This document shows positions 1 through 64,000 of a stretch of 64,000 nucleotides of DNA, piece by piece. Made by a program: the position numbers and the translations under genes. The notes under the pieces were generated by a model that did no database searches, was not told the origin of the DNA, and worked only from the letters and a program-made list of their open reading frames with translations. How positions within the stretch are numbered: the stretch's first letter is position 1; each line of letters starts with the position of its first letter. This DNA comes from a virus, in IMG/VR virus record IMGVR_UViG_3300019093_001485, positions 1 to 64,000 of that record. One strand, given 5' to 3'.

Positions 1-465
1 CTAGAACGGTAGCCAGGAAATTTCATTGCATGATCGCACCCTTATCGTCGCCGCTGACGGTGAGTCAAAGCATTGATCCGTACATCTTTTATCAACGCAG
101 GCCGTTACGCAAGCCAGCATTTCATTTTTCGCGGCTTCCGTGTCTTGCTGCGCACGCTGTTCAGCGACCACTAGGCTATCAAAGTCCAAATATTTCAACC
201 TTGGAAATAGATAGCTTTGTAGACGCTTTAAATTTTCGCGTCTTGTAGCTAAATCTCTTCTGATTTCTTCTTGCTTATCCAAAGGGAACATTGGCATCAT
301 GCTCTCAGCCAGGGCGATCGATTTCAAGCTTCCATTACTAATAGTTAGGCAATACACAGCTTTCAAATCTGTGTTCGTAGGCAGTTCCGCCGTAAACGAT
401 GGTGAACTCGCAGTCGAAAAAACAATAAAATAAGCTGTAAATTTAACGCTTTTTCTGAATTGCAT
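1..465 (-). CDS. Secreted hypothetical protein
   Basis: A 154-residue protein with an N-terminal stretch (about residues 8-25, KFTAYFIVFSTASSPSFTA) that looks like a Sec signal peptide, so a periplasmic or envelope location is likely. The mature part is helical and charged in the middle and carries several cysteines near the C terminus (AC..AC.DKRC..QC), possibly disulfide pairs. I do not recognise a family. The stop codon lies at the very first bases of the window, so the gene is complete. It may be host or prophage flank. Confidence 0.6.
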   Translation of the reverse strand: MQFRKSVKFTAYFIVFSTASSPSFTAELPTNTDLKAVYCLTISNGSLKSIALAESMMPMFPLDKQEEIRRDLATRRENLKRLQSYLFPRLKYLDFDSLVVAEQRAQQDTEAAKNEMLACVTACVDKRCTDQCFDSPSAATIRVRSCNEISWLPF

Positions 466-580
466 AAGTTCGCTCCAATTGTAAGCTCGCGGCGATTTTG
501 TCCCCGGTTCGCGCTTTATTTGTCACCGCAATAAACAAGGCGCTTGCGGGCTATTTGTCCCTCAAACGCCTTTAAGTGGA

Positions 581-961
581 TTATGACTTACGCACCTTAG
601 CAAAATAAGCTAAGGCCAAAAACGCAAGGACAACAAAACCTCCGAGCTCTATTGCAAGGCGCGTTAATGCATTGTCCTCGAAAAACAGGGCAGCCATGCT
701 CGACGGATCTGGGCTTTCAAGAACCCTGCAAACCGCCGTCCACCACAACAGGCAAAAACCCCAAATTGCCAATGGCAGATACTCTGGCTGCAAGAACGCG
801 ACAGACACCACTAAACAGCTACACACAATCACGCAACCGCAGGCAATATACACAACAGCAGCGCTATAACCGTTAGCAATAGATAAAGTAGCAAACAAAT
901 ACACAAGCAAGAGATTGAAAAAAAATACTGACGTAACTGCAAAATTAACTAATTGGCGCAT
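581..961 (-). CDS. Small integral membrane protein
   Basis: The open frame extends upstream, but the ATG at 961 has a strong Shine-Dalgarno (AGGGAGGG) just before it and gives a 126-residue protein starting MRQLVNFAV. It has about four hydrophobic helices (near residues 7-28, 33-55, 62-80 and 103-121), so it is an inner-membrane protein. No family is recognised. It is separated from its neighbours and may belong to the host flank or be a moron. Confidence 0.6.
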   Translation of the reverse strand: MRQLVNFAVTSVFFFNLLLVYLFATLSIANGYSAAVVYIACGCVIVCSCLVVSVAFLQPEYLPLAIWGFCLLWWTAVCRVLESPDPSSMAALFFEDNALTRLAIELGGFVVLAFLALAYFAKVRKS

Positions 962-1210
962 GTACCCTCCCTTTAAATTTAACGATTTGGTAAATACTAA
1001 GTCCAAATTATTTTTTGGCAAGGTACAAGTGCCGGTTTTCGCATGTAACCAACAAATATTTAAAGCAACTGCCCTGCATGTGCAATTGCACCACCCCAAC
1101 TCGCAGCACTAATCCTGCTTAGCTAGATACCGGTAACGTCCTGAATGAATGGCGCTAGTGAGGTTTGGCCTAAGCGCAAAGCTCCATTCAGCAGAGTTAC
1201 ACGGCTGAAC
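962..1210. other. Intergenic stretch, no clear feature
   Basis: About 250 bases between the membrane protein and the umuDC promoter. Only short shadow frames are present. I see no tRNA, no strong hairpin and no recognisable attachment site. If the prophage left end lies here, it cannot be recognised from this window alone. Confidence 0.4.
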
Positions 1211-1260
1211 TTGATGATACTTTGATGTACATTTATACTGAATGCATATACAGTATAAAT
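1211..1260 (+). promoter_or_regulatory. SOS promoter with LexA box for umuDC
   Basis: A -35 TTGATG (1211-1216) and a -10 TATACT (1234-1239) are separated by 17 bases. Overlapping the -10 is CTG-N10-CAG at 1238-1253, inside a wider inverted repeat at 1231-1260 whose outer ten bases are perfectly complementary (ATTTATACTG / CAGTATAAAT). This is the classical LexA box form, so transcription should rise on DNA damage. The umuD ATG lies only four bases after the palindrome and has no clear Shine-Dalgarno. Confidence 0.85.
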
Positions 1261-1263
1261 ATC

Positions 1264-1689
1264 ATGACCGCACCTATCCCCATTTCCGACACCCCTGCCC
1301 TGATCACTTTGTTTGGCACAAGCGTGCAAGCAGGTTTCCCCTCGCCTGCTGCTGACTATGCCCAAGGGAAAATCAATCTCAATGAACACCTATTGATCAA
1401 TGAAAATGCCAGCTTTCTGTTTAGGGTGAGCGGCGAGTCCATGCGGGACATTGGCATCTATGACGGCGACACCTTAATTGTCGATCGCTCAATTGCGCCG
1501 GCACACAATCAAATCGTCCTGGCCATCGTCGACGAGGAATTCTGCGTTAAGCGTTTATATAAGCGCGGCCAGGTCATCAAGTTGCTGGCAGAGAACCCTG
1601 CCTTTCCTGAAATCGCGTTTAAAGATGGGCAGGAACTGCGGATCTGGGGCGTCGTCACATTTAACTTGCATCGTCTTACCAATGTGTGA
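1264..1689 (+). CDS. umuD: UmuD, DNA polymerase V accessory subunit
   Basis: A 141-residue S24-family protein. The self-cleavage region VQAGFPSPAADY (cut expected at A23-G24) is followed by the catalytic serine in SGESM (S59) and the lysine in FCVKR (K96). After RecA-stimulated self-cleavage, UmuD' dimers bind UmuC to form the translesion polymerase. I place the start at ATG 1264, just after the LexA box; the longer open frame would run through the operator. Length matches the family. It is followed directly by umuC. It could also act on phage or host S24 targets, but polymerase V is the standard role. Confidence 0.93.
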   Translation: MTAPIPISDTPALITLFGTSVQAGFPSPAADYAQGKINLNEHLLINENASFLFRVSGESMRDIGIYDGDTLIVDRSIAPAHNQIVLAIVDEEFCVKRLYKRGQVIKLLAENPAFPEIAFKDGQELRIWGVVTFNLHRLTNV

Positions 1690-1698
1690 GGCATGCCA

Positions 1699-2970
1699 AT
1701 GGAAGTACAACAACGCAGCATTGCGCTAATCGACTGCAATAATTTCTATGTTTCCTGCGAAAGACTGTTTCGCCCAGATCTGTTGAACCGGCCTGTAGTC
1801 GTACTCAGTAATAATGATGGGTGTGCCGTGTCACGCAGCCAGGAGGCAAAAGCCCTGGGTATTAAGATGGGCGGGCCTATCTTTGAGGTGGCAGACCTGG
1901 TCAAGAAGCACAATATCGCGGTTTTCAGCAGCAACTATGCCTTGTACGCAGATTTGAGCAACCGGGTGATGTCAATATTGTCCGAGTATTCCCCGGAGCA
2001 TGAGATATACAGCATTGACGAATCTTTTTTGGACTTGACTGGATTTCACGATATCCCTGATCGCTGCAAACAAATGCGCAACCAGGTGATGACGGATGCT
2101 GGGATACCCGTTTGCGTAGGCGTCGGGCCGTCAAAGACATTGGCCAAGTTAGCAAATTTTGTCGCCAAGCGACACCCGCGCTCTGCTGGTGTATTCAACT
2201 TCAATCTGCTGACAGCGAGCCAAGTGGAAAGCGTGATGGGGAATTTACCTGTTGAAGAGATTTGGGGGATTGGCCGTAAGTTGACTGCTTCGCTCAGCGA
2301 ATACGGCATCAATACAGTACTGCAGCTTCGAGATAGTGACGTGGCCAGCATGCGCAAAAAGTTTGGTGTTGTGATGGAAAAGACCATCAGGGAGCTGCGC
2401 GGTGAGGCATGCATCGAGCTGGACGAGGTGGCACCAGCCAAGAAGCAGATCATCAGTAGCCGAAGCTTTGGCAAGAACGTCACTGTGATTGAAGATATTC
2501 AGGACGCCCTCGCCCACTTTGTCAGCAATGCTGCCCGCAAGTTGCGAGACCAGGGATCTATTGCGGGGATGTTGCAAGTATTTATCCAGACGAACCGGTT
2601 TAGGACTGAGCTGCCGCAATACAACCCGTGTCTTGCTATCCCTTTGGTGCAGCCGTCATCCAATACGATGACGCTGCAGCGTTACGCCCTTTCAGGGCTG
2701 GCAGTCATGTTCAAGCCTGGTTATCAGTACAAAAAGGCAGGGGTAATCCTGAGTGAGATCTGTCCGGCATCGATGTACCAGGGCGATATGTTTTCTGATA
2801 CCAAGGAAAAGCCTGAGCTAATGGACGTGCTTGACCAGGTCAACAGGCGATATGGCAAAGGTACTTTGAAACTCAGCCAGGATGGCAGCAGGCATTCGTG
2901 GAAGATGAGGATGGAAGCCAAGTCACCGTGTTATACGACGGATTGGGATGAGTTTCCTGTTTGCTTTTGA
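1699..2970 (+). CDS. umuC: UmuC, error-prone DNA polymerase V catalytic subunit
   Basis: A Y-family polymerase of 423 residues. The N-terminal catalytic motif [13 protein letters not shown] supplies the first metal-binding aspartate, and [10 protein letters not shown] the second acidic pair. A helix-hairpin-helix/thumb and little-finger region follow, with the usual UmuC C-terminal extension. ATG 1699 is preferred over 1693 because GAGG sits seven bases upstream. It lies nine bases after umuD, so the two are co-transcribed from the SOS promoter. With no domain missing it should be active. Phage or prophage carriage of umuDC would give damage-induced mutagenesis. Confidence 0.93.
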
Positions 2971-3014
2971 CCGAACAATGTTATTATTTAAAAAACAAAA
3001 CCATTAAATGAATT

Positions 3015-3401
3015 ATGAAAATTCAAGCCCTATTATTCACTCTTGCCGGTTCCATTATTCTGACCGGTTGTGGCTCTAACGAACTCAACTTTGTTGGTTC
3101 CACAGACAAAGACCAAAAGTCGACAATCCACATTTCAGACGGAAAAGGAACATTGACCTGGGAGATTCCTGGTGAAAAAGAGCCTACCGTCATACAGATT
3201 GAATCAGTGGAAGCGCTCTATCCAGAATTGCTTGGAAAAATCCTATTCAAAAACGATTACAAAATTAGAATTACAGGGTACGGTTCTGTTCTGTCGCTAA
3301 GCCGGGTACCTGGCGGATATTTCTGTTTTGAGTGCGCATCCATCAGTAAGAATTTGATACAAGTTACTCCCCCTGTTTTGTGGAAGCGCACATCGAAATA
3401 A
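3015..3401 (+). CDS. Putative lipoprotein
   Basis: A 128-residue protein with a lipoprotein signal: MKIQALLFTLAGSIILTGC, lipobox LTGC with the cysteine at residue 19. The mature part is small and beta-rich, with two further cysteines (YFCFEC). No family is recognised. It stands alone on the + strand between umuC and the Aca-like locus and has lower GC than the structural genes, which suggests an accessory (moron) gene expressed from the prophage. Confidence 0.65.
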   Translation: MKIQALLFTLAGSIILTGCGSNELNFVGSTDKDQKSTIHISDGKGTLTWEIPGEKEPTVIQIESVEALYPELLGKILFKNDYKIRITGYGSVLSLSRVPGGYFCFECASISKNLIQVTPPVLWKRTSK

Positions 3402-3413
3402 ATAAAGAAATCC

Positions 3414-3442
3414 TTGTCTGTTCGTATTTTACGAACTAAGAT
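3414..3442 (+). promoter_or_regulatory. Promoter with 17-bp palindrome in the spacer
   Basis: A -35 TTGTCT (3414-3419) and a -10 TAAGAT (3437-3442) are exactly 17 bases apart, and the spacer is a perfect inverted repeat, GTTCGTA-TTT-TACGAAC (3420-3436). A repressor dimer bound here would block polymerase. The arms contain TTCG/CGAA. The Aca2/YdiL-like HTH protein encoded at 3798 is the obvious candidate ligand. Confidence 0.7.
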
Positions 3443-3492
3443 ATAGTCAATCCGGCAGCAATTGTGCAGACCGGTACTCTAGGAGATTCAAC

Positions 3493-3759
3493 ATGACTAC
3501 CTTCACCAATTACACCATCAACAACAACGGCATCGCTCAAATCGCCAATTTCTTGCGCGAAACACATAAAAATGGCGCTGTCATTGCTGAATCACCAGAT
3601 ATGCTGGGTGCCTGGGCTACTGACGCGGAGTTTCAATTGGGTGAAGGCAACCCTGCCATGATTGAAGTACGTAGCTTTGATGCAGTGAGCGGGCAGACCA
3701 CGACATTTACGATCTCTGACGAAGGGATCGATGCAACTGAAGTGACTGACGAAGAATAA
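3493..3759 (+). CDS. Small acidic protein, anti-CRISPR candidate
   Basis: An 88-residue acidic protein (many D/E, ending ATEVTDEE) preceded by AGGAG eight bases from the ATG. I cannot assign it to a named family. It is the first gene after a palindrome-controlled promoter and lies directly upstream of an Aca2/YdiL-like regulator, which is the standard layout of acr-aca operons. Its small size and negative charge are typical of anti-CRISPR proteins, but that is guilt by association. It could equally be another early-expressed inhibitor of host functions. Confidence 0.6.
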   Translation: MTTFTNYTINNNGIAQIANFLRETHKNGAVIAESPDMLGAWATDAEFQLGEGNPAMIEVRSFDAVSGQTTTFTISDEGIDATEVTDEE

Positions 3760-3764
3760 TACAC

Positions 3765-3785
3765 AGCCCCGCAAGGGGCTTTTTC
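3765..3785 (+). terminator. Rho-independent terminator or attenuator
   Basis: AGCCCC-GCAA-GGGGCT followed by TTTT: a six-base-pair stem with a GNRA tetraloop and a U run. It sits between the acidic protein and the Aca-like gene, so transcription of the regulator from the upstream promoter would depend on read-through. Confidence 0.85.
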
Positions 3786-3797
3786 ATAGGGGATGCC

Positions 3798-4262
3798 ATG
3801 AACGGCCCTACTCTTAAGGCTTTACGAAACCTATTGTTTTTTACAATGGACGAGGCCTCTCATTTAATAGGCAATGTGCAGCTACGCTCTTGGCAGTATT
3901 GGGAGGCTGGCCAGCGGCCAATACCTGCAGACGTGATCGAGAAAATCACCAGTCTGGCGAAGTGGCGCGGCCAGGCTGTGACGGCTGGTGCGCAGGCCAT
4001 CGAAGGGATGCTGTCACAGTTGCCGCCTGATGCTGAGTTTGATCCTATTGGCCTGGTGAGTTATGCGTCGGTGGAAGACTGGATGACGTTACCAGACCGT
4101 GAGCCGGTCTTGTGGAAGCCGCATTGCTCAGTCATTGCGGAAATGTGTGCCTGCCTGCCGGTGCAGGTGGTGATATTTGACGGCCCAGCCTATGCAAAGT
4201 GGCTGGCTGGGCGCGATGACAATGAGACGATGCGCAGCCACTGGGCTGCGGAATCACATTAA
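3798..4262 (+). CDS. Aca2/YdiL-like (DUF1870) HTH regulator
   Basis: A 154-residue protein. The first 50 residues (LKALRNLLFFTMDEASHL..RSWQYWEAGQRPIP) are a helix-turn-helix of the Aca2/YdiL type: the W-x-x-W-E-x-G-x-x-x-I-P pattern is the family signature. Known Aca2 proteins are dimeric autorepressors of anti-CRISPR operons. The C-terminal half is longer than in short family members and unassigned. GGGGAT precedes the ATG. By position it should repress the promoter at 3414-3442. A plain YdiL-like regulator without any Acr partner is the alternative. Confidence 0.8.
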   Translation: MNGPTLKALRNLLFFTMDEASHLIGNVQLRSWQYWEAGQRPIPADVIEKITSLAKWRGQAVTAGAQAIEGMLSQLPPDAEFDPIGLVSYASVEDWMTLPDREPVLWKPHCSVIAEMCACLPVQVVIFDGPAYAKWLAGRDDNETMRSHWAAESH

Positions 4263-4275
4263 TTAATGTGGTTTA

Positions 4276-4312
4276 CTACTTCGGCCAGGCCTGTACTATT
4301 TTGCAGTGCATG
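4276..4312 (-). pseudogene. Remnant of an Rz1-like 3' end
   Basis: Read on the minus strand this stretch encodes a short tail ending KIVQAWPK-stop, matching the C terminus of the intact Rz1 gene at 4942 (MVVQVWPK-stop). The first 13 bases inward from the stop are identical, and about 29 of 38 positions match overall. It looks like a diverged leftover of a second lysis-gene end, left when the gene at 4487 was inserted between the two copies. Confidence 0.6.
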
Positions 4313-4446
4313 GCAGATTTGCTTTATTGTAGGGTTTTTACTTTTTTTATAAAACATGAAACAGCGGTGGAATTAGGAGCCAGTGCATTTTTCAATAACG
4401 AATATTGATAGCGCCTTGTTATATTATTGGCTACTATCAGTGGCAG

Positions 4447-4464
4447 AGTGCTAAGTTAAGCACT
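4447..4464 (+). promoter_or_regulatory. Inverted repeat before the 4487 gene
   Basis: AGTGCT-AAGTTA-AGCACT, six-base arms, 23 bases before the start codon of the downstream gene. It could be an operator or a 5'-leader hairpin. AT-rich sequence just upstream (TATATTAT) may supply a -10. Confidence 0.45.
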
Positions 4465-4486
4465 TTTAACAATAAGGGGGAAGAAA

Positions 4487-4927
4487 ATGGTGCCGGAACA
4501 CAAGGTAAAAGAAGCGTCCGAAAAATTGGTCGCGGCTGTTGGAAAATATCGAGACGGCAAGACAGATGATGATTTTGCACAAAGTGTCGTGCTCGCTGTG
4601 GAAACAATTAACCTACTAGCAGTCGCTGGCATCGATTCTGCTGAAGTTGCACTATCAAAACTCGCTCCTGCCATTGCTCGCCATATTGAACCACAAGAAC
4701 ATATCATGACACCTGAAGCCTTCATGGAGTTTTCTAGGCAAACATACGAGGATATCAAAAAACATAACAAGGAACATCCAGGCGAACCATATCAAGGCCA
4801 CTGCAAAGATGACGCCTATCAACTTATTAATCATGCTATCGATGATTTTAATAACCCTAAACTTAAATTGTCAGGTGAATTTCCAAAGATATTTTTAGAT
4901 ATTATCAACTCTCCATTTGATAAATAA
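4487..4927 (+). CDS. Hypothetical protein (probable moron)
   Basis: A 146-residue soluble, mostly helical protein with no recognised family and no signal peptide. AAGGGGG before the ATG is a strong ribosome site. It is AT-richer than the structural genes, has its own leader, and lies between an Rz1 remnant and the real Rz1 gene, convergent with the lysis operon. This is the usual setting of a moron inserted at the end of a late operon. Confidence 0.6.
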   Translation: MVPEHKVKEASEKLVAAVGKYRDGKTDDDFAQSVVLAVETINLLAVAGIDSAEVALSKLAPAIARHIEPQEHIMTPEAFMEFSRQTYEDIKKHNKEHPGEPYQGHCKDDAYQLINHAIDDFNNPKLKLSGEFPKIFLDIINSPFDK

Positions 4928-4941
4928 CAGCTAGTTAAACG

Positions 4942-5196
4942 CTACTTCGGCCAGACCTGCACTACCATCCTATGCTTGGAAGCGCATTCGCCGTAAGCGC
5001 GCAGGACTGCGTTTTGCATCCATAGCTGCCACTGGTCGTAATCTGCGGATTCTGGCGCTGTCAGGGTCTTGCAGGGTTCTGCCAGGCTACTGTCCAGAGG
5101 CGGCACTGTTTGCAGCGTCAACGGCTGCTTTGAGGTTGCGCACCCGTTCATCATCAGGCTTGCAATCAACAGGCAAAGGGCTTTTTGCTTGAGCAT
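4942..5196 (-). CDS. Rz1-like outer-membrane spanin lipoprotein
   Basis: An 84-residue lipoprotein starting MLKQKALCLLIASLMMNGC with lipobox MNGC. It overlaps the end of the Rz gene in a different frame, the arrangement seen for Rz/Rz1 spanin pairs. The mature part contains short proline-containing stretches. It should tether to the outer membrane and pair with Rz to fuse the membranes in the last step of lysis. I chose ATG 5196 because it begins the signal; the frame stays open upstream inside Rz. Confidence 0.8.
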   Translation of the reverse strand: MLKQKALCLLIASLMMNGCATSKQPLTLQTVPPLDSSLAEPCKTLTAPESADYDQWQLWMQNAVLRAYGECASKHRMVVQVWPK

Positions 5197-5449
5197 TTTT
5201 GAGGTCCATAGAGATTTTGTCGAGTTTGCCATCGAGGTTGAGTTTGATGCCAGTGAGTTCGGTTGCGGCGGTCTGCATTTTTTCTGTGCCGGTGCGCAGG
5301 TCATCGAAGGCTTTCTCTGCTACGGCTGCGCGGTCGCTGACTTGTTCAGCCTTGATCGTCAGGATTTCTTCACTTTTGCGCCAGTCCTGCACCTGCCAGC
5401 CAGCACCGAAGGCAGCAACGGCAATTAGGAATATTAGCCACGGATTCAT
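5087..5449 (-). CDS. Rz-like inner-membrane spanin
   Basis: A 120-residue protein with one N-terminal membrane segment (NPWLIFLIAVAAFGAGW) followed by a long periplasmic helical coiled-coil region. The ATG overlaps the endolysin stop as ATGA and has GAGGGGGG upstream. The 3' half overlaps rz1. It is the inner-membrane partner of the spanin complex. Confidence 0.82.
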   Translation of the reverse strand: MNPWLIFLIAVAAFGAGWQVQDWRKSEEILTIKAEQVSDRAAVAEKAFDDLRTGTEKMQTAATELTGIKLNLDGKLDKISMDLKNAQAKSPLPVDCKPDDERVRNLKAAVDAANSAASGQ

Positions 5450-5919
5450 GACGCCCCCCTCAAACACATCGCCCGCTCCCCTGCCCTGCGCTTGACGAGG
5501 CCGGGGAGTTCTTTGCCGCCTGCCATGGTCCAGCGAGGCAACTCATTGCATGCACCGACCATATCGCCCGAATTTGCTTTTTTTGCCAGGGTGGACGAGC
5601 AGAATTTTTCGCCGCCGACGTTAAAGGCAAAGGACAGAAAGGCGGCTTTCTGGCCGTCTGTCATGGGCTTTTTAATGCAGGCCAGGTCGTTTGCGTGCTT
5701 GAGCAGATCTGTTTCAAGCATTTGCTGGCACTGGGCTGGGGTGAAGGTTTGGCCCATTTTTAGCTCTGGGCCTGTATGGCCATTGCAGGCGGTGATGATG
5801 CCGATGGGGTCTTTGTATGTTTTAAAGACCGAGCCTTCAGACATGATGACAAATGGCACGACCAGGGCGGCTGCGCCTGCCCCGATCTTGAGGGCTAGTT
5901 TGCTTTGTGTTTGGCTCAT
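5446..5919 (-). CDS. SAR endolysin, glycoside hydrolase 24 lysozyme
   Basis: A 157-residue lysozyme with the GH24 catalytic triad spaced E-8-D-5-T (E28, D37, T43) in SEGSVFKTYKDPIGIITACNG. The N terminus (about residues 8-26) is hydrophobic but rich in Gly and Ala, as in signal-arrest-release endolysins, which are exported by Sec, held in the membrane and released when the membrane is depolarised. It cleaves peptidoglycan glycan strands. It overlaps both the holin-like gene and Rz by four bases, so the lysis genes are translationally coupled. Confidence 0.9.
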   Translation of the reverse strand: MSQTQSKLALKIGAGAAALVVPFVIMSEGSVFKTYKDPIGIITACNGHTGPELKMGQTFTPAQCQQMLETDLLKHANDLACIKKPMTDGQKAAFLSFAFNVGGEKFCSSTLAKKANSGDMVGACNELPRWTMAGGKELPGLVKRRAGERAMCLRGAS

Positions 5920-6230
5920 TTTGGGGTGATTCCATTCTTGAGGGTTACCCAGGCTGTGACCACAGCGCTGGCGAAAACAGCGATGAAGCCCAGCGGACGG
6001 AAGAAGCGGCCAATACCTTCCAGCACTTTCATGGCACCCTGCCAGCTCTGGACCACGTCCAGCACTTGACCAATGTTTTCTTTGGCGATGCGGGTATCTG
6101 CCGTGTTCTCTGACAGCTCGGATTGCATGGCCGTGGTTTGGTCTACCAACTGGGCGTTTTGCTTTTCGAGGCTTTCGATGCGCCCTGCGTGGGCTTGGAG
6201 TGTTGCGGCGATTTGTTCGGCGTCGGTCAT
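5916..6230 (-). CDS. Holin-like protein (coiled coil plus one membrane helix)
   Basis: A 104-residue protein: a heptad-like cytoplasmic N terminus (residues 1-65, RIESLEKQNAQLVDQTTAM) and a C-terminal membrane helix (about 76-97). This resembles XhlA/pinholin-type lysis proteins. It overlaps the endolysin start by four bases. With a SAR endolysin downstream, a pinholin that only depolarises the membrane would suffice. Confidence 0.65.
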   Translation of the reverse strand: MTDAEQIAATLQAHAGRIESLEKQNAQLVDQTTAMQSELSENTADTRIAKENIGQVLDVVQSWQGAMKVLEGIGRFFRPLGFIAVFASAVVTAWVTLKNGITPK

Positions 6231-6239
6231 GCTGGTCCT

Positions 6240-6752
6240 TTATTTGATATTGGTTCTGATTTGCATCTTGAGCATCAGCATGGCTGCAAGCTCGCCTGGT
6301 GAAACGATGCGGGAATGTTCGCCCCAGCCAGCCTCTTCATACACAGCAACGCACCAACCTGAGCAGACCAACATCTGGCGCCAACGGACAAAAACTTTAG
6401 CGCGCAACCAGTTAAGCAGTCCGATGGCGACGAAGGCGACATACGCGTAATCGATTTGCAGGCGTAGCCAGAAGAACAGGGCATCTGCGATATTGCTCAG
6501 GCCTGGCGGCGGGTGGTACACGTCAAAATCACAGCGATCAAGCTGCGAGAGCGGGATGAGGTGATTGCGTCCGCCGTTGAGTTCGCCCATGTATAGGCCA
6601 CCCTCTATCCAGATGGCGATGCCGGTATGGTTGTAGGGGCTGCGGGTAAAGAACTGGGTCAGGCGGCCAATGATGCCGTGCGCTGAACGCACTGCTATCA
6701 GGTCACCGGTTGCGATGTGCGAACGTGCTTCTTGATATTTCAGTGCGATCAT
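6240..6752 (-). CDS. Permuted NlpC/P60 (YiiX/LRAT-like) papain-fold hydrolase
   Basis: A 170-residue protein with the circularly permuted papain-like order: histidine in SPYNHTGIAIW in the N-terminal half and the presumed nucleophilic cysteine in VCSGWC in the C-terminal half. A hydrophobic stretch (about 118-135) may associate with the membrane. Family members hydrolyse amide or ester bonds, often in peptidoglycan or lipids. Its place between the tail-fibre module and the holin suggests a tail-associated or lysis role; the substrate is unknown. Confidence 0.7.
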   Translation of the reverse strand: MIALKYQEARSHIATGDLIAVRSAHGIIGRLTQFFTRSPYNHTGIAIWIEGGLYMGELNGGRNHLIPLSQLDRCDFDVYHPPPGLSNIADALFFWLRLQIDYAYVAFVAIGLLNWLRAKVFVRWRQMLVCSGWCVAVYEEAGWGEHSRIVSPGELAAMLMLKMQIRTNIK

Positions 6753-6760
6753 GGTTCACC

Positions 6761-7051
6761 TCAGAGAGTTGACGCAGTGATAAACAACTGGTCTATTTGG
6801 GCGTCTGTCAGGCCCAGCGATGGCGTGAGCGCCAGCACCAGGGGCTTGTGCCTTTCGACGGTGCTGGAAAATTCCCACTCGATACGGGCAGCATCTCCAG
6901 TGGGGCCGGATAAGTTGGCAATGGTTGAATTCACCATTGACAGCAAGCCTGCGGCATTAAGAGCAAGCCTGGCTTGTCGCATGGTGACAACCTGGGGAAC
7001 GACCGGCGCTGCTGCGGGCTGGCCAATATCGACAACGATTAAAACTGACAT
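6761..7051 (-). CDS. Small conserved phage protein after the tail fibre
   Basis: A 96-residue protein of a type often found directly downstream of tail-fibre genes in siphophages: a Pro/Ala-rich start, then VTMRQARLAL..GLL and a charged ARIEWEF..VERHKPLV segment. No catalytic motif is visible. It may be a fibre chaperone or a minor tail component; that is inference from position only. Confidence 0.55.
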   Translation of the reverse strand: MSVLIVVDIGQPAAAPVVPQVVTMRQARLALNAAGLLSMVNSTIANLSGPTGDAARIEWEFSSTVERHKPLVLALTPSLGLTDAQIDQLFITASTL

Positions 7052-7052
7052 A

Positions 7053-7511
7053 TCAATTCATCCTCATGTATTTTGGTAGACCTTGATTTTGGGGATCTGC
7101 AAACAGGGCTATGTGATAACCACGGCCATAAGCCAGGTTAAAGATATCGATGCCATTGGTGCTGCCACCCTGCACGCCGATGACGCGGCCACCATTGGCA
7201 ACGCAGACAGATGTCGCGGCATGCGTAGCCACACCGGTGCGGGGAGTCCAGGTGATGCCATCAGGCGATGTGTAGCAGGTTTTGGTCGTGGCTTTTGTCA
7301 ACAGGAACAGACCGGCTGCAAACGACAGTGTTTTAGCTTCTGAGAACGAGACGCCCAGGTTGCGCGTTTGCCATGTCACACAGTCAGTGGAAGTTGATAC
7401 ATTGCTCGTAGATCCGCCGCCGTTATCCCGCTGATTGACGACAAACAGCCCTGCGCCATAAGCACAGTTTCCGGCGTAGTTGTTGTACGCGATGGAGAGC
7501 GTGCGTGCCAT
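7053..7511 (-). CDS. Tail fibre 3' part, separated by an amber codon
   Basis: A 152-residue frame continuing the tail fibre encoded at 7518-8984. The two parts are in the same reading frame and divided only by TAG at 7518-7520. Across the stop the sequence reads SADHG-stop-TWMARTL, which is an intact Asp-box (S-x-D-x-G-x-T-W) repeat once a residue replaces the stop. More Asp-box units follow (STDCVTW, SPDGITW). The ATG at 7511 has only weak upstream purines, so independent translation is doubtful. The part would form the distal repeats of the receptor-binding protein. Confidence 0.7.
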   Translation of the reverse strand: MARTLSIAYNNYAGNCAYGAGLFVVNQRDNGGGSTSNVSTSTDCVTWQTRNLGVSFSEAKTLSFAAGLFLLTKATTKTCYTSPDGITWTPRTGVATHAATSVCVANGGRVIGVQGGSTNGIDIFNLAYGRGYHIALFADPQNQGLPKYMRMN

Positions 7512-7517
7512 CCACGT

Positions 7518-8984
7518 CTAGCCGTGGTCCGCTGAGGATGCGGCAGCGTTGGATATAGCGCCCGCGTGTGTAGCCAGGATCAGGCCACCGCCAAAACACA
7601 ATGACGACCAGTTAAATGATGCGGGCAAGGTACTGGCATACCAGGTGATGCCGTCTGCAGAGTAAGCACCTGCAGTGCCGGTACCAGACACCGCCACAAA
7701 ATTTGTGCCGTCGTTTATCACAGCCTGCCAGGTGTTTGCGCCAATCGTGCGCGCCGTCCATTCGACGCCATCGGTTGACGTGGCACAGACACTCGCACCA
7801 ACAGCAACGAAGATGCCAGCGCCGTAGCATATAGCCTTATAGCCAGCATTCGGCATAGTAATCGGCGACCAGGTATAACCATTGTCATACGATATCTGGC
7901 CGGTTGCGCTGCCACTGGCCACGGCAACTGTGATGCCGCCACCATTAGCCACACCTACCCAGTCGCCTGATGTGATGCTTTTCTTTGTGTCCGTAAATAC
8001 ATTTTGCAGAGGTGCAGACGTGTACGATCCTGCAGCAGCAAGCACACCAGTTTTGAGATAGTCAATACCGTTAATTGTCACCTGGTTAGCGGTCTGACTC
8101 ATGGCGATCAGGCCACCGATAGGCACGACTGCACCAGCTGCAGCAGTCAGTACAGCGATGCCGCGCTTATCTGTCACAGTTGTGATTGCACCACTGAGGG
8201 TGACTGCAGTACAAATAGGGAATGACCCGGCAGTAAAGCCCGTTGTATTTGCTGACACGCCTGACGTATTAACCTCGACATAATTGGTCGTGTTGTTGGT
8301 CAGCGCAGTGGTAGTGGCATTGTGGTGCGTTGTCGCATTATCAGATCTGATATCACCTGCTTTAATACCAATATTCAAGCCGCTGCTTGTGGCCGGATCA
8401 TAGGCAAAGTCTGTTGCTGATTGCAATGTCCCTACCGTGCCGGTCGCACCCGTTGCGCCGGTCACTCCTCGCGGTCCATTAACGCTCAGCACCCAGCTTG
8501 AGCAGGACCCGCTGCCACCAGCGTCAGTGGCGTTGGCTACCGTCATGGATAGTGTGGTGCCTGAATAGGTGCAGTATCCAAACACCCACCTGCTGGCATC
8601 ACCACTGTCTGTGGCTTGTACCCAGGTGTTATTGAACTGCTTGCCAGCCTGAGTGGTAAAAGTCTTCGTGCCGGTGCCAATAGTTACCGCGCTGGTACTT
8701 GTCCCTTGGAGGCCTGTCGCAGCACTGGCAGCTGCGACGGCAGAAGCCAGAGCTGCGGTTGCAGAGTTGCCAGCATTCGTTTCGCTGATCCCCGCGGCCA
8801 CTTTGCTATTATTGGCAGCGTCCTTATACCCCAACACAGTAACCACGGTCGTTACCAGGTCTGCGAACAGGTTGCCGAGTGCCGGAATGTACTCGTACCC
8901 GGTAAACTTATAACCATATGGCAAAGCACTGGTCGGATCGTTGGTGTAAGAATTGCCATTGATCGTGAAATTGAAATAAGCCAT
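7518..8984 (-). CDS. Tail fibre / receptor-binding protein, amber-truncated
   Basis: A 488-residue fibre. The N terminus fits a virion-anchoring domain. Around residue 170 there is a short collagen-like run (GPRGVTGATGATG), then a beta-rich shaft, then Asp-box units (SYDNGYTW, STDGVEW, SADGITW) like those of sialidase or beta-propeller folds. It stops at TAG within the next Asp-box, with an intact frame continuing for 154 more codons (see 7053-7511). A single C-to-T change from CAG (Gln) would explain it. The virion protein may be truncated, or full length may need suppression. Confidence 0.8.
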   Translation of the reverse strand: MAYFNFTINGNSYTNDPTSALPYGYKFTGYEYIPALGNLFADLVTTVVTVLGYKDAANNSKVAAGISETNAGNSATAALASAVAAASAATGLQGTSTSAVTIGTGTKTFTTQAGKQFNNTWVQATDSGDASRWVFGYCTYSGTTLSMTVANATDAGGSGSCSSWVLSVNGPRGVTGATGATGTVGTLQSATDFAYDPATSSGLNIGIKAGDIRSDNATTHHNATTTALTNNTTNYVEVNTSGVSANTTGFTAGSFPICTAVTLSGAITTVTDKRGIAVLTAAAGAVVPIGGLIAMSQTANQVTINGIDYLKTGVLAAAGSYTSAPLQNVFTDTKKSITSGDWVGVANGGGITVAVASGSATGQISYDNGYTWSPITMPNAGYKAICYGAGIFVAVGASVCATSTDGVEWTARTIGANTWQAVINDGTNFVAVSGTGTAGAYSADGITWYASTLPASFNWSSLCFGGGLILATHAGAISNAAASSADHG

Positions 8985-8990
8985 AGCGCC

Positions 8991-9860
8991 TTAAAATGTT
9001 TGAGAAATTTCAATGTCCATTGAATTGAGGTCAATGTGCGTCTGTGATGGTGGAGTGATGTTTTCCAGGGTGCACATGAAGGATTGCTTCATGAGGATCG
9101 CCGCAGGTGCATCAGAGTCATAGATAAAGAACAGTGGCTTGCTGACACCGTACTGCCTCATCATTTCGTACAACTGGCCGTAAGTCTCAGCGTCACTCAA
9201 GTAATCAAGGCGCATCCTGGTTGTAAGGTATTTTTTCTGCTTGTCTGAGAACTGAACGCCGCCTTTTGATCGCTGCTTAGTGCTTGGGTCTTTCAAATAT
9301 GGAACGCCAACACCAAACGACACGTTATAGATGGGCGAGACCGCCGGAGAAACAACGATCTGGCCGATATCGACATATCCATCTGTATTGGTTGAAAAGT
9401 TGAGGGAAACTTCTACATAGCGGCCGAGAACCTCGTTCGGTGCCAAATACATCCAGGCTGGCACCTGTCCGGCTATCTGTTCTTTGGTTGGATGACCATC
9501 TACCCAACACGGATGTCCCCAAAGCAAAGAACCGTACGGATAGATTTCCCCCCAAAACTCTTTCCAACCTGAATCAGCTACCACGTCAGTAAAACCCGAA
9601 TCCGTGGCAAACCGGATTCGCCCAAGGTCACCAAGCTGAGCATTGTTGAACGGAATGGCGAAGACACTGGCACCACGAATGGTGCCCAGGTCGATGACAA
9701 ACTTTGTGTTTGTTGGGTTCACGCCTGGGTAACGCGCCATTTCAGAAAGCACATCCCCAAATAGATTGGAAAGGCTCAGCCAGCCTGATCCTGTGGCGAC
9801 TGGTGTAATGATGGCAGTTGGAAGGGTATGGTTTGGAAAGCAAAATTTCGGATTCGCCAC
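8991..9860 (-). CDS. Tail tip / minor tail protein
   Basis: A 289-residue structural protein without signal peptide or catalytic motif, lying between the baseplate-hub-like gene and the fibre. The N-terminal two thirds looks like a beta-sandwich carbohydrate-binding-type fold (many aromatic and Gly/Asn turns), which would suit a tail-tip or adhesin connector. The assignment comes from gene order in siphophages of Burkholderiales and Pseudomonas; I cannot name a family. Confidence 0.6.
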   Translation of the reverse strand: MANPKFCFPNHTLPTAIITPVATGSGWLSLSNLFGDVLSEMARYPGVNPTNTKFVIDLGTIRGASVFAIPFNNAQLGDLGRIRFATDSGFTDVVADSGWKEFWGEIYPYGSLLWGHPCWVDGHPTKEQIAGQVPAWMYLAPNEVLGRYVEVSLNFSTNTDGYVDIGQIVVSPAVSPIYNVSFGVGVPYLKDPSTKQRSKGGVQFSDKQKKYLTTRMRLDYLSDAETYGQLYEMMRQYGVSKPLFFIYDSDAPAAILMKQSFMCTLENITPPSQTHIDLNSMDIEISQTF

Positions 9861-9861
9861 A

Positions 9862-11466
9862 CTACCCCCATAACGTCAATTCGGTCTTGCCGGTGTATCG
9901 ATCAACCTGTACCCCGGCAACCCGCATCAACTTTCCATTCGCATAGTCCCATCGATCATCCTTTACTGAGACTACGGTGCCGCTCCTGACCACATCGATG
10001 AGAGCTGGCGAAAGCCACTGTGATAATTTCGTCATATCTCTCTTTACTTTAAAAAGCGCCAACTGCATGTCTGCAAAGTTTTGTGCCTGTGTTTGGTCTG
10101 CCAGCATTGACCGCAATTTGATCTCAACCGCATTCGGGTGCGGCGTCTTGACTGAGGCATCAGTAGATGTAGCCTTCCGGTACTCGTTGGCAAGCCATGC
10201 ACGCGCTATCACCCAGGCGCGGCTGCCAGGAGCTCGGACAGTGTCGGTATTAACAGTTTTATCACCAGCAAGAGCACTGTCTTCCTGGCGCGTCCAGTTG
10301 CGCCCCCATTCCAATGTCACCAAGTATGCGGGAGCTACTTCACCATTACCCACAGGGTCTGCAATCTCAATTGTGTCGGTACGCAGGTTCGTCAGAGTGG
10401 CGACTGGCGAGCCGGATGGTGCGGTCCACTGCAATATCCGGTGCACTCCGCTGGCATCGCCGTACCAGGCACAACCCGCGCTTTCTGCAACCTCACGGAT
10501 AGCATCAATGGCCGTAACCTCGTCCATGTACACACATTCGATTTCACCCGGTATTGCTGTATCGAGCGCTGTGATATCACTAGACGATACTGATCCGCCT
10601 GAGATACCCGCATAGGTAAGGAGACGCTGCCAGACTTGCGCATGTGTGCGCTGCGCCGCGCTTGTACCATACACGGCATCGCATGTAATCTGCCCTGCTG
10701 GCGGTATGTTCAGACGAAAGAAACAGCCGTCAGTTGTATTGGACAGTACCCGGTAGGTGCCTGCGGCAGGGGCGTTGGCAATCATGTCCGCCATGTTGGC
10801 GTATGCAGCACCGGCAGTAATCGGCACGCCTTTATCCCGGACAGCCGATATCGTGACTGCCTGACCGCCCAGAGCAATTGAAGCCTGGTAGATCTGTTTG
10901 CTGGTGTTGACCTGAACTGGTGACATATTGGACCCCAGCGCCAGCACGATGGGCTTGACCTTGCCTTTGATATCGTCCACGCCTTCCACGCCCAGCGGCA
11001 AGGCGTTTGTGCCTGCATAGCGCACGGTTTGCAATGTCTTGTTCAGGGCTTCGGTCAGGTCTGCCGGGTGGAAGGTAATTTGCGTGCGGCTAAAAATTGG
11101 GGCCCCAGTCATGCTGCCACTGATGGTGACCACATAGCCGGATGGATAGGCAGCACCGCGCTGGCCTATGCGCTGGACGATGCTGCGACCGTCGAATGCA
11201 TAGCCCTTGAGCAGCCTGCCCAGCGTGCCGCTGTCGTCATACAGAGTCACTTCGCCTGGTGTGTTGTGGCCGTACTGACCTGGCTTGCTGAAAACGTCAA
11301 TGCGGGACCAGCCTGGGTCTTTGAGGAAAGGCCTGTACAGGGCATTGGCGGGTGTTTCGCTTGGCCGTGTGCGATAGGCAAGGCCTGTGCAGAAACGCAG
11401 CGTCTCGACCGTGTTGGTGGCGAGGTTGTAGGCTTCTATCTCTGTCAGGACGATTTGCTCGCTCAT
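9862..11466 (-). CDS. Tail baseplate hub / minor tail protein
   Basis: A 534-residue protein just downstream of the tape measure, with which it overlaps by four bases (ATGA). The position and size match the distal tail/hub proteins that cap the tail tube and contact the fibre. No enzymatic motif is visible. The C terminus (VDRYTGKTELTLWG) is typical of these proteins. Confidence 0.65.
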   Translation of the reverse strand: MSEQIVLTEIEAYNLATNTVETLRFCTGLAYRTRPSETPANALYRPFLKDPGWSRIDVFSKPGQYGHNTPGEVTLYDDSGTLGRLLKGYAFDGRSIVQRIGQRGAAYPSGYVVTISGSMTGAPIFSRTQITFHPADLTEALNKTLQTVRYAGTNALPLGVEGVDDIKGKVKPIVLALGSNMSPVQVNTSKQIYQASIALGGQAVTISAVRDKGVPITAGAAYANMADMIANAPAAGTYRVLSNTTDGCFFRLNIPPAGQITCDAVYGTSAAQRTHAQVWQRLLTYAGISGGSVSSSDITALDTAIPGEIECVYMDEVTAIDAIREVAESAGCAWYGDASGVHRILQWTAPSGSPVATLTNLRTDTIEIADPVGNGEVAPAYLVTLEWGRNWTRQEDSALAGDKTVNTDTVRAPGSRAWVIARAWLANEYRKATSTDASVKTPHPNAVEIKLRSMLADQTQAQNFADMQLALFKVKRDMTKLSQWLSPALIDVVRSGTVVSVKDDRWDYANGKLMRVAGVQVDRYTGKTELTLWG

Positions 11467-14400
11467 GCTGGTGCCCTCGCTTTCAGGCTGAGGGTTGCAC
11501 CCATGTATTGTTTGAGCTCGCGGATATCGACAGAACTTGCGTTTTCATCTGTGGATGTCAGAATTTTTTCCAGCAATTCATTTTGCTTTTCAAGCAGATC
11601 GTTATTGCGCTCAGCCTCAGTCACCTGGCGTTTTGCCAGCTCGATGGCTTCTTTGTTGCTGCCCTTGCTGGCCCCGCCATAGCTCCTGATTCCCAGACCT
11701 TTGGGGCCCTGCGTAATGGGCACAATTGCTTCTGGTCCAGCCTCGCCCATCTCCCCGAAGTTGAATGTCGTCGGTTGCGTGACAATGCCGTTTGTGAAAA
11801 CACCGCCGCCAGCAAATTTTGGAAGTTTCGAATCTATTGGCATATCGCTGGGTGCAAAAATACCCAGTTCCCTAGCAAATTTCTCAAATGCACCAGAGCC
11901 GAAGAACTTCTCGTTCAGGTCCATGTAGTACTGATTGCCTTTACTACCTGGGTTGTATCCAACTTCCAAAGCATACTGAGATTGAATGTAGCTATCTACT
12001 TCAGCAGTACGCTGATTGTTCAAAGCCATTGCTGCAGCACGTTTTGCCTGCAAATTTCCCTCACCAGGTTTTCCGCCGTATATCTGGTCTGGTGTTGGCG
12101 CGGCAGTCGTGGTGATGCCGCCATTCTTGACTGCATTTGCAGCGTTTGCAGCATTGACATTGCCGAGTGTGACCTGCAACAAGGCATTGATTGCATCCAC
12201 CACTGCTTTGGCGCTGTCTGTGGTTGCATCCTTAAGGTCGATGAGCCCAGTGACTGACTGGTTCAGTGCCGTCAACTGAGCTTTAGCCACATCAGCCTGA
12301 GACATCGCTGTCCTGCCAGCTTTTTCCAATATAGATTGAACAGTGCCAAACTCTTCGACAAACACGCCATTGCTGGCATTGTAGGCTCGGGACAATTCTA
12401 TAAATTGTTGCAGTTCCGTTAATGCAGAAGCGTCCTGCGCATTTGCTCGTGCCGTCAGTTCGCCCAAGTTACCTTTTGCACGCAAGTATTTAGCTTCAGT
12501 GCCCAGCGTTGAATTGGCGCCATAGATCAGGCTGTCACGCATGTCCAAGGCGGCCTTGCCGAACGAGCTCATCTTGTCAATCAGCGTCTGCAGTTCGCCT
12601 GCCCGTTTTTGATAGGCAGATGAAAGGTTGCTTTGCGCCTTTGAATATGCAGACTCGTATTCCTGTCTGGCTCTTTCTTGTTCTTGCTGTATGCGCTGCG
12701 CCTCTGCCTGTGCGCTTGCCTTGGCTTTTTCGATGGCAGCTTTGGCGTCATTTGCTGCCCAGGTCTGCTGCTTGATGGCCTTGCTGTATTCGTCCAGGCC
12801 TTTGAGTGCATCTGCACGCTCAGCGGCCAGCGCGCCTTCTTCATTGCCCAAGGCCCGCATGAGTTCAATATCGAGTGCGCGATGGCCTTTTAATATCTCA
12901 AGCTGACTGGCCTCATCCTGCAACCCGTAGATTCGCAATTGCTGAGGGCGCAAACCGGCTTCCATGGCGGCTAGCTCAAGCTTGCGTTGCAATGCAGTCG
13001 CTTCGACACCTTTACCTTCGAGGCGTAAAATTTCAACAGCCAGGCCAGCTTGGCGAGTTGCAAGCTCGCGTGCTTCTTTTTCACGCAGAGCAAGTTCCAG
13101 CTTTTCTGCCAATGGTCGCAGCTCTGCATCGAGCAGCATGATTTCTGTCTGGCGCTTGAGGTTTAGGGCTTGTTGGCCCAGTCCTTGCGCTTCCATGATC
13201 TGCAAGATGTAGTCACTCTTGCTTGCCGCCAGCGTGTTTGCTTTTTGTGTTGCAGTGTCTCTGATGTTGGCCGTGGCCTCGTTCAAGCTGGCGAATGCGC
13301 CGGTGAGTTGCATGAGGCTGACATAGGTCTTGTCACCAGCTTCAGTACCCAGGGCTTTTGCGGCCTCGATCCACTCCCGCAATTGGCCCAGGGACGTCGG
13401 CATGTCTGAACCAATTTTTTTGAATTCTGCCGAGATGTTGGCGGTGGCGATGGATGCTTTTTCAGCGTCACTGTAATATTTATCGTAATAGCCAGACGTA
13501 ATGCTCTGCATTTGTTGCAGGCCACCGTATAGAGTCACCAGGCCTTCTGCTGCTTTGATACCGCTGGCATTGAGCTTGTAGGTCTCATAGCCCAGCACCT
13601 TCATGGCTTCATTGACTGCACTGATATCAGTAGCCAGGCGGGATACTGTCTGGGATGCTGTCTCGCCGTCTTTTTTCAAGTTGGTCAAACCCGCCCTGTC
13701 GAGCAAGTCTGTGCTGATGTCGTTGCCAACTTTTTCAAACAACTTGGCAATGTTCTTCTGCATTTCTTCAGCGGTCGTGCCCAGTTCAATGCTGAAATCT
13801 TGCGTGCGGTCTTTCAAAAAGTCTGCACTCAAACCCAGGGCTTTTGCGTAATCGCCAGCGGCCAGCTTTAGGGCATCGTACTCTTTCGTGATCGTGATAA
13901 GCAGAGCTTTGTCTGTGGTCTGGCTTGCTGTGTCGGTATAGTTGCGACCGTCGACCACGGTAGAAGAATTGGCCAGGTTGTACTTCCAAGTGCCAGCTGT
14001 GTCGCTGTTGAACCAGCCGCCGTCTTTTGTCCAAGACACGTCGCGGGTAATGTTTTGGGTACCCAACTGACCAGACAGACCAACGCCCGTCAATTCGCGA
14101 TCTTTGCCTTGCCCAAGGACTGCAACTGCCGCAGCAGCCATTGCCGCCCAGCCCCAAACGGGGATCGCGCCTAGTGCGGCACCTATAGAGCCTATTCCAG
14201 AGCCCACAGCGCCTCCTGCTGCAGCACCTGCTGAAAGATTGCCAGCAGTTGCGGCTGATGCATACATGGCAGCCAGACCAGTGTCTGCGCCAATCGTAGC
14301 AGCGATACCACCACCGAAGGCAGAAACAGCACTGGCCCCAAACATGGAGCCAGCAGCCGAAATTGCATTCGCACCAGCGCCAATCATCGAGACTAGACTT

Positions 14401-17273
14401 AAGCCGCCACTTGCAGCCCCTGCGGCTCCTACCGCATTAGCAGCGCCGCTGGCAATGCTGCCCGACATGCTCGCGCCAATATTGACAATCCACTTCTTGG
14501 CGGTCATCTGCCACAACCAGTCAAAAAAGCCATTTTTGAGCGTTTCGCGCAGGCGGGTAGCGAAGTCCTTGCTGCCGTTGGCAATGCTGACAAAGGTATC
14601 GTGGGCCGTGCGCTCGATGGTATCGAGATAACCAATCCATTCGGTACGCTGCGCTTTGACAGCCGCTGCTGACTTTTCGACTGCTGCCGTCGCAGTGGCT
14701 TTGTTGATCAGATCTTCCTGGTCGACCAGGAACAGATTTTGTTTTTTGATATCCTGTATTTTTTTCTGCAGGTCAATCTCGATCTTGTATTGAGCGATGA
14801 TCGTCTCACGCTCGCTGACAGATCGACCCATCAGGGAAACTTCCAGATTGCTTAGATCAATACCTTGCTTGACAGAGAGAGTATAAGCCGACGCAGCCTC
14901 TGCCATACGGCCACAGGTGAGTACCTGATTATTAAAGACATCAAGGCCTTGCTTGGCCCGGTCTTGCGTTTCTTTCTCATATTTTGCCAAGTCACCTTTG
15001 ATGCCAGCACTAAGCACTTCTTTTGCCTGGTTGGATATGTTCAATGCGCGGGCATATTCCAGCTCCGCCTTTGTTGCGCGGGCAGTGCCGTCAGCCAGTC
15101 TTGTTTTTAGGTCAATGTAAATCTTATCGCTGGCGGAACTTGCTTTTGTGGTGCGCAACTCTTCATCGAGGGCTTGCGAACGCTCCATCATCCTACGAAT
15201 GATGGAGTCGTATGCATTAGATTCTTCGGCTGTAGTTTTTGCGGCTTCCTTGCCAGCCTTGGATTTGTTATAGGTTTCTGTCGCGAGCTGGCCGATCAGC
15301 TTGATGTATTCCTTTTCGCCGATCACGCCTTTGTCACGAGCGGCTTCCAGCTTGGTCAGATCTTCTAGATATTGTTTGTTAACACCGGAAAGACGCTGGC
15401 GCACTTCAATCAGATCATTCGCGGCTTTGCCATGCAATGCGTCTTTTTGTTCTGCTGCAGTTTTTCTTTCGATCTTGGTGGTCAAATCTGCGTACTGCTG
15501 TCCAAGTGCGCGCATTTTTTCCTGACGAGTAATGATGTCGTCGTTTTTATACTCACCCTCACCTTTTTTCGCTTGCTCTAATTTTTTGACTACTTCAGCG
15601 AGTTGGTCCGTTGTCTCGCTAGGTTGTTTGGCATATCCTCCGAGCCCCTTTTCATGTAGCTCATTCCGCCTTTCAAGTTTTTGGATTTCTTTATCTAATC
15701 CATCCAGGATTCGCTGATGTTTCTCGCCGAAAGACTCGGCAGCTTTTTCCGATGACTCCTTGGCATTATTACCCCAGGCCATCCAGGCAGCCACGCCCAC
15801 ACCCAGCAGAATTGAGATGGCACCTATTGGACCACCAAGCATGGCCAATGCCCGTGTAGCAAGGCCACTGGCCGCACCACCAGCTGCGGTAGCTGCGGTA
15901 AGAGCGACCTGCGATGCGGCCTGTGCGGCATTTGCCGCCGTGATTTGAGCCGATACACGCGCCTGCTGTTGACCGAGCAGTGCCAGCTCTGCAGTTGCTG
16001 CACTCCTGGCTTGCATAGCCACTACGAGCGCGGCCTCGCCTTGTGCCAGCATGGCTAACGCATACGACTGCGCGCCAGCAGCGCGTGCGGCGTTGATTTG
16101 TGCAGTGGCAGCAGCGACAGACGCATTGGCTAGAGCAAGGTCAGAAACGGCAGCCTGTCGTGATGTTACGATTGCAGCCTGAGTCAGCGCCATGCGCTCG
16201 CCAGTTGCGACGGCAGCGGCTATTTCCGCCTGTGCTGACGCTATTCCCGCCGCCCTTTGCACAGTTTGAGCCTCTGCGTATGCCAGCACACTAGTGGCCC
16301 CTTGGACTGCTGCGACGCCAACTGAGGCCAGCATTTCGGCCAGCTTAGTTACGACCAGGCCTGTAGCAGCTGCGGCAACCAGACCAAGATTATCTGCAAG
16401 AGTTGTGAACGCACTTGCGATTATCTTGACAGTGCCGTTTGCTTCGGCGGTTGTCCCAACAAACTCCATGACACTGTTTTTCAGAACAGTAAACGCTCCG
16501 CCGATGGTCTGGACATTTTTGGCCTCCTCGCGTAACTCCTTAAGTGCGTTTGGCAGGACGTTCGCCATGATTTCGGAGGTAATCTTGCCCTCAGAGGCCA
16601 TGCTTTTTAGCGCACCAACTGGTACGCCAATTCCATCGGCCAGCGCCTTCATCAGGCGCGGTGCCGCTTCATTGACCGCATTAAATTCTTCACCACGAAG
16701 CGTGCCAGATGCAAATGCCTGGGAGAGTTGCAGCATGGCCGAGGATGATTCAGCAAACGTCGCTCCACTGACTTTCAGAGCAAGGTTGACGGTCTCGGTA
16801 ATTTCAGCAACCTTCTTTTGCGACACGCCCAGCTCTCGAGTACCATTGGCAATACGGGCATACAGCACACCAGTCGCAGACAGGTCCGCGTGAGCTTCTT
16901 TTGCGATGCGTCGCACGTCCGCCAGGGCACTGACATATTCACTGGTACTTACAGTGGCAAGTTTCAGTTGTGCGGTAAATTTGGCATACTGATCTATCAT
17001 CTGAACTATCTGCATCCCGCCGAACGCCGCCGCAGCCATACCCATGACTCTGCTGAGAGTTGATGTTGTCTCGGACAAAAGTCTGGTCTGGCGTTCGGCC
17101 AAGGCTGCGGAATTTCCAAATTGATTGAAATTCCGCGATCCTGTTGCCCCAACGCGATCAGCCGCATTGGCAGTGTTATTCGCAGCCTGTGTAGTCGCAT
17201 TCAGAGACTGTTGACCAGCATTCAGTCCGGATGTATCAAATCCGATACCGATTGTTGTAATATCAATTGTCAT
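11463..17273 (-). CDS. Tape measure protein
   Basis: About 1936 residues starting MTIDITTIGIGFDTSGL. The N-terminal 300 residues match the tape-measure domain found in siphophages (ITTIGIGFDTSGLNAG, later LADGIGVPVGALKSMASEGKIT). There are long Ala/Gln-rich coiled coils, a hydrophobic segment near residue 490 and a Gly/Ala-rich membrane-active region around 1010-1110. It sets tail length; at about 0.15 nm per residue the tail would be near 290 nm. ATG 17273, preceded by GAAAG, is preferred over a TTG five codons upstream. Confidence 0.92.
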   Translation of the reverse strand: MTIDITTIGIGFDTSGLNAGQQSLNATTQAANNTANAADRVGATGSRNFNQFGNSAALAERQTRLLSETTSTLSRVMGMAAAAFGGMQIVQMIDQYAKFTAQLKLATVSTSEYVSALADVRRIAKEAHADLSATGVLYARIANGTRELGVSQKKVAEITETVNLALKVSGATFAESSSAMLQLSQAFASGTLRGEEFNAVNEAAPRLMKALADGIGVPVGALKSMASEGKITSEIMANVLPNALKELREEAKNVQTIGGAFTVLKNSVMEFVGTTAEANGTVKIIASAFTTLADNLGLVAAAATGLVVTKLAEMLASVGVAAVQGATSVLAYAEAQTVQRAAGIASAQAEIAAAVATGERMALTQAAIVTSRQAAVSDLALANASVAAATAQINAARAAGAQSYALAMLAQGEAALVVAMQARSAATAELALLGQQQARVSAQITAANAAQAASQVALTAATAAGGAASGLATRALAMLGGPIGAISILLGVGVAAWMAWGNNAKESSEKAAESFGEKHQRILDGLDKEIQKLERRNELHEKGLGGYAKQPSETTDQLAEVVKKLEQAKKGEGEYKNDDIITRQEKMRALGQQYADLTTKIERKTAAEQKDALHGKAANDLIEVRQRLSGVNKQYLEDLTKLEAARDKGVIGEKEYIKLIGQLATETYNKSKAGKEAAKTTAEESNAYDSIIRRMMERSQALDEELRTTKASSASDKIYIDLKTRLADGTARATKAELEYARALNISNQAKEVLSAGIKGDLAKYEKETQDRAKQGLDVFNNQVLTCGRMAEAASAYTLSVKQGIDLSNLEVSLMGRSVSERETIIAQYKIEIDLQKKIQDIKKQNLFLVDQEDLINKATATAAVEKSAAAVKAQRTEWIGYLDTIERTAHDTFVSIANGSKDFATRLRETLKNGFFDWLWQMTAKKWIVNIGASMSGSIASGAANAVGAAGAASGGLSLVSMIGAGANAISAAGSMFGASAVSAFGGGIAATIGADTGLAAMYASAATAGNLSAGAAAGGAVGSGIGSIGAALGAIPVWGWAAMAAAAVAVLGQGKDRELTGVGLSGQLGTQNITRDVSWTKDGGWFNSDTAGTWKYNLANSSTVVDGRNYTDTASQTTDKALLITITKEYDALKLAAGDYAKALGLSADFLKDRTQDFSIELGTTAEEMQKNIAKLFEKVGNDISTDLLDRAGLTNLKKDGETASQTVSRLATDISAVNEAMKVLGYETYKLNASGIKAAEGLVTLYGGLQQMQSITSGYYDKYYSDAEKASIATANISAEFKKIGSDMPTSLGQLREWIEAAKALGTEAGDKTYVSLMQLTGAFASLNEATANIRDTATQKANTLAASKSDYILQIMEAQGLGQQALNLKRQTEIMLLDAELRPLAEKLELALREKEARELATRQAGLAVEILRLEGKGVEATALQRKLELAAMEAGLRPQQLRIYGLQDEASQLEILKGHRALDIELMRALGNEEGALAAERADALKGLDEYSKAIKQQTWAANDAKAAIEKAKASAQAEAQRIQQEQERARQEYESAYSKAQSNLSSAYQKRAGELQTLIDKMSSFGKAALDMRDSLIYGANSTLGTEAKYLRAKGNLGELTARANAQDASALTELQQFIELSRAYNASNGVFVEEFGTVQSILEKAGRTAMSQADVAKAQLTALNQSVTGLIDLKDATTDSAKAVVDAINALLQVTLGNVNAANAANAVKNGGITTTAAPTPDQIYGGKPGEGNLQAKRAAAMALNNQRTAEVDSYIQSQYALEVGYNPGSKGNQYYMDLNEKFFGSGAFEKFARELGIFAPSDMPIDSKLPKFAGGGVFTNGIVTQPTTFNFGEMGEAGPEAIVPITQGPKGLGIRSYGGASKGSNKEAIELAKRQVTEAERNNDLLEKQNELLEKILTSTDENASSVDIRELKQYMGATLSLKARAPA

Positions 17274-17508
17274 TCTGAATGCTTTCAAGTGCTACGCGAT
17301 CAAGCGCGCGGATAGTATCCAACTGCCAAATTTCTGGACGAAGACGCCGATTTCGAAAAAAGCTTTCAATCTCAATTTCTGAAATCGGACTGGGAGCCAT
17401 ACCAACTTGCCTGGAAGAATTGAGACTGAGAAACCAGCCCCACTCATCAGCAAGTAGGTTGGGAAAATCAACCGGGTTGATACCTTCAGCAGGCATCCTC
17501 CCAGTCAT
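17263..17508 (-). CDS. Tail assembly chaperone T domain (frameshift product)
   Basis: The T-like second half of the tail assembly chaperone pair. The frame is open far upstream of ATG 17508, back to 17643, running into the G gene. It gives a coherent protein only when joined to G by a -1 shift at 17619-17625 (continuing FYQEAVADLIEYAG). The product should be a GT fusion of about 256 residues that brings the tape measure and tail tube together. Independent start at the ATG is less likely. It overlaps the tape-measure start by 11 bases. Confidence 0.75.
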   Translation of the reverse strand: MTGRMPAEGINPVDFPNLLADEWGWFLSLNSSRQVGMAPSPISEIEIESFFRNRRLRPEIWQLDTIRALDRVALESIQNDN

Positions 17509-17540
17509 TTTTTCGACTACAGCCAGGGTTTCCCGCAGGC

Positions 17541-18032
17541 TTACGCCGTCGCTGCCTCGTTTTCCGAGCCGGAATTCGTGTCCGGCGTATTCAATGAGGT
17601 CGGCAACGGCTTCTTGGTAAAATTTGCGACACTCTCCGAAAAGCTATTGATTTGCGTGATCCAGTGCGGATTGCGCGCCAAAGCGAGTTTCAATATGTCC
17701 TGAGAAAAATCTTGCTTGACACCCTTCCAACCAGTCACGCGCACAGCGGAACCGTCAATTTCATTATTGACACTGTTTTCAATCAGGCTTTGAGCGAACT
17801 CAATTTCCTTTTTTTGCTTTTTGGCAATTTCAGTTCCTGCCACATACTGTTTGGTTTTACCCTTGATGAACGAAACCACGCGCTGAGCATGTGCACCCAG
17901 AACAAGTACACGGATACCTGTTGATGTAACCATGTCAGCGCTCATGAGCTCCAGTTCCTGTGGGATTTCGCAGTCAGCGACAGCATTCAAGTCGTCCAAA
18001 TCAACCAGTTTGTTTTGTGTTGCAGTTGTCAT
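17541..18032 (-). CDS. Tail assembly chaperone G protein
   Basis: A 163-residue protein immediately upstream of the tape measure and downstream of the tail tube gene, the invariant position of gpG-type chaperones. The C-terminal tail after the slippery site is low in structure (PLPTSLNTPDTNSGSENEA), as expected for the unshifted product. A -1 frameshift fuses the first 138 residues to the T domain. It is a cytoplasmic assembly factor not expected in the virion. Confidence 0.8.
   Translation of the reverse strand: MTTATQNKLVDLDDLNAVADCEIPQELELMSADMVTSTGIRVLVLGAHAQRVVSFIKGKTKQYVAGTEIAKKQKKEIEFAQSLIENSVNNEIDGSAVRVTGWKGVKQDFSQDILKLALARNPHWITQINSFSESVANFTKKPLPTSLNTPDTNSGSENEAATA
17619..17625 (-). 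promoter_or_regulatory. -1 programmed frameshift slippery site AAATTTT
   Basis: On the minus strand the G frame reads GCA-AAT-TTT, so the heptamer A-AAT-TTT has the canonical X-XXY-YYZ form. After slipping one base back the next codons give YQEAVADLIEYAG and run on to the T stop at 17263. The alternative heptamer GGAAAAC near 17560-17566 is a poor match and would leave much less T sequence. Confidence 0.75.
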
Positions 18033-18167
18033 AATTTACTTTCGCAGAGAAAAAAATGCCCGTGCCCATCCAGTGCTCCCTGCGAAGGAAGACACCAGAC
18101 GGGTCGGTACGAGTGATTGGCTTGCGCCAGAGAGAGGTCAGGCTTTATGCCTGGGAGTCTTGAACCA

Positions 18168-19361
18168 TCAGGGTTGTGGCATGGTTTGCGGTACCGGTGC
18201 CCCAGCGCTATTACGGTAGGCCGTATAGTTGTATGTCCGCTTCAATCCCGTCTGATTGTCATCAGGAGTATTTGATGTTAACTTTACCGCTGTCATGGTA
18301 GAGGTCATTACGTCGGCGTTTGCAGCGGCACCAGCCGTCAGAGCCGAAATGATGCTGGTCTGCGTCTCGTTGCGGAACAGATCAGGCACTGTGCCACCCT
18401 CGAAGTACGCGGTGAACGAGCCAGAAACCATTAGCATGCCCCGAAAAACATCAGGACGCACATCCGTGCCCACAACAGCGTCTGCAACCGCGCCTTTTCC
18501 ATCAATATTGATCGACAAATCAGTGACTGTCGCGACTGCCACACCATCGACTAACAGAACACCATTTGCGGCCGCCAGTGCATCAGTGGTCGATTCCGGG
18601 GCTGGTGAAGTGAAATAGGCTGATGTGTCAGAAGTCTGATCCAATCCCAGGGCGGTAAATTTAATCTTGGCATTGCCAGTTCCTGGCAACGACAAGTCAG
18701 CCTTTACGAATTTGACGTCGAGATTACGTTCGGAAACTCCTGCTACTGGATACCACTCTTCGACTGTGTAATACGGATCGGTATGACCCGATACTGGCAC
18801 GTAAGTTACTTTACCTGGCACTGATACTGTTGCGGATGCAATTGGGCCCTCTGGCGTCAGCGAGAGTTTATTGAGCACGATGCCAGTCAATACCAACGCA
18901 GTTACATTAGTGACCAGTATGTTTTTGTTCAAATTTCCAGCGGCAAATGAGCCAGCTGTGAGCCGCACTACCATGCCGATCTTGATACCGTCAGTCAAGA
19001 AAGATCCCGCTGCACGTGTCAATGTGTAACCGGAGCCGCTACTTGCAATTGTGATCGATGCTGCTGTAATTGCTGACACAACAGCAAAATCTTTGCGCAT
19101 AACAGCGGACAGCGGATCGGAATAGGTGCCAGGCGAAAGAATGCCGTCGATATTGCCATTGATAGTTTTGGCACCATGGCGAACACTGGCCAGTTGTTGA
19201 GCACTGTTGATTTCGCTTTCTGTTGTGTAGGTTTCTTTGACCAGTTCAAACTTGGAGTTCTCGCGCCGCATAGTTTGGCCCAAGGATGTTCCCGCCAACG
19301 CCCCTTTCGCAGATTGGCGCTTGATACGCGTTTGTTTGTACACGCCTTGATCGATTGTCAT
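18168..19361 (-). CDS. Major tail (tube) protein
   Basis: A 397-residue protein starting MTIDQGVYKQ, with GAGG eight bases upstream; it is the first gene upstream of the G chaperone and so by order the tail tube subunit. The C-terminal 100 residues resemble an extra Ig-like/tube domain (FRGMLMVSGSFTAYFEGGTVPDLF). It polymerises into hexameric rings around the tape measure. An internal insertion (about 100-160, a T/S/V/G-rich beta segment) makes it longer than simple tube proteins. Confidence 0.8.
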   Translation of the reverse strand: MTIDQGVYKQTRIKRQSAKGALAGTSLGQTMRRENSKFELVKETYTTESEINSAQQLASVRHGAKTINGNIDGILSPGTYSDPLSAVMRKDFAVVSAITAASITIASSGSGYTLTRAAGSFLTDGIKIGMVVRLTAGSFAAGNLNKNILVTNVTALVLTGIVLNKLSLTPEGPIASATVSVPGKVTYVPVSGHTDPYYTVEEWYPVAGVSERNLDVKFVKADLSLPGTGNAKIKFTALGLDQTSDTSAYFTSPAPESTTDALAAANGVLLVDGVAVATVTDLSINIDGKGAVADAVVGTDVRPDVFRGMLMVSGSFTAYFEGGTVPDLFRNETQTSIISALTAGAAANADVMTSTMTAVKLTSNTPDDNQTGLKRTYNYTAYRNSAGAPVPQTMPQP

Positions 19362-19377
19362 TTTTGACACCTCAAAT

Positions 19378-19429
19378 AAAAAAAGCCCGCAAGGCGAGCA
19401 ATAAATAAAGCCCGCTGTTTAGGCGGGCT
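19378..19429 (-). terminator. Double hairpin with T7 tract
   Basis: On the minus strand, AGCCCGC..GCGGGCT (19409-19429) is followed by a second hairpin GCTCGC-CTT-GCGGGC (19385-19399) and then seven T residues. It lies between the tail terminator gene and the tail tube gene and should cut read-through unless the late transcript is antiterminated or the tube gene has its own promoter. Confidence 0.75.
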
Positions 19430-19447
19430 GCTTGTCCGGAAGTCCGG

Positions 19448-19858
19448 CTATCCTTTGACGTATGCTGACCAGGGAATCGAAACTGGGACTACCCACCTGT
19501 CATCGTCAGTAAATCCTGTGGCAATTGTTGCTGTGTTGTTGACGTCAACACGTGTACCGCCTTCAGTGATGCTGGTCGGCGGCTTGAAGAGCGCTTTGAT
19601 ACGCGCTGCGTAGAGTTCCGCATCTGCTGTACCCATTCCTTGCGGATAGAACAGAGACACCTGGCAGATGCCTTGCAGTTGCGTAAGCGTCCGCCCCATC
19701 ACCAGGTCGGCAGGATCTGCGCGAAGGATATTTATTCGCTGATATGGAACACCTGCCTCTGGAGTAAAAGCGATGTTTTCATACGCAGTCGCCAATGGCG
19801 AAACCATAGCGGCCAGTGTTTTCTCAAACGCCCGCCTTACATTGATATCGTCGCTCAT
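19448..19858 (-). CDS. Tail terminator protein (DUF4128, gpU-like)
   Basis: A 136-residue protein of the DUF4128 tail-terminator type: helical N terminus, YENIAFTPE and the VSLFYPQGMGTADAE pattern. It caps the tail tube and joins it to the head connector. Its stop is followed by the double terminator; its start overlaps the upstream gene by four bases. Confidence 0.75.
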   Translation of the reverse strand: MSDDINVRRAFEKTLAAMVSPLATAYENIAFTPEAGVPYQRINILRADPADLVMGRTLTQLQGICQVSLFYPQGMGTADAELYAARIKALFKPPTSITEGGTRVDVNNTATIATGFTDDDRWVVPVSIPWSAYVKG

Positions 19859-20310
19859 TTTAGGTTCTTAGCAAGTTGTCTTACGATGTTCTTAAATTCC
19901 ATCGCTGTTATCCTGACCACGCCTGCCTGCGCTTGCTTAGACCAAGCGTTGTATTCAATTCTCCTGGAATATGGCAGCGAGTTCGTAATAAACACCTGAG
20001 TGCCGAGCGGAAAGCTACCAATTGCACCAGCGCCACGTTTAAGGGAAGACATACCCGTCATGTCTGGGGCTGCAGCTGCATTGAAGTCAATCACACCGAC
20101 CGACACCTGCCAGTTTGCCTTGAACCTGCCACCAACATAGCCTGGTGGTACCCGCGTCGGATCTTTCCACATAGAAGGGTCACCAACCGGCGACTTGAGA
20201 ATGACGCGCTTGAGTAGCTCCATTGCCGAAGCACGAACCAGCGCTTCCATGTTGTCGCCAGCCTTTTTCATAAGTTTGGCGAAGTCACGCTTGAATTGTG
20301 CGTTGCTCAT
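19855..20310 (-). CDS. HK97 gp10-like head-tail joining protein
   Basis: A 151-residue basic protein with an N-terminal helix and the pattern KSPVGDP..PGYVGGRFKANW then SLPYSRRIEY, which is characteristic of gp10/tail-component proteins at the head-tail joint. Four-base overlaps on both sides show translational coupling in the connector cluster. Confidence 0.7.
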   Translation of the reverse strand: MSNAQFKRDFAKLMKKAGDNMEALVRASAMELLKRVILKSPVGDPSMWKDPTRVPPGYVGGRFKANWQVSVGVIDFNAAAAPDMTGMSSLKRGAGAIGSFPLGTQVFITNSLPYSRRIEYNAWSKQAQAGVVRITAMEFKNIVRQLAKNLK

Positions 20311-20681
20311 TTCCGTAAGAGAACTTCATAAAGGACAGGGATTCCTGCAGGTGCCAGGGTCTTGGTCGCCACGACATGCCAGGTTTTAGTACCGATAATC
20401 ACGAAAGACCCTGGTTGTGGTTCTGTCATACCAACCGGCGACAGCAACAATTGCTTGTCACCAGCTAGAATCAGTGTGCCAGGCAAAAAGGCGGTACCAG
20501 ACAAATGCAGCGAAAAATCGAAGACGGCCCCTGTGCCTGGCAGATCAGAGCTAGTCGTTGATGGTTTTCCTGTTGATGGATCATAAGCACCTGTAGTAAC
20601 TGTTCTAATTGTGACTGGTTGCCCGGTTTCGGCCAGAATGGCATCGACATCCAGCGCAATCGAGGCGTAGTCGAGGCTCAT
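20307..20681 (-). CDS. Head closure / head-tail connector protein
   Basis: A 124-residue beta-rich protein with no catalytic motif, located between the adaptor-type protein and the tail-joining protein, overlapping both neighbours. Gene order suggests a stopper or head-closure ring. The family is not recognised from sequence alone. Confidence 0.55.
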   Translation of the reverse strand: MSLDYASIALDVDAILAETGQPVTIRTVTTGAYDPSTGKPSTTSSDLPGTGAVFDFSLHLSGTAFLPGTLILAGDKQLLLSPVGMTEPQPGSFVIIGTKTWHVVATKTLAPAGIPVLYEVLLRK

Positions 20682-21052
20682 GAGTCCTTCTTCACATAGT
20701 CATACGGTGGAGTTTCTTCAAAGCGCACTGCCTTAATCGTCGTTTTGCGATCAATTAAGGCTCGGGTTACGCGATGCCAGCCGTCCATGATGTAGCCTTC
20801 TTGGTCAAGAATGATCGGATGTGATGTATCAACATCCAAAACACGACGCATGTGCCCTGCTAGGTCACGAGCAGACCGAACAGGATCCCAGACTTCGGAG
20901 CCGATATAGATTGCGGCCAAAGGTAGGTCGAAGACGGGTAGGGATTTCGCCCGCATTATCAAATTTGCGACGATCCAGACTTTGTCCTGGCAACTGAAGG
21001 TATTTTCTTCAACCTTTACGCCGTCTATTTTGACAACTGGATAATCATTCAT
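20678..21052 (-). CDS. ParB/sulfiredoxin-like domain protein in connector cluster
   Basis: A 124-residue protein. The C-terminal half, HPIILDQEGYIMDGWHRV followed by a short helix, has the P-I-x-x-D-x-x-G-x-I-x-D-G-x-H-R pattern of ParB/Srx-like nuclease or ATP/CTP-binding domains. It is embedded with four-base overlaps in the head-tail connector genes, an unusual location for such a domain. The function is unknown. Confidence 0.6.
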   Translation of the reverse strand: MNDYPVVKIDGVKVEENTFSCQDKVWIVANLIMRAKSLPVFDLPLAAIYIGSEVWDPVRSARDLAGHMRRVLDVDTSHPIILDQEGYIMDGWHRVTRALIDRKTTIKAVRFEETPPYDYVKKDS

Positions 21053-21552
21053 GCTCTTATCACCCTAATCATTGCACTGCCCCCGCCATTCAAAAGCGGT
21101 GCAAGCATGCGATCAACAGCCAGATACTGAGTGTGTCGAGGTGAATTTTCGTCATACACAAACTCAAGTGGCCCAACTTTTTTACTCTTGACACCCTGGG
21201 TCAGATCAACAACCAGCGGGCCAGCAATTGCTTTCAGCGCCAGCTCTGCACAGGCATTCTTTACTTCAACTGGCACGACGTTGCTAGCAAGCCAGTAGTC
21301 ATTGACTTCAACGTCATAGCGCGGCCAGTCAAGTGCCTGGGTGGATTTGGTGGGCTTCCCTTGCCATGCCATGCGATACAACTGCCGCATGAAGTTTGTG
21401 GCCTTACGCAGGTTTTGCTCTCTCAGCGTGTCACTGGCCAGGTTCGCCCAGGCTTGATTGCCCAGGGCAGCGTGATACGCATTTGCCTGGGCAACTGAAC
21501 AATAGCTCTCGGCATCAGCCAGGCCAGTGCCGTCTTCAACTATGAGCGCCAT
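21049..21552 (-). CDS. DnaT-like/gp6-type head-tail adaptor
   Basis: A 167-residue protein with the DGTGLADAESYCSVAQANAY opening found in phage proteins annotated as putative DnaT-like ssDNA-binding. Their position downstream of the coat gene implies the connector adaptor ring. Helical middle (NLRKATNFMRQLYRM) and a C-terminal packing region. The DnaT label is a family name, not a function shown here. Confidence 0.7.
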   Translation of the reverse strand: MALIVEDGTGLADAESYCSVAQANAYHAALGNQAWANLASDTLREQNLRKATNFMRQLYRMAWQGKPTKSTQALDWPRYDVEVNDYWLASNVVPVEVKNACAELALKAIAGPLVVDLTQGVKSKKVGPLEFVYDENSPRHTQYLAVDRMLAPLLNGGGSAMIRVIRA

Positions 21553-21554
21553 GG

Positions 21555-22046
21555 TTAGCCAACTGGATTCAGCAATGCCAGCAATTCAGCCTTGTTCGCA
21601 CCAGAAGGGATTTCAATGCCCTTGGCGGTCAGCGCTTCTTTGATCTGCGGAACTGTCATATGGGCGCTGGCATCATCATTTTTAGACGCGAGACTTGCAG
21701 CCAGAGCAGACAATCGCTCACGTTCCGCAGCTTGCTCAGCTTCTACGCTGTTCAGTTTCTCAGCCTGGATATTCAATTCTTCTGCACGAGCATCGAGGCG
21801 TGTACGCTCTTCTTCGATTTCAGCGCGTAACTTTGCAGCTTCAGCATCAAATTCTGAACGCGCCTGTTCGATCGACAGCAGGCCACCTGGAACTATCTCT
21901 GCTGTGATTCTTTCAACATTACGTAACGCGGCAGCATCTTCTTCGGAGAATGGCTCGTGCTGGCCAATGACGAAATCTGCAACGTTTATTGTGATAAACG
22001 GGCCTTGAGTGGCTGGATCCGTTGATACTATTCGGAGGGTTTTCAT
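21555..22046 (-). CDS. Coiled-coil protein with C-terminal SAP/HeH motif
   Basis: A 163-residue protein: a short beta N terminus, a long coiled coil (about residues 60-125, with repeats such as ARAEELNIQAEKL) and a C-terminal helix-extended-helix motif (MTVPQIKEALTAKGIEIPSG) of the HeH/SAP kind that often binds nucleic acid. It follows the coat gene; similar proteins sit at this place in many siphophages. Its role is not known and it could be a minor capsid or connector component. Confidence 0.65.
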   Translation of the reverse strand: MKTLRIVSTDPATQGPFITINVADFVIGQHEPFSEEDAAALRNVERITAEIVPGGLLSIEQARSEFDAEAAKLRAEIEEERTRLDARAEELNIQAEKLNSVEAEQAAERERLSALAASLASKNDDASAHMTVPQIKEALTAKGIEIPSGANKAELLALLNPVG

Positions 22047-22063
22047 ATTGTCCCTTAGTTAAG

Positions 22064-22086
22064 AAAGCGGGGCCTAAGCCCCGCTT
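22064..22086 (-). terminator. Strong hairpin after the coat gene
   Basis: AAGCGGGGC-TTAG-GCCCCGCTT on the minus strand, a nine-base-pair stem with a tetraloop followed by TCTT. The U tract is weak, so it may be a processing or stability element as well as a terminator. Confidence 0.6.
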
Positions 22087-22096
22087 CTTTAGTTGA

Positions 22097-23428
22097 TTAA
22101 CCCAGCAGGATGCCGATGTGCTCATCCTTTGCCGCGCCGCAGCCCCAGACCAGCGCGACTTCCAATTGAACTTGGCGGTATTGCATGTACATGCTTATCT
22201 CGAACGACAAGCCAGAGATCGGATCGGTAACAATGGTGCGATCAACAGCAGAATCGCCTTGTTGTGGCAGCGCTGGTACACGAGTAGCCAACATGATCGC
22301 AGAGCGAGCAAAGAACATATTGCGAAACCCTGTACTTGCGATCGTAATGGCTGTTGCAGATGCAGGAATCGCCTGCAACAAGCCAGGCGCTGCCAGGGTG
22401 ATGGTGCCCCCGTTCGAAACATCTGTGTCACCTACAGAAACAACATATTGGTTCGGATCACCAGCGAAAGTTGCAACGTCGCCAGCCAAAATAGTGCCAG
22501 TGCCAGCAGCTGCCAGTGTAATCACTGTGGTCCCTACAGCATAACCAGCAGCGTTAGTAGTAGCACCAGCTCCAGTACCCTTTGTAGGGCGCTTGATCTG
22601 ACCACTCTGGCGCAAAGCCAAGTTTTGCAGACGGTCAGTTATGCCGTTGCGCAGCATATCTTCACGGCCTGCCTCGTTCACCTTGAACAAACCAGACTGC
22701 TTAGCACGCATATTCTGCATGGCTGCGCTACCAAGTACTAACTGGAAGTCGAGCCCTTGGGCCCCGTTGTCTTCCAGGATTCGCAGGGCGCCGGCAGTGT
22801 CGCTCAAGTCATTGGCTGTGCCGAACGGGGCAGTCCCTGCAGTACCGCAAGCTCGTGATGCTTTTACGTGCAATGCGGCCAAGTCGCTTTCAACTTCGTT
22901 GCACAAAGTACGCATCGCCTGGGCAATCTGGTCACGGAGGATGACGTTGTAACTTGCCCCGTTGTTATCCAATGCAAGTTTTTCTTCGCCGTTCCAACGG
23001 ATCGGCACACGACGTGCCTTAGTCAACTTTACAGACTTGTTGCCAATGTTTTGGTTGCCATCGTCTGGAGGCGTAACGGCAGGCGTAATATCGGTGGCCG
23101 TTGCTTGAGGCGCGACTGGCGATGTAACGTCCTGTCCGACTGCAGCGCGGGCAAACGTCATATCAGATGTAACCGCCGGGATCATCCCCACTTGTTCACG
23201 CGAGACAACATCCATCGCGTTATAGATGGTAGTGATGAGGCCAGTCAGTGTATTTCCGCCCAGAACCAAGCCTTGCTTTGCCATTGTATTAAACAAATGC
23301 GCGTGCAGAACTTCGCCTGCGACACGCGTGGCAAAAACCACTTTATCCGCGGTTGTAGCTGCTACAGAAGCTGCCGAAGTAAATGCCATGGTTGCCAACA
23401 CCATGACGTGAGTCAGGAGTTTTTTCAT
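22097..23428 (-). CDS. Major capsid protein, P22 coat-like
   Basis: A 443-residue protein whose C terminus (FEISMYMQYRQVQLEVALVWG then HIGILLG) and inserted beta domain (ITLAAAGTGTILAGDVATFAG) follow the layout of P22-type coat proteins with an I-domain. AAAGG before ATG 23428 selects a start that gives MKKLLTHVMVLATMAFTSAASVAA, which reads as a Sec signal peptide with A-x-A cleavage. That is very odd for a capsid protein. An internal ATG (MAFTSAAS) has no ribosome site. It assembles with the scaffold encoded upstream. Confidence 0.85.
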   Translation of the reverse strand: MKKLLTHVMVLATMAFTSAASVAATTADKVVFATRVAGEVLHAHLFNTMAKQGLVLGGNTLTGLITTIYNAMDVVSREQVGMIPAVTSDMTFARAAVGQDVTSPVAPQATATDITPAVTPPDDGNQNIGNKSVKLTKARRVPIRWNGEEKLALDNNGASYNVILRDQIAQAMRTLCNEVESDLAALHVKASRACGTAGTAPFGTANDLSDTAGALRILEDNGAQGLDFQLVLGSAAMQNMRAKQSGLFKVNEAGREDMLRNGITDRLQNLALRQSGQIKRPTKGTGAGATTNAAGYAVGTTVITLAAAGTGTILAGDVATFAGDPNQYVVSVGDTDVSNGGTITLAAPGLLQAIPASATAITIASTGFRNMFFARSAIMLATRVPALPQQGDSAVDRTIVTDPISGLSFEISMYMQYRQVQLEVALVWGCGAAKDEHIGILLG

Positions 23429-23529
23429 ATAGATACCTTTGTTAAAAATTGGTGTTTTGGAATTTGTGTTACAGACAGGCCATCCAGCCCAAAGCACCAA
23501 CACCCATCCAGGCGGTGGCAACAGATACG

Positions 23530-23553
23530 AAAAAGCCCACAATAAGCAGGCTT
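23530..23553 (-). terminator. Terminator between scaffold and coat genes
   Basis: On the minus strand AAGCC-(11 bases)-GGCTTTTT. A five-base-pair stem plus U tract, about 20 bases after the scaffold stop. The coat gene would then need read-through or its own start of transcription. Confidence 0.5.
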
Positions 23554-23573
23554 GGTTGTGTTACTAAATTCAA

Positions 23574-24371
23574 TCAATCGACAATGACCGCGCCTTCTTT
23601 CAATGCACCTGAGCGTGCTGACGGGTCCATGCTGTCGAATTGCGAGCGGGGAATTTCTTTTTTTCCACCAGTGCCGGTACCGCCACCTTGTGCGCCGCTG
23701 CCAGATGCACCGCTACCTTTAAGGATCATGTTCCTATTTGGGTATTGATTCACCATTACCTGGAGTGCCTCTTCAAAGTCGGCATGTTCCCCATGGCGTG
23801 TAGCAGAGAAAATCGGATTACCTGCTGGGTCCAGTGGAACCAGCTTGCCATCATCGACCTTGAAGCGATCACCAAATACTTTTTGAGCAATATCAGCTGG
23901 AATAGCCAGCTTGTCGGCAATGAATTTGGAACTACTGAAACTGCCGCCAATGATGTGATTATTCAGATTCTGGGTGAGTTTTTCGTTTTTTTCTGTAAGT
24001 TCGCGTTGCTTTTCTTCTGCGGTACGAGTGGCATTTGCCACTTGCTCTTGCGCTGTCCGAGTCGCAGCGTCCTTGATTTCTTGGACTTTACCAGCAGTGA
24101 CCAAATCACCATCCTTGATGTTTTTTGCCAGCTTGATGGCATCAGCAGCAGCGAGAGGATCTTCGATTCCTGCGTCCTTGAACGGTTTCAGCGCTGCTTC
24201 TGCGGCTTCCTTTGCAACACGGTGCGCCTTAGCTTCTCCGTTCAGGCGACTGATTGTCGCGACTGTGGAATCTGCATCGAACGGGGCCTCTGCACCATCC
24301 GCATTGATATAAATAGGTTTTTTGTCGGCATCCAAGGCGATATTGCCGTCAGCGTTGTATTTGAATGGCAT
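23574..24371 (-). CDS. Scaffolding protein
   Basis: A 265-residue highly charged helical protein starting MPFKYNADGNIALDADKKP, with a central coiled coil (EEKQRELTEKNEKLTQNLN) and a basic, Gly-rich C terminus. Position directly upstream of the coat gene and composition fit an assembly scaffold that is expelled or degraded. ATG 24371 has GAAAG upstream and is preferred over the longer frame. Confidence 0.75.
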   Translation of the reverse strand: MPFKYNADGNIALDADKKPIYINADGAEAPFDADSTVATISRLNGEAKAHRVAKEAAEAALKPFKDAGIEDPLAAADAIKLAKNIKDGDLVTAGKVQEIKDAATRTAQEQVANATRTAEEKQRELTEKNEKLTQNLNNHIIGGSFSSSKFIADKLAIPADIAQKVFGDRFKVDDGKLVPLDPAGNPIFSATRHGEHADFEEALQVMVNQYPNRNMILKGSGASGSGAQGGGTGTGGKKEIPRSQFDSMDPSARSGALKEGAVIVD

Positions 24372-24446
24372 GGTAGTTCTTTCCGGGCATCCGCCCAATG
24401 ATGAGCCGCCTGGCTCGTTCCGCCCTCTGCAATCCTGCTTTGGGCA

Positions 24447-24474
24447 ATAAAAAAGCCGACTGTTTAGGTCGGCT
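24447..24474 (-). terminator. Rho-independent terminator
   Basis: AGCCGAC-CTAAACA-GTCGGCT followed by a T6 tract and ATTG on the minus strand. It lies between the M48-like peptidase gene and the scaffold gene and closely resembles the hairpins at 19378 and 24908. Confidence 0.85.
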
Positions 24475-24482
24475 TGGTGATA

Positions 24483-24887
24483 CTAAATTCCCATTCGCTG
24501 CAGCAGTCGCTCGGACCGCAGCACATCGTCGGGGTGCTTTGAAAGCTTTCTGATTGCTACGGCCAGATGAAACCCGCAACCTTGTGCGGCGGCATAGTCG
24601 TCAGCCTCGAATTCCTGGTGTAGCCGCATGGTCTGGCTTGGCGTCATGAAAACGAACCTACACAAGAGATTCTTCCAGACGTGCAAGTAACGCAGATGCC
24701 CGCGCTCATGAGCCTTGACAGCCTCAAGTTCAGATTCTGTCAGTACTTGCGCCAACCAAGACGGAACCATGATCACGATTCCATTACAACATGGTTGTGC
24801 AGGTCTCAATATGACACCACTCAGCAGCACCATCAAAACATTGAAACCGATCCACGCGCCCCATAAATACAGTATATAAAAAGCCAT
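24483..24887 (-). CDS. Membrane-anchored M48-like zinc metallopeptidase
   Basis: A 134-residue protein with an N-terminal membrane helix (about residues 4-27), then HERGH (H60-E61-x-x-H64) and EFEADDYAA (92-100), the HExxH plus E-x-x-A-D pair of M48/HtpX-type gluzincins. It is much shorter than HtpX, so it is a minimal catalytic domain. CGGAAGCG precedes the ATG. Lying between terminators in the head-gene cluster, it may be expressed separately. A role in capsid maturation, envelope modification or superinfection exclusion is possible; none is shown. Confidence 0.75.
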   Translation of the reverse strand: MAFYILYLWGAWIGFNVLMVLLSGVILRPAQPCCNGIVIMVPSWLAQVLTESELEAVKAHERGHLRYLHVWKNLLCRFVFMTPSQTMRLHQEFEADDYAAAQGCGFHLAVAIRKLSKHPDDVLRSERLLQRMGI

Positions 24888-24907
24888 CTTCGCTTCCGTT
24901 CGGCAAT

Positions 24908-24930
24908 AAAAAAACCCGCAAAGAGCGGGT
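24908..24930 (-). terminator. Rho-independent terminator
   Basis: ACCCGC-TCTTT-GCGGGT followed by T7 and ATTGCC on the minus strand, just after the small zinc-binding protein gene. It isolates the metallopeptidase gene from upstream transcription. Confidence 0.88.
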
Positions 24931-24938
24931 TTCGTTTT

Positions 24939-25199
24939 CTATTCAACTGGCTTTAGTTCGGGCAGCATCGAGACAATTATGCCTCGTCGCCAACACTCAG
25001 AGCATACATCTTTGTGGATCACGGTACCGCCCTGCTTCCTACCCTTCAGCACAAATGCTCCGTTGACCGTGGTCAAACTGGTCTGGCACCCGCAATTCGG
25101 ACACTTCAGCCCGCCATCAGGCCGCACCATTTTGCGTACCCGCTGGCGTACCCCGGCTTTACCGGTTGGCTCTTGAGAGTGGACGAGTTTAATTGACAT
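24939..25199 (-). CDS. Small zinc-ribbon protein
   Basis: An 86-residue basic protein with two CxxC knuckles (CPNCGC and CSEC), so it probably binds one zinc. It lies between the minor head protein and a terminator. Similar small zinc proteins occur near portal genes in related phages; function unknown. Confidence 0.65.
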   Translation of the reverse strand: MSIKLVHSQEPTGKAGVRQRVRKMVRPDGGLKCPNCGCQTSLTTVNGAFVLKGRKQGGTVIHKDVCSECWRRGIIVSMLPELKPVE

Positions 25200-25213
25200 C
25201 AGGCCATTTTAGC

Positions 25214-26299
25214 TTAAATGCCGTACTTTTCCTTCAGTTGGGAGAGATCAAGAAACTCACCCTTTGCCGAATACATCTGATCAGCTGAAAGCTTGCCCTC
25301 TCGCAGTAACTTGCCCCTCGTTGGTCCGAGTACTTCATCCTGCCTTGCTGCAGACTGCCTCGTTAGCCATTCGTTATATGTCTGATTGGCAGGTACTTGC
25401 CCATCAAGACTTGCCCGTGTGCCAGGTGGAAACAGGCTTTCATCGATTCCCATGCCAAGCAGTTCTTGAAAACTCTTTACCATGGGAGCAGCAGAACTGC
25501 GGCAGTTCCAGTGAAATGCACCTGGGCCAGCACCCCATGGCAACTTGTGCCCGATTGGCTTCCGGTCGGTAGTCCAAAGCTTATGATCACGTATCCGGCA
25601 TGCCGAAGTCGTGCGCAAATCCAATTTTGCCGACCAGAGCAACCCCTTTAACACGTCTGCATTTGCGTCATGGACTTGCCGCTGAGTGAAGGCAGCAATG
25701 TGACTTATCGCAGTCTGCACTATCGTTTGCAAGCTCCTGCGGTCGATTTCAAGCAGTCCATCAGCGTACTTGAGTGCCCTGGTACCGCGTATCTGCCGCA
25801 CAATCTCAGAGTTCGTCTTACCTTCTACAAAGCCCTGCGCGATTGCCTGACGGATTCGTTTGGCTTTGGTTGCTTCCAAATCGTCCAGCGCACCTTTGAG
25901 GATTAGTCCCTGGAAAGGTCTGGCGAGAGCTGCCGCATACACCTGATCGGGTGATACATCGGCGACATTGAACTGCACTGGCAGCACTTCCTGCAGGGTC
26001 ATCTGCTGGTATGACGCCTCGAATCTGACGAAATCACGCAACTCATCCCTCAGATCTGCTTGAACCTGGGCGTATGCTTGCGCATTGAGTCCGCGCACAC
26101 TGCCAAGCATGGCCTCAAGCCGCTGTATTGTGAAAGATTCCGGGTCTAGCCGTTCAAGTGCATCCGATAGCTCCTTAAACAAGGCATCATCAGACAGATT
26201 CAGCACCTTCATCATCCGGCGCACGACGCTGTTTGTGTACTTCTGGAGCTCTATCTGGTGCCTGATCGCTGCATCGAGCAGATCATCATTTGCTGCCAT
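25214..26299 (-). CDS. Minor head protein (SPP1 gp7 / Mu gpF-like)
   Basis: A 361-residue head morphogenesis protein. The C-terminal half has the family core: ALKGLLWSAKLDLRTTSACR-type segment with a conserved R..DH..LPWGAGPGAFHWNCRS (Cys and His positions typical of the gp7 domain). It sits next to the portal gene and shares a base with it, the normal arrangement. It enters the prohead and may help DNA ejection. Confidence 0.85.
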   Translation of the reverse strand: MAANDDLLDAAIRHQIELQKYTNSVVRRMMKVLNLSDDALFKELSDALERLDPESFTIQRLEAMLGSVRGLNAQAYAQVQADLRDELRDFVRFEASYQQMTLQEVLPVQFNVADVSPDQVYAAALARPFQGLILKGALDDLEATKAKRIRQAIAQGFVEGKTNSEIVRQIRGTRALKYADGLLEIDRRSLQTIVQTAISHIAAFTQRQVHDANADVLKGLLWSAKLDLRTTSACRIRDHKLWTTDRKPIGHKLPWGAGPGAFHWNCRSSAAPMVKSFQELLGMGIDESLFPPGTRASLDGQVPANQTYNEWLTRQSAARQDEVLGPTRGKLLREGKLSADQMYSAKGEFLDLSQLKEKYGI

Positions 26300-27681
26300 T
26301 ACACAACACCAAGCGCAGGCCCCTGGGCTGCGATCAGATCCTCCTCGGTTGCGCTGTCGAACTCAGGCGAAAGAATACCCCGGCGTTTATACTCGCCATG
26401 AAGGGTCTGGCGTGACAAATCACCTGATTGCTTCATTTTCAGCAGCAACTCGGCACTAGCCTCTGCCAGCGTGGCCGCGCCAAAGTCATCATAAATCTCA
26501 ACGTGACCGCCCTGCTGCTCTCCCACCCACATGGCCATGAACTGCAACGCCTGGTCGATACCGTCTTCCAGATCGCCAACGATACGCTGCAGAGCGCATG
26601 CACCCTGCTCATTGTCGGCCAAGGTCTGGCTTTCGGTAATGTTGCCAGGCTTGATCACCAGCAGTTCTGCGCCTGCCTGGCGCATCTGATCTTCCAAGTC
26701 CAGCAGTGACTTACGGCCAGCCTCGATCGCAGCGCCTGTATGTTCGACAAACTTCAATTCGGAGTCCAAGGGCAATTTCACAGCAGCAGCTGCGCCGACT
26801 GTCAGTGTCCAATTCTCGTCCTGAATCCCAGTGACCGATAGAATCGGCACCCTGGCAACGTGCAAGATCGTGTCTTGATCGCTCTGACTCTGCCAGTGCT
26901 TCACGTTCATGTGCGCCATCTCCAGCAGCGGCGGTGCGGCCTTCATAAAGCCTTCACGCTTGCCATAAACTGCAACAAATGGGATGACCGTCAATGAGGT
27001 AGTGCCCTCCTCAAACAATGCCCACTCATCTTTAGCCGTCGGCGCTGTTGATTTACGCCAAGTCTGCCATCTTCCTGGCATCAAAACTCGAACCTGCTCA
27101 ATCTCTTTTTCACCGAACTCACCGTCATCTTCAACGATGCATTCCAGGATACGCAGTTGCGTGAGCACTTCAGCGCCATTCACTTGCTTTGAACGCCAGC
27201 CTACCAACTGCTGGGGGCGGATGTGAACAAAATAGGGTCTGACACCTGCAGCAGCTTCCTCCGCCTGTGTTGGGTACAGCAAATTACCATCCGCGTCTTT
27301 GGTGGGTGGATAGTCCACCAGGATGCCACTAAAACCATATCCCAATGCTTCCTGACCGATAGCGGCAGCAAACGTGTGCAAGTTGCGACCTTGAAGATCG
27401 ATATTTTCAGTCCACTTCTTCAAGCGCTCTGGAACGTCTTCGCCAATCGTTATAGGCTTCGAGAAAGGCTTACTGGCCAGTACTTCAATCGTTCGCTGAA
27501 AAGCTGGGAACAACGTGGCTACACTCAACCTGGCTTCATAGCTCTTTTCTTGCTCACTCGGCCAGCGTGGCATCAGGTCCTTTTTCTTACGCATGGCAGT
27601 GGTGCCACCGATCAAGGCGGCAATCAGCGGCCAGTTCTCGGCCATGGCTGACACCGCGCTTGATTGTGTTCTTACTGTCAT
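26299..27681 (-). CDS. Portal protein (DUF4055)
   Basis: A 460-residue protein of the DUF4055 portal family: MPRWPSEQEKSYEARLSVATL at the N terminus, the GYGFSGILVDYPPT core and a long helical stem region (GNITESQTLADNEQGACAL). It forms the dodecameric ring through which DNA enters and leaves the head. It lies between the large terminase and the minor head protein. Confidence 0.88.
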   Translation of the reverse strand: MTVRTQSSAVSAMAENWPLIAALIGGTTAMRKKKDLMPRWPSEQEKSYEARLSVATLFPAFQRTIEVLASKPFSKPITIGEDVPERLKKWTENIDLQGRNLHTFAAAIGQEALGYGFSGILVDYPPTKDADGNLLYPTQAEEAAAGVRPYFVHIRPQQLVGWRSKQVNGAEVLTQLRILECIVEDDGEFGEKEIEQVRVLMPGRWQTWRKSTAPTAKDEWALFEEGTTSLTVIPFVAVYGKREGFMKAAPPLLEMAHMNVKHWQSQSDQDTILHVARVPILSVTGIQDENWTLTVGAAAAVKLPLDSELKFVEHTGAAIEAGRKSLLDLEDQMRQAGAELLVIKPGNITESQTLADNEQGACALQRIVGDLEDGIDQALQFMAMWVGEQQGGHVEIYDDFGAATLAEASAELLLKMKQSGDLSRQTLHGEYKRRGILSPEFDSATEEDLIAAQGPALGVV

Positions 27682-27685
27682 ATTT

Positions 27686-29011
27686 TTACATTCTCAATGG
27701 TTCTACAGAGGCAACACGCTTCGTAATTGGATAACGTTTGACGATGAAATATCCGCCACTGTCATTGGTGTGATCGAATCCACCCTTCTTGTCTGGCTCA
27801 CCCTTGTCGTCATATATCTGGCGTTCCAGGCAAAGAGTGAATTTAGGGCATTTGTTCGTATTGACAAGCAATCGCCGCTCTCCGTAGGTGTTACAGAGCA
27901 TCGCATTCATACTATTAATGCGGTCCTTTACAGCGGGATTCGTGGAATCAACCACCACTGTAAATCCTGCTTTTCGCAGCAAAGACAAATCTGATTCACT
28001 TGCATTACTGGTCTTGCGGTTCTGACCAGAAGCATCCGGATAGACAGATATCGTATGCCCAGGGTACCGTTCCTTGATTTTTTCAATCATTGCTGGCGTG
28101 TCAAAAACTTCCACAATCTCATCCACCGCACGCGGCAGATCAGAACGCATCACAAACACAACTGCCGCCATCTTGCCGACGTTGAAGTCCATACCTAAAT
28201 GCAAAGCATCAGCAGCAATGCCCGGCTTAGCTGGCTGCACCGTATCATCGGTATGGTTCTGCCTGCGGTCAAAGCAGTAGTAAATTACCCCTTGGTAGTT
28301 CTCGAAACTGGCCAGGTATTCCTGCCGGAACGTGCGCGGGTCCATCTTCCGCCGCGCTGCTTCTATCTCTTCCGCCGGGACATTGCCACCGTCAACTGAC
28401 GTGTATAGCCAGCTTTTATGGTCAGGCTCTTTGCCCTGTCCGTCTAAGTAGCTGTCATAGCAATGGTTGAAACCCTTGGGCGTTCCAATGCGCAGAGCAT
28501 GGCCACCTACCCTTTGCTCAGCATTGACAATGAACTTGCAAGTCGAGAGCATGGGACGCAGTACTTCTTCCCATGCCTCATACGGACAATCTGCCCATTC
28601 GTCCACTAGGGCGAAAAACAAACCTGAGCCACGCAGATTGTCATAAGCATCCAGGCCGACAATGCGCACCACATGCCCAGCCTTGGTGGTAATTGAGCAT
28701 TCTGTCTCGTTCGGCTTTGTCGCACGCCAACTGACAGGTATAGCCTGCTTCAGGCGTCGCCAGAAAACACGCTTTGCCTGCTTGAACGTCGGCGCGCAGT
28801 ACCATATTTCGTCTTCAACACTGACATTCCACTGCGCTGCATACCGCACCGCTCGCCGTATCTCGGCTTTGCCCAGAAATGTCTTGCCGAAGCGTCGACC
28901 GCATACAGCATCGCGAAATCGCGCCTTTTTCTGCCAACCCCAGACATAAATGTTCGCCTGCTTTGGCGTCAGCTCAATAGGTGGATCAGAGTATGGGATT
29001 GTCTGGGACAT
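27686..29011 (-). CDS. Terminase large subunit
   Basis: A 441-residue packaging motor. Walker A GRRFGKT (near residue 38), Walker B FFALVDEWAD, and a C-terminal RNase H-like nuclease with aspartates in LHLGMDFN and the later VYPDASG. It cuts concatemers and pumps DNA into proheads through the portal. It overlaps the small subunit gene by 26 bases. Confidence 0.93.
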   Translation of the reverse strand: MSQTIPYSDPPIELTPKQANIYVWGWQKKARFRDAVCGRRFGKTFLGKAEIRRAVRYAAQWNVSVEDEIWYCAPTFKQAKRVFWRRLKQAIPVSWRATKPNETECSITTKAGHVVRIVGLDAYDNLRGSGLFFALVDEWADCPYEAWEEVLRPMLSTCKFIVNAEQRVGGHALRIGTPKGFNHCYDSYLDGQGKEPDHKSWLYTSVDGGNVPAEEIEAARRKMDPRTFRQEYLASFENYQGVIYYCFDRRQNHTDDTVQPAKPGIAADALHLGMDFNVGKMAAVVFVMRSDLPRAVDEIVEVFDTPAMIEKIKERYPGHTISVYPDASGQNRKTSNASESDLSLLRKAGFTVVVDSTNPAVKDRINSMNAMLCNTYGERRLLVNTNKCPKFTLCLERQIYDDKGEPDKKGGFDHTNDSGGYFIVKRYPITKRVASVEPLRM

Positions 29012-29462
29012 CTTCGTCAGGTTTCAGGACATATTCCGGTGCAGCTGGAATGCCGGGAGCGTCTGCACCTGGTGTTTTGTTCGTATCGAGGCGTCGGTTC
29101 ACGTACACGTCTCCGACTTCCTTTGCAGCTTGCTCAATTACCTGGACAGCAAGGGCAATGTTGCGCATGCCTTCTGCCTGCTGTGCCATTCGCGCCAATG
29201 CACGCAAACGAAAGGCTCGGCTCGCAATTGGGATCTCTGCGACCTCTTCACGAAACTTTTTGCGTGTATCCTCGAAAACCGTTCGCCACTTTTGGCTTAA
29301 ACGCCTTCCTACAAAGCAATTTGGGTCATACGCAGCCACCTGCTGGCGCATCACATCGAGCCCGAATTCCTCTTTTACTGCTTTCGCCACCTGTGTTGGC
29401 GTATCGAAACATGCCAGCGCTTGGACGATGAACAGCTTCACCTCGTCACGTAGTGCTGCCAT
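28986..29462 (-). CDS. Terminase small subunit (DUF2280)
   Basis: A 158-residue protein of the DUF2280 type: an N-terminal HTH (FDTPTQVAKAVKEEFGLDVM), then a helical oligomerisation region and an acidic, proline-rich C terminus. It recognises the packaging site and recruits the large subunit. It is the first gene of the packaging cluster. Confidence 0.85.
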   Translation of the reverse strand: MAALRDEVKLFIVQALACFDTPTQVAKAVKEEFGLDVMRQQVAAYDPNCFVGRRLSQKWRTVFEDTRKKFREEVAEIPIASRAFRLRALARMAQQAEGMRNIALAVQVIEQAAKEVGDVYVNRRLDTNKTPGADAPGIPAAPEYVLKPDEDVPDNPIL

Positions 29463-29493
29463 ATGTTGCTATCCTGTAAAAGCCGAGTAAAGC

Positions 29494-30138
29494 TTATGCG
29501 GCTCTAAGCAAACACGTTCCGCATGCCCTCGCAATGTTGGTTTTCGCCACTTCTGGTGATGTCTTGGCGGCGTCAATCATCTTTGCCACATCCTTTGACG
29601 GGCCGTAGCGTCTGACCACCCCTACAAACTCCTCCACGTCATGAGCGCGCATTGAAAGCTTTGGCTGTCCATCCTTGGCGAATACAGGCTGGCCGAATTC
29701 GTCGAGTGTCTGCCCTATGTGGTAAAGCTCATGGTCAACCAATGCGCAGAAGTCTATGTCTGAGCATTGAGCACAGTGACTTGCATCCAGAGTTATCAAG
29801 AAATCCGGCACCATGCCGAACCAGTCGCGCATCTGCTGCTCTTGCCTACCCTTCTGCCATGGTCCACAGCGAAACGTTAGGTCTTCGCATTGACCAAGCA
29901 CTGTTCGCCCATGCTTGTTGAATCCCGCTGCAGCCCACAAGAACGCTACCTCGGCAAACTGTAGATGCGCGTGGTCAACATTGAACAGCGCACCGCCTTC
30001 ATTGATGATTTGCTCGAAGGCCCATGTTTTGACTTCAGGCGCCGGCACAAACTGGTGCTGTGCCATCGGCTCAAATAGGGAACTCGGCGGCATTGGCCTG
30101 GACAATCCAGAGACAATTCTTGATTTGCGTACCATCAC
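29494..30138 (-). CDS. Putative phage metallopeptidase (HELYH)
   Basis: Up to 214 residues; the start is uncertain (ATG choices at 30135, 30093 and 30066). The HELYH motif (about residue 136) is the HExxH zinc site of the phage-metallopeptidase domain, with two CxxC-like pairs before it and a later histidine (MRAHDVEEF) that could be the third ligand. Such genes commonly lie beside the small terminase. The substrate is unknown. Confidence 0.75.
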   Translation of the reverse strand: MMVRKSRIVSGLSRPMPPSSLFEPMAQHQFVPAPEVKTWAFEQIINEGGALFNVDHAHLQFAEVAFLWAAAGFNKHGRTVLGQCEDLTFRCGPWQKGRQEQQMRDWFGMVPDFLITLDASHCAQCSDIDFCALVDHELYHIGQTLDEFGQPVFAKDGQPKLSMRAHDVEEFVGVVRRYGPSKDVAKMIDAAKTSPEVAKTNIARACGTCLLRAA

Positions 30139-30155
30139 TGAAACAACCGGGCTAT

Positions 30156-30437
30156 TTAAGCTGGATCGTACGTTGAATTGAAGATGTCAATCTTGCATGG
30201 GTAGATTTCGCCATCAATCTGGGTAATCAGCATATCTTCGCGATTAAACCGAACGCTACCTTGATGTGTTGGGACGATGTAGCAGTTGTCATTCTCGTGA
30301 GTTATTGGGTGTCCTTGGTAATTAAACGACCAAGGCATCCCGTTGATAATACTCGCACCAGACGTTATGCCATGCTGTACCAGTTCATCGAATGTGATAG
30401 CTTCAATGACCACAGGTTTTTTGCGAAACTTTGCCAT
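30156..30437 (-). CDS. Conserved phage protein (MAKFRKKPVVIEA family)
   Basis: A 93-residue protein with the widespread phage opening MAKFRKKPVVIEAITF and a C terminus that ends YPCKIDIFNSTYDPA. Proteins of this pattern are common in tailed phages and have no known function. Confidence 0.7.
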   Translation of the reverse strand: MAKFRKKPVVIEAITFDELVQHGITSGASIINGMPWSFNYQGHPITHENDNCYIVPTHQGSVRFNREDMLITQIDGEIYPCKIDIFNSTYDPA

Positions 30438-30454
30438 TTCTGTTCCTTAAACGA

Positions 30455-30697
30455 TTATGACTCGACTGTCAGTGACACTGGCGGCATCGTGCCACCTATC
30501 ACCCACAGTGCTATTGCCTGGCCTTGATTCAAGAGTGCCAGCTCTTCAGCGGTTGGCTTCCAGAAGCTTACAACTGCGGGCTGGCCATCCACTTCCGTGC
30601 GCGTAATCGGCAGCGCTGAGCATGGCAGTACTTTCTGATCCCAGCCTGCTGGTGCGCCGAGAACACCGTTATTTGACGGATGTTGTAATCGATTCAT
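30455..30697 (-). CDS. Small conserved phage protein
   Basis: An 80-residue protein starting MNRLQHPSNNGVLGAPAGWD with PVSLTV at its end. It is a common small phage type next to the terminase; no function is known. It overlaps the upstream gene by four bases. Confidence 0.65.
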   Translation of the reverse strand: MNRLQHPSNNGVLGAPAGWDQKVLPCSALPITRTEVDGQPAVVSFWKPTAEELALLNQGQAIALWVIGGTMPPVSLTVES

Positions 30698-30876
30698 GAT
30701 TGGTTCGTAAAGTCAGCCAGGAAGGCATTGATGGTCAGATGATTCTCGCCTTCCTCTGCGTCAAATACACGCAGTCTTGGCAATTCACTTCCAGAGGTTT
30801 CATTATCAAGCGCAACCTTGTGCTCTACGCACAATGCCTCAAGCGCGATAAGGAATGAATCAAACTTGGTCGACAT
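30694..30876 (-). CDS. Small conserved phage protein (LEALCVEH type)
   Basis: A 60-residue protein starting MSTKFDSFLIALEALCVEHK, a pattern seen in many phage small proteins. The frame stays open upstream to a GTG at 31005, and that stretch also looks coding, so a 103-residue version is possible. The stop overlaps the next start. Confidence 0.6.
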   Translation of the reverse strand: MSTKFDSFLIALEALCVEHKVALDNETSGSELPRLRVFDAEEGENHLTINAFLADFTNQS

Positions 30877-31038
30877 ATTTTCTTTCGCCCATTCGATAAA
30901 CTCATTTACTGGCACTCCCCGCACCTGGTTGAGTTCCCTTTCGAGCGGAGTCGCCAGGCCTTTGTTCGTGAGTGTCTGTGCCTGTAACCCGCCAATAAGA
31001 GGCACTCTGGCGTCCGGCGAGCATTCTGTTTGATGTCT

Positions 31039-31113
31039 TGGAGCATCCTGAGAGTACCGATCTCTCGTCCTTGTGCTTGGAAGGCACTCGCTCCACCATT
31101 GAGCTAAGGATGC
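31039..31113 (-). tRNA. tRNA-Gly (anticodon TCC)
   Basis: Read on the minus strand: acceptor GCATCCT pairs perfectly with AGGATGC, D arm GCTC..GAGC, anticodon loop CTTCCAA on a GTGC/GCAC stem, T stem GAGAG/CTCTC, and an encoded CCA end (discriminator T). The anticodon UCC reads GGA. The T loop (ATCGGTA) lacks the usual TTCRANY pattern and the top pair of the anticodon stem is A-A, so the tRNA may be weakly functional. It is phage-borne, next to a second tRNA-like element. Confidence 0.85.
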
Positions 31114-31123
31114 ATTGAAGTTT

Positions 31124-31253
31124 GTTGGTGCTGTTCGTCAACAAGTGGGATTCGAACCCACGGCGCCCCGTCTACAGGCTACAGAGCCAGACTCAGCACT
31201 TATCTGCGTCACTGTTAAACCAGCTCCAGCATTGCCGAGCTACTAGCACCAAC
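31124..31253 (-). ncRNA. tRNA-like structured element, about 130 nt
   Basis: The ends are complementary over nine bases (GTTGGTGCT at 31245-31253 and AGCACCAAC at 31124-31132). Near the 5' end is a D-arm-like hairpin AGCTC..GAGCT, and at 31145-31161 a perfect T arm, GTGGG-TTCGAAT-CCCAC. In the middle, GGCT-CTGT-AGCC forms another hairpin. The element is about 50 nt too long for a tRNA, and the T arm is not adjacent to the terminal stem, so it does not fold as a normal tRNA. It may be a degenerate or chimeric tRNA or a tRNA mimic. Confidence 0.55.
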
Positions 31254-31348
31254 ACGGATAACCACTACTCAATTGTATTGACCATTCGTGTTTCCACTAG
31301 TGAATTTATTTGCAGCTATTGTTTGCTCAACTCATTGAGCACAAATAG

Positions 31349-31380
31349 AAAAGCCCCGAATCTCGCGACCGGGGCTTTTT
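31349..31380. terminator. Bidirectional terminator
   Basis: AAAAGCCCCG-(11 bases)-CGGGGCTTTTT: a GC-rich stem flanked by A and T runs, so it can terminate both strands. It separates the tRNA region from the lipoprotein operon. A second small hairpin, TGCTCAA-CTCA-TTGAGCA, lies at 31324-31341. Confidence 0.85.
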
Positions 31381-31460
31381 GGTTACAATTACGACGTGTA
31401 TCTAAAACATATGTTATACCGGACGTTTTTTCCGGTCAAGTAAAATAGATATGATTCTGA

Positions 31461-32054
31461 TTATTCCTTAATAGCCTGAACCTGTATTGCATCAATAAAC
31501 CCTTGCACCTTCCCTGCTGGGGTTGGTGAGCTGCGGTCATATGCAAAGACTTGCTTGCCAGATTTGGCCGTTACAAAAAACCATTGTCCAGAATTTTGAG
31601 ACGGCTCAACCAGATACACAACATCAATGTTCGGCGACGCGCCATATGAACCATTTAGCGAATCCAATTCAACGAACTGTGTAGATGTGTAAATGTTGCG
31701 CCTGATTATTGCATCACAGAATACTTTGATACCGTAGTAATTAGATTGAGTTAAGGTCTCTATTATCTCTTTTCCGCTCCCAGTCGCAGCGGATCCCTGC
31801 TTTTTAGCAAAATTTTCTAAAGCAGTATTTACAAACGCATATTGGCTTGGAATAGCGCAAACCAATTTTTTCTGTGAAACAGGCGAAGGCAAAGGCACTA
31901 TGGCATTCGAAATCCCGGAAAACATGGTCCTTGACGCATCAAGCATTTTTTCTTTGGAATCGTACTTGGCACCCTCTAATGTATATACAGTCCCGCAGCC
32001 AGTAAGGACTCCAGAAAACAGCAAGGCAATTGGCAAACAATACTTTAATTTCAT
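31461..32054 (-). CDS. Lipoprotein, envelope moron
   Basis: A 197-residue lipoprotein with signal MKLKYCLPIALLFSGVLTGC and lipobox LTGC. The mature part is of unknown family. It overlaps the preceding gene by four bases (ATGA), so the two are coupled. A lipoprotein and a glycine-zipper protein made from their own promoter suggest lysogen surface change, for example superinfection exclusion. That is inference. Confidence 0.7.
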   Translation of the reverse strand: MKLKYCLPIALLFSGVLTGCGTVYTLEGAKYDSKEKMLDASRTMFSGISNAIVPLPSPVSQKKLVCAIPSQYAFVNTALENFAKKQGSAATGSGKEIIETLTQSNYYGIKVFCDAIIRRNIYTSTQFVELDSLNGSYGASPNIDVVYLVEPSQNSGQWFFVTAKSGKQVFAYDRSSPTPAGKVQGFIDAIQVQAIKE

Positions 32055-32779
32055 TCTTCAACACTCCCATTGATTAAACTGCATTTCTCACGTGTGGTTT
32101 GAACGGGTGCCTGTGTAGCCAATTTGCAATTGACTCGATCCTGCGTTTTTACAGGTGCATTTGAGACACTGGGCGCTACTAAATTTGATACCTGAGCGCC
32201 AGTTATGGTGCTTGGCCTCGTCAGATACTGCGACCTTACTGACTCCAATGTTTGCGAACATAATTGCTGTTCTGTAGGCGCAAAGTTTGAAACAGAGACG
32301 CAAATGCCACTGGGATGCCTAAATGGATCCTTCTGAACCTGATCAAAATACTTGATTTCACCGTTCCCAAGGCGCAAGGCGTATCTAAAATGGAATTGTT
32401 GATTTGGTTTGCTGTCGAGACTTGAACCAATCATTCCGCCTATCAACATCGCCGCCAACTGTGTTTTTGCAGAATAATTTCCAGAATTTATGGCCTTATC
32501 CACATAAACGGCATTTCCTACCGCGACACCAAGCGCAGCACCACCAGATGTACCTGGAGTAGATTCATTGACGCCTTGATTGTCGATGATAAACCCGTAC
32601 GAATCGGATTCTTGAATTTGAATTTGACGATTTTCTTGAATAAGTGTCTGCTCATTTGCCGAAAGTGAATTCCAGACATGGCGGGCAATATTCACTGTTT
32701 GTGCATGGGCCGTACCAAAACTGCCCAATGCAAATAACAGGCAAACCAAAACCTTAACAGAGGGTAAATTGATGCACAT
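32051..32779 (-). CDS. Secreted protein with glycine-zipper segment
   Basis: A 242-residue protein with a Sec signal (VLVCLLFALGSFGTAHA) and a central small-residue hydrophobic region (GGAALGVAVGNAVYVD and AAMLIGGMIGSSLD) typical of glycine-zipper membrane insertion. Four or more cysteines are spread over the C-terminal part. It is the first gene of a two-gene operon with the lipoprotein at 31461 and lies among replication and packaging genes without any obvious link to them. Confidence 0.7.
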   Translation of the reverse strand: MCINLPSVKVLVCLLFALGSFGTAHAQTVNIARHVWNSLSANEQTLIQENRQIQIQESDSYGFIIDNQGVNESTPGTSGGAALGVAVGNAVYVDKAINSGNYSAKTQLAAMLIGGMIGSSLDSKPNQQFHFRYALRLGNGEIKYFDQVQKDPFRHPSGICVSVSNFAPTEQQLCSQTLESVRSQYLTRPSTITGAQVSNLVAPSVSNAPVKTQDRVNCKLATQAPVQTTREKCSLINGSVEE

Positions 32780-32808
32780 GATTTGAAATGTGTGGCAAAT
32801 AAACTAAT

Positions 32809-32837
32809 AATGTAACCGAATGCTACAAACATTTCAA
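32809..32837 (-). promoter_or_regulatory. Promoter of the envelope moron operon
   Basis: On the minus strand TTGAAA (32832-32837), 17 bases, then TACATT (32809-32814). It lies about 30 bases before the first gene of the two-gene operon. A private promoter fits expression from the silent prophage. Confidence 0.6.
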
Positions 32838-32943
32838 AAAAACTTTTCGTTACGTTTGACTATAAGTGCAGCAGACTTGTTCGGCCTGCTGTCTTTTTCC
32901 TTTGAAGTATTGACCAAGAATGTTTAATACAACTCCATCCTGT

Positions 32944-33498
32944 TCAAACGAGTTGCTTCTCCAAATCTTCACTTTCGCAAACGTTGCTCAATCTCTCAGC
33001 TATTTTTGTCTGGGCCGTTGCATCAATCTCTTTTAGCCACGCCCAAATTAATCTCTTCTGATCATGCGCTGTGGACTTTCGGACGTTTAAGTCCGTGGCG
33101 ACCTGGGTGATAGAAATTCCCCGCTCATAAAATGCCCGGACAATCATCTCGCGCATACCTCGAACGGACATTCCTGTTACCTGGCCAGCAGCATGTTCTC
33201 GCAGACTTCCTATCTCGGTCCTGTACTGTTCGCTCATCCCATTAGACCCGCAGCACTTGCATTCTACGGTCTTCATTGCGTACCTGGCGATGATGCAGGA
33301 ACGATGTATTGGCTTAAGACGATCCACCTCCGCCAGTATCATTCCAGCCTGGGCTGCGCCATCCACGGACACCAGGCCTTTACCACTGCCGGCACCTTTC
33401 AGCGCCAGCTTGGACATTGGTGACAGAGCATACTGTTGAGTTGAGTAATTAAAAGCAAAAATCAATGCTTCATGAGTATTATTGAAAAGTGCCGTCAT
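32944..33498 (-). CDS. Phage DNA-binding regulator, possible late-gene activator
   Basis: A 184-residue protein starting MTALFNNTHEALIFAFNYS. It has a zinc-like cluster (CKCCGSNG, near residue 83) and a C-terminal HTH (ISITQVATDLNVRKSTAHDQ). Proteins of this layout lie at the boundary between replication and packaging genes and are thought to act as Q-like late regulators; that function is inferred. GGAG precedes the ATG, which overlaps the stop of a small cysteine protein. Confidence 0.6.
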   Translation of the reverse strand: MTALFNNTHEALIFAFNYSTQQYALSPMSKLALKGAGSGKGLVSVDGAAQAGMILAEVDRLKPIHRSCIIARYAMKTVECKCCGSNGMSEQYRTEIGSLREHAAGQVTGMSVRGMREMIVRAFYERGISITQVATDLNVRKSTAHDQKRLIWAWLKEIDATAQTKIAERLSNVCESEDLEKQLV

Positions 33499-33674
33499 TC
33501 CCGCTCCTTGTAGTTTGTACATTTCTTACCGTGCCGTCTGCCCTTGGCACAAATCTTGATTTTCACGTCAAAAACCCGCTCCTTTCTCTCGAACGCGCAG
33601 CCCTTGCAGGTACGCTCCTCGCGTTCGATCAGGATGTCCAACGGATCGCGGCCATAGTCTCTTTGCCTGGTCAC
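33495..33674 (-). CDS. Small four-cysteine protein
   Basis: A 59-residue protein beginning at GTG 33674 (GGGAGG four bases upstream) with CKGC, KICAKG and KKCTNY, so four cysteines could hold zinc. It overlaps the stop of the upstream gene (GTGA) and the start of the downstream regulator (ATGA). The exact couplings on both sides support it as a real gene. Confidence 0.7.
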   Translation of the reverse strand: MTRQRDYGRDPLDILIEREERTCKGCAFERKERVFDVKIKICAKGRRHGKKCTNYKERE

Positions 33675-34138
33675 CTGGCCTCCCGCAATTTCTGTGCTGC
33701 TTCTTGAATTTGAGTGTCACGGATCAATTCTTGGGCGTAGCCCAGGGTCATTGTCATGGACGCCCTGCGCATCCGGTCAAAGCAGGCTCTAACCGCTTCG
33801 GTGTCGCTGGCAAAGACCGGCATGTCCACCTCAAGCTTCTTGGCCAGTAAACGCAAAGGCTCCAGATTGATACTGATCCCCGCCCTCTTCTCATGAATTT
33901 CGTAAGCATCAACAACGCCCATGATCGCTACAGAACTGTCATACCAGTGACCGTCTACAACGTCCTTGAAAATGGCGGTGCCGTTGCCAGCGACATCCTT
34001 GGTACCGTCGCGCTCCAGTTGGTCAACTATTGCCAGCAATGGGTCAAATACTGCGTTTAGGCGCCATGGCTGAGTTTTGATGAGACACTTAGTCGGGTCG
34101 CGCGGCACGTGCTTTTTGTTCTTTCTGTATTTGCTCAT
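33671..34138 (-). CDS. Conserved phage protein of replication module
   Basis: A 155-residue basic protein (MSKYRKNKKHVPRDPTKC) of unknown function; helical, no catalytic motif. It overlaps dnaB-like helicase and the small cysteine protein by four bases each, so it belongs to the replication operon. Confidence 0.6.
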   Translation of the reverse strand: MSKYRKNKKHVPRDPTKCLIKTQPWRLNAVFDPLLAIVDQLERDGTKDVAGNGTAIFKDVVDGHWYDSSVAIMGVVDAYEIHEKRAGISINLEPLRLLAKKLEVDMPVFASDTEAVRACFDRMRRASMTMTLGYAQELIRDTQIQEAAQKLREAR

Positions 34139-35493
34139 AAATGCTCCGCCAATCCTTTCCTGCTATATTTTTGTTCATGCACATGCGGTTGCCATGAGCG
34201 GTCTAGATTTTCAAACCGGGTCTGTTCGCCGAAGTAAGCCAACGCAACGCGACCAGGTGCGCCTTGTCTGCAAAGGGCAACATCCACTTCGCAAATGCCC
34301 TTGTCCATGCTGTCTGGGTTATAGACTTCATCCCTGTAGAGAAAAATGACTGCATCAGCGTCTTGCTCAATAGCACCTGAATCACGCAGATCAGAGGGCT
34401 GTGGCCGCTTATTAGGACGTTTCTCCAGGTCACGATTAAGCTGAGAAAGCAGCAGAATGCCGATATCGAGTTCCTTGGCCAAGGCTTTGAGTCCCCGTGT
34501 GATGCCTTCTATCTGCGCATTCCGGTTATCCCCTTCCCCGTCCATCAGCTGCAGGTAGTCAACAACCAGCAATTTAAGGCCGTGCTTGCGCTTCAGATTT
34601 TTTGCTTTCATTCGCACGTCCAACAGACGCAATCCGCCTTGGTCATCCAAAAACAGATCCATGTTGTCAATTTTTTGGATAGCGGCAGTTAATCCGTTCC
34701 AATCACTTGGGCCCATGAGGTTAGGACTGAGCAGATGTGGCAAGGGAATCTTGCCCAAAACAGCCAGGTTCCGATCATGCAGCTGGCTGCGAGGCATCTC
34801 CATCGACAGGATCAGTACCGGATAATCTCTGGCCACGTTAAGAGCGATGTTCAAAGCACATGCTGTTTTCCCCATTTTGGGACGAGCTGCCAACACGATC
34901 AAATCGCCACCACGGATGCCGCCGCTCAATTTGCTATCAACGTCCAAGTAACCCGTTGAAATGGCCTTGGTGCCTCCTTCCATGCGTAATTCAAGCTCTT
35001 CGATATGTTTCGCCAGGTCGGCACTTGCCCTGACAGGTTCTTGTTTGACCTGAGTCTGCGCCAATGCCTCGAGTTCGGATGAAATGCGATCAACCAAAAT
35101 CCCTGCATCCTCATGAGCGTTGATTGTCATTTCTTCCGCTTTTCGCCCTAAAGCGATCAACCCACGCTTGATAGCCTTGTCTTTGACAATGCCGGCATAA
35201 CGAGCAATGTTGGCACTTGACGGCGTGTTTTGCGCCATTTGGTTCAAATAGACCAGGCAGTCCTCGATCTTGGAGGCCAGTATTTCGTGTATCGAGATGA
35301 CGTCACATGTCTTGCCCGCTAGTACTTGCTTGTGGATTTCGCCAAAGATGACTCGGTGTTCACCACGGTAGAAATGCTCTGCGCGCAAGTCGCCTATTCG
35401 GTCAATCGCATCGTTATCGAGCAACAGTGCGCCAAGGACAGACTGTTCGGCTTCCAAGTTTCGAGGTATTAACTTTTCACTATCTCGGCTCAT
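34135..35493 (-). CDS. Replicative DNA helicase, DnaB-like
   Basis: A 452-residue hexameric helicase. The N-terminal domain begins PRNLEAEQSVLGALLLD; the RecA-like domain has Walker A ARPKMGKT, VVDYLQLM (Walker B) and LLSQLNRDLEKR (motif 3). It unwinds phage DNA at the fork and would be loaded by the replication protein encoded just upstream. Full length for the family. The gene overlaps that loader by 14 bases. Confidence 0.92.
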   Translation of the reverse strand: MSRDSEKLIPRNLEAEQSVLGALLLDNDAIDRIGDLRAEHFYRGEHRVIFGEIHKQVLAGKTCDVISIHEILASKIEDCLVYLNQMAQNTPSSANIARYAGIVKDKAIKRGLIALGRKAEEMTINAHEDAGILVDRISSELEALAQTQVKQEPVRASADLAKHIEELELRMEGGTKAISTGYLDVDSKLSGGIRGGDLIVLAARPKMGKTACALNIALNVARDYPVLILSMEMPRSQLHDRNLAVLGKIPLPHLLSPNLMGPSDWNGLTAAIQKIDNMDLFLDDQGGLRLLDVRMKAKNLKRKHGLKLLVVDYLQLMDGEGDNRNAQIEGITRGLKALAKELDIGILLLSQLNRDLEKRPNKRPQPSDLRDSGAIEQDADAVIFLYRDEVYNPDSMDKGICEVDVALCRQGAPGRVALAYFGEQTRFENLDRSWQPHVHEQKYSRKGLAEHL

Positions 35494-35824
35494 ACTTTCT
35501 TTCTCGTATTTTGGTAAAGTTTGCGGACTTGGTTATCCATTCGAGGTCTGCAAAAAAAGGCGTTTTCTTAGGATCGTTCGCCTTGCCAACAAGGAAATCA
35601 CATGTGCCGACATAGGTAAAAAGCCTTTTCCAGTACTCTAAATTTTGCCTAGACTTGTCCTCATTCCACCTTGCTCGTAACTGCGTAGCTCTGGCAGGTG
35701 TCCAATCCCGTACTTGTGGACACTGGGGGTAAAACTTCGTGGTAGAGGGCAATGATTTGCTTGTGCGGGCATTCAATTCGTTCATGGGAGTGTCCGACAG
35801 GTTCGTCAGCATCGCTGGCGACAT
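35480..35824 (-). pseudogene. 3' part of frameshifted replication protein
   Basis: This frame carries the C-terminal domain of the replication protein: CPQVRDWTPARATQLRARWN, then YWKRLFTYVGTCDFLVGK and DLEWITKSANFTKI, a DnaT/O-type helicase-loader region. It is joined to the 5' part at 35661-36275 only if one G of the run at 35725-35729 is removed. The ATG at 35824 is not a likely true start. Confidence 0.75.
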
Positions 35825-36275
35825 CTAACCCGTTAGGGTTAGTAGTGTTTACTTCTTCTCTTCTCTTCTCTTCTCTAGGTAACGCATCAGTAACGCTGCC
35901 ACCGTTACCTTCATCGTTACTTTTAGCGTTAGCCTTGTGATTTGCTACACGTTTCGCGGTCAAAGCACGGTCTTTTGCTGTTTTCCCGTTATGTCTTTCG
36001 AAGTTTGGTAGCTGGAGTCCACCCTCAGTGGTTAACAACCAACCCACGTTTGTCATTGCCTGCGTTAATCCGGTAACGCCAACAATCCTATCTAGTAACG
36101 CTGAGGTAACGCCAATAGCGTTACCATCGATTGTGTGTTGATCGAACCAGCGCCATACCCGCAAGAGCTTCCCTACGGTCAAGTCAGGGTCGTCCCAGCC
36201 CATGGCGACAGTGATCTGTAGCACTTCCGGCTTCTCAGGTGTACTTGCATCGAATTTGAGCCATTCGCCAGCCAT
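35661..36275 (-). CDS. Phage replication initiator/helicase loader, 5' part
   Basis: A 204-residue frame: the N-terminal winged-helix-type domain (WLKFDASTPEKPEVLQITVAM), a basic linker, then CPHKQIIALYHEVLP where the family domain begins. After that the frame runs into unrelated residues and stops. Family members continue with the sequence found in the overlapping frame at 35480-35824. Removing one base from the C5 (plus-strand G5) run at 35725-35729 gives a normal protein of about 264 residues. It may be a sequencing error, a lesion or a frameshift site. Confidence 0.75.
   Translation of the reverse strand: MAGEWLKFDASTPEKPEVLQITVAMGWDDPDLTVGKLLRVWRWFDQHTIDGNAIGVTSALLDRIVGVTGLTQAMTNVGWLLTTEGGLQLPNFERHNGKTAKDRALTAKRVANHKANAKSNDEGNGGSVTDALPREEKRREEVNTTNPNGLDVASDADEPVGHSHERIECPHKQIIALYHEVLPPVSTSTGLDTCQSYAVTSKVE
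35725..35729 (-). other. G5/C5 run where the replication gene loses frame
   Basis: Minus-strand TTA-CCC-CCA-GTG. With four C residues the frame would read L-P-Q-C-P-Q-V-R-D-W and continue through the conserved C-terminal domain. Homopolymer runs are prone to replication slippage and to sequencing error. Confidence 0.7.
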
Positions 36276-36505
36276 TACATCCCTTCCAATAGAGGATAAA
36301 TACCTGACAATCCTCGTAGTTCGCGGTCTGCCCGCAATGCCATTTCGGATGCTATCTGCATCTTATTTAGGCGATCCAGTTCCGCCGCAGCTTGGGAAAC
36401 AGTCCTGCATTGGCAAGTAGGAGTTACAACAAGACAACCAGGGACTTGATATCCGACTAAAAAAGAACCATCTTTGTGAGGCCCTGTAATCGCGTAATTC
36501 AGCAT
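36275..36505 (-). CDS. Hypothetical phage protein
   Basis: A 76-residue protein with paired cysteines (CQC) and a helical C terminus. It sits upstream of the replication initiator, its own stop overlapping the next ATG by one base (TAATG). No family is recognised. Confidence 0.55.
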   Translation of the reverse strand: MLNYAITGPHKDGSFLVGYQVPGCLVVTPTCQCRTVSQAAAELDRLNKMQIASEMALRADRELRGLSGIYPLLEGM

Positions 36506-36542
36506 TGACTCACCAATCCTTTCAGCTTTGCTTTGTAGAATT

Positions 36543-36980
36543 TCATGCTGCTAGACCGATAACACTGCCAACATGCACAACAGCTGAAGGCGTCTCCGCA
36601 TACCGCTTTCTCAGAAGCACTTCAACAACCTGGGCATCATCTCGCCAGACGATCCCGTTACAGCCATCCTTCAGCCCTTTAAGCACATTGTCTGCGTCAG
36701 GTTTCTTGGTGGGCAGGATATGGCCTTGGATCGCCAGCAAGCGCTTCTTGTTTGACCAGCTCGCTGGCACTTGCATGTGCAAATGCACTTCCAAGGCTAA
36801 TGGTTCGGCGCTCGGCTCGATCCCTGCCATTGCTTGAGATGCAGCCAACTTGACCAAGTTTTCATAATTTACTGTTTTTGCCGGGGTGTACGTTGTGACA
36901 AAATTCCCCTGCCTTGCGAACTTCGGACGGGCTTTAGCGACTGGCTGGCCAGGCACGATAAATTGAATTCTAAAAGTCAT
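36543..36980 (-). CDS. RusA-like Holliday junction resolvase
   Basis: A 145-residue protein with the RusA signature: FIVPGQPVAKARPKF at the N terminus and KPDADNVLKGLKDGCNGIVWRDDAQV, which holds the catalytic aspartates. It is a dimeric endonuclease that resolves four-way junctions formed in phage replication and recombination. Overlaps DUF1364 by four bases. Confidence 0.9.
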   Translation of the reverse strand: MTFRIQFIVPGQPVAKARPKFARQGNFVTTYTPAKTVNYENLVKLAASQAMAGIEPSAEPLALEVHLHMQVPASWSNKKRLLAIQGHILPTKKPDADNVLKGLKDGCNGIVWRDDAQVVEVLLRKRYAETPSAVVHVGSVIGLAA

Positions 36981-37330
36981 AACAAGCCCTTTCTCTTGAG
37001 TATTCGGTGCGTGTGTTCAACACCAGCGCGAAAGTGCGCAAGCATCAGTTCCCGGCTATAGTTCTTTGGCATAGGTATGCGGCCGTCAAGCAAGTCATGG
37101 CAGCTACTGCAGCCGAATGCTGCGGCAGTGTCTGGAGCCTTCAGGCCCATGCCCTTGCCGTCTTCCAGCAGGTTTGAGTGGCATAGCGCGGTCGTCTCTG
37201 GGTTGTAGTTACATACTGGGAAACGCAAAGTGCATTCCTGGCCGCGTGCGGCTTTACGAATTGGCGTCATCACCGGGCGACTGGTTTTCATGCGCTTGGA
37301 GCTGCGCTTCAATGGAGAGCGTTTCATCAT
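36977..37330 (-). CDS. DUF1364 phage protein
   Basis: A 117-residue basic protein starting at ATG 37330, which overlaps the upstream stop. It has the DUF1364 pattern: RKAARGQECTLRF, GMGLKAPDTAAAFGCSSCHD and a further C/H set, forming an HNH-like zinc site. It is often next to RusA in phages and may act in recombination; the activity is not established. The longer frame to 37459 is not needed. Confidence 0.75.
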   Translation of the reverse strand: MMKRSPLKRSSKRMKTSRPVMTPIRKAARGQECTLRFPVCNYNPETTALCHSNLLEDGKGMGLKAPDTAAAFGCSSCHDLLDGRIPMPKNYSRELMLAHFRAGVEHTHRILKRKGLL

Positions 37331-37623
37331 GGCAGCACCAGCCTGTAATGACGGCCACCAATGTGCTCCATCTTCAAGGGGGCCGGTGCAGTCCATACGC
37401 AATAACCATCGGCGTCGATCTGCTTTCCCTGTGCATACCACCAGGTGACTACACGCCAAAATGAAGCCCGCGAACCAGGCTGATTCTCTTTAATCGAACC
37501 GTTCGCATTGAGTACTTGCGGACCAAACCGCGGATGGTCTTCGAATTTAATGATCTTGCCTGCCTCATCTCGAATTTTTCTATCAGGTCCGCCCAGGGAG
37601 ATATGAAGAAATGGGAAAGTCAA
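37327..37623 (-). CDS. Hypothetical phage protein
   Basis: A 98-residue protein rich in aromatic residues (FWRVVTWWYAQGKQIDADGYCVW). No family is recognised. It overlaps both neighbours by four bases, so it is translated with the PAPS-reductase-like gene and DUF1364. Confidence 0.6.
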   Translation of the reverse strand: MTFPFLHISLGGPDRKIRDEAGKIIKFEDHPRFGPQVLNANGSIKENQPGSRASFWRVVTWWYAQGKQIDADGYCVWTAPAPLKMEHIGGRHYRLVLP

Positions 37624-38852
37624 AGCTCAGCCTCCGAAAACAATCTCGGTTGCACCGCGCCGTTTTGATAGACAACGTCCATCACGGTAGTGGCTAGCGG
37701 TTCATCACCATCCCAGCCATCAGGCCAAGTTTGCAAATCGATCAGTTCATGGATGCGCGCTTCTTCCTCGGCATTGATCAAGTCGACAACTGGCCGCCCT
37801 GTGCACGCTGCTCTTGCATTGATTTCTGCCTGAATTGCAAGGATGCGATCAAGTGCCATCAACCTGGCCTCAAAAGTCAGCGGCCCTTTCCTTTGCGGGT
37901 TCTTGCCGATTGATCCGTCTTTGAGGCGTTCAATGCCAGCTTTGCGCAAACGGTACTGGTCCTCACGCAACTCGCGCCAGAGAGGTTTGATGCGCTTCAA
38001 CGGCGCTAAGTAAGCCCACTGTGGGTTTAAAAGAATGTTATCCAGAGCAGTATCAGTGTCGACCAGCGGGCAACCTGTGCAACCTGTTCGGGCATTTATT
38101 TCCTCAGCCTCATCACCACCGTATGCATCAGCAATTGCCCGAGTACTCCAGTCACCGAACTCAGCTGTAGGTGCCCAATGTTTTAGCCATTCCCAGATAT
38201 GACAGACGCGCCAATGCAGCAACGGTGCCAAGGTTGCCAGGCGGCCGCGAAGGCCTTTTGCATTTGGCAATACTTCCTGGTACCAGCCTTGGCCACACTC
38301 TGCACCATCTTTGCCGCAACTCATTTCGATACGCTGATCACGAATGGCACTTTCACCCTGGCGCACGCCAGTGATCATTAGGATGCCACCCTCCAACTGA
38401 TCCAAACGCGCCTCAAGTGCATGTTGCATGGGGTCGATTTTGATTTGGCGAGTACACCAGCGCAGCGTATTGTTATTTGGAGGTGGTACGCCTCTGCCAA
38501 GGATGTAAACCATAAAACGCTTGTCCATGGGTGCCATGACAATTTCTACAGCAATGCCACGATCACGCAGCTCGTCCATGATCTGGTGCGCAGATGCAGC
38601 CAAGGGAATGAGCTCCTGGCGGGTGTCTGCATAAAAGACTGTCAGTGTTTTTGGTCTGGCAATCTTGCCCGTATCAATCAGCCAGATAATCAAGGTAAGC
38701 GTGGCGCTTGAATCCTTGCCACCTGACCAGGCTATTCCCCAATGATCATGCTGCTGGCCGTAGGCCTGCATGGAGCGGATCGTCAGATCAATGGAATCTG
38801 TCATCTGCAAGCGCTTGGAGCCAGCCGCGAAAAAATCCACTTGCGCCGTCAT
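37620..38852 (-). CDS. PAPS reductase / DndC-like PP-loop protein
   Basis: A 410-residue protein with the PP-loop SGGKDS (residues 43-48) of the N-type ATP pyrophosphatase family that includes PAPS reductase and DndC. Several cysteines (RWCTRQIK, SCGKDGAECGQGW, CTGCPL) could bind an iron-sulfur cluster as in DndC. DndC proteins take part in phosphorothioation of DNA; other family members reduce sulfate or modify tRNA. Here it is coupled by a four-base overlap to a helicase-methyltransferase fusion. Its substrate is not known. Confidence 0.8.
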   Translation of the reverse strand: MTAQVDFFAAGSKRLQMTDSIDLTIRSMQAYGQQHDHWGIAWSGGKDSSATLTLIIWLIDTGKIARPKTLTVFYADTRQELIPLAASAHQIMDELRDRGIAVEIVMAPMDKRFMVYILGRGVPPPNNNTLRWCTRQIKIDPMQHALEARLDQLEGGILMITGVRQGESAIRDQRIEMSCGKDGAECGQGWYQEVLPNAKGLRGRLATLAPLLHWRVCHIWEWLKHWAPTAEFGDWSTRAIADAYGGDEAEEINARTGCTGCPLVDTDTALDNILLNPQWAYLAPLKRIKPLWRELREDQYRLRKAGIERLKDGSIGKNPQRKGPLTFEARLMALDRILAIQAEINARAACTGRPVVDLINAEEEARIHELIDLQTWPDGWDGDEPLATTVMDVVYQNGAVQPRLFSEAEL

Positions 38853-41407
38853 GCCACTGCCTCGAGTTCTTCAAAGTCGAACAGCGTCGGCATAGACATT
38901 TCTCGTTCAGCAGCCTTGCAATATGCGGCACCATCGAGGAAGTAAGCCGGGCTCAACTCAATGCCTATACCCTTGCGACCCTTCAGAATGGCGCGGTACG
39001 GGACAGTCATCAGGCCGCCAAACGGGTCCAGGACGATATCGCCCTTGTTTGACCACTGTTCAATTGCACGATCAGCGATATCAAATTGCATCGGGCAAAG
39101 ATGCATTTCTTTACCCTTCGCTGACTGGGCTCCATTCAATGTGAGCATGCGCGTCACATCTGACCAGACCTCACTTGACCAGGACTGCGGCTGCAGCAGC
39201 ATAAAAGTGACTGGCAACTTGCCTTGCGCATCCAGCGTTTCACCTATCTTGACGTGATGCTCAAAGTTATAGATCGCTTCCAGGCTGTTTGCCTTGAAGG
39301 TCTTGAAAATCATGTCGTGCGGCATCGACTGCAGCTCTTCAGGTGCCAGCAGGCGGTTACCAGATGACCTGGTGAAGCCATGGGCATCAATCTGCCAGCG
39401 AGACCGGCTATAGTTATCCTTGCCCTTCACCACCGGCTCATCCGCATAACTGTTGCTTGTGTCTGTTGGCGGCTTCCTGAAAATCAGCAAGTACTCGGGT
39501 ATGCCACAACTCATCTTGCTGCCGTCTTTGCACTGCTCAGACCAGCCCAGGCGATATGTTTGATTGTTTTCGCGGACCACGTCAGTGACAATGGTTTTCA
39601 TACCCATATAGGCGAAACCGTGTTTTGTATAATGCTCAATACAGCGTGCATGGAATGGGTACACGGTCTGAAAGCCGAGGCCTGTCATGCCACCGGGCAC
39701 AATGCGGTCTTTAACGTGGATAGCGGCCAAGCGGCCAGGTTTGAGCACTTTTAGCAAATTGGGCGTCAAATAGTCCATTTGCTTGAAAAAATGCTCGTTA
39801 TTGTCCGTGTGCCCGAAATCAGAATAGTTGGGGCTGTATTCGTACTGCGTAGAAAAAGGAATCGAAGTGACGATCAGGCCTACGCTGTTTTCTTCCATGG
39901 CAGTTGTTTCCAGCACGCTGTCATTGTTGATGCAGCGGTAGTTGTCGCCGCACACTTCAATGCGCTTAACGCCCATTGCGCGGGTAAGCTCGTTTGCCAT
40001 AGCATCCTCGGACAAACCGTATTCATTGATCAGTTCAGACATCTTTGCCACCATTTCATTGTGTTGTTTCCATTTGCGTTCCACCTGACGCCGCACCTCG
40101 CGCTCAGCCTCCGTATAGATCAGATCAATACGGACGGTCTTGGTCTGCAAGAATCGCTGGATACGGTGAATTGCCTGAATCAGGTCTTTGAATTTGAAAC
40201 CGATTCCCAGGAAGATCGCCCAGGAGCAGTGCCGCTGGAAATTGCAACCGCTGCCAGCGATCACCGGCTTGGCCGCCAACTCTTGAATCCTTCCGTCGGA
40301 AAAGTCGATAATCGCCGCCTCACGCTCTTCCATGTCCTGACTACCGTAAACGCTGACTGATGTTGGGATTGCTTTCTCGATCGCGTGGCGCTCTGCTTCC
40401 AGGTCATGCCACAGCAATCTATGTGCGTCCGGATCTTCGGCGCGCAGTTCCATCATTTTTGCAATGCGGGCTGGCAATGACTCCCTTTTCTCGCGGGCGG
40501 AATCGACAACGCCGATGGCCTGATTCTTGAACATGCGCGCCTGGCCGGACATTTCATGGCCAGCAGTGGAATGGTTCGCAGGGATTTCATGCCAGCGGAT
40601 ATCCATCTTTGGCAGCGAATAGCCTTCATCGGAAAAGCCCAGATCAGACGGCCGCTGAACAAATAAACCCCACGATGCCAGCCAAGTCCAGAACTCGCGC
40701 TCTTTGTGGGCGTGAATCGTCAGTTCGTCGGCCTTTTCGCTATTGCGCTTGAAGAAGCGAGTTTTGGCAGCTGAGACATCCATCACGCCCAGGAATGCTG
40801 AATAAGCAAGCAGCTCTATGTATTCATTCGGGCTGGGTGTAGCCGTGGCAACAAACCGGTACCGCACTCCGTCGCTGCGCACCCGGTTAACCATGGTTTT
40901 ATAGTCGCCGGCAAACAGACCCATGAATTCTCTGAATGTCTTGGTGCCACCAAATCCCCGCAAGCAGTCGGCTTCATCAAGGCATGCGACACTGAACAGG
41001 CGAGGATCCAGTTTGCCGTCCCGAATGGTCTCGTAATTTGTCATGTAGATGCCTTCGGGGTCCGTGGCTTCCTGGATGCGACGAATAAACTTGATCGTGA
41101 TGCCCAGCATAGCTGCATCGCGCATAAATTCCTGACGCACGCCAAGCGGTGCACAGATCAAGCCCCTGCCACCAGCAAAATTGCGGATGATGCGGACGAT
41201 CTCCAGTTCCATCACAGTCTTACCCAGGCCGAAGGCTGCAAATATTGCTCGCCTGCCACCACGGACAGCCCATTTGACGATCGCTCGTTGGTGCTGTTTT
41301 AGGATGGGATTGATATCGGAATCACATATCTCAAAGCCATATAACTCAGCTTTGACAACCTTTTGTTGCAGAAATTTTGTGTAATCGCTTAAAATATGAG
41401 CAGTCAT
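38849..41407 (-). CDS. SF2 helicase fused to a DNA methyltransferase
   Basis: An 852-residue fusion. Residues 1-470 are a superfamily 2 helicase: AAFGLGKT (Walker A), CLDEAD (motif II), TATPSPNEY (motif III), SGCNFQ and HRIQR near the end. Residues 500-852 are a beta-class amino methyltransferase: TSIPFS in place of DPPY, and DPFGG..RKGIGIEL as the SAM-binding part. Such fusions resemble phage antirestriction proteins and Type III-like enzymes without the nuclease. It is coupled to the DndC-like gene and could modify phage DNA. The target sequence is unknown. Confidence 0.85.
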   Translation of the reverse strand: MTAHILSDYTKFLQQKVVKAELYGFEICDSDINPILKQHQRAIVKWAVRGGRRAIFAAFGLGKTVMELEIVRIIRNFAGGRGLICAPLGVRQEFMRDAAMLGITIKFIRRIQEATDPEGIYMTNYETIRDGKLDPRLFSVACLDEADCLRGFGGTKTFREFMGLFAGDYKTMVNRVRSDGVRYRFVATATPSPNEYIELLAYSAFLGVMDVSAAKTRFFKRNSEKADELTIHAHKEREFWTWLASWGLFVQRPSDLGFSDEGYSLPKMDIRWHEIPANHSTAGHEMSGQARMFKNQAIGVVDSAREKRESLPARIAKMMELRAEDPDAHRLLWHDLEAERHAIEKAIPTSVSVYGSQDMEEREAAIIDFSDGRIQELAAKPVIAGSGCNFQRHCSWAIFLGIGFKFKDLIQAIHRIQRFLQTKTVRIDLIYTEAEREVRRQVERKWKQHNEMVAKMSELINEYGLSEDAMANELTRAMGVKRIEVCGDNYRCINNDSVLETTAMEENSVGLIVTSIPFSTQYEYSPNYSDFGHTDNNEHFFKQMDYLTPNLLKVLKPGRLAAIHVKDRIVPGGMTGLGFQTVYPFHARCIEHYTKHGFAYMGMKTIVTDVVRENNQTYRLGWSEQCKDGSKMSCGIPEYLLIFRKPPTDTSNSYADEPVVKGKDNYSRSRWQIDAHGFTRSSGNRLLAPEELQSMPHDMIFKTFKANSLEAIYNFEHHVKIGETLDAQGKLPVTFMLLQPQSWSSEVWSDVTRMLTLNGAQSAKGKEMHLCPMQFDIADRAIEQWSNKGDIVLDPFGGLMTVPYRAILKGRKGIGIELSPAYFLDGAAYCKAAEREMSMPTLFDFEELEAVA

Positions 41408-41424
41408 TTATCGGAACCCTATTT

Positions 41425-41640
41425 TCATAATTGATCAGAAGCCCGGGCGGGTGCAACCGCTTGGGCTTTGTTTTTTGCGGGGCGCACATTGATGTATGTG
41501 GCGTACTGCACGATGTCGCGAATAGTGCTTTCGCCAACCTGATAGATTTTGGCAAGAGTGCCGTAGCCGCGCACGTATGCCAGGTATTGCGACCTGATTT
41601 CAAGTACTTGCTCAGGCGTGAGCTTCCGGCGACGAGTCAT
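41425..41640 (-). CDS. Small HTH protein
   Basis: A 71-residue basic protein with an HTH (GYGTLAKIYQVGESTIRDIV) preceded by MTRRRKLTPEQVLEIRSQYL, a pattern found in many small phage DNA-binding proteins. It overlaps the upstream gene by four bases. Confidence 0.7.
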   Translation of the reverse strand: MTRRRKLTPEQVLEIRSQYLAYVRGYGTLAKIYQVGESTIRDIVQYATYINVRPAKNKAQAVAPARASDQL

Positions 41641-42167
41641 CTGCCATCTCCTTCAAACAGGCAAAGAATCGCTTCCATTGATTGTTCAGCTACCTGTGCA
41701 GAGGCATACGGCCAAAGATATTTCTGTGCATGATGTGTGCGGAAAAACTCAAGAACGCCATCGCGATAAATTTGAAAGTCACCTTCGTCGCATTTTTTGT
41801 ACGAGATAGATTTCGGAACAGGGAACACTCCGCCCTTTGGACCGCTGCACCATATAACCCAGCCTGACCCTACTTTCAGCCAAAGTCTGAACGTTTCACG
41901 GTCTTTGAATCGCTCTTGGTTTTTGAATACCTCACCTTCAAGCTTCATTTGCTTGCGGTGCACTGGGCCAAAGCGAGGGATCAGCGTCTCAACAGAGAAA
42001 AACTCACCACTGCCTAGATTCCAGATGCTGTTCCAAAATCTGCGCCAAGCTTTCTGATCTTGCTCAGCTTGGCCATCGACCATTTCAAAGAGACATTCAC
42101 GCAAAACCTGGCGCTGAGCTTCGGTTGGCTCAATGTCTGTACGCTTTGTTAGTACGATTTGCGTCAT
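41637..42167 (-). CDS. DUF1367-like phage protein
   Basis: A 176-residue protein starting MTQIVLTKRTD. The pattern RFGPVHRKQMKLEGEVFKNQ...FRLWLKVGSGWVIW...SISYKKCDEGDF..FFRTHHAQKYLWP resembles the DUF1367 replication/recombination-linked protein of phages. Function unknown. GGGG before ATG 42167 and the ATGA overlap with its upstream neighbour fix the start. Confidence 0.6.
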   Translation of the reverse strand: MTQIVLTKRTDIEPTEAQRQVLRECLFEMVDGQAEQDQKAWRRFWNSIWNLGSGEFFSVETLIPRFGPVHRKQMKLEGEVFKNQERFKDRETFRLWLKVGSGWVIWCSGPKGGVFPVPKSISYKKCDEGDFQIYRDGVLEFFRTHHAQKYLWPYASAQVAEQSMEAILCLFEGDGR

Positions 42168-42370
42168 GCAGCGCCCCGGCATAAGCTGCAATACTTGAAC
42201 ACAGCCTCACCTGCGGAATTGGTGAACTGTTGAATAGAACGCCATTGGCCGCTGCCATTGCGGCAGCGGCTCCCTTTACAGTATCGGCGAGCGGTTACTG
42301 TATTGAGGGGCGATGTTGATTGATTGCGGATGTGCTGAGCATCCGTTGCCGCCGGAGATTGATAGGTCAT
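42164..42370 (-). CDS. Small zinc-knuckle protein
   Basis: A 68-residue protein with CKGSRCRNG and YCSLC, so four cysteines could hold zinc. It is coupled to both neighbours by ATGA overlaps. Function unknown. Confidence 0.65.
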   Translation of the reverse strand: MTYQSPAATDAQHIRNQSTSPLNTVTARRYCKGSRCRNGSGQWRSIQQFTNSAGEAVFKYCSLCRGAA

Positions 42371-42477
42371 AGCTTCCCCCGGAAAAAATCACGGATTGCA
42401 CGCAAGCGGCGAATGACCAAGATGCGAGTCCAGATCATTTCCAACCGCATGCACTTAAAAAACGTTGGTGTCGTCAT
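42367..42477 (-). CDS. Very small basic protein, 36 residues
   Basis: MTTPTFFKCMRLEMIWTRIL followed by a basic tail ending RGKL. Too short for domain calls. It is supported mainly by ATGA overlaps with both the preceding and the following genes, giving a continuous translationally coupled chain. Confidence 0.55.
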   Translation of the reverse strand: MTTPTFFKCMRLEMIWTRILVIRRLRAIRDFFRGKL

Positions 42478-42659
42478 GGTTCCGCTTTCACCAAGGTATC
42501 AATCGCTTCACGCAAATGGCGCGTAGCCAAAACCAGCCGGCTATTACATTCCTCCACTCTGGAAGTGCCACGCGCACCAATTTTTTCTTTATCTGCTTCC
42601 CGCCAATTTTTAGCCATCACAAGCACCCTTTCTTTTTTCTGGTCGGTCTGTTCGCTCAT
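42474..42659 (-). CDS. Small helical protein, 61 residues
   Basis: A 61-residue charged helical protein (MSEQTDQKKERVLVMAKNW). Possibly the first gene of the mini-gene chain. No family recognised. Confidence 0.55.
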   Translation of the reverse strand: MSEQTDQKKERVLVMAKNWREADKEKIGARGTSRVEECNSRLVLATRHLREAIDTLVKAEP

Positions 42660-42699
42660 TACTGTCCTTCTTGTGTCTCATCGTTGTCCGCCCTTCCCG

Positions 42700-42924
42700 T
42701 CAAAGACGCATGTTTCGGTTAGGAAACATGGCCTTGTTATGTGCCGATGAAGGTCTTTCTGTTCGTCGTCGCGATCGAATAACATTCGTGCTTCGGGCCC
42801 AGTTATTTGCCAGGTTGCGCAAAACACGGGACTGAGGAACATCCGAGGCTTTGCAACGATTTTGAAATTCCAGAAATTCATCTGCATTCAGCAGGGTTTT
42901 GACGACTATGGTTCGAGAGTTCAT
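42700..42924 (-). CDS. Ribbon-helix-helix/MobC-like small protein
   Basis: A 74-residue protein: MNSRTIVVKTLLNADEF then a helix with FQNRCKASDVPQSRVLRNLA, resembling the ribbon-helix-helix core of MobC or Arc-type DNA-binding proteins, and a basic tail. AGGAC precedes the ATG. The role may be transcriptional; this is inference. Confidence 0.55.
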   Translation of the reverse strand: MNSRTIVVKTLLNADEFLEFQNRCKASDVPQSRVLRNLANNWARSTNVIRSRRRTERPSSAHNKAMFPNRNMRL

Positions 42925-42980
42925 GTTTTTGTCCTAGTGTTAGTGATTCAGGAATAGTGCTGCGATTCGAGGTGCCAGGG

Positions 42981-43229
42981 TTAGGAGTCACATTGGGATT
43001 CCTCCTGGAGTTCCGGCCAGAATTCGAGCCAATCATTAGGGCGCAATACTTTGAGAGATATGCCAAACCTATCGGTCACTTTTTTACAATGGCGCGCAGC
43101 AAGTGGCTTTCCACTTATATAAAGTTGATTTATATAGGCAGGAGAAACGCCGAGGAAGGAAGCTAAAGCTTTTTGACTTCCAGCCTTTGCGCTTGCCAGT
43201 TGGATTGGATTTAAGTTCTGTTCGCACAT
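42981..43229 (-). CDS. Cro-like/YdaS-type repressor
   Basis: An 82-residue protein with an HTH (AKAGSQKALASFLGVSPAYI followed by NQLYISGKPLAARHC) of the Cro/YdaS type. It diverges from the CI-like repressor and starts the leftward early operon. The ATG at 43229 lies exactly where a transcript from the promoter at 43236-43264 would begin, so the mRNA appears to be leaderless. No Shine-Dalgarno is present. Longer starts would run into the operators. Confidence 0.8.
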   Translation of the reverse strand: MCEQNLNPIQLASAKAGSQKALASFLGVSPAYINQLYISGKPLAARHCKKVTDRFGISLKVLRPNDWLEFWPELQEESQCDS

Positions 43230-43235
43230 GGCGTC

Positions 43236-43264
43236 AATATAAAGCAGTGCTTTATCAAAATCAA
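43236..43264 (-). promoter_or_regulatory. Leftward early promoter (PL/PR-like)
   Basis: On the minus strand TTGATT (43259-43264), exactly 17 bases, then TATATT (43236-43241). The expected start site is the A of the Cro ATG at 43229. The spacer holds the operator at 43239-43255, so a bound repressor would block this promoter. Confidence 0.75.
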
Positions 43265-43274
43265 GCATTGATTT
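43239..43274. promoter_or_regulatory. Operators between Cro and CI
   Basis: Two perfect palindromes: ATAAAGC-AGT-GCTTTAT at 43239-43255 and AAATCAA-GCA-TTGATTT at 43258-43274. The first has the same arms as the operators at 50.2 kb. They lie between the divergent cro- and cI-like genes, the expected site of the genetic switch. Confidence 0.8.
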
Positions 43275-43303
43275 ATCTGACGGCAACGAATCACAATTAC
43301 TTT

Positions 43304-43792
43304 ATGAAAATCGACCCAAATAAAGAAAATCAGGATCGCGCCGCTTTAATCAAAGAGGCTATTGCTGCTTCTGGAAAAAAGAAGTCTGCGATCGCTTTAG
43401 AGCTTGATATCAAGCCCCAGGCGATTACTGGCTGGGAAACTACTGGGCGCATCCATCGAACTATGTTGCGAAAACTGGGGCTTGTACTGGGGAAAAATCT
43501 TTGTGGAGAGGAATCTACAATTGAGGACCTGGACGAAGACACCAAGCAAGTAGTTAAACTGATGGAGATGACAGACAATGAGGGGCGTGTCCGCGCACGT
43601 ATAGCCGTAACGGACATCCTCAATCAGTACAAATTCAACAAGCGACTTTCAGAATCGTCTGAGCCAAACATTGAGGAAGCTATTAACAGCATCAAAGACC
43701 CTCAGAAACGCGCAGTGCTTAAGGCTGCACTTGATACCATAAGTTCTATGGAGCAAGATTCTGTTGCAAAACCATTAAAGAAAGCCAGTTAA
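43304..43792 (+). CDS. CI-like repressor without peptidase domain
   Basis: A 162-residue protein starting MKIDPNKENQDRAALIKEAI. The N-terminal HTH (GK-KKSAIALELDIKPQAITGW) recognises the operator; the rest is a short helical oligomerisation region. There is no S24 peptidase Ser/Lys pair, so RecA-stimulated self-cleavage is not expected and induction must act another way. A -10-like CACAAT (43292-43297) places the start site at or next to the ATG, so it may be leaderless. The longer frame starting at 43103 overlaps Cro and is not used. Confidence 0.8.
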   Translation: MKIDPNKENQDRAALIKEAIAASGKKKSAIALELDIKPQAITGWETTGRIHRTMLRKLGLVLGKNLCGEESTIEDLDEDTKQVVKLMEMTDNEGRVRARIAVTDILNQYKFNKRLSESSEPNIEEAINSIKDPQKRAVLKAALDTISSMEQDSVAKPLKKAS

Positions 43793-43803
43793 ACAGTCAT
43801 ATC

Positions 43804-43818
43804 AGCATTAATTATGCT
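43804..43818 (+). promoter_or_regulatory. Palindrome before the second repressor gene
   Basis: AGCAT-TAATT-ATGCT, five-base arms, 36 bases before the start of the HTH gene at 43854. Further TATGCA/TGCATA repeats follow. A likely autoregulatory site for that protein. Confidence 0.5.
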
Positions 43819-43853
43819 AATGTGAATAGCGCGTATGCAAGAATTTTGCAACT

Positions 43854-44231
43854 ATGCATAATTCGCGCATGGACATTTCAACTAGATTAGATATGGCGAT
43901 GGTTGCCGCTGGATTCCGCGATCAAAGCGATTTGGCGCGAGTCGCCGGAATCTCTCAATCCACAGCCAACAGAATTTTAAGTGGTCGGGCAAAGCAGCCC
44001 GACGCATTGAGTTTGTTCAGACTTGCGAGGGCTTGTAACGTGTCCGTTGAATGGCTTGTGTCTGGTGAGGAACCTGAAAAAATAAGTGTTTCCCTGGCTT
44101 ACATCAGCAGTAAAGAGGCTGAACTACTCACCATGTACCGTCAATGTAACGACGACGGCAAAAAAGTCATCTTTGCGGCCGCGGAGACCGCTTTACAGAT
44201 AGCCCCTGCGGGTGACTCGGAAACTGAATAA
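43854..44231 (+). CDS. XRE-family HTH regulator
   Basis: A 125-residue protein (or 120 from ATG 43869) with an XRE HTH: RDQSDLARVAGISQSTANRI, then a SGRAKQPDALSLFRLARACN linker and an acidic C terminus. No peptidase or ligand domain is visible. It could be a second repressor of the switch or the regulator of the following cassette. Its 3' end overlaps a convergent gene. Confidence 0.75.
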   Translation: MHNSRMDISTRLDMAMVAAGFRDQSDLARVAGISQSTANRILSGRAKQPDALSLFRLARACNVSVEWLVSGEEPEKISVSLAYISSKEAELLTMYRQCNDDGKKVIFAAAETALQIAPAGDSETE

Positions 44232-44400
44232 CATTCGACTTTTCCGAGAAGTCCTTTTCCAATTTCTCCATAAATCCCACTGCGAACCGGCGACCAGAAC
44301 TATTTAGCCGGTTAAACACGCACATCGCCGCTATCTGCTCTTCCGTCATCTCAACACTTTCGGTCTTTTGTAGTGCACCCAACTGTTGCTCCGAATCCAT
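44167..44400 (-). CDS. Small helical protein, convergent
   Basis: A 77-residue protein starting MDSEQQLGALQKTESVEMTE; AAGGG precedes the ATG. The 3' part overlaps the end of the HTH gene on the other strand. No family recognised. It may be regulated together with the two-component cassette, since its promoter would lie in the shared intergenic region. Confidence 0.5.
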   Translation of the reverse strand: MDSEQQLGALQKTESVEMTEEQIAAMCVFNRLNSSGRRFAVGFMEKLEKDFSEKSNVIQFPSHPQGLSVKRSPRPQR

Positions 44401-44503
44401 TAAGTTACCCTTCGCCTTAGTTGTTACAAACCAGCTTGCTCCGTTACAGAGGAAAAGATTATATTTCCAAAATTCCAATGTTTCATTTGAAACGCATTGT
44501 AGT

Positions 44504-44518
44504 ATCACTTTAAATGAT
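44504..44518 (+). promoter_or_regulatory. Repeat ATCAYTTTAARTGAT, upstream copy
   Basis: ATCACTTTAAATGAT, a 15-base near-palindrome, the first of two copies in the intergenic region before the response regulator gene. The second lies at 44643-44657. Confidence 0.6.
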
Positions 44519-44642
44519 TTTGCAATGTTTTTCATTTGAATAATTGAAGAAACTAATGGACATGATCCAAGGGAAATAAAGCTCTTTCGTTAAACTTCTC
44601 TTGTTGCAAATGAAATTATATCATTGTAAAATACCTAATTTA

Positions 44643-44657
44643 ATCATTTTAAGTGAT
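44643..44657 (+). promoter_or_regulatory. Repeat ATCAYTTTAARTGAT, start-proximal copy
   Basis: ATCATTTTAAGTGAT, five bases before the likely ATG of the response regulator. With the copy at 44504 it is a good candidate for autoregulation by the LuxR-type response regulator or by the HTH protein. Confidence 0.6.
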
Positions 44658-44661
44658 ATTC

Positions 44662-45309
44662 ATGTCCCTACCCGCGATTACCCTCGTTACGGCAGATGAT
44701 CAGCATATGTTGCTTGCGCTGTATCAGTACTATGCAGAAGAGCATGGCATGACTGTGATAGAGGAATGCAAAACTCCAGAGCAAGCAATTGAGTCATATT
44801 CAAAGCATCAGCCCCAGGTCATTTTGCTTGATATTCGATTTGGTACTGATATGTCTGGCTTTGATATTGCAAGAGAGATTCTGAAAAAACATCCAAATGC
44901 GAATATCGTTTTCATCAGTCAATATGACCAGGCATCGTATATAGGCGAAGCTTATCGCGTCGGGGCAAAGGCCTTTTTAACAAAGAATTGTGATGCAGAT
45001 ACTTTTAAAAAAGCCATTCAGGCTGCTAGCAAAGGCGAAAAATTCTTTATGCCTGAACTACTGGAAAAAGCTGTTCAACTGGTGACCAATCCGGAAATGA
45101 ACCCGAAGCTAGTTTTGCAAGAAAAGAATCTATTCGAAGTATTTATACTGCTTGCCGAAGGCCTGACGAACGAAGAGATTGCCGAAAAGCTTGGTGTGGA
45201 TAAACGTACCGTATCACTCAATCGACAAAAAATTCAAGACAGATTGAATATTAGTAGGCTGCAGGAATACACAAGAATGGCAATCGCCCATGGCCTGATG
45301 GAGCCTTGA
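44662..45309 (+). CDS. NarL/FixJ-family response regulator
   Basis: A 215-residue response regulator: receiver domain with acidic pair D12-D13, phospho-acceptor D57 in VILLDIRFG, S86 and K108 (FLTKN), then a LuxR-type HTH (AEGLTNEEIAEKLGVDKRTV). All key residues are present. The kinase gene follows 19 bases later and a degenerate GGDEF protein after it, forming one operon. It should bind DNA when phosphorylated. The operon is AT-richer than the phage genes and lies inside the immunity region. Confidence 0.9.
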   Translation: MSLPAITLVTADDQHMLLALYQYYAEEHGMTVIEECKTPEQAIESYSKHQPQVILLDIRFGTDMSGFDIAREILKKHPNANIVFISQYDQASYIGEAYRVGAKAFLTKNCDADTFKKAIQAASKGEKFFMPELLEKAVQLVTNPEMNPKLVLQEKNLFEVFILLAEGLTNEEIAEKLGVDKRTVSLNRQKIQDRLNISRLQEYTRMAIAHGLMEP

Positions 45310-45328
45310 GGCCCATTAAACATATTCA

Positions 45329-46786
45329 ATGATAGACCTACACAAGATAATTCCTCTTCGATGGTTTTTTCCATTGATTGCAGTGCTGCCGGTTTTTATC
45401 GTCGCCTGCCTGGCCGGCGTATTTCTTGATGTAAGTATTTCAAACCAGCTAGACAATCAGTTAGAAAATAATTTGCGCGGACTCGGTGAAAACATTTCAA
45501 ATTCTTCAGAATTTGCATTGCAGACCCAAAATACATCAGAACTCAAAAAAGTAATTTGTGCAAGCTTGTATCTATCAGCTGAAATCAATGAGATTGAGAT
45601 TTTAGATGACAGTTCTGTAAAGTTAGACGATTGCCGCCGGATGGTTAAAATTGAAGGTGACTCAATAGCAGTGACCCTTCCAATTCACCCACTAAACAGG
45701 GATCAAGTTAAATCTACGAGCAAAAATATTGTCATTGGATATGTACGAATAACCGCAGCAAAATCCGTCGTCGAAAATGAAAAACGACTGATCAGGTGGG
45801 TATTATTCCTGGTTCTGACTTTTGCTGTACTACTCACACTTTTATTCTCTTATTTTTTCACAAAAAAATTAGCTTTTGCAGTAATCGAGTTATCACAGGC
45901 GTCAAAAAGTATTACGGAAAAAAATTTCCAAATCGAATTTTCGAAAATGCTTGGTGGCGAAGTAGGTCAAATGCAAAAGTCATTTTTGGAAATGTCGAGG
46001 ACTATGTCCGACTTTACAAAACACCTGAACAATAATGTGGAAGCCAGAACCAAAGAACTTGATACCCAGAAAAATTTGCTAGAAAAAGCCTATACAGAAA
46101 ACAAAAGATTAATTCATCGCATCAACACTGCGATTGAGAATGAACGCAGATTGATTGCTCTTGATTTACACGATGTATTTAATACAGTCATCTTGCACAT
46201 CTTAGGGACTGCGCGCCAGACAAAGTCAATGCTGCATAAAGTCGCCCAACAGGTAGACGTTTCAGGCGCGCAGTCGAATTTAGTAGCCATTGAACACAAT
46301 GCCAATCACCTGTACGCCTTGTCTAAAGATTTGGTTTCGAATCTAAGACCGGAAGTGCTTGACGAGTTCGGCCTGGCAGAGGCCTTGCAGGATTTAGTAA
46401 CCAAACACGGGAATTCGCATGCCGATTGCCAATACTCTTTGAAACTCAATGGTCAAATTCCCCGGTTTGATTACGATTTCAATATTGCCATATTCAGGAT
46501 TGTTCAAGAATCACTATCGAATGTCGCCAAACATGCAAACGCGACCCAATGCAAGATCACTTTAACTGTTATTGATAAGATTAATCATTGTCGCATCGTA
46601 TTAAGCATTATTGACGACGGCAACGGATTTGATATGCGAAACCGTAAGCAAGGCTTTGGCCTGGACGGTATGCGTGAAAGAGCTGGAGGCATTGGCGGCA
46701 CCATCGAAGTTTCGGCTGCACCAGGTGCAAGTACTAATATCTTGCTTTGCGTAGACAAATATATTCAATCTAAAACAGAAATATAG
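45329..46786 (+). CDS. NarX/UhpB-type sensor histidine kinase
   Basis: A 485-residue membrane kinase: a membrane helix (12-33), a periplasmic sensor domain to about 155 with three cysteines, a second helix (156-178), a HAMP-like linker, coiled coil, then HisKA_3 with phospho-acceptor H281 in ALDLHDVFN, and an HATPase domain (RIVQESLSNVAKHAN, IIDDGNGFD, GFGLDGMRERA). It should phosphorylate the response regulator in answer to an envelope signal. The sensor domain is unassigned. Confidence 0.9.
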   Translation: MIDLHKIIPLRWFFPLIAVLPVFIVACLAGVFLDVSISNQLDNQLENNLRGLGENISNSSEFALQTQNTSELKKVICASLYLSAEINEIEILDDSSVKLDDCRRMVKIEGDSIAVTLPIHPLNRDQVKSTSKNIVIGYVRITAAKSVVENEKRLIRWVLFLVLTFAVLLTLLFSYFFTKKLAFAVIELSQASKSITEKNFQIEFSKMLGGEVGQMQKSFLEMSRTMSDFTKHLNNNVEARTKELDTQKNLLEKAYTENKRLIHRINTAIENERRLIALDLHDVFNTVILHILGTARQTKSMLHKVAQQVDVSGAQSNLVAIEHNANHLYALSKDLVSNLRPEVLDEFGLAEALQDLVTKHGNSHADCQYSLKLNGQIPRFDYDFNIAIFRIVQESLSNVAKHANATQCKITLTVIDKINHCRIVLSIIDDGNGFDMRNRKQGFGLDGMRERAGGIGGTIEVSAAPGASTNILLCVDKYIQSKTEI

Positions 46787-48541
46787 ATGAATAATATCTA
46801 TAAATATATATTCGCTACCATTGCGTTGATTGGACTCGTGAATCTAATTACGCCTTACGTTCTTGCATCTGAGCGGACGCAAGAAAATAGGGTCGACAGT
46901 CTTATACGCCAGCAGTCCTACAACTTCCGATTTAGCTTTGATAAAAGCGATTCAACACTGATTGAACTAAAAAAATTGGAGCCTTTTTTTACGAAAAAGC
47001 AAAAAGATCTTGTATATCTTATGCATGCAGCCGTCCTGGGCTTCCAAGGGAAACATACGGAACGTACGGCACTAGTGAATGGATATCTTACGCAAGTTAC
47101 CGATGCCGACATGAGAGCTAGATTTCTTGACCAACTAATAGGAGCATATTCGAACCTTGGCGAATATGAAAAAGCAATCTTATCAATGAACGAAGCCACA
47201 GCGCTACTACCAGCTTTAAGGACACGTGAGGGAATAAGCGCCACTTTACAGGGGGCAGTCAATCTACTGCGTACACTAAAAGAATATGACGAAGCTTTGG
47301 TTTATGCAAACAGGATGTTAGAGCTCAAACCAAATCCCGATCGCCCTTCAGAGCGGTGCTTGGGCATTTTGAATACCGTTGAACTGAATTACATACGTGG
47401 TGATGTACAACATGCAAGATCACTCATTCCCGAATCAGATGCAACTTGCAAGGTTGGCGGAAATAGACTCTACGTTCAAATTTTGCAAGCAATGTCTGTG
47501 ATAGACCTAATAAATTCTGGCAATTATCAAAAGGGTATAAATCAAGGCGTCCCTTTGGCAGCAGATTTCGAAAATCTTAATCATCGTAATGAGTATAGGA
47601 TGCGACTTGAAGAGGCTTTGGCAAAAGCTTTTATGTCTTCAAATGATCTAAAGTCGGCATCAAAATTCGGGTTACTAGCTTTTGATCATGCTAAAGAAGC
47701 AAAAGCAGTCGAGCAGGTTGAATCTGCAGCCGAGACCATGGCAAAAGTGCACGAGCGCCAGGGAGACAATCCAAACGCGTTAGCATTCTTAAAGATTGCG
47801 TTTGAGTATCGAAAAAAACGAACAGACGATGACCTTCTAAAAAACCTCGCTTACCAACGCGTTAAATTCAATTTGCGCGAAAAAGCGATGCAATTAAGTG
47901 CATTGGAGAATAAAAACCAAGTATTGCGCATTGAGCAGGAACTCGAAAAGAAAAACACACAAACAATATTCTGGGTTGCAGTTTTTTCCGCGACTGTGAT
48001 GATCATCCTGTTGGTAATGTTGATATTTTTCATAAAGCAAAGGAAGAAATATTTAAGGTTAGTGCAGATTGACCAACTAACAAATATTTTTGATCGGACA
48101 TTTTTTATATCCCGTGCCTCCGAGAAAATTGCAGGTCGTCTAGCACCTATCTCTATTGTTCTGCTAAATCTTGACCGATTCAGGAAAATCAACGCTGCGT
48201 ACGGTTTCTCCATGGGAGATCACATACTCGTTGAAGTATGTTCAAAAATTAAGACTCTATTAACAGTCGATGACCTTTTTGGAAGAATGCAGGGCGATGA
48301 ATTCGCAATATGCATGGTCGGTCCCACTGAAGAATTAGCCAGGCATTTAGCTGAGAAATGTCGCCTGGCCATTTTAGAATTGAATATAGATAAGTTGACG
48401 CCAGACCATAAACTGACTGCTAGCATCGGTGTGGCGACAATTGATACAAAAGGACTGACAAATTTCGAAGATACCCTCAATGCAGCGCGCGACTCCCTAC
48501 TTCTTTCAAAAAGTTTAGGCGGTAATTGCGTCAACGGTTAG
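46787..48541 (+). CDS. TPR-like sensor with degenerate GGDEF domain
   Basis: A 584-residue membrane protein: N-terminal signal anchor, a TPR-like helical periplasmic region (about 35-360), coiled coil, membrane helix (about 398-420) and a C-terminal GGDEF domain. In that domain the metal-binding D-x-D reads LLNLDRF (first D to N), the ND..GH site reads INAAYGF (D to A), and GGDEF reads QGDEF. Catalysis is therefore doubtful; it may bind GTP or c-di-GMP or act as a scaffold. ATG follows the kinase stop directly, so it is coupled. Confidence 0.85.
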   Translation: MNNIYKYIFATIALIGLVNLITPYVLASERTQENRVDSLIRQQSYNFRFSFDKSDSTLIELKKLEPFFTKKQKDLVYLMHAAVLGFQGKHTERTALVNGYLTQVTDADMRARFLDQLIGAYSNLGEYEKAILSMNEATALLPALRTREGISATLQGAVNLLRTLKEYDEALVYANRMLELKPNPDRPSERCLGILNTVELNYIRGDVQHARSLIPESDATCKVGGNRLYVQILQAMSVIDLINSGNYQKGINQGVPLAADFENLNHRNEYRMRLEEALAKAFMSSNDLKSASKFGLLAFDHAKEAKAVEQVESAAETMAKVHERQGDNPNALAFLKIAFEYRKKRTDDDLLKNLAYQRVKFNLREKAMQLSALENKNQVLRIEQELEKKNTQTIFWVAVFSATVMIILLVMLIFFIKQRKKYLRLVQIDQLTNIFDRTFFISRASEKIAGRLAPISIVLLNLDRFRKINAAYGFSMGDHILVEVCSKIKTLLTVDDLFGRMQGDEFAICMVGPTEELARHLAEKCRLAILELNIDKLTPDHKLTASIGVATIDTKGLTNFEDTLNAARDSLLLSKSLGGNCVNG

Positions 48542-48923
48542 CTGTCCGTAATATTTCATTGACACGTCTTGTCGTTGGACGGTCAATGGATCCGTTGTGA
48601 GCAGCCATAACCTCTTCCTGCTGTATCGGAGTTGCATAGTCAATCCGGAAATGTGCCCCAGAACTGCGTTCAAGTGCAAATTTTGTGAAGGTGAGAAGGA
48701 TCTCTGACGGAACGCAATTCCAAAGTGTGAAAACACCGCCCCCCATTTCGAAGAGAGAGTCCTGAGTTTTTTTGGCGCCAACAGTAGGAAACTTAACTTC
48801 ATGGCCCAGATCGCTCAAGACCTGTTCAATCGTTTCGTTTCCTGCATGTTTTACATAGAAACTAGTTCCGCAACTTTTTTCTAAAGCGAAGCGCATCCCA
48901 GCTTCCAACAAATCGTCCGGCAT
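48531..48923 (-). CDS. Hypothetical protein, probably frameshifted at its start
   Basis: A 130-residue frame from ATG 48923. The same frame is open further upstream (QAELYASQLESGQGEIYLWH before the ATG), and another frame begins at ATG 49048 (MGSSTTDIDQKTKLLNALF) just six bases after the small LigA-like gene. A one-base loss near 48983-48995 would explain the split; joined, the protein would be about 172 residues. No family is recognised. Its 3' end overlaps the convergent GGDEF gene by 11 bases. Confidence 0.6.
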   Translation of the reverse strand: MPDDLLEAGMRFALEKSCGTSFYVKHAGNETIEQVLSDLGHEVKFPTVGAKKTQDSLFEMGGGVFTLWNCVPSEILLTFTKFALERSSGAHFRIDYATPIQQEEVMAAHNGSIDRPTTRRVNEILRTANR

Positions 48924-49054
48924 GCCGTGCCAAAGATATATTTCTCCCTGCCCTGACTCGAGTTGGGATGCATACAGTTCAGCTTGTGTGCGAACAAGGC
49001 ATTTAGCAATTTAGTTTTTTGATCAATGTCAGTCGTAGAACTTCCCATATCAAT

Positions 49055-49270
49055 CTAATAGCCGACGACTAAAGTGTCCAATGAACCGTATTCAGCGTTA
49101 GGTATGCCAACGATATCAGCAACCACCTGTTTGTCGCCAGTGTGAATTGCAGCCTGTTCTGCAACAGTCAAACCATATTTTGTCATTGCAGCTTCTGGAT
49201 TTTCATTGTGAGCTTCACGAGCAACGGCATTTTTGTCCAGCAGATTCAAATATGCTAATAAGTTAGACAT
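49055..49270 (-). CDS. Small LigA-like domain protein
   Basis: A 71-residue protein. Residues 5-50 (LDKNAVAREAHNENPEAAMT then YGLTVAEQAAIHTGD) match the short all-helical LigA-type fold seen in dioxygenase alpha subunits and in some peptide-precursor leaders. The C-terminal tail (PNAEYGSLDTLVVGY) is different. No dioxygenase partner is nearby. A peptide-precursor or protein-binding role is possible but unproven. Confidence 0.6.
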   Translation of the reverse strand: MSNLLAYLNLLDKNAVAREAHNENPEAAMTKYGLTVAEQAAIHTGDKQVVADIVGIPNAEYGSLDTLVVGY

Positions 49271-49353
49271 TTCGCTTTACCTTTCCAATACATACTTTGG
49301 TTAAAAAAACATAATATTGCACAAGCATTTTATTATGATTTCTGCTATATGAC

Positions 49354-49479
49354 TTAGTTTTTCTTGACCTGATCAGGGCTCTTAAATTTGACACGTTCGC
49401 CTGGAGTGATTTTTGGATTCGACAGGTCCAAGATAGACGGCCTTGTTGCAACTATCAATAACAACAAGGCTGTTCTCAT
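49354..49479 (-). CDS. Very small protein with hydrophobic start, 41 residues
   Basis: MRTALLLLIVATRPSILDLS, then a basic tail KITPGERVKFKSPDQVKKN. ATG 49479 lies three bases past the stop of the preceding gene, so it is likely coupled. The hydrophobic start could be a membrane segment. A perfect nine-base-pair inverted repeat (GCCTTGTTG/CAACAAGGC, 49440-49470) lies within it. Confidence 0.5.
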   Translation of the reverse strand: MRTALLLLIVATRPSILDLSNPKITPGERVKFKSPDQVKKN

Positions 49480-49481
49480 TC

Positions 49482-49982
49482 TTACATCCCTAGCCCTGAA
49501 CCGCTGCCGCTGGGTTCAGGCTTTTGATCATTCTCGTCATGCCCGGCTTGCTGCATTCCCAATTCAATTACATCATCAAGCTCTTTTACAACTTGTTCGG
49601 CCTGCAGCTTGCTTAAGCATCTCGCCTGGAAAGTACCAGAGGCATCATAAACACCATATCCAGTTACGACGTACTTGCCATTTTTTATCGTCACATATTC
49701 AACAACTTTGTGCCCGTACCTCCCAACAAACCAGATAAAACCAATCAACTCACCTGATCTTTCCGGCTGCAGCTCCGCCACACCACCTATAAGGTCGCTG
49801 GCCCATTTAGCCGCTTGTTCTTTATCCTCAAATATTGCAACCAATCTGTATTCTTCGTTATCGTCAAGAGCCATGACCGCATATCCTACAAGCTCATTGC
49901 GATCACCTGTTGAATAGACTTTACAAATCAAGTACTTCCCAGAGTCGTCAACATATTCCAGCGTTCTAACATCATATTCCAT
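49482..49982 (-). CDS. Hypothetical protein
   Basis: A 166-residue acidic protein with a beta-rich repeated core (DDSGKYLICKVYSTGDRN, later ENGKYVVTGYGVYDASG) and a disordered Gly/Ser-rich tail. No family is recognised. It seems to begin a short minus-strand operon leading to the small LigA-like gene. Confidence 0.55.
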   Translation of the reverse strand: MEYDVRTLEYVDDSGKYLICKVYSTGDRNELVGYAVMALDDNEEYRLVAIFEDKEQAAKWASDLIGGVAELQPERSGELIGFIWFVGRYGHKVVEYVTIKNGKYVVTGYGVYDASGTFQARCLSKLQAEQVVKELDDVIELGMQQAGHDENDQKPEPSGSGSGLGM

Positions 49983-50222
49983 AGATTTAACCTCTCAGAA
50001 AACTTCATGTTTTCAACAATCACCCCAAAACCCTTGGCACCAGTAGCACTTAGGCCAGTTCATCTACTTTAGCTATTTCCCTGATTTTCATTTGCGACAA
50101 ATTACGCTCTGATTTTACGCCCCTTCCCTTTTTTAGCCTTCGCGATCGTGGCCTCAGCTTCGCTTTGATACGCACATGCTGCACTGCACAATCGAAAAGA
50201 TAAATAAAATTCAAAATTTAGA
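49983..50222. other. Intergenic stretch before the rightward operators
   Basis: About 240 bases, AT-rich near its right end. A minus-strand frame ending CAYQSEAEATIAKAKKGKGR could encode a short zinc-type tail but has no convincing start. Nothing else is recognisable. Confidence 0.4.
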
Positions 50223-50262
50223 TAAAGCACTGCTTTACTTTAATAAAGCTTTGCTTTATTAT
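50223..50262 (+). promoter_or_regulatory. Rightward early promoter with two operators
   Basis: TTTACT (50234-50239), 17 bases, TATTAT (50257-50262). The first operator TAAAGCA-C-TGCTTTA (50223-50237) touches the -35; the second, ATAAAGC-TTT-GCTTTAT with further paired bases outside (50241-50261), fills the spacer and -10. The arms match the operator at 43239, so the same repressor should control both early operons. Confidence 0.8.
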
Positions 50263-50298
50263 TCATACATCGCAGCAAACAATTAATCAGGAGCCGAG

Positions 50299-50514
50299 AT
50301 GATCACACAAACACCTTTCAACTTGCCAACAGGCCACTTTGCCCAACCAGCAGTTGCATCGAACGCCCTGGTCATCAACGGCCAAAACCTGATTGATGCT
50401 TTTGCTGATTGTGACATGGAACAGTGCGACAAGTTGGCCTCGTTGCTGGCAAGCGGTCGTCATGAGCAAGTAGGCCGAATGCTGGAAGCGATTTTCTACA
50501 AATGGGCCGAATGA
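50299..50514 (+). CDS. Small protein, first gene of the rightward early operon
   Basis: A 71-residue acidic protein starting MITQTPFNLPTGHFAQPAV, AGGAG five bases from the ATG. No domain is recognised. Its position right after the operators suggests an immediate-early role. Confidence 0.65.
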   Translation: MITQTPFNLPTGHFAQPAVASNALVINGQNLIDAFADCDMEQCDKLASLLASGRHEQVGRMLEAIFYKWAE

Positions 50515-51571
50515 TTTTCTGATACCCCGAAAAGTCCTGGTGATGGCGAACAAAAGACCACCGGACAGAATAGGCAAGTACCTGGCAGCTCGGAACTAGA
50601 CGGGCAACGAATTAAAGATTGGTCGCTGGCACCAAGTTTCAAGCCAGCAGGGAAATCTGGGTGCCTGAATGACCTGGCCTCTGTATCGGGTGATGCCTCT
50701 AGTCTTGAGTTGGGACGGACAGTCGGGAAAGACCGACAAAGAATTGCAGTAGAGAAGATTGCAAGACTGGCTGAATCGTGACGTCAAGTAGCGCTGTACT
50801 GCGCGAAAACCTATGAACGAAAGATGCCATGAGCAAGCCGAGGACGGAAGGCACTGCCGTGACAGCCTGGAGAGACAGGCATCAAAACAAAACCGGCTTC
50901 ACCCGCCTTGGCCAGCGGAGCTCCCGATGTACGAGGCCGGTTCTGTTTTGAGTTTGACTCGCCTGCAGTGTGTTTCTCACCCACCCTGCCGCCTTCCGTG
51001 GTCGATAAATCGGACTGGTAACTCTCTGCCAGCGAAGTTCTAAAAGAGGGCACCACACAAAACCAGCGGCTAAACGAAGACCATGGCGCGCCTCCGATGG
51101 TCGGATACCGGAGAAAGACCGGGCCGCTGGTTCTGTGTGGTGAATACCAAAAGGACGCACCCCGAGAGGGCGCTCTGCAAAGCATCGCAGGAATCTGCTT
51201 AGCCTGTTAATCATGATCGGGTTTTGCGGTAGCCCAGATAGAAATCTGAAGGAAGCATGATTAACCTTCGGCACCTGTCGATAAGTCCGTCGCCGCAGAC
51301 GGTAATCGCGACTGCTGGGACGAGAGTAACCCAGCGCCAACAGGAAAGAGGGGGCACTGCAAAACGGTCTTCCCGAGCACACGTAGTACCGAACGACCGA
51401 GAGGGTGTGCTAACGACGGGTGAATTCCTCTTTTTCCTGTTGGTAAATGCATGATTGGATCTGGACGGTTCGAACCCGTACCCGAAACTCCCAGAGTAGT
51501 CGAGCTGGCATAGTCGAAAAATAGTGAAGATAGCCCATTTGCCAACACCTAATTTAACCAGGAGATCAGCA
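50515..51571 (+). ncRNA. Hairpin-dense 1-kb noncoding region, large structured RNA candidate
   Basis: No credible protein is encoded here; the open frames on both strands are Arg/Ser/Pro-rich and overlap. On the + strand I count many stems: 50534-50566, 50625-50648, GTCGG-GAAAGA-CCGAC (50722-50737), GCCTG-GAGAGA-CAGGC (50865-50880), 50883-50950 (15 pairs, one mismatch), 51051-51142 (20 pairs, one mismatch) enclosing two more hairpins, 51206-51265 (10 perfect pairs), 51287-51302, 51314-51335, 51337-51443 (15 pairs with a bulge), and CGGTC/GACCG that could form a pseudoknot. A T-loop-like arm, ACGG-TTCGAAC-CCGT, lies at 51466-51480. Size and form recall ornate large phage RNAs such as GOLLD or ROOL. 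Confidence 0.6.
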
Positions 51572-51961
51572 ATGAATGCAGCAGATCAGTTTGAAGCACC
51601 AAAACACACGCCGGGACCGTGGGAAGCGATTGGCAATTTGGTTCGCTCCCCTATGGTTCACCCGCAGGGTACTGATAGGCCGCGAGGAATCATGCTTGCG
51701 GAATGCGCAGATGGATACGGCGTCAAGGCAAACAGCGCTGAAGCCGCCGCAAATGCCAGGCTCTTCGCTGCGGCACCTGATTTGCTGGCCGAGTTGGTCA
51801 TGGCTGGCCAGGTCATCAGCGTGCTGCTGAACGAGTTGACTGTCGAGCAAAAGCGCAACTGTGCAGCAAAAATCGACGCATTGGGCATACACGGCGAAGG
51901 CATGATCAGGGCAAATGAGCGTGATGCAGTCATGAAAAAGGCCACGGGAGCACCAACATGA
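51572..51961 (+). CDS. Conserved phage protein
   Basis: A 129-residue protein starting MNAADQFEAPKHTPGPWEAI with AGGAG upstream. The segment NARLFAAAPDLLAELV is typical of phage proteins of this type. The function is not known. The frame is open upstream but the ribosome site points to ATG 51572. Confidence 0.65.
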   Translation: MNAADQFEAPKHTPGPWEAIGNLVRSPMVHPQGTDRPRGIMLAECADGYGVKANSAEAAANARLFAAAPDLLAELVMAGQVISVLLNELTVEQKRNCAAKIDALGIHGEGMIRANERDAVMKKATGAPT

Positions 51962-52068
51962 CCCGCACCCGCCCTATTCGCGCTTACCGCCACTGGCGCA
52001 GCGCTGGCTTCAGTGTCCGCAATGCACTTTACCTGACAGTGAAATGGGGTTGCCCAGCATGGTACTGA
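51958..52068 (+). CDS. Mini-protein rich in Arg and aromatic residues
   Basis: A 36-residue basic peptide, start overlapping the upstream stop (ATGA). It resembles the next mini-protein in pattern (Y-R-x-x-x..GFSVRNAL..W), a type seen in early operons of many phages. Confidence 0.5.
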   Translation: MTRTRPIRAYRHWRSAGFSVRNALYLTVKWGCPAWY

Positions 52069-52145
52069 TCAAAAACATCCTCTTTTACCGCCGCTTTGGA
52101 TATAGCTGGCGAACAGCCTGGCGCAAAGCCCGCAACACGATTTAA
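52059..52145 (+). CDS. Mini-protein, 28 residues
   Basis: MVLIKNILFYRRFGYSWRTA, then WRKARNTI. Overlaps the previous mini-gene by ten bases. Pattern GYSWRTAWRKA matches the GFSVRNAL segment of its neighbour, so the two may be diverged duplicates. Confidence 0.45.
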   Translation: MVLIKNILFYRRFGYSWRTAWRKARNTI

Positions 52146-52173
52146 CCGATTTTCAAAATTTCTGGAGTAAGAC

Positions 52174-53148
52174 ATGAGTACAGCAGTCGCAACAAAGACA
52201 CCAGCAGCAAACTTGATGCAGTTTATGGAGAAACATAAGCAGCAAGTCGCCCTTGCCTTGCCAAAGCATATTACTGCTGATCGTATGGTTCGCCTGGCTA
52301 TGACTTCATTCAGCCAAAACAAGGCGCTGCAAAACTGCGAAATGAATAGCATTTTTGCTTCAGTCATCATTGCTTCACAGCTCGGTCTTGAGATTGGTGT
52401 GGGCGGACAGGGCTATCTTGTTCCATACAAGGGCAAATGCACGTTCGTGCCTGGCTGGCAGGGCTTGGTTGATCTGGTATCTCGCGCTGGTCGTGCCACA
52501 GTTTGGACTGGCGCGGTGTATCGCGGCGATAAATTCGATTGGGCACTTGGTGACAATCCATTCGTAAAACATCAACCAGAGGGCGACGCAGACGATTGGC
52601 GCGACATCTCGCATGTGTATGCCATAGGTCGCGTGAATGGCAGCCAATACCCTGTTATCGAAGTCTGGACGATGGATCGCGTTGTTCGCCACCTCAACAA
52701 ATACAACAAGGTAGGCACCAGCCACTATGCCCTTACGAACGATGGCGCAAATATGGAGATGTACGCCCGCAAGGTCGCCCTGCTCCAGGTCTTGAAGTAC
52801 ATGCCAAAGTCAATCGAAGTACAGAAAGCCATGGACGTGGCCCACGCAGTCGATTCCGGCAAAAACTTCACGATGGAAGGCGATATCGTTATTGTTCAGG
52901 ACGAGCCAGAAGATCAGGCAGCAGTGCCCCAAAGCGTTGATATGCCGCGCTCACGAAGCGAACAAGCAGCCGCCCAAGCTGACCCAGCCGCGCCACTGAC
53001 CGCTACGCAAATTGACTTCGTTAAGAACAAGATGGAGCTGGATGCCCTTGGCAGTGCTGACCTGTTCCGAAAGTTCGGCAAGAAATTAGAAGACTTCACT
53101 CAAGCTGAATTTGAAACTGTTCTGGCCTGGGTAAAGAACCCTGACTAA
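52174..53148 (+). CDS. RecT single-strand annealing protein
   Basis: A 324-residue RecT-family protein: LALPKHITADRMVRLAMTSF, CEMNSIFASVIIASQLGLEI, GYLVPYKGKCTFVPGWQG and EMYARKVALLQVLKYMPKS are its core motifs. It anneals complementary strands during phage recombination and replication. The RecB-like nuclease gene follows by three bases, the normal exonuclease/annealase pair. Confidence 0.92.
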   Translation: MSTAVATKTPAANLMQFMEKHKQQVALALPKHITADRMVRLAMTSFSQNKALQNCEMNSIFASVIIASQLGLEIGVGGQGYLVPYKGKCTFVPGWQGLVDLVSRAGRATVWTGAVYRGDKFDWALGDNPFVKHQPEGDADDWRDISHVYAIGRVNGSQYPVIEVWTMDRVVRHLNKYNKVGTSHYALTNDGANMEMYARKVALLQVLKYMPKSIEVQKAMDVAHAVDSGKNFTMEGDIVIVQDEPEDQAAVPQSVDMPRSRSEQAAAQADPAAPLTATQIDFVKNKMELDALGSADLFRKFGKKLEDFTQAEFETVLAWVKNPD

Positions 53149-53150
53149 TC

Positions 53151-53729
53151 ATGCTGACGTTCGATGAATCAACACACACATATAGATGGCACGGCGTTGT
53201 TGAGCCTGGTGTGACCTCAATACTTTCGCCTCTAATCGACTATTCGATGGTCAAGCCAGAAGTCCTTGAACGCGGGCAAAAGTTGGGGACTGCTGTTCAT
53301 CGAATGACAGAACTGTATGACCTTGACGACCTCGACGAATCATCTTTGTCGCCGGTGATGGTTAACTACCTTGAAGGCTGGAAGCGATTCAAGGAAGACA
53401 CAGGATTCGTTCCGGCGACGATCGAGCATCGAATGTATCACCCAAAGCACCACTACTGTGGAACGTCCGACAGGACAGGCGTAATCAAGAAGCACAAGGC
53501 TGTTGTTGACATAAAGAAGATGCTCACTCTGGGGCCTGTTATCGGCATACAGCTTGCCGCTTACCAGGCAACGCACAACCTGGAGGGCTCGGGAATCACC
53601 CACCGGTACGCCCTCGGGCTCCGGCCAGACGGTACATACAGGTTAGAGCCATTTATTAACCCAGGTGACTTTGCAGTGTTTTTGTCACTTCTCACTATCA
53701 AGAACTGGAAAGCGCAACATGGAAACTGA
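53151..53729 (+). CDS. PD-(D/E)XK nuclease, RecB/Cas4-like exonuclease
   Basis: A 192-residue protein with GTAVHRMTELYDLDD (motif with histidine), CGTSDRTGVI (catalytic aspartate) and VVDIKK (D-x-K). This is the RecB-type nuclease layout that makes the 3' single-stranded ends used by RecT. It is smaller than most phage YqaJ or lambda exonucleases but complete in motifs. Confidence 0.8.
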   Translation: MLTFDESTHTYRWHGVVEPGVTSILSPLIDYSMVKPEVLERGQKLGTAVHRMTELYDLDDLDESSLSPVMVNYLEGWKRFKEDTGFVPATIEHRMYHPKHHYCGTSDRTGVIKKHKAVVDIKKMLTLGPVIGIQLAAYQATHNLEGSGITHRYALGLRPDGTYRLEPFINPGDFAVFLSLLTIKNWKAQHGN

Positions 53730-54636
53730 AATCGAAACTACGCACATCACGATCGCAATACCAGCCAAAAATCCGGCCTTGGCCAGACGTGCCAGCGCTT
53801 TCGTCAAGATTGCAGAAAATTATGCGGTAACCAGTCCGCAAATGTTTGAACTTGCCGCCGAAGATCTGAAAAGCGTGAAGGCATTGCAAAAGCGCCTGGA
53901 AGATCAGCGCACCAGCGAAGTTGGGCCACTGAATGCAAAGGTCAAGGAAATCAACGACGAGTACCGAGCACCAAAAGACTGGTTATCCAATGCTGAGTCG
54001 ATTCTTAAAGAGAAGTTGCTGACTTACACAACCGAGCAAGAGCGCATCGCTGCGGAAGAGCGCCGAAAAGCTGAGACGGCAGCGCGCATTGAACGCCAGC
54101 GTTTGGAAGCTGAAGCCAGGGAAAAACAAGCATTGGCGGATCGCCAAGCGGCACAGATTGCTGCTGCTGAAGCAGCACAGGCACGCGCCCAGGCAGAACA
54201 AGCAGATGCTCAGGCCACAGCAAACGCTGCCGCACAAGCAGGTGATCATGCTGCAGCACGCGAAGCCTTCGCCGCTGTTGACAAGGCTGAAACTGAACGC
54301 CTCGAAGCTGAGCAAATCGCTGTCCAGGCACGTCATGTACAAGAGCAAGCACAGCAGGATGCTTTTGCGACAGAGATGACCGCCCTTGTTATGACCGCTC
54401 CAGTTGTCGCGTCAAAGGCAAAAGTCGCTGGCATTTCGACCTCAAAGAACTGGAAAGCTCGCGTTACTGACAAGGCCGCGCTGCTCAAGTACATCGCAGA
54501 CCACCCTGAAATGCACGATTGGGTTGATATCAGAATGACCGGTCTGAATGGCATGGCGCGGGCAATGAAGCAGACCATGAATATTCCGGGCGCAGAAGCA
54601 TACCCAGATATTTCTGTCTCGGCCAGAGCCGCCTAA
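53719..54636 (+). CDS. Coiled-coil phage protein of the recombination operon
   Basis: A 305-residue protein starting METEIETTHITIAIPAKNPA, with a long Ala/Glu/Gln-rich coiled coil (about residues 100-220) and a C-terminal basic domain (TSKNWKARVTDKAALLKYIA). Proteins of this type lie beside RecT in many phages and may bind nucleic acid or the recombinase. It overlaps the nuclease gene by 11 bases. Confidence 0.65.
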   Translation: METEIETTHITIAIPAKNPALARRASAFVKIAENYAVTSPQMFELAAEDLKSVKALQKRLEDQRTSEVGPLNAKVKEINDEYRAPKDWLSNAESILKEKLLTYTTEQERIAAEERRKAETAARIERQRLEAEAREKQALADRQAAQIAAAEAAQARAQAEQADAQATANAAAQAGDHAAAREAFAAVDKAETERLEAEQIAVQARHVQEQAQQDAFATEMTALVMTAPVVASKAKVAGISTSKNWKARVTDKAALLKYIADHPEMHDWVDIRMTGLNGMARAMKQTMNIPGAEAYPDISVSARAA

Positions 54637-54669
54637 CCACCAACAAACTCAACAACTATTGGAGCTGTC

Positions 54670-54939
54670 ATGAACACAGAAACTCAGGAATTGCCGGAAA
54701 TTACTCTGTCCCCAGTTGTTTCATCTCAACTGGCCGCGATTGGTCACTGCCCTGCTACCAATCGCCTGGCCATTCAGTTCAAAAGCTGGCGTGCTGATCA
54801 GCCTGGCAGCGTATATCACTACAGCGATTTTGACGCCGCTGCATTCGAGGCCTTCCGCACTGCTGAATCGCTTGGCTCGTATTTCAAGAAGTTCATCAAG
54901 CCATTCGATGACCGTTTTCCATTCGTAAAGGTTTCCTGA
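54670..54939 (+). CDS. KTSC domain protein
   Basis: An 89-residue protein with the KTSC pattern: VVSSQLAAIGHCPATNRLAI..SVYHYSDFD..RTAESLGSYFKKFIK. The fold is a small beta-alpha domain often found in phages and in toxin or nucleic-acid-linked proteins. Function unknown. Confidence 0.75.
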   Translation: MNTETQELPEITLSPVVSSQLAAIGHCPATNRLAIQFKSWRADQPGSVYHYSDFDAAAFEAFRTAESLGSYFKKFIKPFDDRFPFVKVS

Positions 54940-54941
54940 TC

Positions 54942-55634
54942 ATGCAAGAACTTCAAAACGTAGTTGCCACGTCCATGGCAAAAATTATCGAGTCTGGCGT
55001 CATTGAACAGACTATCGAGAAAAAATTGGTTGAAACAGTGAGCAGCATCATCACCAGCGAGTTGCGTGATTACTCTGAATTCGGCAAGGGCTTGCAGCAG
55101 CATGTAAAGGCAGCTCTGCAGGTCGATTTTTCAAGTCTTGGCATACCTGGATACAACGACTTCATATTGAAGATCATTCGCCAGCAGGTTACTGCACATG
55201 CTGACCTTGCAATTGCCAGCCAAATTAGCGGCCAATTGGAGCAGCTTTTGAAGCCAGCGCCAGCAACGATAAATATCTCTGAAATTGTAGCGAATTTCAT
55301 CAAGTACAACACTCCGGATGGTTGCGAGTGTGATGGACCAGATGAAATCACGCTCATCATCGATGAAGAGTCATATGGCAGCCGCTGGGTATCGTTAGAT
55401 AAAGAACCTGGAAAAACACTGTACCGCTGCGACTATCGCTTTGGAGTAAGTCTGTCTGACGGCCACGTCTTTGGTATGAATCTCGACGGTAAGGACATTG
55501 AAAAACGGCTGTTCGTGGGGAATTTCTACAGCTTTGAGCGTGACTTATTTCAGATGCATGCATCTGGTACCAAAGTAATCATCGACAAAGAAGCTGTAGA
55601 TATTGATACCTACTACCCAGGGCGAGGTGACTGA
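54942..55634 (+). CDS. Hypothetical phage protein
   Basis: A 230-residue protein: helical N-terminal half (residues 1-115) and a beta-rich C-terminal half (DEITLIIDEESYGSRW then FGVSLSDGHVFGMNL). No family recognised. It follows the KTSC gene by two bases. Confidence 0.55.
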   Translation: MQELQNVVATSMAKIIESGVIEQTIEKKLVETVSSIITSELRDYSEFGKGLQQHVKAALQVDFSSLGIPGYNDFILKIIRQQVTAHADLAIASQISGQLEQLLKPAPATINISEIVANFIKYNTPDGCECDGPDEITLIIDEESYGSRWVSLDKEPGKTLYRCDYRFGVSLSDGHVFGMNLDGKDIEKRLFVGNFYSFERDLFQMHASGTKVIIDKEAVDIDTYYPGRGD

Positions 55635-55636
55635 AC

Positions 55637-55858
55637 ATGAACGCCCTGCAGCGCAACAAGAACAGAGCGACAGCCCGGCTGCTTGCCGAAGAAGTATATG
55701 AAGCAAATCTGCCAAACGGACTGACTTTGCGCGGGAATGTTCTGTATTTCGAGTGTCCGCGCTGTGGAAACGATAGTGAGTGGTATGGATCAGCCGAAGA
55801 CTTCATGCACCCTGATGCGGTCAAAGCTTGTGGCGGAACGCAATGGTGCATTCCATGA
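55637..55858 (+). CDS. Small zinc-binding protein
   Basis: A 73-residue protein with FECPRCGNDSEW and later CGGTQWC, two cysteine pairs. Starts two bases after the upstream stop. Function unknown. Confidence 0.6.
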   Translation: MNALQRNKNRATARLLAEEVYEANLPNGLTLRGNVLYFECPRCGNDSEWYGSAEDFMHPDAVKACGGTQWCIP

Positions 55859-56028
55859 ACGGCCCGCAAGTCGTTTGCTGCTCATGTGGCAAAGAGTGCG
55901 GGATTTTCAGCCCATTCTGTAAGGCATGCCAAAAGCTCACCCAAGGTGATGCCCTCCCAGAGTCCAAGGCAACACAACCGACATCGGAAGAACTTGAAAA
56001 AGCTGGTCAAACAAGACTTATCCCATAA
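55855..56028 (+). CDS. Small zinc-finger protein
   Basis: A 57-residue protein starting MNGPQVVCCSCGKECGIFSP, with CCSC and CKAC, overlapping the previous stop (ATGA). Probably binds one zinc. Function unknown. Confidence 0.6.
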   Translation: MNGPQVVCCSCGKECGIFSPFCKACQKLTQGDALPESKATQPTSEELEKAGQTRLIP

Positions 56029-56037
56029 GGAATTGAT

Positions 56038-56943
56038 ATGTGGTTTAAAAATATACAGATATTCAGACTGACGCAGCCATGGGCGATAACTTCCGACGAG
56101 TTGCAAGCTCAGTTGGCCAAGATCCAGTTTGCGCCGGCGGCATCCAATGAAATGCAAAGCCAGGGTTGGGCATCGCCCCGCGAGAATGATTTGCTGGTCC
56201 ACGCGGTCAACAAGCAATTCCTGATCTCGTTGGCGACTGAAAAAAAGCTTCTGCCCTTCTCCGTCATCAATCAGGCGACCAAGGCCCGTGCCTTGGAGGT
56301 CGAAGAAGAGCAAGGCTTCGCACCTGGTCGCAAGACGGTCAAGGAGCTGAAAGAGCGCATGACGGAAGAACTGCTGCCGCGCGCGTTCGCAGTCAAAACC
56401 ACCACTAAGGTCTGGATTGATACCGTGAATTGCTGGCTGGTCATTGATGCATCCAGCCCTTCTGCTGCAGATGAAGTAATCAAGCTCCTGCTGAAATGCT
56501 GTGACAAGTTGCCACTGGAAGGCCTGCGCACAGCTATCTCGCCACAATCGGCAATGACAAGCTGGCTGGCAGGAAATGAAGCGCCCATGGGCTTCACGAT
56601 TGACCAGGACACAGAGCTGAAGTCTTCAACAGAAGACAAGGCCACCGTGCGCTATACCCGCTACACCCTGGAACCAGACGACACATTGAAGCACATCAGT
56701 GCGGGCAAGCAGTGCACAAAGATGGCACTGACTTGGGACGACAAGATTAGCTTTGTTCTGACCGATACCCTGGCGATCAAGCGCATCAAGCCGCTGGACG
56801 TGCTGGAAGAAGGCAAGGACAAGGGCAGCAACCAGGACGAGCGCTTTGATGCTGACTTTGTGCTGATGACTGCAGAGCTGGCAAAGATGCTTGATGACGT
56901 GGTGTTTGCGCTGGGTGGGGAAGCATCATGCCCTGCTACATAG
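56038..56943 (+). CDS. rdgC: RdgC, recombination-associated protein
   Basis: A 301-residue RdgC homologue: MWFKNIQIFRLTQPWAITSD, GWASPRENDLLVHAVNKQF and later KQCTKMALTWDDKISFVL are the family landmarks. RdgC forms a ring dimer around DNA and restrains RecA. A phage copy beside RecT would tilt repair toward the phage pathway. Full length. Confidence 0.9.
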   Translation: MWFKNIQIFRLTQPWAITSDELQAQLAKIQFAPAASNEMQSQGWASPRENDLLVHAVNKQFLISLATEKKLLPFSVINQATKARALEVEEEQGFAPGRKTVKELKERMTEELLPRAFAVKTTTKVWIDTVNCWLVIDASSPSAADEVIKLLLKCCDKLPLEGLRTAISPQSAMTSWLAGNEAPMGFTIDQDTELKSSTEDKATVRYTRYTLEPDDTLKHISAGKQCTKMALTWDDKISFVLTDTLAIKRIKPLDVLEEGKDKGSNQDERFDADFVLMTAELAKMLDDVVFALGGEASCPAT

Positions 56944-57215
56944 AGAATTTCCCAGACGGCGGCACATTCTTCTTATGCGGCGACTTCGGCCCACATTGCG
57001 CCGCCGAGAAATGTGCTGCCAGCACTTATTTCTTGTGTGACTTTCCTGTGGGAGATGAAAAAACTTGCGATTTGCCACTCTGCGCAAGTCATGCCTACGA
57101 AGTCGCACCAGATATCCATTACTGCCCAGGGCATTTGATTTTATGGAAAGAATTTAGGGAAAAGGGTGGCGTTGAACAGGAACTGAAGAATGTAGTTCCC
57201 TTTGAAGGTAAATAG
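56928..57215 (+). CDS. Cysteine-rich phage protein
   Basis: A 95-residue protein with ten cysteines (FLCGDFGPHC, KCAAS, FLCDF, KTCDLPLCASH, YCPGH), so likely a multi-zinc fold. Overlaps rdgC by 16 bases. Function unknown. Confidence 0.6.
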   Translation: MPCYIENFPDGGTFFLCGDFGPHCAAEKCAASTYFLCDFPVGDEKTCDLPLCASHAYEVAPDIHYCPGHLILWKEFREKGGVEQELKNVVPFEGK

Positions 57216-57220
57216 CAAGA

Positions 57221-57373
57221 ATGATCATAAGCAAAGAGCGCATCAAGCGCGAATACGACCACCTTGCCCAGCATGAGCCGCCAGACCAGGCAGCGCAATG
57301 GACAGCCGAAAAGCTCGGCATCCCCGTGGCAACAGTAAAACAAACAATTCATGAACAGGAGCAACAAGCATGA
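57221..57373 (+). CDS. Small HTH protein, 50 residues
   Basis: MIISKERIKREYDHLAQHEP, then TAEKLGIPVATVKQTIHEQ, a short HTH-like segment. The stop overlaps the next start (ATGA). Likely a real small gene; function unknown. Confidence 0.5.
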   Translation: MIISKERIKREYDHLAQHEPPDQAAQWTAEKLGIPVATVKQTIHEQEQQA

Positions 57374-57675
57374 GAGCAATTACATTCCGCCAAAGCAACG
57401 TAGAAGCGCCTTTACCAAAACCTTGTTTTCACCTGGCGTCTGAATTTGCAACACCAAACGCGCAAAACAACCAGATCAACAAGGTTATCAAGGCTGCAGG
57501 CGTGAAAAACGATGCAGGTCTGGCTCGGCTGCTGGAAGTCGCACCGCCAGTAATTAGCAAGATCCGCCACAACCGTTTGCCGGTAGGCGCAACGTTGGCT
57601 ATAGCGATCACAGAAGAAACTGACCTGTCTATTACTGATATCAAAGCCATTTTGGAAGGCCAGGTGGCTGCATGA
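57370..57675 (+). CDS. HTH regulator
   Basis: A 101-residue protein. The HTH lies at KNDAGLARLLEVAPPVISKI, with NRLPVGATLAIAITEETDLS after it, similar to phage Cro-like regulators. It overlaps the methyltransferase gene by four bases, suggesting control of that gene or of the operon. Confidence 0.65.
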   Translation: MRAITFRQSNVEAPLPKPCFHLASEFATPNAQNNQINKVIKAAGVKNDAGLARLLEVAPPVISKIRHNRLPVGATLAIAITEETDLSITDIKAILEGQVAA

Positions 57676-59474
57676 TCATCGAGAAAGATATCAGGCATTT
57701 CCACTTTTGCTGTGGCCTCGGGGGCGGCAAGAAGGGATTCAACAAAGCCAAGCCGCGCGTGGGCAACATGGTTGGCAAGTTGCGCTGCATCGGAGGCGTG
57801 GACGTTGACCCTGCAGCCATTCGCGATTTTGACAAAATGGGCGATGGCAGACCAGGCACGGTTATGGACCTGTTCACCCGTGGCCAGTATACCGCCTTCC
57901 ATAGCAAGCAACCTCCTGGCGAATGGCAAGAAGTCACGCCTGCAGATATACGCCGCGCGGCTGGCAATGAAAGCCCGAACATTGTTTTCATTTCTAGCCC
58001 ATGCAAAGGTGCGTCCGGTCTGTTGAGCGAAAAACTCAGCCAAACGGCAAAGTACCAGGCATTGAACGAACTGACGCTGCGCTGCATCTGGCTCATGGCA
58101 GAGGCCTGGCAGGATGACCCAGTCGAGCTGATTGTATTCGAGAACGTACCGCGTCTGGCTACCCGTGGCCGCCACCTGCTCGACCAGATCAACCAGTTGC
58201 TTAACCGCTACGGCTATGCAGTTGCCGAGACAACCCACGACTGCGGCGAACTCGGTGGCCTGGCTCAATCACGCAAGCGATTCTTACTGGTGGCCCGCCA
58301 CATGGAAAAAGTACCGCCGTTCTTGTATGAACCAGAGAAAAAGCGCCTAGCTGCTGTCGGTGACGTTCTTGGCCGCATGCCCATGCCAGGTGATCTGACT
58401 GGCGGGCCAATGCACCGCATCCCTCGACTGCAGTGGAAAACATGGGTGCGCCTGGCATTTGTTGAAGCTGGCTCAGACTGGCGCAGCTTGAACAAGTTGG
58501 CCGTGAACAATGGGCACCTGAGCGATTACCTGATTGTGCCTGAGTATCGCTCTGGATACCTTGGCGTACAAAACTGGTCTGATACTTCGGGCACGGTCTG
58601 CGGGAAATCAAATGCGACAAATGGCGCGTTCTCAATTGCTGACCCTCGGATGGTGACCACTGCCGAATACAGCCAGTACGGTGTGCTGCCATGGACAGAC
58701 TCAACAGGCGTTATCAGCGCTCAATCCGCCCCTGGTGGAGGCAAGTACTCGGTTGCAGACCCGCGCATGCTGGATAGCAGCCATCACAACAACTGTTTCA
58801 GAGTTGTTGCCTGGGACGGCCATGCTGGCACCGTCACTTCTGGCCATGGCCCAAGCAGTGGCGGCGGATGCGTAGCAGACCCGCGTCGTGCTGGTCCTTC
58901 ATTTGGCAAATACGCCGTGACCAAATTTGACGAGCCTGCCGGTACCGTGATCGCAGGCAGCACGACTGGCCAAGGTGCATTTGCAGTGGCCGACCCACGC
59001 ACAAGCATGAATCGCAAGTCAGGCGATGCGTACCTGACGGGCGGTCATTACGGTGTAGTGCCATGGGATGCTGCCTGCGGAGCTGTTAGCGCATCGGCTG
59101 GCCTGGACAATGGCCGCTGGTCGGTCGCCGATCCTCGTATCGCTACCCTGCCCGCCATGGATGAAAAGACGATTGCCATCATTCAGTCTTTGGATGGCAC
59201 TTGGCACCGCCCATTTACAACGCTGGAACTGGCCGCACTGCAAAGCCTGGTCGAGCCAGAGGAATACTTGGAGCTGGACGGCCTATCTGATAGTGCTTGG
59301 CGCGAGCGTATCGGGAATGCGGTGCCACCTGCAGCAGCAGAAGCAATCGCCGAAGTCATGGGCACAACTCTACTACTGGCCTGGTCAGGAGAAACGTTCG
59401 TACTGTCGGCAATGCCTATCTGGGTGAAACCGGTGGCGGTTGCTCTGTCGGTTGCGCAAGGGGAAGCAGCGTAA
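57672..59474 (+). CDS. C5 cytosine DNA methyltransferase with internal repeats
   Basis: A 600-residue Dcm-type enzyme. Motif I FHFCCGLGGGKKGF; motif IV SSPCKGAS with catalytic C111; motif VI FENVP; motif VIII QSRKRF; motif X GNAVPP near the C terminus. Between motifs VIII and X lie about five repeats of 40-50 residues, each ending with V/I-ADPR (SIADPRM, SVADPRM, CVADPRR, AVADPRT, SVADPRI). They occupy the target-recognition region. It likely protects phage DNA from host enzymes. The recognition sequence is unknown. Confidence 0.85.
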   Translation: MIIEKDIRHFHFCCGLGGGKKGFNKAKPRVGNMVGKLRCIGGVDVDPAAIRDFDKMGDGRPGTVMDLFTRGQYTAFHSKQPPGEWQEVTPADIRRAAGNESPNIVFISSPCKGASGLLSEKLSQTAKYQALNELTLRCIWLMAEAWQDDPVELIVFENVPRLATRGRHLLDQINQLLNRYGYAVAETTHDCGELGGLAQSRKRFLLVARHMEKVPPFLYEPEKKRLAAVGDVLGRMPMPGDLTGGPMHRIPRLQWKTWVRLAFVEAGSDWRSLNKLAVNNGHLSDYLIVPEYRSGYLGVQNWSDTSGTVCGKSNATNGAFSIADPRMVTTAEYSQYGVLPWTDSTGVISAQSAPGGGKYSVADPRMLDSSHHNNCFRVVAWDGHAGTVTSGHGPSSGGGCVADPRRAGPSFGKYAVTKFDEPAGTVIAGSTTGQGAFAVADPRTSMNRKSGDAYLTGGHYGVVPWDAACGAVSASAGLDNGRWSVADPRIATLPAMDEKTIAIIQSLDGTWHRPFTTLELAALQSLVEPEEYLELDGLSDSAWRERIGNAVPPAAAEAIAEVMGTTLLLAWSGETFVLSAMPIWVKPVAVALSVAQGEAA

Positions 59475-59923
59475 TGTCACACAACAAGACACCATGGAAC
59501 CCATCAAAGACGGCAACTGCCAGGGTGAGGAATCCCCTGCCCGCGCCTATTGTGTGCCCGTTCTGCATGCATTGCTCAGTTCAAATTGTTCATCACGACT
59601 ATGTGTATGGTCGGGTGTACGGCGAATGGCCATGGGTCTATATGTGCAAGGCTTGCTGGGCATACGTGGGCATGCATCCATTCACCAACATCCCTCTGGG
59701 CACTCTGGCGGATGCCCAGCTGCGCAAAGCCAGGAAGGAGTGCAAACAACCGTTTGAAGTACTGTTTCAGTCGAAGAAGATGACTCGCGACCAGGCTTAT
59801 GCAGGTCTGGCTGCACATATGCGCCTAACCTCAGAAACATGCCATTTCGGCTGGTTCGACATCGGGCAGTGTGAAAAAGCGAGGGCCTGGGCAGTCAGTG
59901 CATTGCGCGGGGTAACTGTATGA
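59474..59923 (+). CDS. DUF3268 zinc-finger phage protein
   Basis: A 149-residue protein with CPFCMHC, CKACWAYVGMHP (DUF3268 landmarks) and NIPLGTLADAQLRKARKEC, typical of the family found in phages next to DNA-modification genes. The start overlaps the methyltransferase stop (TAATG). Confidence 0.75.
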   Translation: MSHNKTPWNPSKTATARVRNPLPAPIVCPFCMHCSVQIVHHDYVYGRVYGEWPWVYMCKACWAYVGMHPFTNIPLGTLADAQLRKARKECKQPFEVLFQSKKMTRDQAYAGLAAHMRLTSETCHFGWFDIGQCEKARAWAVSALRGVTV

Positions 59924-59925
59924 AA

Positions 59926-60171
59926 TTATTGCCCTCGATCATGAAGCAAGTTGATTGCCTCTTTAGTGGCAATTTCAACAGCGCGTCTGATCTCGCCGAT
60001 TTCAGAGGATGCTGCAACGGAACCTTTAACGGTGCCTTTGACCTCGTCGCCAAGCTTGATCTCAGCTTCCCATGTGACTTGTCTGCGGCTCTCTTCCAGG
60101 GTGCCCTTGTACGCATACATCACTTCAGGGGCGGAGTCGGGTCTGCAATAACCATCGTAAGAGTGAATCAT
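59926..60171 (-). CDS. Hypothetical protein on the opposite strand
   Basis: An 81-residue charged helical protein starting MIHSYDGYCRPDSAPEVMYA. It is the better coding frame here; the + strand frame over the same bases is F/C/G-rich and looks like a shadow. Its ATG shares the CATG with the + strand gene at 60170, so the two start divergently with no space for a promoter between them. No family recognised. Confidence 0.55.
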   Translation of the reverse strand: MIHSYDGYCRPDSAPEVMYAYKGTLEESRRQVTWEAEIKLGDEVKGTVKGSVAASSEIGEIRRAVEIATKEAINLLHDRGQ

Positions 60172-60841
60172 GTCTAATTTACCAATAAAAGAAAAGCCAA
60201 TTTTGTTTTCGGGGATCATGGTACGCGCTCTGCTGGATGGGAGCAAGACGCAGACGCGGCGACTAGTCACACCGCAACCAAGCTTAGTTCACCTTGGATT
60301 GCCCATTAAATTTACACCTCAGGACGAAAAATTAGGCAGGGTCGGAATGGTGGTTCCTTGCGCTTACGGTGCAGAAGGCGAGCAGATCTGGGTGCGTGAA
60401 ACCTTCTTTGCGTATGGCCGCTGGGAGACTCGTTATAGCGAGAAAAAGAAGCGCGATGAATGGCATTTCATTGATATGACCCTAGAGCGTGGTTGCACAT
60501 ATCAATATGCAACAGACAATCCATATGTGCTACTGGCAAATAATCGCGTTCCTGGCTGGTACAAGCGCCCCGCTATCTTCATGCCACGTGCTGTTAGTCG
60601 CCTGCAGCTCGAAATCATCAAAGTGCGCGTAGAGCGCCTGAACGAAATTAGCGAAGACGATGCAAAGGCTGAAGGTGCGCCAGGTTACGAAGAAAGTATA
60701 GACCCTTCCCCACCTGATGAACACTGCGAGTGGTCATATCAAGCGTCGTTCCGCAGGCTTTGGGAATCTATCAACGGCGCTGCCAGTTGGGCAAAGAACC
60801 CATGGGTTTGGGTAATTGAATTTAAGAGGGTTACGACATGA
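60170..60841 (+). CDS. ASCH-like phage protein (often annotated morphogenetic protein)
   Basis: A 223-residue protein: KPILFSGIMVRALLDGSKTQ then TRRLV, later GEQIWVRETFF and PWVWVIEFKRV. This pattern belongs to phage proteins linked to ASCH/EVE-type RNA- or DNA-binding folds. The morphogenetic label used in databases is not evidence of a virion role. Function unknown. Confidence 0.65.
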   Translation: MSNLPIKEKPILFSGIMVRALLDGSKTQTRRLVTPQPSLVHLGLPIKFTPQDEKLGRVGMVVPCAYGAEGEQIWVRETFFAYGRWETRYSEKKKRDEWHFIDMTLERGCTYQYATDNPYVLLANNRVPGWYKRPAIFMPRAVSRLQLEIIKVRVERLNEISEDDAKAEGAPGYEESIDPSPPDEHCEWSYQASFRRLWESINGAASWAKNPWVWVIEFKRVTT

Positions 60842-61035
60842 GCATCATTCGTGAGAACTTAATGACACAGCGCGGCTATACCCCGTACTGCGGAAATGGG
60901 CATTGTGCAGGACTAATGCCACGCACAGTGTTTAACGGCAACCAATTTGAGTGCAGGGCTTGCGGCTGGATATCTGGTTTTGAAGTTGATTTCATTGCTG
61001 AATATAAAGCAAAGTGGAAAGGCGATCAATCATGA
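60838..61035 (+). CDS. Small zinc-binding protein
   Basis: A 65-residue protein with YCGNGHC and ECRACGW, giving a four-ligand zinc site. Overlaps both neighbours by four bases. A start at 60862 is also possible. Confidence 0.55.
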   Translation: MSIIRENLMTQRGYTPYCGNGHCAGLMPRTVFNGNQFECRACGWISGFEVDFIAEYKAKWKGDQS

Positions 61036-62030
61036 GTGAAAACACCAAAATTGAATGGTGCGACCACACATTCAACCCCTGGGAAGGTTGCCAGAAGATC
61101 GGCCCAGGCTGCGACCATTGCTACGCAGAGACGCGCAATGCGCGGTTCTCTGGTGGTCAAGCGATCAACTGGGGACCAGGCGCACCACGTCGCCGCACAT
61201 CTGCCGCCAACTGGAAATTGCCATTGAAGTGGAATCGTCAGTTTGAACTCAAGCAAAACGCATGGAGGAAATTCGTAGCCTCGAATCCTGGCATGAGCGA
61301 TCAACAACTGCTAGAGGCAGGCTTCGTGATGCCGAAACGCCCTCGCGTGTTTTGCGCAAGCCTGGCAGACGTGTTTGACAATGCAGTCTCTGACGACTGG
61401 CGTGCGGATCTGTTCGACTTGATCGCTGCCACCCCTAATCTTGACTGGCTGCTGCTTACCAAGCGCATCGGCAATGTTGAGGCAATGGTGCCATATGAAT
61501 GGACATGCCCGAAACGCGGCTGGCCAGTAAACGTTTGGCTCGGTGCCACGATCGTCAACCAGGCGGAAGCAAACCGCGACATTCCTAAATTGCTGCGTGT
61601 GCCAGCGGCCAAACGCTTTCTCAGCATGGAACCTTTGCTTGGACTGGTGCAAATTGATGTGATCGAACTTGGAGGTGTATCTGAGATATATCCTCTTGTG
61701 GGCACAACACGATGTGAAGATTTTGACGGCAATCCGATACCAGACATCCCCGCGCTTGATTGGGTAATTGTTGGTGGCGAGTCGGGCCCCGGCGCACGAC
61801 CGAAGAGCCCGGAATGGGCCCGAAGCCTGCGCGACCAGTGCCAGACGGCCAGTGTGCCGTTCCTGTTTAAACAATGGGGCGAATGGCTCCCGATGCTGGG
61901 TCAAGCCGAAGGCGTGCCAGTACGAGCAAAGACCACAACTCCAGACGGCTGGGTTATGGGGCACGCTGGCAAGAAAGCCGCTGGCCGCCTGCTTGACGGC
62001 GTCGTGCACAACGGATTTACGGAGATTTGA
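61032..62030 (+). CDS. Gp37/Gp68 family protein (DUF5131)
   Basis: A 332-residue protein with IEWCDHTFNPWEGCQKIGPG and CDHCYAE at the N terminus (C-x6-C-type cluster), FLSMEPLLG and DWVIVGGESGPGARP in the middle: landmarks of the DUF5131 phage family. The cysteines recall a radical-SAM-like or iron-sulfur site; the reaction is not known. ATG 61032 overlaps the upstream stop. Confidence 0.85.
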   Translation: MSENTKIEWCDHTFNPWEGCQKIGPGCDHCYAETRNARFSGGQAINWGPGAPRRRTSAANWKLPLKWNRQFELKQNAWRKFVASNPGMSDQQLLEAGFVMPKRPRVFCASLADVFDNAVSDDWRADLFDLIAATPNLDWLLLTKRIGNVEAMVPYEWTCPKRGWPVNVWLGATIVNQAEANRDIPKLLRVPAAKRFLSMEPLLGLVQIDVIELGGVSEIYPLVGTTRCEDFDGNPIPDIPALDWVIVGGESGPGARPKSPEWARSLRDQCQTASVPFLFKQWGEWLPMLGQAEGVPVRAKTTTPDGWVMGHAGKKAAGRLLDGVVHNGFTEI

Positions 62031-62031
62031 C

Positions 62032-62898
62032 ATGGCACACAACACAAAGGAAATGCTGCGCCTGATCAAGGCGAACCCTGGAATCAGGCAAGTTGAAATT
62101 GCAGATAAGGTCGATTGCGAAATAGAAGCTGTCGAATGGGCGCTCAAAGTGCAAATTGAAATGGGCGACGTTGTGAGAAGCCAAGTTACTGGCCCCAATG
62201 GTGTCACACAGTCTGCTTACAAATTGGCCGCGAATTTCGAGGTGCTAGAAGATGCCGCGCCGATAATGTCAGTTGCACCGAAACCTGCACCAGAAAGCAA
62301 GGCGGCACCAGCCCCTCTCCAAACCAAGCCTAGCAAATCCAAGCCGGAATTGGCAATTGACTATTTGGCAAAGGTTGGCTTTGCCGATGATGTCGCCTTG
62401 CGTGTTGTCATGGGCCTGCACATTGGTGGCAATGTCAAAGCTTATCTAGCAACCGCGCTGGATAAACGCAAAGTCATTCGTGCCAAAATAAACGGCGTTA
62501 TGGGCTACGCAATTGGCGATGGCACGCCGACCAAGGTAGCCGAAAAGCAGCCGGTGATTCAGGAGCATAAAACAATGTCCATACCAGTATTTGCGGCGTC
62601 AACGCCTGCAATCACTACACCAGCGCAATCCATTGCAGTAGAACCAAACCACTCCCCTGCACCAATCGTCGCCACGCCGAATAAATACCAGCGGCAAGTT
62701 AAAGGTGCAACGGTGGACGTGTACGATATTCTCAAGGCATGGGATGTGCGTAATCCGGCCGTTCAGCACGCAATCAAGAAACTACTGCAGCCTGGTCAGC
62801 GCGGCCACAAAGACATGTTGCAAGACTTGCGCGAAGCAGGTCAGTCGGTAGCACGTGCGCTGGAGCTCGAAAGTGTTCCGCAAGATGGCAACGGATAA
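62032..62898 (+). CDS. Winged-helix-like phage protein
   Basis: A 288-residue protein starting MAHNTKEMLRLIKANPGIRQ. The N terminus is a short winged-helix domain; the middle is Pro/Ala-rich; the C terminus (YDILKAWDVRNPAVQHAIKK..QDLREAGQSVARAL) is a helical domain common in phage early proteins. Function unknown. Confidence 0.65.
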   Translation: MAHNTKEMLRLIKANPGIRQVEIADKVDCEIEAVEWALKVQIEMGDVVRSQVTGPNGVTQSAYKLAANFEVLEDAAPIMSVAPKPAPESKAAPAPLQTKPSKSKPELAIDYLAKVGFADDVALRVVMGLHIGGNVKAYLATALDKRKVIRAKINGVMGYAIGDGTPTKVAEKQPVIQEHKTMSIPVFAASTPAITTPAQSIAVEPNHSPAPIVATPNKYQRQVKGATVDVYDILKAWDVRNPAVQHAIKKLLQPGQRGHKDMLQDLREAGQSVARALELESVPQDGNG

Positions 62899-62910
62899 GA
62901 AAGAATAATT

Positions 62911-63249
62911 ATGCCAAAAACTAACGATGAGTCAGGGTTCAGTCACAAGTGGCCGAAAGGGAAAACCAAGACCACTTACATGTGCATGAGCATCGCCGGT
63001 TTCATACGAAACAACAAGTTCCCAAAAGGCTGGGACTGCTTTGAAAAGCCCGATGGCTCCCCGATGAGTCCTGGCCAGGCATTCACGTTGTTGAGCGCAC
63101 ACCAAGCCAAGGGCCACAAAGTAATCTCGATCAGTCATGAGTGCGACAACCCTTGCAAGCACGCAGACCAAGGATGCACAGGATTCGACTACGAAAACGG
63201 ATGCCCTGGATTCTTCAAGGATGTTCAAGAGGGAAAGGATGCAACATGA
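62911..63249 (+). CDS. Hypothetical phage protein with cysteines
   Basis: A 112-residue protein with a C-terminal cysteine set (HECDNPCKHADQGCTGFDYE then GCPGFF), probably metal-binding or disulfide-rich. No family recognised. Overlaps the next start by four bases. Confidence 0.55.
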   Translation: MPKTNDESGFSHKWPKGKTKTTYMCMSIAGFIRNNKFPKGWDCFEKPDGSPMSPGQAFTLLSAHQAKGHKVISISHECDNPCKHADQGCTGFDYENGCPGFFKDVQEGKDAT

Positions 63250-63575
63250 AACAAGAACTTAGAGAACGGTATGCCATGGTTGCCCAGGTATTGACAGACA
63301 AGTGGCTATATATCGAAGACATCATGGTCGAGCTGCGGACATCAGAGAACTATGCCCGCAAGCTTGTCGGTGACCTTGTGTTTTCTGACCACGTGTTACA
63401 GCGCCCTATTCCAACAGCCCGAGGGCGTAACCGGAAACAGTTTAGTTGGCATAGCGGTAAGCCGGTGCCGACAACGTACACCAGGCAATTCACACCGCAA
63501 CAAATCGATATTTGCCGCACTGACCCGCTTATGATTGCGCTGTACGGACCAGCAATAACCAGGGGGCATGTATGA
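63246..63575 (+). CDS. Small winged-helix DNA-binding protein
   Basis: A 109-residue protein starting MKQELRERYAMVAQVL. An HTH-like segment (YIEDIMVELRTSENYARKLV) suggests DNA binding. It lies just before the DUF4224 and integrase genes. Confidence 0.55.
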   Translation: MKQELRERYAMVAQVLTDKWLYIEDIMVELRTSENYARKLVGDLVFSDHVLQRPIPTARGRNRKQFSWHSGKPVPTTYTRQFTPQQIDICRTDPLMIALYGPAITRGHV

Positions 63576-63784
63576 GTGCGCAAGACTATGCTTTGACTGA
63601 CATAGAATTAAAGGAAATGACTGGCTATTCTCGCCCAGCGTACCAGTTGAAAACTCTGAAGGCATTGGGCATACCTGCGAAAAAGCGCCCGGACAATACC
63701 CTGCTAGTGATGAGGATGCACTGTCTTACTCCAGTTGCACAACAAGCCGCCAGCGGCCCCAAATTGAAATCTGCAAGAAAATAG
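63572..63784 (+). CDS. DUF4224 phage protein
   Basis: A 70-residue protein with LTDIELKEMTGYSRPAYQLK then LKALGIPAKKRPDNTLLVMR, the DUF4224 pattern. Such proteins typically sit directly before tyrosine recombinases in prophages and may regulate excision. Overlaps the upstream gene by four bases. Confidence 0.8.
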   Translation: MSAQDYALTDIELKEMTGYSRPAYQLKTLKALGIPAKKRPDNTLLVMRMHCLTPVAQQAASGPKLKSARK

Positions 63785-64000
63785 ATGAATCGCCCAAGAC
63801 TAAAGAAAACTGGATTGCCAAAGCGCGTGTACTTGAAACATGGCGCTTGGCGATTCATGTCCGCAGAAAAAATTAGAGACCCGCAGGACGGCAAATTAAA
63901 GACCTGGATCACGCTTGCCCGCGAATCTGAAGGAATCAGTGCAATGTATAGTGCACTTGCGAAGCTGTTTGGAGAAAAACAGCTTCAAGAAGATTCAATG
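63785..64000 (+). CDS. Tyrosine recombinase integrase (5' part, cut by window)
   Basis: The ATG follows the DUF4224 stop with no gap. The visible 72 residues begin MNRPRLKKTGLPKRVYLKHG, the basic opening common to phage integrases (arm-type DNA-binding domain). The catalytic domain lies outside the window. It should integrate the phage at a host attachment site beyond the right edge. Confidence 0.7.
   Translation, partial: MNRPRLKKTGLPKRVYLKHGAWRFMSAEKIRDPQDGKLKTWITLARESEGISAMYSALAKLFGEKQLQEDSM

Follow-up and report, generated by a model that had tools for sequence, protein, structure and literature searches.

A hairpin-dense noncoding gap ahead of recT in a temperate phage points to an RNA built from exchangeable modules

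In the window, i.e. the whole 64-kb stretch of phage DNA analyzed here (part of an IMG/VR virus record with a length of 64,915 bases), positions 50515-51571 form an ORF-poor gap that is hairpin-dense on the sense strand and flanked by ORFs of 71 and 129 amino acids. What does such a gap encode? The initial annotation had argued that it holds no credible protein and instead a candidate for a large structured phage RNA. As to the protein, no tested ORF gave a match, in agreement with this claim: the antisense ORF of 166 amino acids (50882-51382) had none in PHROGs or Pfam and lies largely inside a block that is missing from relatives, and the 124-amino-acid ORF had none in PHROGs, the only collection searched with it. 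The gap is surrounded by what resembles an early operon with operator control, and recT lies downstream. Specifically, a repeat search identified two 16-bp palindromic operator-like repeats (ATAAAGCACTGCTTTA and ATAAAGCTTTGCTTTA) at 50222-50262 on the + strand, and these overlap a promoter-like TTTACT-17-TATTAT (50234-50262; 9 of 12 matches, from a promoter scan in which the number of sites in the window was barely above chance). We infer that this is an early promoter region with its operators. It is followed on the same strand by the first ORF of the operon (50299-50514; 71 amino acids, no assigned function, conserved in the related contigs L027 and L061), the gap, a phrog_1273 gene without assigned function (51572-51961; 129 amino acids, PHROGs), the ribosome-binding site of which comes immediately 3' of the RNA, a gene for a RecT-like annealing protein (52174-53148; family match) and an exonuclease gene (53151-53729). 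Because the palindromes and the promoter-like site lie upstream of the first ORF, the gap is seemingly part of an early operon under operator control. The phage is temperate, and its closest relative is an Undibacterium prophage. Elsewhere in the window, Pfam matches identify a response regulator, a histidine kinase and a TPR-GGDEF protein in a row (44653-48541), representing either host flank or a signalling operon carried by the phage, and a C-5 cytosine DNA methylase of 600 amino acids with repeated VADPR-like motifs (57672-59474).

With respect to structure, none of 20 shuffles folds as well as the whole region (z -3.95), and z < -2 was reached by half of the 150-nt + strand segments within the gap versus 10% elsewhere in the window; the antisense strand of the gap also scores somewhat, as long hairpins do. 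An inverted-repeat search and inspection of the sequence located the long stems where the initial annotation had placed them, with inverted repeats at 50882-50900/50933-50951 (19 nt, 89%), 51051-51070/51123-51142 (20 nt, 95%) and 51337-51353/51427-51443 (17 nt, 88%) and a 10-bp stem, read from the sequence, at 51206-51215/51256-51265. The recurrence of GAAAGA and GAGAGA hexaloops that had been pointed out was borne out as well: only two hairpins with a perfect 5-bp stem and a GARAGA loop are present on both strands of the 64 kb, versus about 0.06 expected by simple letter counting, and both of them, HL1 and HL2, lie on the + strand of the gap.

Comparison with relatives divides the RNA into parts, all on the + strand. 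Over 8 kb, L027 and an Undibacterium umbellatum contig (L044) are identical; E. coli genomes gave no match to the window region. Three parts are common to the versions in the window, L027 and L061. The first is a 5' domain (50613-50737), which includes a stem at 50625-50630/50643-50648 whose strands changed in a compensatory manner (GCTGGC/GCCAGC versus GCCGCC/GGCGGC) and ends with HL1 (GTCGG-GAAAGA-CCGAC, 50722-50737). The second is the long arm 2b (50882-50951) of about 18 pairs with one A.C mismatch, in which two pair changes in L061 are compensatory. The third is a 3' domain (51438-51547), with a sequence that is highly conserved in both relatives up to the start codon, the last ~75 nt before this codon being nearly identical in the three versions. 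A block of extra modules of 487 nt (50951-51437) is absent from L027 and L061; L061 also lacks roughly 50741-50861, so that HL1 is joined directly to arm 2b. The RNA versions are thus about 1040, 460 and 310 nt in the window, L027 and L061, respectively, and the joints between modules fall at hairpin ends. The extra block comprises the long arm M3 (51051-51142; 19 of 20 pairs, followed by GTGTGGTGAATACC), stem M4 (51206-51265; 10 perfect pairs with an inner CAGAT-AGAA-ATCTG hairpin), for which we found no homologue, and much of module M5 (51331-51450). Arms 2b and M3 are paralogues and differ by one compensatory change (CCGGC/GCCGG versus CCAGC/GCTGG). On the level of aligned sequences, these comparisons show predicted helices conserved with compensatory changes and modules gained or lost at hairpin ends. 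The idea of a structured noncoding phage RNA is, therefore, supported by homologues with covarying helices, but a single large RNA of fixed architecture does not agree with lengths of ~310, 460 and 1040 nt or with the occurrence of single modules in tRNA arrays.

Module M5, which has an outer arm formed by the 51337-51353/51427-51443 repeat and an inner stem at 51376-51382/51405-51411, extends this picture beyond close relatives. Unannotated gaps in two unrelated phages are 81% identical to it: in Aeromonas phage ST4 the match lies ~430 nt upstream of three tRNA genes, and in the IMG/VR contig L063, from an uncultured phage, it precedes tRNA-Phe and tRNA-Gly. Although ST4 differs at most pairs of the inner 7-bp stem, every pair is retained in all three sequences (AGCACAC/GTGTGCT in the window, GTTGCGC/GCGCAAC and GGCACGC/GCGTGCC in the two relatives), and two pairs of the outer arm are compensated in L063. 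By the same comparison, a pseudoknot between CGGTC and GACCG that had been suggested is not conserved, as ST4 breaks one of its five pairs and L063 two. In a T-loop-like arm that had also been described, the ACGG/CCGT stem is retained, whereas the loop is not conserved and reads CTAGTAC or CTAGTTC in relatives. The gap in ST4 is itself a mosaic, other pieces of which match unannotated gaps of unrelated Aeromonas phages, in settings that include a position upstream of terminase, the inside of a large tRNA array and a short Plateaulakevirus intergenic stretch. We conclude from these matches that the same putative modules are reused in unrelated phages, plasmids and tRNA arrays. Of note, three Aeromonas temperate phages (L004 2736-3430, L005 2641-3305 and L008 2726-3670) have noncoding gaps of 650-950 nt upstream of terminase that end in terminator-like hairpins and have common motifs including GTGGTGAATGCGCAGGCTGATG and GTCGAACGATAGCGCGACGAGCACACA.

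The conserved 3' end raises the possibility that the region is a cis-regulatory leader of the gene at 51572. UGUUGGUAAAU (51438-51448) is complementary over 11 bp to AUUUGCCAACA (51537-51547), and its first 6 nt may alternatively pair with CCAACA (51337-51342) of arm M5; such a leader would switch between pairing with M5 and pairing just before the ribosome-binding site. The near identity of the last ~75 nt and the presence of both pairing partners are in line with this proposal, as is the finding that L023, an enterobacterial phage, and ST4 exceed shuffles in similar shared strands (the count being reached by 2 of 200 and 7 of 200 shuffles, respectively). However, in the same test the window has no excess of mutually exclusive pairings, and the same modules occur without the 51572 gene in tRNA arrays and other phages. 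We consider a leader function improbable.

The part with the widest distribution is element B (50835-50882, + strand), which reads GCC-GAGGACGGAAGG-N4-GCCGTGACA-GCCTG-GAGAGA-CAGGC and contains HL2 (50865-50880). B is a near-invariant 49-nt element that is absent from the Rfam catalogue and recurs across widely differing bacteria, in their phages, plasmids and tRNA gene clusters. Positions 50830-50874 have 91% identity to an inter-tRNA spacer of an Acetobacter plasmid. Exact long patterns for B and M5 matched zero viral contigs and looser ones succeeded, the core pattern of B matching 29 viral contigs and a stricter pattern five genome contigs (two from Acetobacter and one each from Pleomorphomonas, Undibacterium and Cupriavidus). 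Letters within a search pattern are invariant by construction; the loop was left unspecified, and the hexaloop is GARAGW in 27 of 27 distinct loci. When the leading GAGG was dropped in a second pattern, only two loci were gained, and 22 of the 24 loci recovered have GAGG anyway. A model, R1, built from 20 sequences with that of the window among them, matches 50835-50882 (70.8 bits, E 9e-19) and identifies 36 loci at E < 1e-5; the window carries the family pattern GCC-GAGGACGGAAGG-N-GCCGTGAC together with the covarying GARAGA hairpin. In total, B is present in about 35 loci (phages, prophages or plasmids), which belong to alpha-, beta- and gammaproteobacteria and to a probable actinobacteriophage (L018). 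Because L018 is closest to an Actinoplanes phage, through one protein that is 68% identical, B probably spans phyla. In a draw of 295 genomes from the host family, the already known carrier was the sole one with B, which identifies B as an accessory element.

The hairpin of B covaries. Both-side changes are found at five of five pairs on an alignment fitted to the structure (A4) and at four of five on an unfitted one (A1), 98.7% of cells in A4 are paired versus 87.6% in shuffles, the covariation score was reached by 0 of 500 shuffles, and controls with slid positions collapse. Helix 1 of B is invariant and, for this reason, without covariation support. Around B, about 13 of 30 distinct loci have same-strand tRNAs within a few hundred bases, and the density of extra hexaloop hairpins within 1.5 kb exceeds that in the remaining sequence about 20-fold, with none antisense. 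A long arm immediately following B reaches significance in 10 of 34 loci only. A conserved outer stem enclosing B was also considered and holds for some loci only (GTGT/ACAC in L015, L023, L026, L034 and L041); a GCACG/CGTGC stem is present in L013. As additional observations on these surroundings, a tRNA array with B on an Acetobacter plasmid (L003 6560-8000) is directly followed by a long CRISPR array, on an A. persici plasmid (L012) type I-E cas genes come next, and two matches to Y RNA-like YrlA below the cut-off (L013 1185-1288 and 341-461) adjoin tRNAs and B.

A short two-hairpin element in an untranslated early phage transcript is reminiscent of the putRNAs of HK022, ~70-nt two-stem elements near the early promoters that act independently of protein to suppress intrinsic and rho-dependent termination (PMC9378689). 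B and related junctions could, accordingly, be put-like cis antiterminators that load onto RNA polymerase and allow read-through of tRNA arrays and leaders. B has a similar size and is in sense orientation within transcripts that are probably untranslated (those of early operons and tRNA arrays), and its invariance would be accounted for if the partner were as conserved as RNA polymerase. Its position relative to the promoter differs, however: the distance from the promoter to B is ~570 nt in the window, and B within tRNA arrays usually comes after a tRNA. In addition, R1 has no match in 20 kb of HK022 containing its early genes, and antitermination would not require a 1-kb chain of modules. 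Antitermination is, therefore, in our opinion a minority explanation, to which we assign a low probability.

We also asked how the region relates to known RNAs. GOLLD and ROOL are large, helix-rich RNAs of phages and prophages that are often near tRNA islands and whose function is unknown (PMC12286853), and a likeness in style to them had been noted. Part of this likeness holds, in that the RNA is phage-borne, has many helices and in relatives is accompanied by tRNAs; near the gap of the window there is no tRNA, and only a distant tRNA-Gly exceeded the Rfam cut-off. With Rfam 15 no family was matched convincingly by the gap, neither GOLLD nor ROOL nor any other. At E <= 10, the GOLLD profile (RF02032) matched neither the window record nor five related records, with controls matched only below the cut-off; the ROOL profile (RF03087) gave no match at this threshold either and none in control genomes. 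GOLLD and ROOL have a characteristic architecture and form nanocages, whereas the RNA described here gains or loses whole modules, some of which are reused singly, and ranges in length between ~310 and ~1040 nt. A diverged GOLLD or ROOL would fit the size, the phage origin and the tRNA neighbourhood of the relatives, but in view of the absent profile matches and the variable length we regard it as very improbable. We class the RNA as a large structured phage RNA apart from GOLLD, ROOL and STnc100. An ORF-less origin of 1 kb is also known for the most abundant transcript of phage ICP1, which is ~800 nt long (PMC7567579); its sequence has no resemblance by eye.

In relatives, Rfam identifies STnc100, DicF, isrK, C4, RprA and YrlA-like RNAs. 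STnc100 (RF02076) is a prophage sRNA that has been detected by Northern blot (PMC5331693) and is related to the sRNA PasD (PMC13192938). It scores above the cut-off in 4 of 13 records searched and has no match in the window record; in the three enterobacterial relatives L023, L034 and L041 it lies beside B; the records behind L023 and L034 have further copies in tandem, and in these two phages STnc100 and DicF-like matches come after B. STnc100 is a multihelix domain with a terminal hairpin flush with its own closing strand (CCGGGAGGCACCCGG-CACCA). The strands that follow arms M3 and M5 in the window are similar to the 5' side of STnc100 (GGTGAAT), the loop of which is GAGGCA versus GARAGA in the window and in element B. 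We found no report of STnc100 within 1-kb chains of modules. The genomic context is also shared: in E. coli prophage L058 the order is HTH gene, ORF, gap, Rha, kil and exonuclease, and the gap contains DicF along with a weak match to STnc100, suggesting that lambdoid phages use this position to house structured RNAs. A similar position, between the first ORF and the recombination genes, is occupied by DicF and further sRNAs from the early operons of lambdoid prophages, and the gap in the window precedes recombination genes in an apparent early operon. In L041, an RprA-like sRNA (5645-5761; 66 bits, cut-off 70) with a terminator-like hairpin at its end starts a largely noncoding stretch of 1.6 kb with STnc100-like domains, element B and tRNA-Met.

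The region might accordingly be a cluster of separate base-pairing sRNAs cut from the early transcript, like DicF and STnc100 of lambdoid prophages. The shared place in the operon, the STnc100 and DicF-like matches after B and the status of STnc100 as a prophage sRNA speak for such a cluster; against it, the window has no match to STnc100 or DicF, the conserved parts are structured junctions and arms rather than single-stranded seeds, and terminators for each module are absent. On balance, we see this explanation as a serious but less likely alternative, about on a par with antitermination.

Our working model, in which we have middling confidence, is that the gap specifies an RNA of exchangeable modules that belongs to a new phage family and is probably a stable trans-acting RNA or RNP. 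The repeated unit would consist of a small junction element, either B or a simpler version, whose hairpin carries a GARAGA hexaloop, and of a long helical arm after it. Upon derepression, the operon transcript would include the gap stretch, which would fold, be cut out or persist as a stable RNA, and act in trans as a scaffold or RNP. A partner that is conserved among hosts would dock at the near-invariant B and the hexaloops, and STnc100, found beside B in the three enterobacterial phages, may be a further module of the same kind. We favor a trans-acting RNA or RNP because the modules keep their structure in an early operon, a late leader, a tRNA array and a plasmid, and because B hardly changes. 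Two points weigh against it: the swapping of modules fits separate small RNAs or cis elements equally well, and a stable RNA should have its own ends, yet no terminator-like site was found on the + strand within or after the gap. Slightly more tentatively, we suggest that such RNAs form an uncatalogued superfamily resembling a construction kit, in which B and hexaloop joints, swappable arms, tRNAs and STnc100-like domains would be combined into RNAs of about 110 nt to >1 kb in phages of Proteobacteria and Actinomycetota, and which would bind a conserved cellular machine.

We found no description of element B or of the modular arrangement in the open-access literature or Rfam 15, an absence that is no proof of novelty. 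GOLLD and ROOL are among the most puzzling RNAs known, and the RNAs described here would add a further, unrelated and apparently modular group. Their short, almost unchanging core can be tested on its own; because this core is present in a sequenced Undibacterium prophage (L044) and in Acetobacter plasmids, its expression and partner binding are directly measurable. Finally, we note that the most conserved part of B, CGAGGACGGAAGGC (50839-50852), has a near-perfect complement, GCCTTCCGTGGTCG, 140 nt downstream (50991-51004) in the block missing from relatives, and this complement could mask B in this phage only.
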